Source of the DNA: a virus
Virus record (IMG/VR): IMGVR_UViG_3300025506_000008
Span: 1 to 21,916 of that record
Direction: 5' to 3' (one strand)
Length of the DNA: 21,916 nt
The notes beneath the pieces are model-generated. The model did no database searches. It saw only the letters and a list, made by a program, of their open reading frames with translations, and had not been told where the DNA came from. A program made the position numbers and the translations under genes. Below are positions 1 through 21,916 of this stretch, one piece after another (positions within the stretch are counted from its first letter, which is position 1; each line of letters starts with the position of its first letter).

Positions 1-513
1 GGTGGCCAGGGGCGAGCCGCCCTCGGTGATGACCACCGTCGCCACCCCGTTGACGAAGGTCAGGGTGGTGGAGACGATGGTGGCGGTGCCGGTCCCCCCG
101 CCGGTGTGGGCCACGGCGATGGAAACCCCGGAGGTCACGGCCCGGTTGTACCAGGTGTGGACTTCCCCGGCGGCGTTCTTCAGGGTGACGGTCACGGTGC
201 GGTTGGCCGCGGAGCCGTGGCCCGTGGTCAGGGTGGCCGGGGAGATCACGAAGACCATCTGGTTCATGGCCGCCTGCTGGAGCATGTAGGTGGTATATTC
301 CTGGAAGCCGGCGGCGGCAAAATATTGCTCCTGGGTCAGGAGGGCGGTCACGTGCCCGTTGGCGTCCGGGGTGACCACGCTGCCGTCGGGGCCGATGAAC
401 TGGGTGACGCCGGCCGGGGCCTTGAGGACCACGGTGGTGGTTTGCGCCATTGCCTGGGAAGCCGCCAGCAGCAGGACCAGAATAAGGCAAAATAAAGCGG
501 CAAGTCTTTTCAT
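1..513 (-). CDS. Secreted protein with Ig-like region, partial (runs off left edge)
   Basis: The frame is open from an ATG at 513 to the window edge, giving the first 171 residues; the C-terminus is missing. A strong ribosome site (AAGGAG) lies 8 bases before the ATG. Residues 1-23 form a classic signal peptide: MKR, then a Leu/Ala-rich core, then SQAMA before Gln-Thr, so cleavage after about residue 23 is expected. Residues 25-75 are a mixed domain I do not recognise. From about residue 95 the sequence alternates Val/Thr with Gly/Asn (for example RTVTVTLKNAAGEV and FVNGVATVVITEG), as in bacterial Ig-like or invasin-like beta-sandwich domains. It lies directly downstream of the portal-MuF gene, where Mu-like phages normally carry protease/scaffold and capsid genes, so an exported protein here is unexpected. 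A surface decoration or host-modifying role is a guess. Confidence 0.8.
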   Translation of the reverse strand, partial: MKRLAALFCLILVLLLAASQAMAQTTTVVLKAPAGVTQFIGPDGSVVTPDANGHVTALLTQEQYFAAAGFQEYTTYMLQQAAMNQMVFVISPATLTTGHGSAANRTVTVTLKNAAGEVHTWYNRAVTSGVSIAVAHTGGGTGTATIVSTTLTFVNGVATVVITEGGSPLAT

Positions 514-536
514 CTTCTTTCTCCTTTTTTAAGTGA

Positions 537-728
537 TCAATGATTAGTAATCAGTAATCAGTAATCAGTAATCAGTAATCAGTAACCAGTAACCAGTTTT
601 TGTTTTTGTTTTTGCCTTTACTGATCACTGGCCACTGACCACTGGCCTCTGATTACTGGCCACTGATAACTGAAAACTTTCTTTTGCTTTTGCCTTTACT
701 GATTACTGTTTACTGTTTACTGATTACT
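537..728. repeat. Heptamer array 1 (intergenic, composite)
   Basis: About nine CAGT-type units are followed by a T-rich core (540-610), inverted ACTG-type units, then a second core TTTTGCCTTTAC (around 685-696) and more inverted units ending at 728. It fills the space between the portal-MuF gene and the signal-peptide gene to its left. The portal stop codon TAA (724-726) is formed by the first unit of the array. Confidence 0.93.
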
Positions 729-3114
729 CTTTCTCTCCCAGCTCCGGGATCACGTCGCACTCGCAGTTGGGGTGCGCCGGGGGTGCGTCGTCCCCGGAGG
801 AAAAGTCCTGGTCCAGGGGGATCACGCCCTCGTCGGCGTTGCCGTTGCACTCGTCGTCCTGGGGGTGCTCCGAGCCCAGGATCCACTTCTTGCCGCTCAC
901 CAGGCCGCTGGCCCTGTAGGCCATCATGTTGCCCTGCACGTCGGCCTTGGCGATCTCGGTGCGGGCGATCATGTCGCAGCGCCCTGCCGAAAAGCCGAAA
1001 TTATCCTGGAGGACGCCGCTCAGCCGGGCGGTGCTCCAGCCCTCCTGGACCGCCTGGGTGACGTCGGCCCGCAGGTAATCACGGGTCGACTCCTCGATCT
1101 TGGTCACCAGCTCCGCGGCCCGGTTTTCGGCCCACTCCACCGCCAGCTTGTTGACCTGGCTGGTGATGGCGGAGTCCTCGAAGTCGAGCTGGACAAAGGC
1201 CGCCAGGCCGCCGTTTTGGGCCGCCTGGGCCAGGATGGCGGCAACCTCCTTGCGGGTGGCGGCGATGCCGGCCAGGTCCAGGTCGGCCAGGAGCTTATCG
1301 ATCTTTTCATCATCGTCAGTTTTCAGTAACCGGTGATCAGTAATCAGTGATTTTTCGCCGCCTTGGCCTTTTTTACTGGCCACTGGCCACTGATCACTGA
1401 TAACTTTCTTCAGCCCCAGACCTTTGGCGAGGCTGGCCGCCGCGGCCGGCAGATCGGCCTCGAAAGCCTTTTGAAACAGCTTCTTGATGTCGGCCCGGGC
1501 CTGGGCCATGGGCGGCCGGTCTCTATCTATGGGCTCGATCTTCATTTTTTTTTTAGCGGCCTTATCCAGTTTTTTGCTTTTGTCTTTACTGGCCACTTCC
1601 GGTTCTTCGCCTTTGCCTTTTTCTTTGTCTTTGTCTTTACTGGCCACTGGCAACTGGTCACTGGCCACTTCCGCTTCTTTGCCTTTGCCTTTTTCTTTGT
1701 CTTTGTCTTTACTGGCCACTGGCAACTGGTCACTGGCCGCGTCCGGTCCTCCCGGCTCCGGCTGCTCCTTGCCGATGTCGTCCAGCAGCACCGGCCCGAT
1801 GCCGGGGATGATGATGAAATTGGGGATGCCGTCGTCGTCCAGGCCCCGCTTGGTGCGTATCTCCCGGCGCGTGACGATGCCCGCGGCCACGTCCGAGGCG
1901 TCGATCGTGGCCTGGACGTCCGGGGCCACCGACTCTTCCTCCTGCCAGGCGAACTCCAGGTCGTAGAATCCCCAGTAGCGCCAGATGATGTAATCCATCA
2001 GGTCCTTGATCCACTGCATCAGGGGCTGCAGGCCCTCCTCCAGGGCGGTCTGCTGGACCGACTGGGCCACCGCCCGGTTCATCTGGCGCACGAAGGGGGT
2101 CGGAGGGAGAGAGTGGCAGTAGCAGACCACCCGGGCCAGCCATTCGTCGAACTCGTCCTTGAGGCCCTCCAGCTTGGGGAACAGGGGCTTGGCGCCGGAG
2201 GGCACGAAGATCATCCGCCGGCGCATGGCCAGGTTGCCGCTCAAGAGGGCGTCCCAGTAGCCCTGGAACTCCCCGATCTGCGCCGCCGACCATTCCTGGG
2301 GGCACTCGGCGAAGCCCTCGGGGATGCTGCCCTCCATGTAGAAGTTGAGCTGGAAGAGCTGGCGCCGCAGGGCGATGTTGACGATCATGATGGTCTGCTC
2401 CACCGGGGAGTAGCCGTAGAGCCTCCAGGAGCGGGGGTTGCGGGGGACGTAGACCAGCTCCTCGGCGGTGTATTCGGTGGCCGGGATGCCGTGGATGATC
2501 TGCTGGTAGGCCGGGGCCGGGGGCACCGGGGTGCGCCCGTTGCCGTCGATCACCAGCTTGATGGTGGCGCCGTCCACGATCTCCAGGGCGTAGAGCTTGT
2601 CGTTCAGGTTCTGGCGGGGGTAGATGGCCGGGGCGTCGATGACAAAAACATCTTCCATGAGCATCCTGAGCCAGGCCTGCCAGGAATGGAGCCGGTCGGG
2701 GAAGCGCAGAAAGGCCTCGATCTCCTGGACCCGCTTGTCGTCCGGGGCCACGTCGGCGCCCTCCTTGCCCCTTATGCTCGTCTTGAGCTTGACGAGCTGG
2801 TCCTTGCGGGTCTCGATGCACAGCCGGGTGATGTCGTGGGATTCCGCCAGGTTGCGCAGCAGCTCGAAGGGGAGGTAGCCGGCCCGGGGCTGGATGGTGA
2901 GGTTGTAGCCCACCGGGAAATCGTAGGCCCGGGCCGCGGCCTCAGGGGGCGCCTGGGGCTGGATGGGCACGGACGGCCCGAACCAGTCCTCGGACTGCTG
3001 GGGCGCCGGCAGGGTGCGCATGCCGCCGGCCGCCAGGTCGGCGAAGGCCGGGTCGATGGGCGTCCGCAGGGCCTGGGCCCTTTTCAGGATGCCGGTATCG
3101 GAGTCGCGTTCCAT
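724..3114 (-). CDS. Portal protein fused to MuF-like head morphogenesis domain
   Basis: This is a 796-residue protein. Residues about 65-450 read as a phage portal (connector through which DNA enters the capsid): a YNLTIQPRAGYLPFELLRNL start, the aromatic-rich stretch YGYSPVEQTI near 234-243, and the helical QSVQQTALEEGLQPLMQWI region near 351-369. Residues about 605-796 read as a phage Mu gpF-like (PF04233-type) domain, with ARTEIAKA at 717-724 and the closing HPNCEC motif at 781-786. In Mu, portal (gp29) and MuF protein (gp30) are separate genes; here they are joined. The joining segment (about 450-605) is Lys/Glu/Asp-rich and is largely translated heptamer array (461-514 and 571-603). The ATG at 3114 lies directly against an intergenic array with no visible Shine-Dalgarno. 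The family assignment is from motifs and context. Confidence 0.85.
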   Translation of the reverse strand: MERDSDTGILKRAQALRTPIDPAFADLAAGGMRTLPAPQQSEDWFGPSVPIQPQAPPEAAARAYDFPVGYNLTIQPRAGYLPFELLRNLAESHDITRLCIETRKDQLVKLKTSIRGKEGADVAPDDKRVQEIEAFLRFPDRLHSWQAWLRMLMEDVFVIDAPAIYPRQNLNDKLYALEIVDGATIKLVIDGNGRTPVPPAPAYQQIIHGIPATEYTAEELVYVPRNPRSWRLYGYSPVEQTIMIVNIALRRQLFQLNFYMEGSIPEGFAECPQEWSAAQIGEFQGYWDALLSGNLAMRRRMIFVPSGAKPLFPKLEGLKDEFDEWLARVVCYCHSLPPTPFVRQMNRAVAQSVQQTALEEGLQPLMQWIKDLMDYIIWRYWGFYDLEFAWQEEESVAPDVQATIDASDVAAGIVTRREIRTKRGLDDDGIPNFIIIPGIGPVLLDDIGKEQPEPGGPDAASDQLPVASKDKDKEKGKGKEAEVASDQLPVASKDKDKEKGKGEEPEVASKDKSKKLDKAAKKKMKIEPIDRDRPPMAQARADIKKLFQKAFEADLPAAAASLAKGLGLKKVISDQWPVASKKGQGGEKSLITDHRLLKTDDDEKIDKLLADLDLAGIAATRKEVAAILAQAAQNGGLAAFVQLDFEDSAITSQVNKLAVEWAENRAAELVTKIEESTRDYLRADVTQAVQEGWSTARLSGVLQDNFGFSAGRCDMIARTEIAKADVQGNMMAYRASGLVSGKKWILGSEHPQDDECNGNADEGVIPLDQDFSSGDDAPPAHPNCECDVIPELGEKE
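1303..1404 (-). repeat. Heptamer array 2, in frame inside portal-MuF gene
   Basis: It encodes portal residues about 571-603, including ISDQWPVASKK and SLITDHRLLKT. Units of both orientations flank a GGCCAAAAAAGG-type core. Where an intergenic copy would read CAG TGA, this copy reads CAG TGG (Gln-Trp), which keeps the frame open. Confidence 0.88.
1573..1738 (-). repeat. Heptamer array 3, two tandem in-frame copies inside portal-MuF gene
   Basis: Two near-identical copies each encode SDQLPVASKDKDKEKGKG (portal residues 461-478 and 485-502), and a shorter third copy encodes VASKDKSKK. Each consists of four heptamers (GGCCAGT, GACCAGT, TGCCAGT, GGCCAGT) followed by a purine-rich core. The inverted arm is absent. 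The frame is kept open by CAG TTG in place of CAG TAA or TGA. Confidence 0.9.
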
Positions 3115-3271
3115 AGTGGTCAGTGGTCAGTGGTCAGTGATCAGTAATCAGTGGCCAGTAATCAGTGGCCAGTAATCAGTGGCCAGTAATCAGTAAAAGC
3201 AAAAACAAAAAGCAAAAAACCCAAAAAGTGGAAACTGATTACTGTTTACTGATTACTGTTTACTGTTTACT
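3115..3271. repeat. Heptamer array 4 (intergenic)
   Basis: CAGT-type units (GGTCAGT, GATCAGT, then alternating AATCAGT and GGCCAGT) run from 3115 to about 3195. A 40-base A-rich core follows, then inverted units to 3271. It separates the coiled-coil gene from the portal gene. One side touches the portal ATG; the other supplies the TAA of the coiled-coil gene. Confidence 0.93.
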
Positions 3272-3509
3272 CTCCCAGGGCGGCCAGCTCCGCTTCCGCC
3301 TTCTCCTTGAGGACGCGCCCCAGCTCGATCTGGGCCTCCAGCCCCTGGATCCGCTCACGGAGCACCTCTTTCCGGAGTTCTTTAATCGTCCGGGTGGGGT
3401 CCTTCTGGCCCTCCAGTTCGGCGATGCGCTCCAGGAGCGCCTCCCTTTCCTCGACAGCCTTCTCGATAATCTCGATCAGATCTTCTTTGGTGACTGTCTT
3501 TTTAGCCAT
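3267..3509 (-). CDS. Small coiled-coil protein of unknown function
   Basis: This 80-residue, highly charged protein is rich in Glu, Lys, Arg and Leu, with no Cys or Trp. From about residue 10 to 75 it is compatible with one long alpha-helical coiled coil (IIEKAVEEREALLERIAELE, then a short QKDPTRT break, then more helix). A ribosome site (GAGGGAG) precedes the ATG. It sits between the large terminase and the portal, a position where phages often carry small packaging or head-assembly accessory proteins; a scaffold-like or neck-accessory role is only a guess. Its TAA stop is formed by the first unit of the neighbouring heptamer array. Confidence 0.75.
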   Translation of the reverse strand: MAKKTVTKEDLIEIIEKAVEEREALLERIAELEGQKDPTRTIKELRKEVLRERIQGLEAQIELGRVLKEKAEAELAALGE

Positions 3510-3523
3510 CGGCTCTCCCTCTT

Positions 3524-3634
3524 TCAGTAAACCAGTGATCAGTGATCAGTGGCCAGTGATCAGTAAAAGCAAAAACTGATTACTGGTTACTGATTACTGA
3601 TTACTGATTACTGATTACTGGTTACTGGTTACTG
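3524..3634. repeat. Heptamer array 5 (intergenic)
   Basis: CAGT-type units, the core AAAAGCAAAAAC (around 3565-3576), then eight inverted units to 3634. The last three codons and the stop of the terminase gene (Ser-Asn-Gln-TAA) are made of array units. Confidence 0.93.
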
Positions 3635-5268
3635 CTCAGCCCGAGCCGTTCCCTTTCCAGCGCGGCCATGGCCTTCTGCTGCTTGGACTCCTGGGCGTGG
3701 GCCACCCAGGCTTCCGCCTCCGCCTCCGGCATTCCCGGCGGCGGATGGAGTTTCTCGTATTCCGTCTTGTAATAATCGAAGAGGCCCTGGCCGGCGCCGC
3801 CCTCCAGGAGGGAGATCGCCCCCTCCAGGGCGTCGGGGCCGTCGTCGTGCACCGTCTTGCTGGGGAAATAGAGGAGCTGCTCGATGAGCAGGTCCTGGTC
3901 GCCCCGGCCCGGGCAGAAGCGGATCTGCCCCCGCTCCACCCAGGAGGAGAGCCGCGAGATGCGGGTCTCCTTGTTGGCCTTCTGGGTGACGCCCCGGGAC
4001 GGCAGGGTGATGTGGCGCTCCCGGCCCATCTGCTCCACCTCCCGCATCAGCAGCCGCTGGAAGAGGTTGTCTTCGATCCCCAGCAGCCAGTAGCGCCAGT
4101 CCTGGTGGCGGACGAACAGGGCCCGCAGGGCCTCGTCCAGGCTGTTCTTGCGGATGTAGGCGTCCAGGACGTAGTAGATCATCTCCTTGCAGTCCAGGCC
4201 CACGGTGAGGATGGCCTTGTAGTCGGCGCTCTCGTTGGTGCTGATGGAGGGGTCGAAGAAGCCGGAGACGACGAGCTCCTTGCCGGCGAGTTCCATCGGG
4301 TCATAGTAGCGCAGCCACTGCTCCTGGAAGACCCCGCCTTCGTTCACCGGGGCGTTCATCTTCTCCCGGTTGAAGGCGAGCGTCCCCATGGCCGCCTTCT
4401 GTTTGGCGAGCACGGCCAGGGGGAACTTGTCGGGCCAGAGGGCGGCGCCGTCGGGCTGGATGGCCCGGTAGAGGGTGCGGCGCCAGTTGGCGTAAGGCTC
4501 CTCCTCGGAGTGGATGGCGATGTAGAGGGCCGATTTGCGGGCCAGGATGGTGCCGATCCACAAGAGGCTGCCGTCGGTCTCCAGGGCCGGGTAGACCGCG
4601 CCGGTGACCCAGTCGAGGAGCTTGCGCACCAGCTCGGGGGAGCGCACGTTCTGGTCGTTTTCCATGTCGTCCAGGACGACCAGGTCGGGGCGGTGCTGCT
4701 TGTGCTTCAGGCCGCGCAGGCGCTGGCCCCGGCCCCGGGCCATGAGGCGGACGCCGTTCAGGGCGACGAAGTCGTTCACCGCCCAGTTGTCCCGCACCAG
4801 CTCCCCGAAATCGCACTTGAGCCGCTCGTTGTAGAGCAGCTCCAGGTAGAGGTAGCCGGTGAGGTCGCTGGCCAGGTCCTCGGTGTCGGAGCCCAGGATG
4901 ATGAAATGGCGCAGCTTGTGGACGATCTGGTGCAGGGAATAGCCGAAGCTCACCAGGGTGGACTTGGCGAACCCCCGGGGGGCCGCGGTGACCGCGGGGG
5001 TCACCACCTCACCTATGCCGGGGCGCCGGTCCACCTGGGCGATGAGGTCGTGGTGGAAGGGGGCCGGGGGCTCGTTGAAGTAGTGGGGCAGGTAGGTCTC
5101 GAAAAAATAGAAATGGTCGGTGCGGCTGCGGGCGCGGCGGGCCTGTTTGGCGGCCTCGGAGACGTCGGCGAAGGCCGCGACCTCCCGGAACAGGCGCCCC
5201 AGGATCTCGTCGGCCCGGGCCTGGAACTCCTTCTTGGTGAACTTCTTTTTGAGGGTCAGTTCGTCCAT
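3622..5268 (-). CDS. Phage terminase large subunit (Mu gp28-like)
   Basis: This 548-residue protein is the DNA-packaging motor ATPase and nuclease. A Walker A-like loop APRGFAKST is at 96-104, Walker B DLVVLDD at 195-201, and a WIGT coupling segment follows near 237-240. The C-terminal nuclease half begins near FFDPSIS (about 338-344) and ends with an acidic DDGPDAL motif, as in RNase H-fold terminase nucleases. The length suits the family. The ATG at 5268 lies flush against array units (CTGATCACTGAT before ATG), and I see no Shine-Dalgarno. The last residues, SSNQ, and the stop are encoded by the next array. The small subunit candidate is 4 kb upstream at 9423-9875, separated from it by a secreted-protein insert, whereas Mu keeps the two adjacent. 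Confidence 0.92.
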   Translation of the reverse strand: MDELTLKKKFTKKEFQARADEILGRLFREVAAFADVSEAAKQARRARSRTDHFYFFETYLPHYFNEPPAPFHHDLIAQVDRRPGIGEVVTPAVTAAPRGFAKSTLVSFGYSLHQIVHKLRHFIILGSDTEDLASDLTGYLYLELLYNERLKCDFGELVRDNWAVNDFVALNGVRLMARGRGQRLRGLKHKQHRPDLVVLDDMENDQNVRSPELVRKLLDWVTGAVYPALETDGSLLWIGTILARKSALYIAIHSEEEPYANWRRTLYRAIQPDGAALWPDKFPLAVLAKQKAAMGTLAFNREKMNAPVNEGGVFQEQWLRYYDPMELAGKELVVSGFFDPSISTNESADYKAILTVGLDCKEMIYYVLDAYIRKNSLDEALRALFVRHQDWRYWLLGIEDNLFQRLLMREVEQMGRERHITLPSRGVTQKANKETRISRLSSWVERGQIRFCPGRGDQDLLIEQLLYFPSKTVHDDGPDALEGAISLLEGGAGQGLFDYYKTEYEKLHPPPGMPEAEAEAWVAHAQESKQQKAMAALERERLGLSSNQ

Positions 5269-5361
5269 ATCAGTGATCAGTGATCAGTAATCAGTAATCA
5301 GTAAAGGCAAAAACCAGGGCAACGCGGCCACTGATTACTGTTTACTGATAACTGATCACTT
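5269..5361. repeat. Heptamer array 6 (intergenic)
   Basis: GATCAGT and AATCAGT units, the core AAAGGCAAAAACCAGGGCAACGC, then inverted units. It lies between the exported 134-residue protein and the terminase, and its left edge touches the terminase start codon. The core is the long form containing the complement of GCGTTGCC, seen also in arrays 8, 21, 23 and 24. Confidence 0.93.
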
Positions 5362-5363
5362 TC

Positions 5364-5768
5364 TCATTTAGTAATCTGGTCGAAGATCATGATCACCCGG
5401 GCATTGGCCGGGGTGGCCAGGGTGCAGTCGCTGGCCGCGATATAGGGATAGCAGACGCGGCCGTGAAAGCCGCTGTCGGCCAGCCCCCCGCCCAGGATAT
5501 CCTTGCCGTGAAATATTTCCGGGCCGGTAGGTGAATAATTCCGGACCACTAAAACGTCGTTGACCGCGCTGGGGAAAAACTTGATGGCGACCAGGCCGGC
5601 GCCGTTGGGCATCTTGCCGTCAGCCATGCCGTTCCAATCAGTGGAGCCGTCTAAAATTATGCTGATATAGAGGCCGCCGGTGGAGATGGTCGTGGCATTG
5701 GCCGCCCAGGCGGCAGAAAAAAAGGCAGAGAGGAACAAAATGCCAAATATGGAAATTATTTTTTTCAT
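5364..5768 (-). CDS. Exported protein of unknown function (134 aa)
   Basis: The start is well supported: AAAGGAG lies 7 bases before the ATG. Residues 1-22 form a signal peptide (MKKIISIFGILFLSAFFSA, then AWA) with cleavage likely after AWA. The mature part is about 112 residues, with beta-type patterning and two Cys (CYPYIAASDC) that could form a disulfide in the periplasm. It resembles small secreted proteins of unknown role; I do not recognise a family. It lies just downstream of the large beta-helix gene (26-bp gap) and shares its lower GC, so the two may have arrived together. An accessory fiber or secreted cargo role is inference. Confidence 0.78.
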   Translation of the reverse strand: MKKIISIFGILFLSAFFSAAWAANATTISTGGLYISIILDGSTDWNGMADGKMPNGAGLVAIKFFPSAVNDVLVVRNYSPTGPEIFHGKDILGGGLADSGFHGRVCYPYIAASDCTLATPANARVIMIFDQITK

Positions 5769-5793
5769 GGCGATCTCCTTTTACAATTATCGG

Positions 5794-8355
5794 TCAGTTG
5801 CTTAACCCCAGGCCCAGGGTCAGTCCTCCTTTCCCCCCGCCGGCAGGGCTTTCATAAGCCCCTATCGCCGGGTTAGCGCTGGGCGGAAAGGGAACGGCCC
5901 AACCAAGATAATCAGCAGTCAGGCCCACATTTGTCCCGGCGTTCCGGCAAGGAGACGCCTGCGCTATTTTCAGGCTCGCGGCGCTGGCCGGATTCACATT
6001 GACCGCCTGATAAGTCTTCCCGTTGGTGGCCGGGTTGCTGCCGCCGCTGGCGTGGATGTAGACGTAAGTGCCGTCCCAGTACCAGCTACCGGCGTTGGCC
6101 TCGACGTTGGCGATGGAGGATTGGGCAGTCAATACTGCACCATTCTCGGTGATTGCATCACAGTAGGCAGATGCAACCTGATAAGTATAATAATACTGAA
6201 TGGAATAAGTAACACTCAGGTAGGGGCAAAAATATCCATTGCCGATAGTCATAAGACAGCCAGCAAAACTCCGACTAACCCCATCATTGGTTGTTGTGTG
6301 TTGTAGAACCCACCCATAATTAGGATTGATGGAATTAATAATATTCTGAATATCAGTTACTAATTGGGAACCACCGCCAGAATATATAACACCAGATCCG
6401 CCATTGCTTAATGTGCAAGTAGTGGATGCAGATTCATCAGTCCCACTACCCATAGCTCCACCAGTAGTCCAGCTATTAGTGCCATTGTAAGTATTCCAAG
6501 TAGCACTGGAAGTCCAATTGTCCAGACACCTTTTTACCGTTATTGTATCCGTGCTGCCAGCCTGCACCGCATTTAGGTAAAGTGTTGCCGATGTTATGGT
6601 CTTGCCGGACAAGTTGCTTATCCCCGTAAATTTTATCAACCCATTCCACCAGTTACCCGCCGATGGCGCATCAACAGTGATACTATTATTACCACTATAA
6701 GAATAAGCTGGGTCATTTTCCCTTAACTCTGTGTCAGTCTCCCCAGAATAGGTATTTGCGGTGCCATTCCCATAGCTGGCAGAGTTTTGGCCGATAGTTG
6801 CACTTCCGGAACCCGCAGTTAATGACCAGCCAGATAATGTTAAAGGAGTATATCCGACAAATTCGGGATACGTAGTCAGAGAATGAGTATCCAGACCTTG
6901 CCCTTGCCAACTTGCGAAGGTGCAGGGGGAGTTGTTATATTGGCAGACGTTCGCCAGCACTGGGTAAATATCGTTATAGTCGGAGACGTTGTGGCCGATG
7001 GTGGAGGACATGTTCAGGGGATAGGGGCCGCAATCCAGGAAGATATTATTCTTGACGGTGAAATAATCTCCGCCATTCCAGTAAGCACCCCCAGCGCAAT
7101 TTACTGCCGTGTTATTTTCAACCACGCTGGGAGTAGTTGACCATTGGCTGGCATGAAGATTGAAGGCCCCGCCGGGGCAATTAACCAGGAGGTTATAAGT
7201 AAATTGATAACTGTTCAGGTTGGAACCGCCGCCGCCCGCCGCTATTGCTGCCCCACTTGGGCCGGTAAGGTCATGGATATAGTTTCTATTTACTGTATTG
7301 CCGGTGGCCGGAAAATTACCTCCAGTCCATAAATCAATCCCGCAGCCACTAACCATGCCGGAGATTTCATTGCCCTGGATCAAGGCGTTCTGCATATTCT
7401 GGCAGGATATCCCGTCGGAGTCAAAGCCGGTAGCCCCGCCACCGCCGCCTGGTATCTGATTTGTATGGAGAAACTTGCAGCCGATAACTGAGCACCACAG
7501 ATTAGACCCCTCACCATTGTTGTTGTCATCTTGACCTGCAAAGTAGATATTATCGGCACAATAATTCCAGGTGCTACCGGTTATGCTAACATGGGTATTG
7601 GGAACAGCCGCTTGAACAAAAGCAAGGTGGGCACTAAGCGTTACAGTTGCAGGGGTTGTTCTGCCAATTATGGCCAAAGTATAGGGTGGAGTTGATGCGG
7701 CCTCCTGCATGGCCCAAACAACATTAGCCTGAGAACTACCGTTAATCGCCGCCAGCAGTGCGGTGCTTATTGTCTGTGCACTGTCAAGTGCCCCGGAAGT
7801 ATAGGAACAGGCAATCCCATTTACGGTTATCGTATAAGTGGTTAATCCGACAGCAGTTATGGCTATGCCCTGGCCATGAGCATATAAATAAATCCCGACT
7901 CCGAGATTATTGAAATTACAACCTTGGAAATTAATATAATTGCAGCCCCCACCTCCTGTGGAATTAAAAGCGTAGCCTGACCCAAAGAAAGCCAGGTTCT
8001 GAAAGTTAAAATAGTTTATCGGGTTACCTGGGCCTCCATTGTAGAGTGGAAAACAATCATCGGCCCCAACCCCGTTAATGCGAATCTCGTGATTAATCGG
8101 AGTACCAGTAGTCGGTTTGTAATAAAGAGTTCCTGAGCCGTTATAGAACCAACGGGGAGTCGCCGTAGAGCTATTGGCGGCTGTCGCCAGGGTGTCGTCA
8201 GTAGCCGCCGCAATTAATAATCTGTCCTCCAAGACCATACAGCTGACGTTAGTTACCCATCCTCCACCAGCTACGCCGGGGGGTGACTGACTGCCAATAG
8301 CAAGAGAATAGATGCCACCCCCCAAACTGGTCCATCCGGAATTGGTAATTACCAT
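5794..8355 (-). CDS. Right-handed beta-helix / DNRLRE-domain protein (surface or fiber-like)
   Basis: The 853-residue frame counted from ATG 8355 is Asn/Gly/Ser/Thr-rich. Residues about 110-500 carry repeated beta-helix rungs with short NN or GG turns (NALIQGNEISGM, VVENNTAVNCAGG, YFTVKNNIFLDCG). Residues about 540-720 look like a DNRLRE-type beta-sandwich (LRENDPAYSYSG, TSATLYLNAVQAG, WTSSATWNTYNG). The C-terminus returns to a typical beta-helix ending with PAIGAYE at 829-835. The ATG at 8355 has no ribosome site, and the same frame is open for 87 more codons upstream with family-like sequence, so the true N-terminus is probably further right (see 8356-8616). GC is visibly lower than in flanking genes. 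A receptor-binding, polysaccharide-binding or secreted role is inferred. Confidence 0.82.
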   Translation of the reverse strand: MVITNSGWTSLGGGIYSLAIGSQSPPGVAGGGWVTNVSCMVLEDRLLIAAATDDTLATAANSSTATPRWFYNGSGTLYYKPTTGTPINHEIRINGVGADDCFPLYNGGPGNPINYFNFQNLAFFGSGYAFNSTGGGGCNYINFQGCNFNNLGVGIYLYAHGQGIAITAVGLTTYTITVNGIACSYTSGALDSAQTISTALLAAINGSSQANVVWAMQEAASTPPYTLAIIGRTTPATVTLSAHLAFVQAAVPNTHVSITGSTWNYCADNIYFAGQDDNNNGEGSNLWCSVIGCKFLHTNQIPGGGGGATGFDSDGISCQNMQNALIQGNEISGMVSGCGIDLWTGGNFPATGNTVNRNYIHDLTGPSGAAIAAGGGGSNLNSYQFTYNLLVNCPGGAFNLHASQWSTTPSVVENNTAVNCAGGAYWNGGDYFTVKNNIFLDCGPYPLNMSSTIGHNVSDYNDIYPVLANVCQYNNSPCTFASWQGQGLDTHSLTTYPEFVGYTPLTLSGWSLTAGSGSATIGQNSASYGNGTANTYSGETDTELRENDPAYSYSGNNSITVDAPSAGNWWNGLIKFTGISNLSGKTITSATLYLNAVQAGSTDTITVKRCLDNWTSSATWNTYNGTNSWTTGGAMGSGTDESASTTCTLSNGGSGVIYSGGGSQLVTDIQNIINSINPNYGWVLQHTTTNDGVSRSFAGCLMTIGNGYFCPYLSVTYSIQYYYTYQVASAYCDAITENGAVLTAQSSIANVEANAGSWYWDGTYVYIHASGGSNPATNGKTYQAVNVNPASAASLKIAQASPCRNAGTNVGLTADYLGWAVPFPPSANPAIGAYESPAGGGKGGLTLGLGLSN

Positions 8356-8616
8356 TGAAGTAGTAAAGGTGGGTTGTGTGCCGGTGCCGTAACTGCCAAA
8401 GGTAATGGGAAGGCCCGCAGTGCCGTTGATATACTCTACACTTGCGCCCTGTCCAGGATAAAGCCCCGTCGTGCCGCAAGCGTAGAGGACCGAATCACCA
8501 GCCGAAGGCGCAATTTGGGGGCCGGTCTTCCAGGGAGTTGACTGGCTCTGGGCCTGGGTGGAAGTGTTTGAATCGTTGCCGGTGTCGGCGTTGATGTAAT
8601 AAGTAGGGTCGGCGGC
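8356..8616 (-). other. In-frame upstream extension of the beta-helix protein lacking a standard start codon
   Basis: These 87 codons are open and continuous with the frame at 8355. They begin AADPTYYINADTGNDSNTST and continue STPWKTGPQIAPSAGDSVLY, which is how secreted parallel beta-helix proteins typically begin (YY[IV][ND]..TGNDSN...PWKT...AGD). No in-frame ATG, GTG or TTG is seen in it. Upstream, the same frame meets TAG (8617-8619) and then the 52-codon membrane ORF. Either the TAG is read through, it is a nonsense mutation, or an unusual start is used. Confidence 0.75.
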
Positions 8617-8775
8617 CTAGTGGACCATCTGCGCCAGATAAGCAGGAAGGAGTTTCCCGGCGTACCGGTCTATGGGCCAGGAGGCCCGCCAGCCGAAGTG
8701 CAGCGTCACCAGCAGCCCGATCAGGCCGAGGTAGGATAGAGTATAGATGAGGGCGAGCTTGATGGTTTTGCTCAT
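8617..8775 (-). CDS. Small membrane protein or detached signal-anchor of the beta-helix protein
   Basis: This is a 52-residue ORF starting MSKTIKLALIYTLSYLGLIG. One hydrophobic helix spans about residues 6-26, followed by FGWRASWPIDRYAGKLLPAY and ending QMVH before TAG. A GGAAG ribosome site precedes the ATG. It is in exactly the same frame as the beta-helix ORF, with only the TAG between them, so it may be the N-terminal membrane anchor or signal of that protein rather than a separate gene. As a free-standing protein it would be a single-pass membrane peptide of unknown role. Confidence 0.6.
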   Translation of the reverse strand: MSKTIKLALIYTLSYLGLIGLLVTLHFGWRASWPIDRYAGKLLPAYLAQMVH

Positions 8776-8794
8776 CGGGCTTCCATTTTGATCC

Positions 8795-8861
8795 CAGTTA
8801 TCAGTAATCAGTAATCAGTGATCAGTAAAGGCCAAAACTGATTACTGATTACTGATTACTA
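8795..8861. repeat. Heptamer array 7 (intergenic, short)
   Basis: Four to five TATCAGT/AATCAGT/GATCAGT units, the core AAAGGCCAAAAC, then three inverted units. It lies between the 8888-9250 gene and the 8775 start. Confidence 0.92.
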
Positions 8862-8887
8862 TCTTTTCAAATAATCCTCATAGACCG

Positions 8888-9250
8888 CTAACCCTGGACC
8901 ACCAGATTGTTGATAAAGGCCACTGCCTGGGGGTTAGACAGTATAGGCGCCAGAAGAGGGCAAGCAGCGCCCAGATCGGTGAGAGCAGCTTGTACTTGCG
9001 CCGCAGTGACTGGTTGGTTATTGGCCAGGGCAGCCAATAGATCAATCAGGTCATCAGATGCCTTCATAGCCGGCAGTAAGATATTGACCTGGGCTGCTGC
9101 AAGGTTAAAACCCAACACCGCCATTACCATTGTGGCCACTTGAGCAAATATAGCAGAGTTTGACTCAGCCTCATCTGACAGGGTTTTTAGACATGTCAGA
9201 ATAGAAGCAAAAGGGGCCAACATTGTAGAAAGAACATTCTGTGTCGCCAT
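8888..9250 (-). CDS. Ala/Leu-rich hypothetical protein (about 120 aa)
   Basis: Two ATGs are possible (9256 and 9250). The second is better placed behind GGAGG (8-base spacing). The protein is helical and hydrophobic, rich in Ala, Leu, Val and Gln (FAQVATMVMAVLGFNLAAAQ, then PVTAAQVQAALTDLGAACPL), with few charges and two Cys. It may be a membrane-associated or self-assembling helical protein, but I recognise no family. It belongs with the lower-GC insert between the two terminase subunits. Confidence 0.65.
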   Translation of the reverse strand: MATQNVLSTMLAPFASILTCLKTLSDEAESNSAIFAQVATMVMAVLGFNLAAAQVNILLPAMKASDDLIDLLAALANNQPVTAAQVQAALTDLGAACPLLAPILSNPQAVAFINNLVVQG

Positions 9251-9274
9251 TTTCATTTCCTCCAGTTGGGTTAA

Positions 9275-9427
9275 TAGTTATCAGTTATCAGTTATCAGTA
9301 ATCAGTGGCCGCGTTGCCTTCGTTTGTGCCTTTACTGATCACTGGTTACTGGTTACTGGTTACTGATCACTGGTTACTGGTTACTGATCACTGGTTACTG
9401 GTTACTGGTTACTGGTTACTGGTTACT
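9275..9427. repeat. Heptamer array 8 (intergenic, long)
   Basis: TATCAGT/AATCAGT units run to 9306, then the GGCCGCGTTGCCTTCG-type core, then about fourteen inverted units dominated by ACTGGTT with periodic ACTGATC. The TAA of the terminase small subunit gene (9423-9425) is formed by the array. Confidence 0.93.
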
Positions 9428-9875
9428 CCAAACTCGCGAACCAGCCCCGGATGCGCTCGCTGTGCATCTGCAGCTCGCCCGCCGAGATCTCCTCCCCCTT
9501 GAGGAAGTCGGTGTAGCGCCGCATCACCTCCACCGCCATCACCCTGATGTCGGCCCCCTGGCGCTCCACGCCCTTGATGGCCGCCACCGCCTTGTTGATG
9601 GCGTCGAAGGTGGCGTTGTCCAGGATGCCGTCCTCGGCATTGGCCTCCAGGCGTTTGAGGTAGACATGCAGGCTGGCCCGCATGAGCTCCGCCAGGTCCC
9701 GGGGCGACGTTTGGTGCGCCCGCCGTTTTTCGTCCCAGCCGCCCTTGATCTTCCATTTGTAGAGCGTGTTCTCGCAGGGCGGCAGCGCCCCGGCGATCTC
9801 CTTGATCGTCAGGTTCTGGCGGACGAACAGGTTCTCGGCCTCGGCGAACCAGGCCGCTTCCTTCTCACCAGACAT
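9423..9875 (-). CDS. Terminase small subunit-like protein (DUF1804 / Mu gp27 type)
   Basis: This is a 150-residue protein. Residues about 20-51 form a helix-turn-helix (NLTIKEIAGALPPCENTLYK, then WKIKGGWDEKR), the usual N-terminal DNA-binding domain of phage small terminase subunits and DUF1804 proteins. The rest is helical (SPRDLAELMRASLHVYLKRL and RVMAVEVMRRYTDFLK), compatible with oligomerisation and large-subunit contact. The ATG overlaps the end of the preceding gene by 11 bp, implying translational coupling. Together with the large terminase it would recognise and cut packaged DNA. The assignment rests on HTH position, length and context. Confidence 0.75.
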   Translation of the reverse strand: MSGEKEAAWFAEAENLFVRQNLTIKEIAGALPPCENTLYKWKIKGGWDEKRRAHQTSPRDLAELMRASLHVYLKRLEANAEDGILDNATFDAINKAVAAIKGVERQGADIRVMAVEVMRRYTDFLKGEEISAGELQMHSERIRGWFASLE

Positions 9876-10122
9876 AGACGCCCACTTTTTTCAGCTCGGC
9901 CCGGAGCGGCCGGGCCTCCGCCAGCAGATCGACGAGGGTCTTGGCCGACAGCAGGATCTCGTCCTCCTTGATGTCGTCCAGGGCGCCGGGCAGCAGCATG
10001 ATCGAAGCCCGCTGCAGGGTGGCGCACTTGAGCGAGATCTCGATCAATAGCTCTCGGTAGCGCGACTCTTTAGCGGCTAAAGCGCCTTTTTGGGCCATAG
10101 CCAGGAGCTGGTCTTGTTCCAT
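9865..10122 (-). CDS. Small helical phage protein (85 aa)
   Basis: The start chosen is MEQDQLL at 10122, whose ATG shares one base with the upstream stop (TGATG) and has GGAG at a suitable distance. An earlier in-frame Met (10131) sits right on that GGAG and is less likely. The protein is all-helical (KESRYRELLIEISLKCATLQ and LLSAKTLVDLLAEARPLRAE) and ends VGVYVW. It lies in the Mu position between the membrane genes and the small terminase, where Mu has small proteins of unknown function. No family is recognised. Confidence 0.72.
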   Translation of the reverse strand: MEQDQLLAMAQKGALAAKESRYRELLIEISLKCATLQRASIMLLPGALDDIKEDEILLSAKTLVDLLAEARPLRAELKKVGVYVW

Positions 10123-10487
10123 CAATGGCATCTCCAGTAGGAAATGAGCAGCGTCAGCAGATAATAAGCCGTCATGCCGACGATAAAAACGCCGGTGTAG
10201 ATCCCGATATTGCGCCACTTATTGCTCAGAACATCCTTTTCCAACCGCCACAGGGCGCATTCCTTCGAGCCGTCATGCCGCTTGATGCAGGGGCAATTCG
10301 CCTCGGCCTCGGCTTTTTTTTCCAATTTCAGGATCTTCGCCCGGTGCTCATCGAGGCTGCCTTTGAGTGCGGCGATGGAGGCGTCGTCGTCCCCGGCCAG
10401 GGCGTAATAGATCCTTTCCAGGAGAAAGCGGACGTCATTCTCCTTATCCGCCGGGATATCGGCAAAGGGTGAGCGCCGCTGCGGCAT
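10122..10487 (-). CDS. Coiled-coil protein with C-terminal membrane segment (121 aa)
   Basis: Residues about 17-65 are helical and charged, with a coiled-coil stretch (EHRAKILKLEKKAEAEAN). A Cys-rich link CPCIKRHDGSKEC follows at about 65-77, and residues about 95-116 form a hydrophobic transmembrane helix (GIYTGVFIVGMTAYYLLTLL) ending with ISYWRCH. An AAGGTGG ribosome site precedes the ATG. Tail-anchored coiled-coil proteins near holin genes in Mu-like phages include lysis accessory proteins and DUF2730-type proteins; I cannot decide between these. It is coupled by TGATG to the next gene. Confidence 0.72.
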   Translation of the reverse strand: MPQRRSPFADIPADKENDVRFLLERIYYALAGDDDASIAALKGSLDEHRAKILKLEKKAEAEANCPCIKRHDGSKECALWRLEKDVLSNKWRNIGIYTGVFIVGMTAYYLLTLLISYWRCH

Positions 10488-10501
10488 TTATGCCACCTTT
10501 T

Positions 10502-10603
10502 TCAGTGATCAGTAATCAGTAATCAGTAATCAGTGATCAGTAATCAGTAATCAGTGATCAGTAAAGGCAAAAACTGATTACTGTTTACTGTTTACTGATT
10601 ACT
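10502..10603. repeat. Heptamer array 9 (intergenic)
   Basis: Alternating GATCAGT and AATCAGT units, the core AAAGGCAAAAAC (10564-10575), then inverted units ACTGATT/ACTGTTT. The final residues SNQ and the stop of the holin-like gene are encoded in the inverted arm as read from the minus strand. Confidence 0.93.
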
Positions 10604-10771
10604 TTCCTTGGTGCTGTTGGTCAGCACCAGGCCGCCGCCCAGGGCGAAGCCGCAGACGGCCATCCAGGTCTGGAGATCAATCGCCTTGAAAATCAGGGCC
10701 ACGGTGGCGGCGATGGCCACGCCCCCCATCACCGTCGTTTTCAGATCGCCTTTGATGCCGCTCAGATCCAT
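10592..10771 (-). CDS. Holin-like small membrane protein
   Basis: This has about 59-61 residues. ATGs at 10777 and 10771 are both in frame; the second has GGGAG at a 6-base spacing and is preferred. Two hydrophobic segments follow (TTVMGGVAIAATVALIFKAI and TWMAVCGFALGGGLVLTN), separated by a short DLQ turn, giving a two-helix hairpin of the size of small class II-type holins or of Mu gp membrane proteins. The tail ESNQ plus TAA is made by the heptamer array. Holin identity is inferred from topology and from its position after the lysis genes. Confidence 0.65.
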   Translation of the reverse strand: MDLSGIKGDLKTTVMGGVAIAATVALIFKAIDLQTWMAVCGFALGGGLVLTNSTKESNQ

Positions 10772-10781
10772 GTCCATCTCC

Positions 10782-10882
10782 CAGTAATCAGTGATCAGTG
10801 GCCAGTGATCAGTGGCCAGTGATCAGTAACCAGTGATCAGTAAAGGCCAAAACTGATTACTGTTTACTGATTACTGATCACT
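10782..10882. repeat. Heptamer array 10 (intergenic)
   Basis: Alternating GATCAGT/GGCCAGT units, the core AAAGGCCAAAAC (10842-10853), and inverted units to 10882. It lies upstream of the holin-like gene and downstream of the structured spacer. Confidence 0.93.
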
Positions 10883-10885
10883 TTT

Positions 10886-11061
10886 CATTCGTGCAAATCC
10901 CCGGGACGCCTGGTGGGGCGGTTAGGCGCTTCAGGCGCCCGGGGCGAGACCAAAGGGGTCTTTTCAATCTATTTAAGCACAAATGCAAGAACTTTGTTGG
11001 CCGCTATACCCGCTATGCCCGTTAAAGTTGCATCAGGTCAAAAAAAATGGCCCCGGAGGGG
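10886..11061 (-). promoter_or_regulatory. Non-coding structured spacer, candidate late promoter region
   Basis: No gene fits here, and the sequence is unlike the arrays on both sides. It holds a perfect 5-bp hairpin (GGCGC/GCGCC, 10925-10939) nested in GC-rich complementary blocks (CCCGGG near 10902 and 10940), a smaller GACC/GGTC hairpin around 10947-10961, and a tandem 9-bp direct repeat (CCGCTATAC, CCGCTATGC, 11001-11018). It lies immediately after an intrinsic terminator and before the late genes. In Mu the late promoters are activator-dependent and lack good -35 boxes; a direct repeat could be an activator site. Promoter function is inference. Confidence 0.4.
11001..11018. repeat. Tandem 9-bp direct repeat, possible activator site
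   Basis: CCGCTATAC is followed directly by CCGCTATGC (one mismatch). It lies between the terminator and the structured hairpins of the putative late control region, about 245 bases before the holin-like gene. Confidence 0.4.
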
Positions 11062-11063
11062 CC
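11040..11063 (-). terminator. Rho-independent terminator
   Basis: On the minus strand, GGCCCC-TCC-GGGGCC is followed by A and then eight T. A 6-bp all-GC stem with a 3-base loop and U8 tract is a textbook intrinsic terminator. It lies about 90 bases after the HTH gene (11152-11373) and would separate early/middle from late transcription. Confidence 0.85.
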
Positions 11064-11164
11064 AGTGATCAGGGGCCAGTGGTCAGTGGCCAGTGATCAG
11101 TAAAGGCAAAAACTGATTACTGATTACTGATTACTGATTACTGATTACTGATTACTGGTCACTA
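11062..11164. repeat. Heptamer array 11 (intergenic)
   Basis: GGCCAGT and GATCAGT units that start from the terminator stem itself, the core AAAGGCAAAAAC (11102-11113), then six inverted ACTGATT units. The last residues (SDQ) and the stop of the HTH gene come from the array. Confidence 0.93.
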
Positions 11165-11373
11165 TCCTGGTTGAGGCTCTCCAGATAATCCCGCAGGGCC
11201 GACTCGGGGATCAGCCACTTGCGGCGCCCCGTCTTGATCCCCCGGAGAAGCTGCCCCCGGCAGAGACGCCGGATGGTGCTCTCGTCGCAGTTCAGCCGCG
11301 CCGCCGCCTGGTCGGTCCGCAATAACCTCACCTGCTGCCCCGCCGCCGCCACTCCCGGATGCCAGTTGCTCAT
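11152..11373 (-). CDS. Excisionase/MerR-type helix-turn-helix protein (73 aa)
   Basis: The start is MSNWHPG at 11373, behind AAGGGGG; an upstream in-frame ATG at 11394 falls at the array edge and has no ribosome site. Residues about 17-66 match the HTH_17/excisionase pattern: LLRTDQAAARLNCDESTIRR, then LCRGQLLRGIKTGRRKWLIP, then ESALRDYL. This is a DNA-binding fold used by excisionases and small phage regulators. It is the last gene before the terminator and the putative late control region, so it could be the late-gene activator taking the role of Mu C or Mor, neither of which I see here. The C-terminal SDQ and stop derive from the array. Confidence 0.8.
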   Translation of the reverse strand: MSNWHPGVAAAGQQVRLLRTDQAAARLNCDESTIRRLCRGQLLRGIKTGRRKWLIPESALRDYLESLNQDSDQ

Positions 11374-11393
11374 GTTTTCCCCCTTGCAAGGCA

Positions 11394-11501
11394 AGTAATC
11401 AGTGAACAGTAATCAGTGAACAGTGATCAGTAATCAGTTTAAAGAGATTTTGTCGTTGCTTTTGCCTTTACTGATTACTGGCCACTGATAACTGATTACT
11501 A
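11394..11501. repeat. Heptamer array 12 (intergenic)
   Basis: AATCAGT, GAACAGT and GATCAGT units, a variant core (TTTAAAGAGATTTTGTCGTTGC, then TTTTGCCTTTAC), and inverted units to 11501. It lies between the 3D-domain gene and the HTH gene. Confidence 0.92.
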
Positions 11502-11975
11502 TCCTTTAACCACCCAGACCCTGGCCCTTTTGAGCCCGAAGGCCCAGCACTCCTTCACCGTCGCCCGGTGGATGTCGACCCGGGGATGCCGCCATTGGGG
11601 GGGCATCAGGTCGTCGAACACGAAGACGCCCACGCCCTCCACCACGATGCGGGTCCCGAAGCGATAATCATAGGTCCCTCGGCCGCACTTGAGTCCCAGC
11701 TGCCGGGCCAGGGGCCGGGAGAGCGCCAGGCAGCCGACGTACACCCTCTTGCCGCTGGTGGTCTTATTCCCCGCCAGGCAGTAAGCGGTTATCGTAGCAG
11801 TAATCAGTAAACAGTTATCAGTAATCAGTGGTTTCCCCGTGCCTTTGCTTTTACTGATCACTGGCCACTGATTACTGATCACTGGTCCCTCACTGATCAC
11901 TGGCCACTGATTACTGATTACTGGCTGCACCGCCCCCTGGATGCTCAGCATGGCATACAGCAGCGCCGCCGCCAT
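11499..11975 (-). CDS. 3D-domain (double-psi beta-barrel) cell-wall protein with array-encoded linker
   Basis: This is 158 residues from ATG 11975, whose A overlaps the TGA of the upstream peptidase (TGATG). Residues 1-16 are a short hydrophobic leader (MAAALLYAMLSIQGAV). Residues about 17-57 are translated heptamer array (VISNQWPVIS twice, then SKSKGTGKPLITDNCLLI). Residues about 58-158 match the 3D domain of MltA/YuiC-like wall proteins: ITAYCLAGNKTTSGKRVYVG, GTRIVVEGVGVFVFDDL, HPRVDIH and the final VKECWAFGLKRARVWVV. The catalytic-type Asp residues (FDDL, VDIH) are present. It probably acts on peptidoglycan together with its neighbour. The array fills exactly the leader-to-domain link. Confidence 0.8.
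   Translation of the reverse strand: MAAALLYAMLSIQGAVQPVISNQWPVISEGPVISNQWPVISKSKGTGKPLITDNCLLITATITAYCLAGNKTTSGKRVYVGCLALSRPLARQLGLKCGRGTYDYRFGTRIVVEGVGVFVFDDLMPPQWRHPRVDIHRATVKECWAFGLKRARVWVVKG
11797..11924 (-). repeat. Heptamer array 13, in frame inside the 3D-domain gene
   Basis: A complete array (units, a TTTTACTGATC side, a GTTTCCCCGTGCCTTTGC core, inverted units) is fully translated. It reads Ser-Asn-Gln-Trp (CAG TGG) twice where intergenic arrays would stop, and Asn-Cys-Leu-Leu-Ile on the inverted arm. Confidence 0.9.
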
Positions 11976-12688
11976 CAAACCTGGATCTCCAGGGCCGCCA
12001 GGGTGGCGGGGCCGCACTCGCCGTCCACCACCAGGCCGCCGTGCCCCTTCTGGAAGTCCGCCACCGCGGCCGCGGTCTCGGGGCCGTAGACCCAATCGGT
12101 CTTGCCGGTGGGCAGGTAGCCCAAGTTCTTCAGGCGGCACTGGATATCAAAGACCTCCTTCCCCCGCATCAGGGAGGGCCCGAGACGCCAGACCCCGCCG
12201 GCCGGGGGCGCCAATGGGAGAGACTGGGGCCGCGGCCCGTAATCGACCCCGGGCACCAGGATGCCGGTGGACCAGCGCCGCCCGTGCAGGGTGCTGAAAA
12301 TCGTGCCCAGGCGGGTGCAGTTCGCCTCGATGGTGCCCCCTTTGCCGTCCGAGAGCACGATGTGATGCTCGGCATCCCCCTGCACGAAGCGCAGCACCGC
12401 GGCCCCGGGGATGGCCGCGGCCAGGGCCGGGCTGATCATGATGCCTTTGGCCAGGACGTCCCGCTCCCAATAGACGGTGCCCCCGTAGCAGCGGCCGGGA
12501 TCTGCCGCGTTGTCCTCGCAGCCGTAGATGACGCCGCCGCCCTGGTAGACCATGGCCGAGACGAACTTGCTGCAGTCCCAGGGCCCGGGGCCGGTGTGGT
12601 TGACGGGCGTCAGGGCCCCGAAGACGTAGGTGTCGTTGGCCTCGGCGTGGGGCCGGGCCACTGTTAGGATATCCTGTCCGGTTTTCAT
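11975..12688 (-). CDS. Phage peptidoglycan peptidase/endolysin with C-terminal peptidoglycan-binding domain
   Basis: This is 237 residues from ATG 12688, preceded by GGAGGAT. The frame stays open through the upstream array, but that extension is repeat-derived and lacks a ribosome site. Residues about 10-160 have an NlpC/P60 or CHAP-like layout: the catalytic Cys candidate is in GPWDCSKFVSAMVY (about residue 38), and the His candidate is in DAEHHIVLSDGKGG (about 119-120). Residues about 180-237 are a PG_binding_1 domain (VFDIQCRLKNLGYLPTGKTD, VYGPETAAAVADFQKGHG, VDGECGPATLAAL). It is likely the lysis enzyme and is translationally coupled to the 3D-domain gene. Confidence 0.85.
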   Translation of the reverse strand: MKTGQDILTVARPHAEANDTYVFGALTPVNHTGPGPWDCSKFVSAMVYQGGGVIYGCEDNAADPGRCYGGTVYWERDVLAKGIMISPALAAAIPGAAVLRFVQGDAEHHIVLSDGKGGTIEANCTRLGTIFSTLHGRRWSTGILVPGVDYGPRPQSLPLAPPAGGVWRLGPSLMRGKEVFDIQCRLKNLGYLPTGKTDWVYGPETAAAVADFQKGHGGLVVDGECGPATLAALEIQV

Positions 12689-12703
12689 CGCATCCTCCGT
12701 TTT

Positions 12704-12818
12704 AAGTGATCGGTGATCAGTGGCCAGTGCCCAGTTATCAGTGATCAGTGGCCAGTAATCAGTGATCAGTAACCAGTGACCAGTAAAGGCCAAAACTGAT
12801 TACTGATTACTGATCACT
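12704..12818. repeat. Heptamer array 14 (intergenic)
   Basis: GATCAGT/GGCCAGT/AACCAGT units with one CGGTGATC variant, the core AAAGGCCAAAAC (12786-12797), then inverted units. GemA ends inside it with VISNQ and a stop. Confidence 0.93.
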
Positions 12819-13264
12819 TTCCTTTCCGCCATGGCCTTCAGCCCGTTCAGCACCTTCTGGGCCTGCTCCAGGGTGAGCCATTCCGGCGCGGCCGCGTGGA
12901 AGCGCCGCCGCAGGAATCGCCGCAGGTTGCCCTCGCGCTCCTGGGGCGCGGCCACGCTGAGAAGATCCCAGCGCCTGCGGATCTCAGCGAGCTGCTCCGC
13001 CGTGGGCCGCCCCTTCCTTGCCTTTGCCTTTGACTTTACTGATAACTGGCCACTGGCCACTGATGACTTCCCCAGGCACTCCTCCAGGTGCTCGATCACC
13101 ATCACCGCCCTGGCGAAGGTCAGCTCCGAGCTGCTCTTGACCCGGAATCCCCCCAGCATCTCCCGGTAGGCCCCGTCATCGTCCCCGAAGAGCTGCCGGC
13201 GCAGCACCTGGATCTTCACCTGCTGGGGGCGGCTTAGTGGCCGTTTCCCGTTTTCGGTTTTCAT
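12800..13264 (-). CDS. gemA: GemA / Mu gp16-like regulatory protein (DUF1018)
   Basis: This is a 154-residue protein. The N-terminal pattern SRPQQVKIQVLRRQLFGDDD, then AYREMLGGF and SSSELTFARAVMVIEHLE, matches the GemA family (helical early/middle gene product of Mu that affects host gene expression and DNA topology). The C-terminal half (TAEQLAEIRRRWDLLSVA, then FLRRRFHAAAPEWLTLEQAQ) fits the second conserved block of the family. Between them, residues about 90-105 (SSVASGQLSVKSKAKARKG) are translated heptamer array, and the last residues KVISNQ plus TAA come from array 14. The start at 13264 has no clear Shine-Dalgarno. It lies next to Gam-region genes, as in Mu-like phages. Confidence 0.8.
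   Translation of the reverse strand: MKTENGKRPLSRPQQVKIQVLRRQLFGDDDGAYREMLGGFRVKSSSELTFARAVMVIEHLEECLGKSSVASGQLSVKSKAKARKGRPTAEQLAEIRRRWDLLSVAAPQEREGNLRRFLRRRFHAAAPEWLTLEQAQKVLNGLKAMAERKVISNQ
13017..13065 (-). repeat. Heptamer array 15, in frame inside gemA
   Basis: This short array separates the two conserved blocks of GemA. It reads GTG GCC AGT GGC CAG TTA TCA GTA AAG, so the frame-critical codon after CAG is TTA rather than TAA. The Lys-rich core follows. Confidence 0.85.
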
Positions 13265-13275
13265 TTTTAGTTACC

Positions 13276-13376
13276 CGTGATCAGTGATCAGTGATCAGTG
13301 ATCAGTGATCAGTAACCAGTGGTTTTCCGTTGCCTTTGCTTTTACTGATTACTGGCAACTGATTACTGATAACTGT
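13276..13376. repeat. Heptamer array 16 (intergenic)
   Basis: Five GATCAGT units and an AACCAGT, the core GGTTTTCCGTTGCCTTTGC, then inverted units ACTGATT/ACTGGCA/ACTGATA. It lies between the 96-residue gene and gemA. Confidence 0.93.
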
Positions 13377-13378
13377 CT

Positions 13379-13669
13379 TCATTGCCTCCGCTGATATTTC
13401 GGGTCCAGCAGGGACGGCACGATGATGCGCCGCTGCGCCTGCGCCGCCTGGGCCGCTTCCCACTCCTGCCGGATCATGCCGGCAAAGAGCGCCTGGGCGT
13501 GGGCCAACATTTCCAGGGAAATGTGGAGGGGAATGGGATAATTCAGGTAATATCCCCCCTGCTTGTCCACGACGACGGTGAGGGTGGCCCCCCTGTCCTC
13601 CGGCGCCGGCAGGCCGTCGGGGCCCAGTTGAAGCGGCTTTTCTTTCGGCTCTGGCTCTTCTTGGCTCAT
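13379..13669 (-). CDS. Hypothetical protein (96 aa)
   Basis: A strong ribosome site (AAAGGAGGG) precedes the ATG. The first 25 residues are acidic and Pro-rich (MSQEEPEPKEKPLQLGPDGL). A beta-type segment then follows (ATLTVVVDKQGGYYLNYPIP) and a helix (LEMLAHAQALFAGMIRQEWE, then AAQAAQAQRR). The tail RIIVPSLLDPKYQRRQ is basic. There is no transmembrane segment or signal, and I do not recognise a family. It lies between gemA and gam in the early/middle region, isolated by arrays on both sides. Confidence 0.7.
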   Translation of the reverse strand: MSQEEPEPKEKPLQLGPDGLPAPEDRGATLTVVVDKQGGYYLNYPIPLHISLEMLAHAQALFAGMIRQEWEAAQAAQAQRRIIVPSLLDPKYQRRQ

Positions 13670-13687
13670 GCGATCTCCCTCCTTTTT

Positions 13688-13849
13688 TCAGTAAGCAGTA
13701 ATCAGTAATCAGTAATCAGTAATCAGTTTTTGCTCTTTTGACTTTGCCTTGGTTTTTGCTTTGCTTTTACTGATTACTGGCCACTGATAACTGTTTACTT
13801 TACTTTGCTTTTGCCTTTACTGATCACTGGCCACTGATTACTGATCACT
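13688..13849. repeat. Heptamer array 17 (intergenic, double)
   Basis: AATCAGT units, a long T-rich core (13725-13768), inverted units, then a second core TTTACTTTGCTTTTGCC (13798-13815) with further inverted units. It lies between gam and the 96-residue gene. Confidence 0.92.
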
Positions 13850-13853
13850 TCCC

Positions 13854-14345
13854 CTATGCCGCCTCCTTGATCTTTTCCCAGTTGACGTCGTAGCCGAAGA
13901 CATCCTTGACCTGCCGACGGACGCCCAACTGGAGCAGGGTCGCGTCATCCAGGTCTTTCAGCTTCTCCTTGTCGGGTATTTCCTGCACCCGGAAATACGC
14001 AAATAATCCCAGGTTCTTGAGCGATTGGAGGCAACCTTCCAGGCTCCGAATGACAATCTTGGTCGATTGCCGGAAACTCACGGTGCCGAAATTGAGGACC
14101 CGGCTTTTGCCCTTCATTTCATCCTTGTGATCCTCGCAGAAGGCCGCCAACTGCAATGCCAGGGCGCTGCGTTTAGCCGTCAGGGGTTTTGTCTTATCCA
14201 GGGTGCGGGACGTGGCGCAGGCGATCTCATCTCCCAGGTCCGCCTCATGCCGGGCGATCAGCCGCTCATAGGTGCCGATGCTCCGCAAGGCCTCGTCCGC
14301 CTCCTCCCAGCTCTTCAATCCGCTCTCAACTCTTTTCCGCGCCAT
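13854..14345 (-). CDS. gam: Gam-like host-nuclease inhibitor
   Basis: This 163-residue protein matches the Mu Gam family, which binds double-stranded DNA ends and shields them from host exonucleases; it is related to bacterial Ku. An N-terminal helical region (SWEEADEALRSIGTYERLIA, with LTAKRSALALQLAAFCEDHK) is followed by the family core KSRVLNFGTVSFRQSTKIVI. The C-terminal block then reads VRRQVKDVFGYDVNWEKIKE, close to the usual ending with a DDR or YD segment. GAGGAGG precedes the ATG, and the gene overlaps the upstream zinc-ribbon ORF by 20 bp. Length and neighbours fit a Mu-type early/middle gene. Confidence 0.9.
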   Translation of the reverse strand: MARKRVESGLKSWEEADEALRSIGTYERLIARHEADLGDEIACATSRTLDKTKPLTAKRSALALQLAAFCEDHKDEMKGKSRVLNFGTVSFRQSTKIVIRSLEGCLQSLKNLGLFAYFRVQEIPDKEKLKDLDDATLLQLGVRRQVKDVFGYDVNWEKIKEAA

Positions 14346-14499
14346 GTCTCGCCTCCTCGAAATAGGGCTTGAAGATATCCTCGTCCAGCCGCAGCATCAG
14401 GGCGCTGCAGGCGACGCAGAGGGCGGTGGCGTCGTCCAGCCCGGCCACGCGCTCGTCCCGGGTCCCGCACTCCACGCATCGGTATTCATAGATCGGCAT
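14326..14499 (-). CDS. Small zinc-ribbon protein (57 aa)
   Basis: The reading begins MPIYEYRCVECGTRDERVAG, the opening used by FmdB-like regulatory zinc ribbons, with CVEC and a second pair CVAC about 20 residues later, so a four-cysteine zinc site is likely. It continues with an acidic helical tail. AAAGGAG lies 7-8 bases before the ATG. It overlaps gam by 20 bp, so the two are probably co-translated. Function is unknown; small zinc ribbons in phages often bind nucleic acid or partner proteins. Confidence 0.75.
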   Translation of the reverse strand: MPIYEYRCVECGTRDERVAGLDDATALCVACSALMLRLDEDIFKPYFEEARHGAEKS

Positions 14500-14517
14500 C
14501 GCCACTCTCCTTTGAGT

Positions 14518-14594
14518 TCAGTGATCAGTGATCAGTGATCAGTGACCAGTAAAGGCCAAAACTGATTACTGTTTACTGATTACTGTTTACTGCT
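14518..14594. repeat. Heptamer array 18 (intergenic)
   Basis: Four CAGT-type units, the core AAAGGCCAAAAC (14550-14561), then four inverted units. It lies between the 157-residue gene and the zinc-ribbon gene. Confidence 0.93.
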
Positions 14595-15067
14595 TATTCC
14601 AACCCCATAGCGTTGGCCACCGCCCGCGTCATGCCGCGCTTTTTCGCCCGGTAGCGGGCGGTGCTGGCGCAACTTTGCGCCGGTTTTATCCTGGTCTGCT
14701 CCAGCAGGTGGTCGAAGCACACCGTCGCCTTTTTGTAAGCCGGCGCCCCGCAGACCAGGCAAGCAGGCGCGGGCGCCGGGGCCTGCGGCTTGGGCCGCCG
14801 GCCTGTTTCCGCCTTTGCCTTTACTGGCAACTGGTTACTGGCAACTGGCAACTTTTCTTTGTCTTTACTGGCAACTGGCAACTGGCAACTGGTAACTTCC
14901 TCCAATTTTAAAGCCCAGGTCAGGCAAGCGAGGCAGCTTTTCCAGGAGGAATACAGCGGCCAGCCCTGTTCCTGCCGCTCCAGCGCCTCCAGATAATTGC
15001 CCCGGCATTGCCGCGCCGAGAGCTGGATCTCCTTGCCCATGCGGGAGCAACTCACCAATCCGTTCAT
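14594..15067 (-). CDS. Cys-rich hypothetical protein with array-encoded linker (157 aa)
   Basis: A ribosome site GAGGAG (with AAAGGAT nearer) precedes the ATG. Residues 1-58 carry cysteines (SCSRMGK, QCRGNYL, SCLACL) that suggest a metal site. Residues about 59-87 are translated array (SCQLPVASKDKEKLPVASNQ, then LPVKAKA), and a Pro/Ala-rich link follows. Residues about 105-157 hold a second Cys cluster (ACLVCGAPAYKKATVCFDHL) and a basic end (TARYRAKKRGMTRAVANAMG). The layout is two small metal-binding modules joined by a repeat-derived linker. I do not recognise a family; a nucleic-acid-binding role is a guess. Confidence 0.72.
   Translation of the reverse strand: MNGLVSCSRMGKEIQLSARQCRGNYLEALERQEQGWPLYSSWKSCLACLTWALKLEEVTSCQLPVASKDKEKLPVASNQLPVKAKAETGRRPKPQAPAPAPACLVCGAPAYKKATVCFDHLLEQTRIKPAQSCASTARYRAKKRGMTRAVANAMGLE
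14811..14897 (-). repeat. Heptamer array 19, in frame inside the 157-residue gene
   Basis: Units TACCAGT, TGCCAGT and AACCAGT surround two purine-rich cores. The codon after CAG is TTG twice, so the frame passes. The array links two cysteine-rich modules. Confidence 0.9.
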
Positions 15068-15085
15068 ATCCTTTGCTCCTCTTAG

Positions 15086-15162
15086 TTCAGTGATCAGTGA
15101 CCAGTTATCAGTGACCAGTAAAGGCCAAAACTGATTACTGTTTACTGCTTACTGCTTACTGC
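15086..15162. repeat. Heptamer array 20 (intergenic)
   Basis: GATCAGT, GACCAGT and TATCAGT units, the core AAAGGCCAAAAC (15120-15131), and inverted units ACTGTTT, ACTGCTT. The 122-residue gene ends inside it with SSKQ and a stop. Confidence 0.93.
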
Positions 15163-15517
15163 TTTCTTCTAATTGCAGCTGCCCCAGCAGCTCCGGCAGG
15201 CCGATGCGCATCATCTTGGCGGCCTGGGAGAGCGAGGTCAGGCCCCGGCGCTGGTGCCGGGCCGCGAACTCGGAGAGCTCCTCCGGGGTCTCCGCCAGGT
15301 AGTAGCCGGGCTCGTATTTTTCGCAGGTGGAGCAGATGGGGTGGCCCAGGCGCCGCAGCTTGCGGATCAGCACCCTGAGCGCCGAGGTGTCGTTGATGCG
15401 GTGAGCGCAGGGCAACTTGTAAACCTTGCGCCACAGTTCAGCCATGCCGATGCGGCGGGGATACCCCCGGTGCCACTCCATCACCTCCAGCAGCCGCTCC
15501 GCTAATGCTTCAGCCAT
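15149..15517 (-). CDS. Winged-helix-like hypothetical protein (122 aa)
   Basis: The start chosen is ATG 15517 (MAEALAER) behind AGAGGGGG. Residues about 5-80 read as a small winged-helix or restriction-adapter-like domain (IGMAELWRKVYKLPCAHRIN, then TSALRVLIRKLRRLGHPIC and the beta hairpin YEPGYYLAETPEEL). A CSTC motif in the wing could bind metal. The C-terminal helix LTSLSQAAKMMRIGLPELLG is followed by an array-derived tail SSKQ. It resembles phage regulatory HTH proteins, but no specific family is assigned. It overlaps the upstream membrane-protein ORF by 16 bp. Confidence 0.72.
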   Translation of the reverse strand: MAEALAERLLEVMEWHRGYPRRIGMAELWRKVYKLPCAHRINDTSALRVLIRKLRRLGHPICSTCEKYEPGYYLAETPEELSEFAARHQRRGLTSLSQAAKMMRIGLPELLGQLQLEESSKQ

Positions 15518-15660
15518 AATGACCCCCTCTCTAAACGCAGGCGCCGCAGCCGCCAGCGCCGCAGCCAGCCGCGGCCCAGCAGCGCCAGGCCGTAAAGGCC
15601 GTAGAGCGCCAGGACTCCGATGAGCAGAACCAGACACTCCTCCAGGATATCGCTTGCCAT
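15502..15660 (-). CDS. Small single-pass membrane protein (52 aa)
   Basis: Reads MASDILEECLVLLIGVLALY, then GLYGLALLGRGWLRRWRLRR and LRLERGSLWLKH. One hydrophobic helix covers about residues 8-29, followed by a strongly basic tail expected in the cytoplasm. A purine run GGGGGGGACG precedes the ATG, and the 3' end overlaps the next gene, suggesting coupling. Function is unknown. Confidence 0.65.
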   Translation of the reverse strand: MASDILEECLVLLIGVLALYGLYGLALLGRGWLRRWRLRRLRLERGSLWLKH

Positions 15661-15674
15661 CGTCCCCCCCTGTT

Positions 15675-15794
15675 CCAGTTGCCAGTGATCAGTGGCCAGT
15701 GATCAGTGATCAGTGATCAGTGATCAGTGATCAGTAATCAGTGGCCGCGTTGCCTTTGCTTTTACTGATAACTGGCAACTGATTACTGATAACT
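15675..15794. repeat. Heptamer array 21 (intergenic and coding)
   Basis: TGCCAGT, GGCCAGT and many GATCAGT units run to 15743, then the core GGCCGCGTTGCCTTTGCTT and inverted units. The 70-residue protein to its right reads through the inverted arm and core before stopping at 15731. Confidence 0.92.
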
Positions 15795-15943
15795 TTCCTC
15801 AAATGCTCCCCCTCCGGCTCGTACATGCGCCGGCAGCCCTCCTCGAAGCAGCGCCGTAGCTTGTGCAGGCTCTTCCAGCGGTCCCAGGACCAGCAGTAGA
15901 AGCGGCTGCGCTCGGCGTTAACCACGATCCGCTGGTTCCCCAT
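15731..15943 (-). CDS. Small basic protein whose C-terminus is array-derived (70 aa)
   Basis: ATG 15943 follows GGGGGAGCAAGGATC, a good ribosome site, and overlaps the upstream gene by 26 bp. Residues 1-50 are Arg/Trp/Cys-rich (RSRFYCWSWDRWKSLHKLRR, then CFEEGCRRMYEPEGEH). Residues 51-70 (VISNQLPVISKSKGNAATDY) are entirely translated array: the frame passes the first Gln codon because it is followed by TTG, crosses the core, and stops on the opposite arm. Function is unknown; a small nucleic-acid-binding protein is possible. Confidence 0.68.
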   Translation of the reverse strand: MGNQRIVVNAERSRFYCWSWDRWKSLHKLRRCFEEGCRRMYEPEGEHLRKVISNQLPVISKSKGNAATDY

Positions 15944-16121
15944 GATCCTTGCTCCCCCAAAACTTGCAAAGGTAGTTCGGCAGGACATAAAATGGTTCCG
16001 CCCACCTGACGCATTCCCGTCTCGGGTCCCGGTCGTCGGGCCTTAATTTCCCGTAATATCCGGGCTTCAACGGCGCTTTCGCGCGCCGATAATGCTTGCA
16101 ATTAAGGCAACGCTCGCTCAT
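15918..16121 (-). CDS. Small cysteine-rich protein (67 aa)
   Basis: Begins MSERCLNCKHYRRAKAPLKP with a CxxC, then single Cys residues in RRECVRWAEPFYVLP and NYLCKFWG, giving a four-Cys set that may bind zinc. AAGGGGTC precedes the ATG. It overlaps both neighbours slightly (4 bp upstream, 26 bp downstream), so this run of genes is tightly packed and coupled. No known family is recognised. Confidence 0.72.
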   Translation of the reverse strand: MSERCLNCKHYRRAKAPLKPGYYGKLRPDDRDPRRECVRWAEPFYVLPNYLCKFWGSKDHGEPADRG

Positions 16122-16597
16122 TTTTCTGACCCCTTCCTGCGGCCTTCCGCCCTTCTATTCCAGACCGGGGCGCACTCCTGCTCCCGGCCCGGGAGCATCC
16201 TGAAAAACAGGGTGTGAAACTCTGCCCCCGCGTGGACCACCAGCTCGCGCCCCTCCAGAAATTCGGCGTATTTCTTGGCGTAGTCGAGGGAGCAGCCGGC
16301 CAGCCGGGCCAGGTCGGCGAAGCACCAGGCCTCGGCCTTCCGGGCCTTGAGAACGATGGCGCGCCAGAGCTTCTCCTGCACCCCGTGCCTCCTGCGCTCC
16401 AGGCGGTAAAGGGGAGGGCCCGCCAGCAGGCTCACCTGGCCCGATTTCAGCATGGCCCAGAGGATGTTGCGCACCCGGGCCCGGCCCTGCCAGTCCGCCA
16501 CCGGGATATCCAGGGCCCGGCAAACGTCCTGCAGGCTCGCCAGGCGCTGGGCCGCCAGCGCCCCCTTGACCGCTTCGGCGGAGATTTCCATGTTCAT
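16118..16597 (-). CDS. Winged-helix DNA-binding-like protein (159 aa)
   Basis: Starts MNMEISAEAVKGALAAQRLA. The ATG overlaps the upstream stop (ATGA). Two HTH-like segments are visible: residues about 20-65 (SLQDVCRALDIPVADWQGRA, then ILWAMLKSGQVSLL) and about 90-125 (WCFADLARLAGCSLDYAKKY, then FLEGRELVVHAG). Such double winged-helix arrangements are common in phage replication or regulatory accessory proteins. The tail is basic (RRAEGRRKGSEK). It lies directly downstream of MuB, where Mu-like phages carry accessory early genes. The specific role is unknown. Confidence 0.72.
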   Translation of the reverse strand: MNMEISAEAVKGALAAQRLASLQDVCRALDIPVADWQGRARVRNILWAMLKSGQVSLLAGPPLYRLERRRHGVQEKLWRAIVLKARKAEAWCFADLARLAGCSLDYAKKYAEFLEGRELVVHAGAEFHTLFFRMLPGREQECAPVWNRRAEGRRKGSEK

Positions 16598-16812
16598 TTA
16601 AATCCCCAATCCTCTTGGAATGTCGGTCTATCTACCCAATTCCCATGCTGATCCATAACTTTGCCTAAAATGAAGGCCCGCTCAAACTCCCACCAGTCAT
16701 AAGCCACATGCCGAAACGGAGGCAACCCTGATGAGTTCAGGGGGAAATCGAAAGAGCGGCAGGCTTCGCCTTTACTGGCAACTGGCAACTGATCACTGCT
16801 CACTGCCTTCAC
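16594..16812 (-). CDS. Small hypothetical protein with GTG start and array-derived N-terminus (72 aa)
   Basis: The frame begins at GTG 16812, overlapping the MuB stop (GTGA); a second GTG at 16803 has a better-spaced GGGAGG. Residues about 5-14 (SSDQLPVASK) are array-derived, again with CAG TTG. The rest is Trp/Phe-rich (PPFRHVAYDWWEFERAFILG, then MDQHGNWVDRPTFQEDWGFK) and ends at the ATGA overlap with the next gene. Tight coupling on both sides supports translation, but the product is not recognised. Confidence 0.55.
   Translation of the reverse strand: MKAVSSDQLPVASKGEACRSFDFPLNSSGLPPFRHVAYDWWEFERAFILGKVMDQHGNWVDRPTFQEDWGFK
16769..16806 (-). repeat. Heptamer array 22, in frame at the start of the 72-residue gene
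   Basis: Units AGCAGT, GATCAGT and TTGCCAGT (twice), then an AAAGGCG core. It lies just downstream of the MuB stop and is read through as SSDQLPVASKG. Confidence 0.85.
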
Positions 16813-17567
16813 CCTCCCGCCGCGGCTCGCCGCGCCACCCGCCGCTGCTCCCGGTCCGCCGAGAGCTGCAGGTTCTTCAAGGCCTGGTTCACCCCGGCCT
16901 TGGTGATCTCCCCGGGGTTGGCCTTGGCCACCGCCTCCAGCTCCTCCAGGATCTTGATGGCCCGGCGGAAATTGCCCCCGGCCTGCTGCTGGATATAGGC
17001 GGCCAGTTCCCCGGAGAGCTTCAGGTCCGCCAGCTCCCGGGCCGCGGCCTCGATCTCCGCCGCGGCCACCGGCCCGAAGGTGAGCACCTGGCCCACCCGG
17101 TCGGCGAACCGCGGCGACTTGCGGCACAGCGTCCCCCAGGCCCCGGACTCGCCGACCAGGATCAGGGGCAGCCCGGCGTCGTGGAGGGCCCGCACCGTGT
17201 CCAGGAGCCGGGTCGAGCGGATCACCCGGTCAGCTTCATCCAGGATCAGGATGCGCATGGCGCCCTTTACGAGACCCTCCACCACCTGGCGCTTGTTGGC
17301 CTCGATGGAGTGCTCCCGGGGCAGCGAGAGCGCCCCGGCCACGTCCCGCATCAGCCAGGAGGCGGTCCAGTCCGGGTCCGCTTCCAGGTAGTGCATCTCG
17401 GTGTTTTGGGTGTAGACCCATTCGGAGAAACAGGTCTTGCCGGCCCCGGTCAGCCCCTCCAGGACCAGCAGGTTGCGTTTGGAGGCCTGGCCGTAGCGGC
17501 GCTTCAGCTCAGCCAGGGCGAACAGGCCCCGGCGGACGTTATCGGTGTGAATGATTCCCGGTCGCAT
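16809..17567 (-). CDS. MuB-like AAA+ ATPase, transposition target-DNA activator
   Basis: This is a 252-residue protein. Walker A GLTGAGKT is at 38-45, Walker B RILILDEAD at 105-113, and the sensor-1-like strand LILVGESG at 135-142. The arginine-rich NFRRAIKILEEL segment near 204-215 fits the C-terminal lid. The size is shorter than Mu B (312 residues) and lacks the long N-terminal HTH extension, like many MuB/TniB-type ATPases. It would bind target DNA, deliver it to the transposase and give target immunity. AAGGGGG precedes the ATG. It is separated from the transposase by a lipoprotein gene and two arrays; in Mu, A and B are adjacent. Confidence 0.92.
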   Translation of the reverse strand: MRPGIIHTDNVRRGLFALAELKRRYGQASKRNLLVLEGLTGAGKTCFSEWVYTQNTEMHYLEADPDWTASWLMRDVAGALSLPREHSIEANKRQVVEGLVKGAMRILILDEADRVIRSTRLLDTVRALHDAGLPLILVGESGAWGTLCRKSPRFADRVGQVLTFGPVAAAEIEAAARELADLKLSGELAAYIQQQAGGNFRRAIKILEELEAVAKANPGEITKAGVNQALKNLQLSADREQRRVARRAAAGG

Positions 17568-17580
17568 TTAACCCCCTTTT

Positions 17581-17715
17581 CCAGTGAACAGTAATCAGTT
17601 ATCAGTCATCAGTGGCCGCGTTGCCTTTGCTTTTACTGATCACTGGCCACTGATCACTGGCCACTATCTTTTGACTTTGCCTTTACTGATCACTGATCAC
17701 TGACCACTGATCACT
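17581..17715. repeat. Heptamer array 23 (intergenic, double)
   Basis: GAACAGT, AATCAGT and TATCAGT units, the core GGCCGCGTTGCCTTTGC, inverted units, then a second core ATCTTTTGACTTTGCC and more inverted units. The lipoprotein gene ends within it (VISGQ plus stop). Confidence 0.93.
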
Positions 17716-17999
17716 TGAGGGGCCACGGCCGGCCGGCCCGCGGTCTGGGCGCCGATCCATTCCTCCTGGCTCATGATCGGGCTGGGCTTGAGCCCCGCCT
17801 TCTCCCGGTCCAGGTTGACCTTCTCCATATCCACCCGGTAAGTGGCGTAGGTCCGGAGGTCGGCGGAGCGCTCCGCCTTCTCCGCCGCCGCGGTCCTGGC
17901 CTGGCTCATCTCGTGGCCCATGTACATGAGGGCCGCGGCCGCGCAGCCCTGAAACGAGAGAAACGCCGCCAGTAACATCAAACAAATGACTCTTTTCAT
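17697..17999 (-). CDS. Lipoprotein encoded between transposase and MuB genes (100 aa)
   Basis: AAAAGGAGG precedes the ATG. Residues 1-18 form a lipoprotein signal (MKRVICLMLLAAFLSFQGCA) with a lipobox-like SFQGC, so Cys19 is the likely lipidated residue. The mature part is helical and charged (HEMSQARTAAAEKAERSADL, then DMEKVNLDREKAGLKPSP), about 80 residues. The last six residues, QVISGQ, and the stop come from array 23. Phage lipoproteins can block superinfection or serve as spanin-like components; its place among early genes favours an exclusion-type moron, which is inference. Confidence 0.8.
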   Translation of the reverse strand: MKRVICLMLLAAFLSFQGCAAAALMYMGHEMSQARTAAAEKAERSADLRTYATYRVDMEKVNLDREKAGLKPSPIMSQEEWIGAQTAGRPAVAPQVISGQ

Positions 18000-18017
18000 A
18001 CTTGCCTCCTTTTTTAG

Positions 18018-18149
18018 AGTGATCAGTAATCAGTAATCAGTAACCAGTGGCCGCGTTTCTTTGCCTTTACTGATCATTGGCCACTGATCACTGGTCACTA
18101 TCTTTGCCTTTGCCTTTACTGGCCACTGGCCACTGATCACTGGTTACTA
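18018..18149. repeat. Heptamer array 24 (intergenic, double); rightmost of the window
   Basis: GATCAGT/AATCAGT/AACCAGT units, the core GGCCGCGTTTCTTTGCC, inverted units, a second core ATCTTTGCCTTTGCC, and inverted units that touch the transposase stop. No further array is seen from here to the right edge. Confidence 0.93.
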
Positions 18150-19850
18150 TTCCACAACCGCCAGCCTGACCCGGGGCGCAGATAGCAGGTTCAGCATCTC
18201 GGCGTATTCGCCCCGGAACCAGGTGAGGAATTCGCCGTCTGCCTGGGTTGCCGGTTTGCCCCTGGCCTGGGCCGCCACAATGGCCTCGTACCGCTCCAGG
18301 GGCGTGGCGAAGAGCTTCTCTTGATCGGTCGATCGATCGGTCGATCGGTCGATCAACTCGACGCCCGCCGCCATCTCCTCCAGTGTAGGGTGGGCACTGC
18401 CCACCAATTCCTTATGGGCTGTAGCCCCTCCGGGCATCTCAAACCCACTCTCCCGCACCTGCGCCTGGCGCACCAGGTGGACCACGTTGCTCTCGGCCTG
18501 CGGCGCGAAGGTTATCGGCCTGGCGCCGGCGTCCCCGTCTGGGGCCTCCTGCTGCAGCCGCTCCAGGGGCGTCAGCTCCCCCCGGCGGTATTCGCCGGCC
18601 GGGGCCGCGGCAAAAGGCGCGGCCGCGTATTTCCGGCCGTCCCGGGGGTCGGCCACCAGCACCGCCCCGTCCCGCACCCCCAGGTAAACCTCGGCCCGCA
18701 CCCCGCCGGGATAGGGCATCTCCTTCACCTGCCAGGGCTCGCCCCGGAAATCGAAGCACCCCGCGGCGTCCAGCGTCCGGTGCTCCCGGTGGAAAATGTG
18801 GCCCCAGGCCCCGGGGTCGATATCCACCACCCCCTGGATCGTCAGCCAGGCCTCCTCCTTGCTCAGGTGCTTGAGCCTGCGGTGCTCGGTGCGGTTGTGC
18901 TCCTGCAGATACCAGGCGAGTTCCTGGTTCAGATCCGCCAGGGAGAACTCCCGGCGCTCGCAGCCCGGGTCCCGGAAAAACCGGGCCTCGAAGCGCCGCC
19001 ACAGGGTCTTCCAGCCGCTCTCCACCTTGCCCGTGGCTTGGGGGCGCCCGGCTTCGTGGGCCAGCAGCCGCACCCCCGCCACCTCGGCGCAGAAGTGCTG
19101 GAAGGCCTTGGTCTTGTTCAGCGGCCCCTGGTCCAGGTAGAGGGTGCCGGGCAGGCCCCGGAAGGGGGCATGGGCCTCCACCTTCGACCAGGTCCATTGC
19201 AGGAAGCTGATGCCGTCTTCGGCGCTTTCACCCTTGGCCACGCAGTAGCGCAGCACCCGGAAGCCGGAGAAATCGTCCACCAGCCCCCAGATCCAGACGC
19301 GCTCCCGCAGCTCCCGGTAATCACGGTTCTTGAAGATGGTGGGGGAGAGCTTGAGGACCCACTCGCCGCCCCGGTGCCGGTGGCACTGGAAATATTCGCT
19401 CCGGGAGGCGTCCATCTGGTGCAGTTCGTTGGGCTGCGACGCCTCGAAGCGGGCCTCCCGGCGCTGCACCCGGGGATGGAGCTGCAGCTCCCGGGCCAGG
19501 CGGTTGACGGTGCCCTCGGGGATGGAAGCCGCCAGGGCGCAGCCTTTGGCGGCCGCCTCGGCCTGGGCGTCCGCGGTGGTCAGGGGCCGCACCCCCTTCT
19601 TGGGATGGTATTTTTCTTTAATGATGGCCTGCACCGCCTCCAGGTATTCCGGGCGCTTGGGCACCCCCTTGGTCTTGGGGGTCTGGCGCCCGGTCTCGCC
19701 GAAGCGCCGCTCCCGCTCACGGTGGAAGGTCCCCAGGCTCATGCCCAGGAGCGGCAGCCGCGCCTCCAGCACCGCTCCCCTTTGCCCGTGCTGCGCCCCC
19801 TCCCACTCCTGCACCACGCCGGTGAAGATCCGCATGTCAATTCCCGCCAC
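18147..19850 (-). CDS. Mu-like DDE transposase (MuA type)
   Basis: This is 567 residues from GTG 19850 (an ATG at 19835 is also possible, one base after the upstream stop). The catalytic triad is clear: D147 in HQMDAS, D240 in LYLDQG, E277 in TGKVESGW, with an rve integrase core between. A winged-helix-like N-terminal part (about 85-125: TTADAQAEAAAKGC, PEGTVNRLARELQL) precedes it, and a Mu_transpos_C-type beta-barrel follows (about 365-420: EPWQVKEMPYPGGVRAEVYL). It would carry out phage integration and replicative transposition. The C-terminal 100 residues are low-complexity and include an in-frame palindromic repeat and an 8-bp tandem repeat (18323-18428). It is shorter than MuA (663 residues). 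Confidence 0.93.
   Translation of the reverse strand: MAGIDMRIFTGVVQEWEGAQHGQRGAVLEARLPLLGMSLGTFHRERERRFGETGRQTPKTKGVPKRPEYLEAVQAIIKEKYHPKKGVRPLTTADAQAEAAAKGCALAASIPEGTVNRLARELQLHPRVQRREARFEASQPNELHQMDASRSEYFQCHRHRGGEWVLKLSPTIFKNRDYRELRERVWIWGLVDDFSGFRVLRYCVAKGESAEDGISFLQWTWSKVEAHAPFRGLPGTLYLDQGPLNKTKAFQHFCAEVAGVRLLAHEAGRPQATGKVESGWKTLWRRFEARFFRDPGCERREFSLADLNQELAWYLQEHNRTEHRRLKHLSKEEAWLTIQGVVDIDPGAWGHIFHREHRTLDAAGCFDFRGEPWQVKEMPYPGGVRAEVYLGVRDGAVLVADPRDGRKYAAAPFAAAPAGEYRRGELTPLERLQQEAPDGDAGARPITFAPQAESNVVHLVRQAQVRESGFEMPGGATAHKELVGSAHPTLEEMAAGVELIDRSTDRSTDQEKLFATPLERYEAIVAAQARGKPATQADGEFLTWFRGEYAEMLNLLSAPRVRLAVVE
18323..18354. repeat. 8-bp tandem repeat (GATCGGTC) inside transposase gene
   Basis: Three to four units of GATCGGTC (with one GATC duplication) are read on the minus strand as DRSTDRSTDQ. 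It is self-complementary at GATC. It lies in the unstructured C-terminal region of the transposase, about 35 bases from a second palindromic element. Confidence 0.85.
18386..18428. repeat. Palindromic intergenic-type repeats inside transposase gene
   Basis: TAGGGTGGGCACTGCCCACC (18386-18405) is an 8-bp-arm hairpin of a type widespread between genes in other bacteria. A second small palindrome GGGCTGTAGCCC (18417-18428) follows. Both are translated in frame (transposase residues about 470-490) without a stop. Confidence 0.75.
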
Positions 19851-19989
19851 GGGGCGCCTCGGTCTCTGTAGGGGCGGCGTCTTGCCGCCCGGGGGGGAGA
19901 TTGTTCACGGTCAGCAGGGCGCACAAAATCCAGCCCAGGAGGAAGCAGCCGACGCACAATAAATAAAGCAGTCCCGACTTAATGATCAT
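19837..19989 (-). CDS. Small membrane protein overlapping the transposase start (50 aa)
   Basis: Reads MIIKSGLLYLLCVGCFLLGW, then ILCALLTVNNLPPGRQDAAP and TETEAPRGGN. Residues 5-28 form one hydrophobic helix. Its ATG overlaps the stop of the upstream gene by 11 bp, and its TGA lies within the first codons of the transposase frame. Residues 34-41 (GRQDAAPT) are encoded by a palindromic repeat also found in the Ner-like gene. Function is unknown. Confidence 0.68.
   Translation of the reverse strand: MIIKSGLLYLLCVGCFLLGWILCALLTVNNLPPGRQDAAPTETEAPRGGN
19867..19890. repeat. 24-bp palindromic repeat, copy 1
   Basis: Identical over 24 bp to 21530-21553. The core GGGCGGC-GTCTT-GCCGCCC can form a hairpin with 7-bp arms. 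On the minus strand it is translated as GRQDAAPT in the 50-residue membrane protein. Confidence 0.9.
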
Positions 19990-20824
19990 CTCGCTGCTCC
20001 TTCTCCCACTGCTGTTGAGCGGCCTTGGGGATGGCGGTGTTGGCCTTGATCTCCAGGTTGGCGATGGCCCGGTCCGCCATGCCGGTGAAGGCGTAGAGCG
20101 CGTCCCGCACCAGCTCGGAGTCCACCAGCACCTGGTCCGGCACCTGGTTGAGCAGCCGGAAGCATTCCAGCATTTTGTCTTCGGCGCGCTTGATCAGGGC
20201 GAAGGCCGCGTCCGCCGGCGTCTCCGCCGGGACCTGCGCCTCCAGGTCCCGGATGCGCTCCACCTGGGATGCGATTGTCTTTTCACTGTTGTAGACCGCG
20301 GCCTTTTCCTTCTGGTCCGCATATTCCCGGGCCCGGCGCAGCGCCTTTTTGAGAGAGACCACGCTCATCTTGTTGATCTGGTCCGGGGTGTAGCCCAGGA
20401 TGATGCCGGTCTCGTCGAACTCCTGGAGATCTGCCTCGCTGCAAATACTTAGGGCCGTGAGCGCTTTGGAATACCCCCCGCGCTCTTTTTGAAATGCCTC
20501 AAAGGCCGGATGGTCCAGGATGGCCCTGGCATAGGCCATATATTTGAAGGCCGTTCGTTCGGTAAAACATGGAAAGTTTTGCTCGATAATTACTGAATAC
20601 GTGTTCAGTCGACTAGCGCGCTGGTGCAGCTTAATCAGCCCCAACCCCCCCAAAAAGAAGCTCTTGGCTCCATCCGCGAAACGATCCTGGGTCCAGCCGA
20701 TTAATAGGCCCTCATCGTCGGGCAAATTGAAATCCTTCAGGGACTTTTCCAGGTTTTGAGCCGCTTGCGCCTCTTTGCGCTCCTTGATATCTACGACTGC
20801 CGTAGTTCCGGTTTTTGCCGACAT
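19979..20824 (-). CDS. Early phage protein, DUF3102-like helical protein (281 aa)
   Basis: AGGAGG precedes the ATG. Residues about 40-110 follow a pattern seen in DUF3102-type plasmid and phage proteins (FFLGGLGLIKLHQRASRLNT, then FPCFTERTAFKYMAYARAIL), which resembles a ParB-like HTH. Residues about 160-210 are a coiled coil (SLKKALRRAREYADQKEKAA, ASQVERIRDLEAQ). The C-terminal part (SELVRDALYAFTGMADRAIA) is helical. It lies directly upstream of the transposase, separated only by the small membrane ORF, so a role in early regulation or transposition control is possible. Family assignment is tentative. Confidence 0.7.
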   Translation of the reverse strand: MSAKTGTTAVVDIKERKEAQAAQNLEKSLKDFNLPDDEGLLIGWTQDRFADGAKSFFLGGLGLIKLHQRASRLNTYSVIIEQNFPCFTERTAFKYMAYARAILDHPAFEAFQKERGGYSKALTALSICSEADLQEFDETGIILGYTPDQINKMSVVSLKKALRRAREYADQKEKAAVYNSEKTIASQVERIRDLEAQVPAETPADAAFALIKRAEDKMLECFRLLNQVPDQVLVDSELVRDALYAFTGMADRAIANLEIKANTAIPKAAQQQWEKEQRDDH

Positions 20825-20836
20825 AGATAATTCCTC

Positions 20837-21232
20837 CTAATGGCTGGTCTTTGCCGTTTCTTCGGGTACTACGATGCCACTGCTTCTCACTTGTTGGTAA
20901 AAATAGATCCAGCGCGCCGCCCATCGCGGCGTCGGCTTTTCCGGGTAAAGCGCATATAATTCCACGCCCATTTCTCGGATCAGGAATACCTCGCTGCTTT
21001 GCAGCACCGCCGCCAGGCCGGCATCGTCCTCCGTCCGCCAAACCTCCTCGAATTTCTTCCCCTGGCGATAGCGGTTCATTAACAGTTCCAGCCACCAGCC
21101 CTGAGTTTCTTCAAAGGTCTGCCGCAAAGCGGAATCTCCGGACCATTTGCCCGCTTGCCCTTTCAGCATTTTCCCGAGACCCGCCGCCATTTTTTCCTCT
21201 TCCAACTGTTCTTCCAGACTTAATTTCACCAT
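20837..21232 (-). CDS. Hypothetical early protein (131 aa)
   Basis: GAAGGAGGG precedes the ATG. The protein is mainly helical, with an acidic start (MVKLSLEEQLEEEKMAAGLG), aromatic-rich segments (GWWLELLMNRYRQGKKFEEV, then RWAARWIYFYQQVRSSG) and no Cys. It lies 12 bp upstream of the DUF3102-like gene and just downstream of the winged-helix gene, in a coupled early operon. No family is recognised. Confidence 0.7.
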   Translation of the reverse strand: MVKLSLEEQLEEEKMAAGLGKMLKGQAGKWSGDSALRQTFEETQGWWLELLMNRYRQGKKFEEVWRTEDDAGLAAVLQSSEVFLIREMGVELYALYPEKPTPRWAARWIYFYQQVRSSGIVVPEETAKTSH

Positions 21233-21233
21233 C

Positions 21234-21518
21234 TCATCCCTCCTTCAACCCGAAGCGCCCGGCGTCGCCCTTGAAATATTCAAGCGCCCTGAACGCAAAG
21301 CGGACCAGCTTTGGACTGGTCCGCCATCCCTTGTCGCCTTCTTCCACCCGGCCGGCCGCCGCCAGGGTCTTCAGAATCCGGTAGACCCGGTCCCGGGTCA
21401 GCATCACCCCCAGGGAGACCTCCTCCAGGCTCCGCCATTCCAGGAGCGCCCCGGACGCCAGCCACTCCTCCACCGCCAGCGCCTGCTGCACCGACTGGAT
21501 CAGATTCTTTTCTGACAT
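21234..21518 (-). CDS. Winged-helix regulator-like protein (94 aa)
   Basis: The start chosen is ATG 21518 (MSEKNLIQ); a longer reading is a shadow of the upstream gene. Residues about 28-70 fit an IclR/MarR-like winged helix: RSLEEVSLGVMLTRDRVYRI, then LKTLAAAGRVEEGDKGWRTS. The rest is an N-terminal helix and a short C-terminal tail. It overlaps the Ner-like gene by 19 bp and is followed at once by the next gene, so it belongs to the early operon. It is probably a DNA-binding regulator. Confidence 0.78.
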   Translation of the reverse strand: MSEKNLIQSVQQALAVEEWLASGALLEWRSLEEVSLGVMLTRDRVYRILKTLAAAGRVEEGDKGWRTSPKLVRFAFRALEYFKGDAGRFGLKEG

Positions 21519-21760
21519 GCCGGCACCTTTGTAGGGGCGGCGTCTTGCCGCCCATTCCTTTTGCCCCCGAACAGCCGCGCCGGCACCCCCGCCTCGATAA
21601 TCGCCTCCATGATCCTGGGGACTCCATATCCCTTGGAGACCGCCCCCTCGGTGATCTTCAGCTTGGCGGCGATGTCCTTGGCGAAGATGCCGCGCTTCAC
21701 CATCTCCCCTCGGATCAGGCGCTTCCACTCCTTCCGCTTGGTGAATTTATCCTTGCCCAT
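21500..21760 (-). CDS. Ner-like helix-turn-helix protein (86 aa)
   Basis: This is the first gene of the leftward early operon. Residues about 12-50 form an HTH (EWKRLIRGEMVKRGIFAKDI, then AAKLKITEGAVSKGYGVPRI), similar in size and placement to Mu Ner or a Cro-type repressor. The C-terminal part (FGGKRNGRQDAAPTKV) includes residues 70-77 encoded by the 24-bp palindrome. The ribosome site is weak (GCGAGATGC). By analogy with Mu it would regulate the early promoter and oppose the divergent repressor; that role is inferred. Confidence 0.75.
   Translation of the reverse strand: MGKDKFTKRKEWKRLIRGEMVKRGIFAKDIAAKLKITEGAVSKGYGVPRIMEAIIEAGVPARLFGGKRNGRQDAAPTKVPACQKRI
21530..21553. repeat. 24-bp palindromic repeat, copy 2
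   Basis: Same 24 bases as 19867-19890, translated on the minus strand as GRQDAAPT near the C-terminus of the Ner-like protein and lying just upstream of the ATG of the next gene. Confidence 0.9.
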
Positions 21761-21874
21761 TTTTGCATCTCGCTGTATTCTGAGTTAACCCTGGATTATG
21801 CCGTAGAAAAAGGTAGGTAATAATCTAACTATATGATATAAGGAGGTAAAACAAGCATATCAGGGGGTCTAAAA
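21761..21874. promoter_or_regulatory. Divergent early control region
   Basis: This AT-rich intergenic DNA lies between a minus-strand Ner-like gene and a plus-strand start at 21875. It carries a possible plus-strand -10 (TATGAT, 21832-21837) and a GGAGG at 21842-21846. In Mu the same position holds the early promoter and repressor operators. I see no convincing -35 box or clear operator palindrome, so assignment rests on layout. Confidence 0.5.
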
Positions 21875-21916
21875 ATGCTCGCCAGTGGTGAAAGCCGGAA
21901 AGGGGTGATCCGGCCG
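21875..21916 (+). CDS. Partial divergent gene, repressor position (runs off right edge)
   Basis: ATG 21875 follows AGGGGGTC at suitable spacing. Fourteen codons are open to the edge (MLASGESRKGVIRP). It is the only gene-like start on the plus strand that has a ribosome site and does not lie over a better minus-strand gene. By synteny with Mu, a divergent gene next to ner is the lysogeny repressor (c). The sequence is too short to confirm. Confidence 0.45.
   Translation, partial: MLASGESRKGVIRP

Follow-up and report, generated by a model that had tools for sequence, protein, structure and literature searches.

The locus and its accessory insert

The window analysed here is the whole stretch of 21,916 bases from the virus record IMGVR_UViG_3300025506_000008 (IMG/VR), part of a phage contig. 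Along its minus strand lie an ORF of the size of a DDE transposase, a TniB/MuB-like ATPase, GemA, an endolysin, the terminase subunits and a portal-MuF fusion, and it is on account of this gene content that the phage is regarded as Mu-like. The portal and Mu F-like domains are carried by a single ORF of 796 aa (3114-724). A search of GTDB contigs with a terminase profile found relatives that are 55-70% identical, in MAGs of Desulfobacca, Desulfobaccales and other Deltaproteobacteria. In most relatives with a recognised small subunit the end of the small terminase gene lies within ~80 bp of the large terminase gene, and because the two are adjacent in this way the block that separates the small subunit (9423-9875, minus strand) from the large subunit (3622-5268, minus strand) in the window is interpreted as an accessory insert. 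This block (9422-5269) contains four genes, namely an ORF of 122 aa, an ORF of 52 codons, a beta-helix frame and an ORF of 134 aa, and is absent from most of the related phages checked. GC3 is ~0.49 in the 122-aa gene and in most of the beta-helix gene as against mostly 0.7-0.94 in the other genes. The 122-aa ORF (8888-9256, minus strand; GC3 0.48), the upstream member of the insert, has a TAG terminator of its own and matched nothing in Pfam, PHROGs or NCBIfam.

Reading frame around the stop codon

A single minus-strand frame runs from the 52-codon ORF (8775-8617 with its stop) through the TAG (8619-8617) into 940 open codons (8616-5797). The first 87 of these (8616-8356, with first residues AADPTYYINADTGNDSN) are followed in the same frame by ATG 8355 and 853 codons to TGA 5794, so that the four parts named in the original prediction share one frame at exactly the coordinates given there. 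No ATG, GTG or TTG occurs between the TAG and 8355, as had been claimed. The codons that follow the stop are GCC GCC GAC CCT ACT TAT TAC ATC, and none of the five that separate it from the conserved YY of the domain (see below) is a start codon or one substitution short of one. The lack of a ribosome site at ATG 8355 was likewise confirmed: 99.9% of random positions in the window show better anti-Shine-Dalgarno pairing than this codon, which has the poorest ribosome site tested.

The intact frame would comprise 993 codons with a single stop. There is no second lesion in the 940 codons past the TAG and therefore either the damage is recent or the frame is still under selection. The stop lies exactly between the hydrophobic leader and the domain, a place that a nonsense mutation arising at random among ~990 codons would rarely hit. 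Three further IMG/VR contigs from other metagenome sets (L002, L003 and L004), whose sampling sites may be related, match the window at 100% over 6.8-11.2 kb with the TAG included. Since the identical TAG is fixed in four contigs, a sequencing or random assembly error is ruled out. A frameshift was rejected because all parts are in one frame, and translational coupling because there is no start at the TAG or just past it. In-frame succession was not accepted by itself as evidence of one gene, because elsewhere in the window genes of 131 aa and 281 aa (21232-19979) share a frame across a TAG and yet are ordinary neighbours, the second with its own ribosome site.

The 87 codons and the beta-helix protein

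By base composition an open stretch of 87 codons is expected in ~7% of cases and is by itself weak evidence for coding. The evidence that the stretch is coding comes from homology. A cap profile made from 30 viral relatives, with the window excluded and the sequences cut before the seed motif, matches residues 5-50 past the stop with E 1.5e-7, as against 0.016 for the best-scoring of 200 shuffled sequences. The family came to light only when IMG/VR was searched with a degenerate DNA pattern of the cap motif PITFG-x-YG; 38 IMG/VR proteins obtained in this way share YYV..GND..G...WKTI.KVN..F..GDSILFKRG..WRE.LTVPSSGS.G.PITFGAYG. Direct searches with the beta-helix protein against phages, plasmids, IMG/VR, GTDB contigs and the genomes of the host class (29) and phylum (395) returned the identical contigs but no other full-length relative.

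A profile of the family (31 caps) matches solved GH136 lacto-N-biosidases (7v6m, 2.1e-21; 5gqc, 3.3e-16). With the lacto-N-biosidases of PDB entries 7v6m, 6kqs and 5gqc the window protein has in common the homologous cap motif YYV..GND..G..PWKTI..GD..L..G....PITFGAYG; unlike them it is phage-borne, carries a DNRLRE domain and has a cap severed from any start codon. The likeness to GH136 that was tested, and found, is homology of the cap, as alignment over the full length is too divergent. From these comparisons the 87 codons (8356-8616, minus strand) are predicted to form the cap at the N-terminus of a GH136-like right-handed beta-helix domain together with its first coil, with no claim that the protein is a GH136 enzyme. 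This is in agreement with the earlier claim that they look like a real beta-helix N-terminus, and ATG 8355 is thereby placed inside the cap domain. As expected of a nonsense-interrupted gene, coding homology here runs on past the stop with no usable start after it. An AlphaFold model made with 27 aligned relatives reached pLDDT ~80 at residues 1-50, its best part, and one of the 940 aa made without an alignment gave pLDDT 33. Structure searches with the aligned model produced no significant match; GH136 entries were ranked at the top.

The remainder of the protein (5794-8355, minus strand), from the mid-domain ATG 8355 to TGA 5794, includes repeats of the parallel beta-helix type, a DNRLRE domain (4.8e-11) at residues 627-783 counted from the TAG, and a C-terminus that is weakly choice-of-anchor-Q-like. 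The profile matches behind these assignments include TIGR03804 (1.7e-4) and NF041518 (0.006).

The hydrophobic leader and the partner gene

The 52-codon ORF (8620-8775, minus strand) encodes a basic N-terminus (MSKTIK), a single hydrophobic segment of 20 residues, LALIYTLSYLGLIGLLVTLHFGW, and a hydrophilic linker. The TAG does therefore part a hydrophobic N-terminal segment from the beta-helix domain, as originally proposed. GC by codon position (0.58/0.40/0.81) gives the ORF a coding pattern that resembles the other genes of the phage, and its start at 8775 has a weak ribosome site (anti-SD pairing -3.6 kcal/mol). Searches for homologues of the 52 aa gave only the identical contigs or chance matches, several of them within unrelated proteins. 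The suggestion raised with the original prediction that this ORF might be a conserved separate gene consequently gained no homologue in its favour. Because no relative was found, the assignment of the 52 codons to the beta-helix gene is drawn from frame, position and hydrophobicity, and it is likely but unproven that they are, now or formerly, part of the beta-helix protein.

The 134-aa protein encoded on the other side of the beta-helix frame (5364-5768, minus strand) has a good ribosome site and an N-terminal signal peptide, and is 32% identical to the product of a gene in IMG/VR contig L137 and 29% identical to that of one in L011. Its 22-aa signal peptide ends exactly where the homologues in other phages start, and in view of this added segment on the partner the 52 codons may plausibly be a matching leader for the beta-helix protein. 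In contigs L137 and L144 (IMG/VR) the partner gene directly abuts a beta-helix gene, on the strength of which the pair is regarded as a phage module. These contigs resemble the window in having a beta-helix gene next to a partner gene of the 134-aa type; they differ from it in gene order, the partner preceding the beta-helix gene, in the start of both proteins directly at Met without a signal sequence, and in having no interrupting stop. N-terminal signal peptides were observed in several phage genes, that of the partner included (5768-5364 and 513-1 in the window; 844-1242, 1239-2336 and 2654-3034 in the 31.4 kb sister contig L186).

Where relatives of the cap start

The relatives of the cap number 68, all distant, with 38 viral and 30 chromosomal proteins, the latter from 395 Desulfobacterota genomes. 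A start codon precedes the cap in every one of the 65 with a visible 5' end. Among the viral proteins 19 have a start codon no more than 6 codons from the cap; a hydrophobic leader precedes it in 10 and other sequence in 6, and 3 run off the contig end, so that a start is missing from none of the 35 in which the 5' end can be seen. The frames of the 30 chromosomal proteins are all unbroken, and the cap nearly always follows a signal peptide or anchor. The window phage is alone in having a stop before the cap with no start after it; none of the 68 relatives does. The comparison with intact homologues proposed at the outset was in this respect informative, every relative with a visible 5' end starting ahead of the cap; an uninterrupted copy of the leader-cap junction itself was not found among them. 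The nearest in layout is L148, a protein from a genome of the host class (Desulfobaccia), in which an uncleaved signal anchor, a linker and a cap at approximately residue 46 form one unbroken ORF. This is the arrangement that the window gene would have if the TAG were removed.

Test for TAG recoding

In the window and the sister contig, TAG is the terminator of seven other genes. In six of these a second in-frame stop lies 0-7 codons on, and the seventh is followed by a gene with its own ribosome site and ATG; among the eight genes that end in TAG, only the 52-codon ORF has neither a second stop close by nor, behind it, a gene that starts independently. No tRNA, including a suppressor with a CUA anticodon, was detected in the window, the overlapping contigs or the pieces of L186, which may together represent an incomplete phage genome, and no other gene broken by an internal TAG was noticed. 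Pyrrolysine is in use among other Deltaproteobacteria (PMC8318568). None of 29 Desulfobaccia genomes, mostly MAGs from the presumed host class, has a PylS above the TIGR02367 cut-off, which one control genome did exceed, and insertion of pyrrolysine at the TAG was rejected on this basis. The possibility of a TAG-recoding phage, raised in the original prediction together with the search for a suppressor tRNA, is not supported by these results.

The sequence 3' of the stop showed no more RNA structure than shuffled sequences (z -0.76 over 86 nt, pseudoknot-free folding), there was no Rfam match to a known RNA element, and no stop is conserved at the same place in the 68 relatives.

Interpretation of the interrupted gene

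The locus is probably best explained as a beta-helix gene, carried by a Mu-like phage, that is interrupted by one functional TAG with a hydrophobic leader in frame ahead of it, the gene being most probably silent, or expressed by leakage alone, rather than read in a new genetic code. The accessory block between the terminase genes contains a two-gene module in which a GH136-like beta-helix protein is paired with a small partner. Both would lie behind N-terminal membrane-targeting segments, namely the signal peptide in the case of the partner and the 52-codon hydrophobic leader in that of the beta-helix protein. The TAG between leader and cap would stop translation as it appears to do elsewhere in the phage and, given a working stop, translation from 8775 would yield a membrane peptide of 52 aa. 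Having no start of its own, the beta-helix domain would be produced at most through rare leaky readthrough, and we infer that the product is currently not made. The nonsense-interrupted genes described in bacteria (PMC7918605) are similar in having a lone in-frame stop in an otherwise intact frame with no other decay; the window gene is unlike those cases in that it has no orthologue pair with and without the stop from which selection on the frame could be gauged. Of the two explanations originally offered, a nonsense-type interruption fits best, and readthrough or suppression has found no positive evidence in the form of a stop in a relative or an RNA structure.

The position of the stop at the boundary would suit either functional readthrough or a recombination junction. 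Regulated readthrough, by which the phage would make mostly the 52-aa membrane peptide while a few ribosomes go on to produce a membrane-anchored beta-helix protein, is unlikely, though it is the foremost of the alternatives. It would account for a single stop at a domain boundary of an otherwise intact 993-codon frame, for the leader-cap layout shared with L148 and for the identity of the stop in four contigs, and in-frame stops under purifying selection have been reported in bacteria (PMC7918605); it has against it the lack of a stop at this place in all 68 relatives, of structure past the stop, of a suppressor tRNA in the window or sister contig and of PylS above the cut-off in the 29 host-class genomes. 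Its specific form, in which a leaky TAG at the boundary sets a low dose of anchored beta-helix protein and the free 52-aa peptide is the main product, is more doubtful. Ranking between these two is the reading that the 52-aa ORF stands by itself, as a gene for a small membrane protein that ends at its natural stop, and that the beta-helix gene lost its start or signal peptide on being joined to it, leaving 940 codons as a headless fragment. The stop exactly at the joint, a GC3 of 0.81 in the 52 codons versus 0.49 in the beta-helix bulk, and several phage relatives in which the stop of a small gene abuts or overlaps the beta-helix start are in agreement with such a junction. However, GC3 is still high for ~50 codons past the TAG, which places the composition border away from the stop, no relative of the 52-aa ORF was found, and an in-frame placement would arise by chance in 1 case in 3.

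Far less probable than any of these is that the beta-helix protein starts at ATG 8355 or uses a non-standard start codon, for example ATC 8595. Some genes of this phage, among them TerL and the portal, also lack a Shine-Dalgarno site, but ATG 8355 lies within the conserved cap and has the worst pairing value, and ATC 8595 is downstream of the conserved YY of the cap. Reassignment of TAG throughout the phage (genetic code 15 or similar) would explain one internal TAG in an intact frame and is the least credible of the readings, in view of the seven other genes that end in TAG with a further stop or an independently started gene behind them, the lack of a tRNA and of any other TAG-broken gene noticed, and the many broken genes and suppressor tRNAs of code-15 phages (PMC9523058). 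The TAG-recoded crAss-like phages (PMC9523058, PMC10607447) are comparable in having an in-frame TAG within the gene of a phage surface protein; in the window, unlike in those phages, one gene is affected, TAG terminates elsewhere and a suppressor tRNA was not found.

Returning to the preferred reading of a gene interrupted by a functional stop, the locus illustrates the means by which a solitary in-frame TAG of a phage contig can be separated from code reassignment by way of the TAG codons that end other genes, the search for a suppressor tRNA and the starts of relatives. It also reveals a mobile two-gene beta-helix module whose members, in the lineage of the window phage, lie behind export leaders. 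Were readthrough to prove true, this would be a rare case of a DNA phage in which leakage through a stop codon doses a membrane-anchored surface protein.

Heptamer repeats and phase variation

Phase-variable loss of the surface protein, also suggested in the original prediction, receives no support: as all copies are identical there is no sign of phase variation, and neither a switchable repeat nor an invertible segment lies between the two parts of the gene. A heptamer-repeat hairpin (8795-8860, no strand assigned) is situated immediately upstream of the 52-codon ORF, with none between that ORF and the beta-helix. Arrays of 7-base units (CAGTAAT/CAGTGAT and relatives) are found between most genes, often facing inverted arrays with which they would form hairpins, for example at 8795-8860, 9276-9427, 3533-3634 and 10502-10603, and also in L186. 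There are 15 and 20 such arrays on the two strands of the 21.9 kb, compared with 0-4 in related phage loci. The TAACTGA repeats of Beggiatoaceae (PMC4679880) resemble these heptamers. The repeats extend into coding sequence, at 1588-1747, where they give ASDQLPVASKDKDKEKG in the portal-MuF protein, and as VISNQ at the ends of several genes.

Follow-up and report, generated by a model that had tools for sequence, protein, structure and literature searches.

The 7-letter repeat that terminates some genes of this phage and is read through as a linker in others probably owes its double behaviour to the genetic code and to selection filtering a promiscuous repeat, rather than to a dedicated switch. 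The positions, frames and unit counts of the arrays in the window (the whole stretch of viral DNA analysed, 21,916 nucleotides), and their comparison with a syntenic relative, are the observed part of this explanation. As for the history behind them, a family of CAGTNNN heptamers would have filled most gaps between genes, the arrays spreading as repeats while selection purged insertions that could not be read. In the CAGT direction each frame meets a TNN codon once per three units, the common AAT, GAT, AAC and AAA units yielding TAA or TGA, and GGC, TAT and TGC units yielding TGG, TTA and TTG. An upstream frame that enters an array ends in xAG-stop, so that arrays would become fixed at the ends of genes, leaving tails only a few residues long; inside genes they would survive only where the frame happens on units that give no stop, for the most part in flexible linkers.

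The family is dense and largely intergenic. With a chain defined by at least two CAGTNNN units, the window has 53 chains and 272 units, and the 44-kb phage obtained by adding the overlapping record G001 has 98 chains. Array bases make up 3,220 of its 6,820 non-coding bases (~47%), and the repeat is present in most intergenic gaps; coding sequence is 84% of the whole yet holds only 11% of array bases, the other 89% lying outside called genes, as with the TAACTGA/CAGTTAT heptamer repeats discussed below. The phage itself is Mu-like and belongs to those of uncultured bacteria. The exact hinge pattern found no match when searched for in bacterial genomes, and a looser version found 27 loci in MAGs, mostly of Deltaproteobacteria and Acidobacteria.

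Arrays usually take the form (CAGTNNN)n, an AAAGGC-type hinge and (ACTGNNN)m, beginning at or shortly past a stop codon and filling the gap to the next start codon; direct repeats lacking an inverted partner are not the layout here. Where opposite arms lie no more than 80 nt apart, CAGT precedes ACTG in 36 of 36 cases and the reverse order never occurs. Are these then RNA stem-loops, hairpins between stop and start that insulate, stabilize or couple translation, with all-frame stopping as part of the same design? The regularity of the stop-arm-hinge-arm-start order is suggestive, the folds of six intergenic elements beat those of shuffled sequence (z -2 to -8), and in some gaps (portal, terminase) an arm runs right up to the start codon and no Shine-Dalgarno is evident. 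However, arms of the same gap pair worse than arms swapped between gaps, whether whole or cut to 18-25 nt (P 0.996 to 1.0), so that selection for hairpin pairing is not supported; the CAGT/ACTG cores alone account for the complementarity, and internal arrays are often single-armed. We regard the stem-loop explanation as quite unlikely.

The arrays at gene ends, and those read through within genes, are collected in Table 1.

Table 1. Heptamer arrays at gene ends and within genes of the window
Feature	Position	Strand	Details
Terminase stop	3575..3634	-	9 units; SSNQ-TAA, stop at 3622-3624
Holin-like gene stop	10573..10597	-	4 units; ESNQ-TAA
HTH gene stop	11112..11157	-	7 units; DSDQ-TAA
gemA stop	12795..12812	-	VISNQ-TAA
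122-residue gene stop	15130..15161	-	5 units; SSKQ-TAA
Lipoprotein stop	17685..17709	-	4 units; VISGQ-TGA
Portal stop	698..728	-	edge unit GAG-TAA is the stop, 724-726
72-residue gene end, opposite arm	15676..15742	+	10 units; gene ends GAT TAC TGA
Portal internal array 1	1711..1735	-	GAC TGC GGC AAA (TGC in frame); ASDQLPVASKD
Portal internal array 2	1639..1663	-	duplicate of the array at 1711..1735; 72-bp, 24-codon duplication
Portal internal array 3	1375..1399	-	GAT GGC GGC AAA (first GGC in frame); ISDQWPVASKK
3D protein arrays, whole span	11798..11923	-	between N-terminus and conserved part
3D protein read-through arrays	11853-11884, 11892-11923	-	ISNQWPVIS
3D protein ACTG-strand array	11798-11829	within 11798..11923 (-)	LITDNCLLIT
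gemA internal array	13038..13062	-	GGC GGC TAT AAA (TAT in frame); VASGQLSVKS
157-residue gene, two read-through arrays	14823-14847, 14867-14891 (span 14823..14891)	-	rich in TGC units
72-residue gene read-through array	15764..15788	-	AAT TGC TAT AAA (TGC in frame); ISNQLPVISKS
70-residue gene array	16774..16805	-	extreme N-terminus; GAG GAT TGC TGC AAA (first TGC in frame); SSDQLPVASKG

An earlier note on this DNA had listed seven genes ending in SxQ-stop. Six of them, those for terminase, GemA, the lipoprotein, the HTH protein, the holin-like protein and the 122-residue protein, do end in a full unit (CAG-TAA or CAG-TGA), and x365 (VVQ-stop), outside the window in G001, is a further such case. 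The seventh, the 70-residue gene (16594-16806, minus strand), terminates GGA TTT AAA TGA with no array; the gene intended may have been the 72-residue one, whose TGA lies in an opposite-strand arm. A class of ends that the note did not mention uses the edge unit of an array, GAG-TAA, as in the portal, 80-residue and 150-residue genes of the window; in the 157-residue gene the corresponding end, in that same register, is GAA-TAA. Of 31 stops adjacent to arrays, 14 occupy the heptamer's TNN register as against 4.4 expected (P = 3e-5).

The earlier claim that every frame meets a stop within three units follows from the arithmetic of seven against three provided that all units are of the stop type, and 25 of 138 frames are left open through the intergenic CAGT-strand chains. 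Could fail-safe termination nevertheless be what the arrays are for, AAT and GAT units having been selected to stop translation in all frames? No units are commoner than these two (115 of 219), which stop on both strands, and stop-type units amount to 161 of 195 (83%) on the intergenic CAGT strand and to 44 of 47 in the syntenic relative G022. Against it, CAGT arrays in Acidobacteriaceae genomes are mostly non-stop on the CAGT strand (TCT, GGT, TGC), one frame stays open through the hinge module, and natural stops usually come before the array anyway. Selection for fail-safe stopping strikes us as highly improbable.

The internal arrays comprise three in the portal gene, two in the 3D protein gene (plus one on the ACTG strand), one in gemA, two in the 157-residue gene and one each in the 72- and 70-residue genes. 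All ten on the CAGT strand read CAG TTG (six), TGG (three) or TTA (one), as the earlier note had it, but the rule is tautological: zero of ten in-frame units being of the stop type follows from the definition of an ORF, an array that carried an in-frame stop never being classed as internal, and out-of-frame units of the same arrays are still stop-type in 23 of 33 cases (70%). The commonest intergenic module, GAT-GGC-GAT-AAA, already has one open frame; 15 of 21 intergenic hinge modules have one (19 of 63 module-frames), and 14 of 21 carry TGG, from a GGC unit, two units before the hinge. That GGC gives the open frame, and internal arrays mostly use this very frame, with no base change needed. 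The unit of coding arrays is likewise 7 nt and thus not divisible by three, unlike the in-gene units of Borg-type repeats; only the larger 72-bp portal repeat is so divisible.

Filtering may not be the whole of it. The earlier note had raised the test of whether such units are enriched only in coding arrays, and equal frequency between genes was to speak against it. Enrichment holds for TTG, with 10 of 43 units in coding arrays versus 2 of 422 intergenic (p = 9e-10), an excess that counts against a pure filter because TGG and TTA would serve equally. For TGG (3 of 10 versus 53 of 422, p = 0.13) and TTA (1 of 10 versus 26 of 422, p = 0.48) there is no enrichment, and these intergenic frequencies rule both out as coding-specific units. 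The hinge-adjacent unit, whose TNN mostly lies outside the reading frame, is also non-stop in 8 of 9 coding versus 4 of 21 intergenic modules (p = 0.0006). Both features point to within-gene selection or copying beyond the filter, and units within genes seem tuned at the protein level, Trp to Leu and Ile to Ala.

Relatives show the arrays coming and going. Among 32 genes comparable with G022, arrays stand at the stop in both phages for 15, only in the window phage for nine and only in G022 for two. Most stop positions are kept while the units have changed (150-residue gene TAA/TAG; gemA TAA/TGA, its stop array being common to both and reading VASNQ-TGA in G022), and array-made CAG-stop tails are gained or lost (MuA, the 159-residue gene and others); the HTH gene of G022 lacks an array there, its stop (LNQD-TGA) coming three codons sooner. 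The internal arrays of gemA, 3D, the 157-residue gene and portal are absent from G022, where an unrelated linker replaces that of gemA and the other three linkers hold other repeats. The read-through arrays are inserted into, or next to, linkers that in G022 consist of different sequence, other repeats included. Further relatives behave alike with heptamers of other sequence: a single portal ORF of L069 runs through CTCAGTC arrays, and its termination is in the GGACTGA orientation. The portal array at 1375..1399 coincides with a gap in alignment to two Brevundimonas phage portals; tblastn with GemA against named phages gave no match.

Might arrays instead be kept as a contingency or evolvability device, single-base changes or unit gain and loss toggling between termination and C-terminal extension or fusion? 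The TTG enrichment would fit, as would the 72-residue gene, CAG TTG in the window and CAG TAG in G022, and record L012, which has one copy of the in-frame 72-bp portal repeat against two here. Thus stop and read-through do occur at one orthologous site; but the two arrays are out of register, so that they do not differ by a clean point change, and all that read-through adds there is a tail whose end lies in the opposite arm. To speak of a stop-codon grammar is an overstatement. Array lengths are, moreover, nearly invariant: near-identical records from seven other metagenomes show two array-length differences only (the 72-bp loss, which keeps the frame, and an intergenic change of 2 bp), so that the frequent frame-altering copy-number change of phase-variable SSRs, and with it a hypervariable phase switch, is not supported. 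Joining of portal and MuF by read-through is ruled out, as the two Brevundimonas phage portals already have the fused form with none of these repeats where the arrays lie. We hold a switch to be very unlikely. Rather unlikely, too, is a view of the facing arrays as a genome-wide gene-boundary element of the phage lineage that has taken over stops, its open frame (VISDQWPVISK, later VASDQLPVASK) supplying C-terminal tails and inter-domain linkers, with boundaries opened and closed in evolution by single unit changes.

Abundant and mostly intergenic heptamers are also found in cyanobacteria as STRR repeats. Essentially the same reading-frame rule is already in print for the TAACTGA direct repeats of Beggiatoaceae, Cyanobacteria and Bacteroidetes (MacGregor 2015, PMC4679880), which are mostly intergenic, stop three frames and overlap gene ends in one orientation, and read LSVISYQ within ORFs in the other; the phage setting and the density are new. 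TAACTGA read on the other strand is TCAGTTA, which corresponds to the CAGTTAT unit of the phage arrays, a minority there (14 of 219 internal units); the phage arrays share the CAGT core, the period, the all-frame stops in one orientation and the overlap with gene ends. There, however, one invariant heptamer occurs in few units, mostly immediately upstream of start codons, in cellular genomes, whereas the phage has mixed CAGTNNN units in hinged facing arms across most of its gaps, and read-through also in the CAGT direction via GGC and TGC units. Borgs (PMC9879509) are likewise repeat-dense extrachromosomal elements, with repeats in gaps and in genes, the latter frame-keeping and forming linkers, but their in-gene lengths are divisible by three and their units mostly unique, while the shared 7-nt family here is frame-compatible only by choice of unit. 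Rickettsia palindromic elements and other in-frame MITEs (reviewed in PMC10969869) are also dispersed palindromic repeats, in frame in unrelated genes as usually tolerated peptide segments, but the Rickettsia elements are about 150 bp with a conserved encoded peptide, as against variable-length arrays of 7-nt units. Where a MITE has terminal inverted repeats of fixed sequence, the arms here, though inverted, vary in length and sequence. The abundant, mostly intergenic heptameric simple sequence repeats of Xanthomonas and Nostoc (PMC4692102) have other, G-rich sequences.

The SxQ-stop tails and SxQ(L/W)PV segments of the predicted proteins are, then, translated repeats and not conserved motifs. 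The arrays connect the heptamer repeats known from Beggiatoaceae and Cyanobacteria with phages of uncultured bacteria, and they show how a repeat of a length not divisible by three persists in a gene-dense phage: at gene ends by way of its stops, and within genes only by way of its open frame.

Arrays of CAGTNNN heptamers at a period of 7 (53 chains, 272 units, in the window) run through this Mu-like phage, whose complete IMG/VR record of 21,916 bases carries its genes, short ORFs aside, on the minus strand. A profile search found a portal with Phage_portal and Mu_F domains, GemA and TniB-type AAA (MuB) proteins, and PHROGs matches were to terminase, transposase and MuB. Where they overlap it, seven further IMG/VR records match the window at 99.8-100% identity, and since one of them, G001 (31,451 bases), extends 22 kb past the window, arrays and genes were analysed over 44,117 bases, in which 98 chains have three or more units. 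Genes were called as ORFs without a gene finder. All records are metagenomic, and short-read assembly may have collapsed repeats.

Heptamer arms that face each other across a purine or pyrimidine hinge take up about 47% of all non-coding DNA in the phage. Read along the gene strand, a gap usually runs stop codon, CAGT arm, hinge (AAAGGC... or ...GCCTTT), ACTG arm and next start codon; the CAGT arm came first in all 36 adjacent opposite pairs. Two arms from one gap pair significantly less well than arms exchanged among gaps, which weakens a hairpin function even though single elements fold well. It is as if perfect palindromes were avoided. Across the window's gaps the arm near the hinge is short and rich in units GAT and GGC, the far arm long and AAT-rich. 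At the portal and terminase starts an arm adjoins the start codon and a Shine-Dalgarno sequence is not evident, as likewise reported for Beggiatoaceae TAACTGA repeats.

Sites of array-related features, and gene ends compared with the syntenic relative G022
Feature	Position	Window	G022
Facing arms with hinge in gaps (examples; most intergenic gaps of the window)	3121-3265, 10503-10597, 12718-12812		
Portal gene, 72-bp repeat containing an array	1639-1735	two copies	
Arm at portal and terminase starts	3115-3121, 5269-5271		
Transposase gene, GATC-rich short repeat	18323-18354	read DRSTDRSTD	
150-residue gene end		GAG-TAA-CCAGT	GAG-TAG-CCAGT
gemA end		SNQ-TAA	SNQ-TGA
3D protein gene end		KG-TAG	KG-TAG

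How do the arrays meet the genes? Seven had been said to end as SxQ-stop, and this stands for terminase, gemA, lipoprotein, HTH, holin-like and 122-residue genes; no array lies at the end of the 70-residue gene. Past the window, the gene x365 has another array-made end, GTT CAG TGA, and in the portal, 80-residue and 150-residue genes the edge unit of an array supplies a GAG-TAA stop. Where genes have an array at the stop, 14 of 31 stops lie in the TNN register (4.4 expected, P = 3e-5), and the placement of stops and arrays is therefore not independent. The rule is that of the TAACTGA repeats, members of the same repeat family, which in one orientation give stops in all frames and overlap gene ends and in the other are read through as LSVISYQ (MacGregor 2015, PMC4679880). 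In the literature searched, no description was found of such repeats in a phage, of their mixed units and facing arms, or of the open-frame module.

Of the arrays with three or more units, 10 in the CAGT direction and one in the ACTG direction lie inside called genes. The former do show TTG (6), TGG (3) or TTA (1) in frame, as the earlier note held, and 23 of their 33 out-of-frame units are stop-type; however, in-frame stops are absent because these regions were called genes, and their absence is thus no evidence for a grammar. Of the three codons, enrichment in coding arrays is borne out for TTG (unit TGC; 10/43 in coding arrays against 2/422 outside, p = 9e-10; p = 1e-4 among non-stop units with the portal duplicate and one 157-residue-gene array removed), not for TGG (p = 0.13) or TTA (p = 0.48). 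The portal repeat is in frame and single in the near-identical record L012, possibly an artefact of assembly collapse.

With unit GGC two units before the AAA hinge in 14 of 21 intergenic modules, one frame is open in 15 of the 21. Most internal arrays place their in-frame unit at this same position, and none uses the frame through the hinge unit, which is always closed (CAG TAA), so that reading in one frame needs no change to the common module. Beside the hinge a non-stop unit occurs in 8/9 coding versus 4/21 intergenic modules (p = 0.0006; 6/7 coding with duplicates removed, p = 0.003). In the main frame it turns VISK into VASK, while TGG to TTG replaces W by L, changes that we infer to be protein-level tuning of linkers.

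G022 (44,469 bases) has about 35-80% protein identity to the window phage. Among 32 comparable genes, arrays are at the stop in both phages for 15, in the window phage only for 9 and in G022 only for 2; stop positions are mostly kept and units changed, those of G022 being mainly GAG, AAG and AGC (44 of 47 stop-type on the CAGT strand). Array-made tails are gained or lost: HTH has an added SDQ here, and G022 has CQ-TGA at the end of MuA and SDQ-TGA at that of the 159-residue gene. A rapid switching of arrays between stop and linker is made less credible by their near invariance across overlapping records. That one base decides between the two comes nearest to being realized at the 72-residue gene end, read through at CAG TTG in the window and stopped at CAG TAG in G022, but the arrays are out of register and the comparison is of sites, not homologous bases.

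MAGs of Deltaproteobacteria, Syntrophales, Acidobacteria and others also have CAGT arrays, in some cases with an AAARGC hinge, but far more sparsely (at most ~311 four-unit matches in 3.9 Mb versus 78 in 22 kb here by a stricter pattern). Long ORFs run through some of these arrays, giving SxQW. In two Acidobacteriaceae MAGs (L041, L043) they lie within open frames of ~1,100 codons, read SGQWSVASKSE and SSQWPVASKSG.

The internal arrays of gemA, 3D, 157-residue and portal genes are not common to G022, where the linkers of the portal, 3D and 157-residue proteins contain different repeats: a GGATCAG heptamer and, in two of the three linkers, a palindromic element read as HRLEACAT. Two named Brevundimonas phages have a fused portal-MuF protein, in which the third portal array is an exact alignment gap. 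AACGGAA, CCGAAAA, CAGTGAG and CTCAGTC heptamers occur in other fused-portal phages (L060-L069, L121-L134), and members of that family have their different heptamers stop-free within ORFs or stop-bearing at ORF ends. Since the portal, 3D and 157-residue linkers carry unrelated repeats in L067 and G022, repeats of more than one family can settle at a given site. A reading-frame filter on arrays is, with good probability, the mechanism at work.
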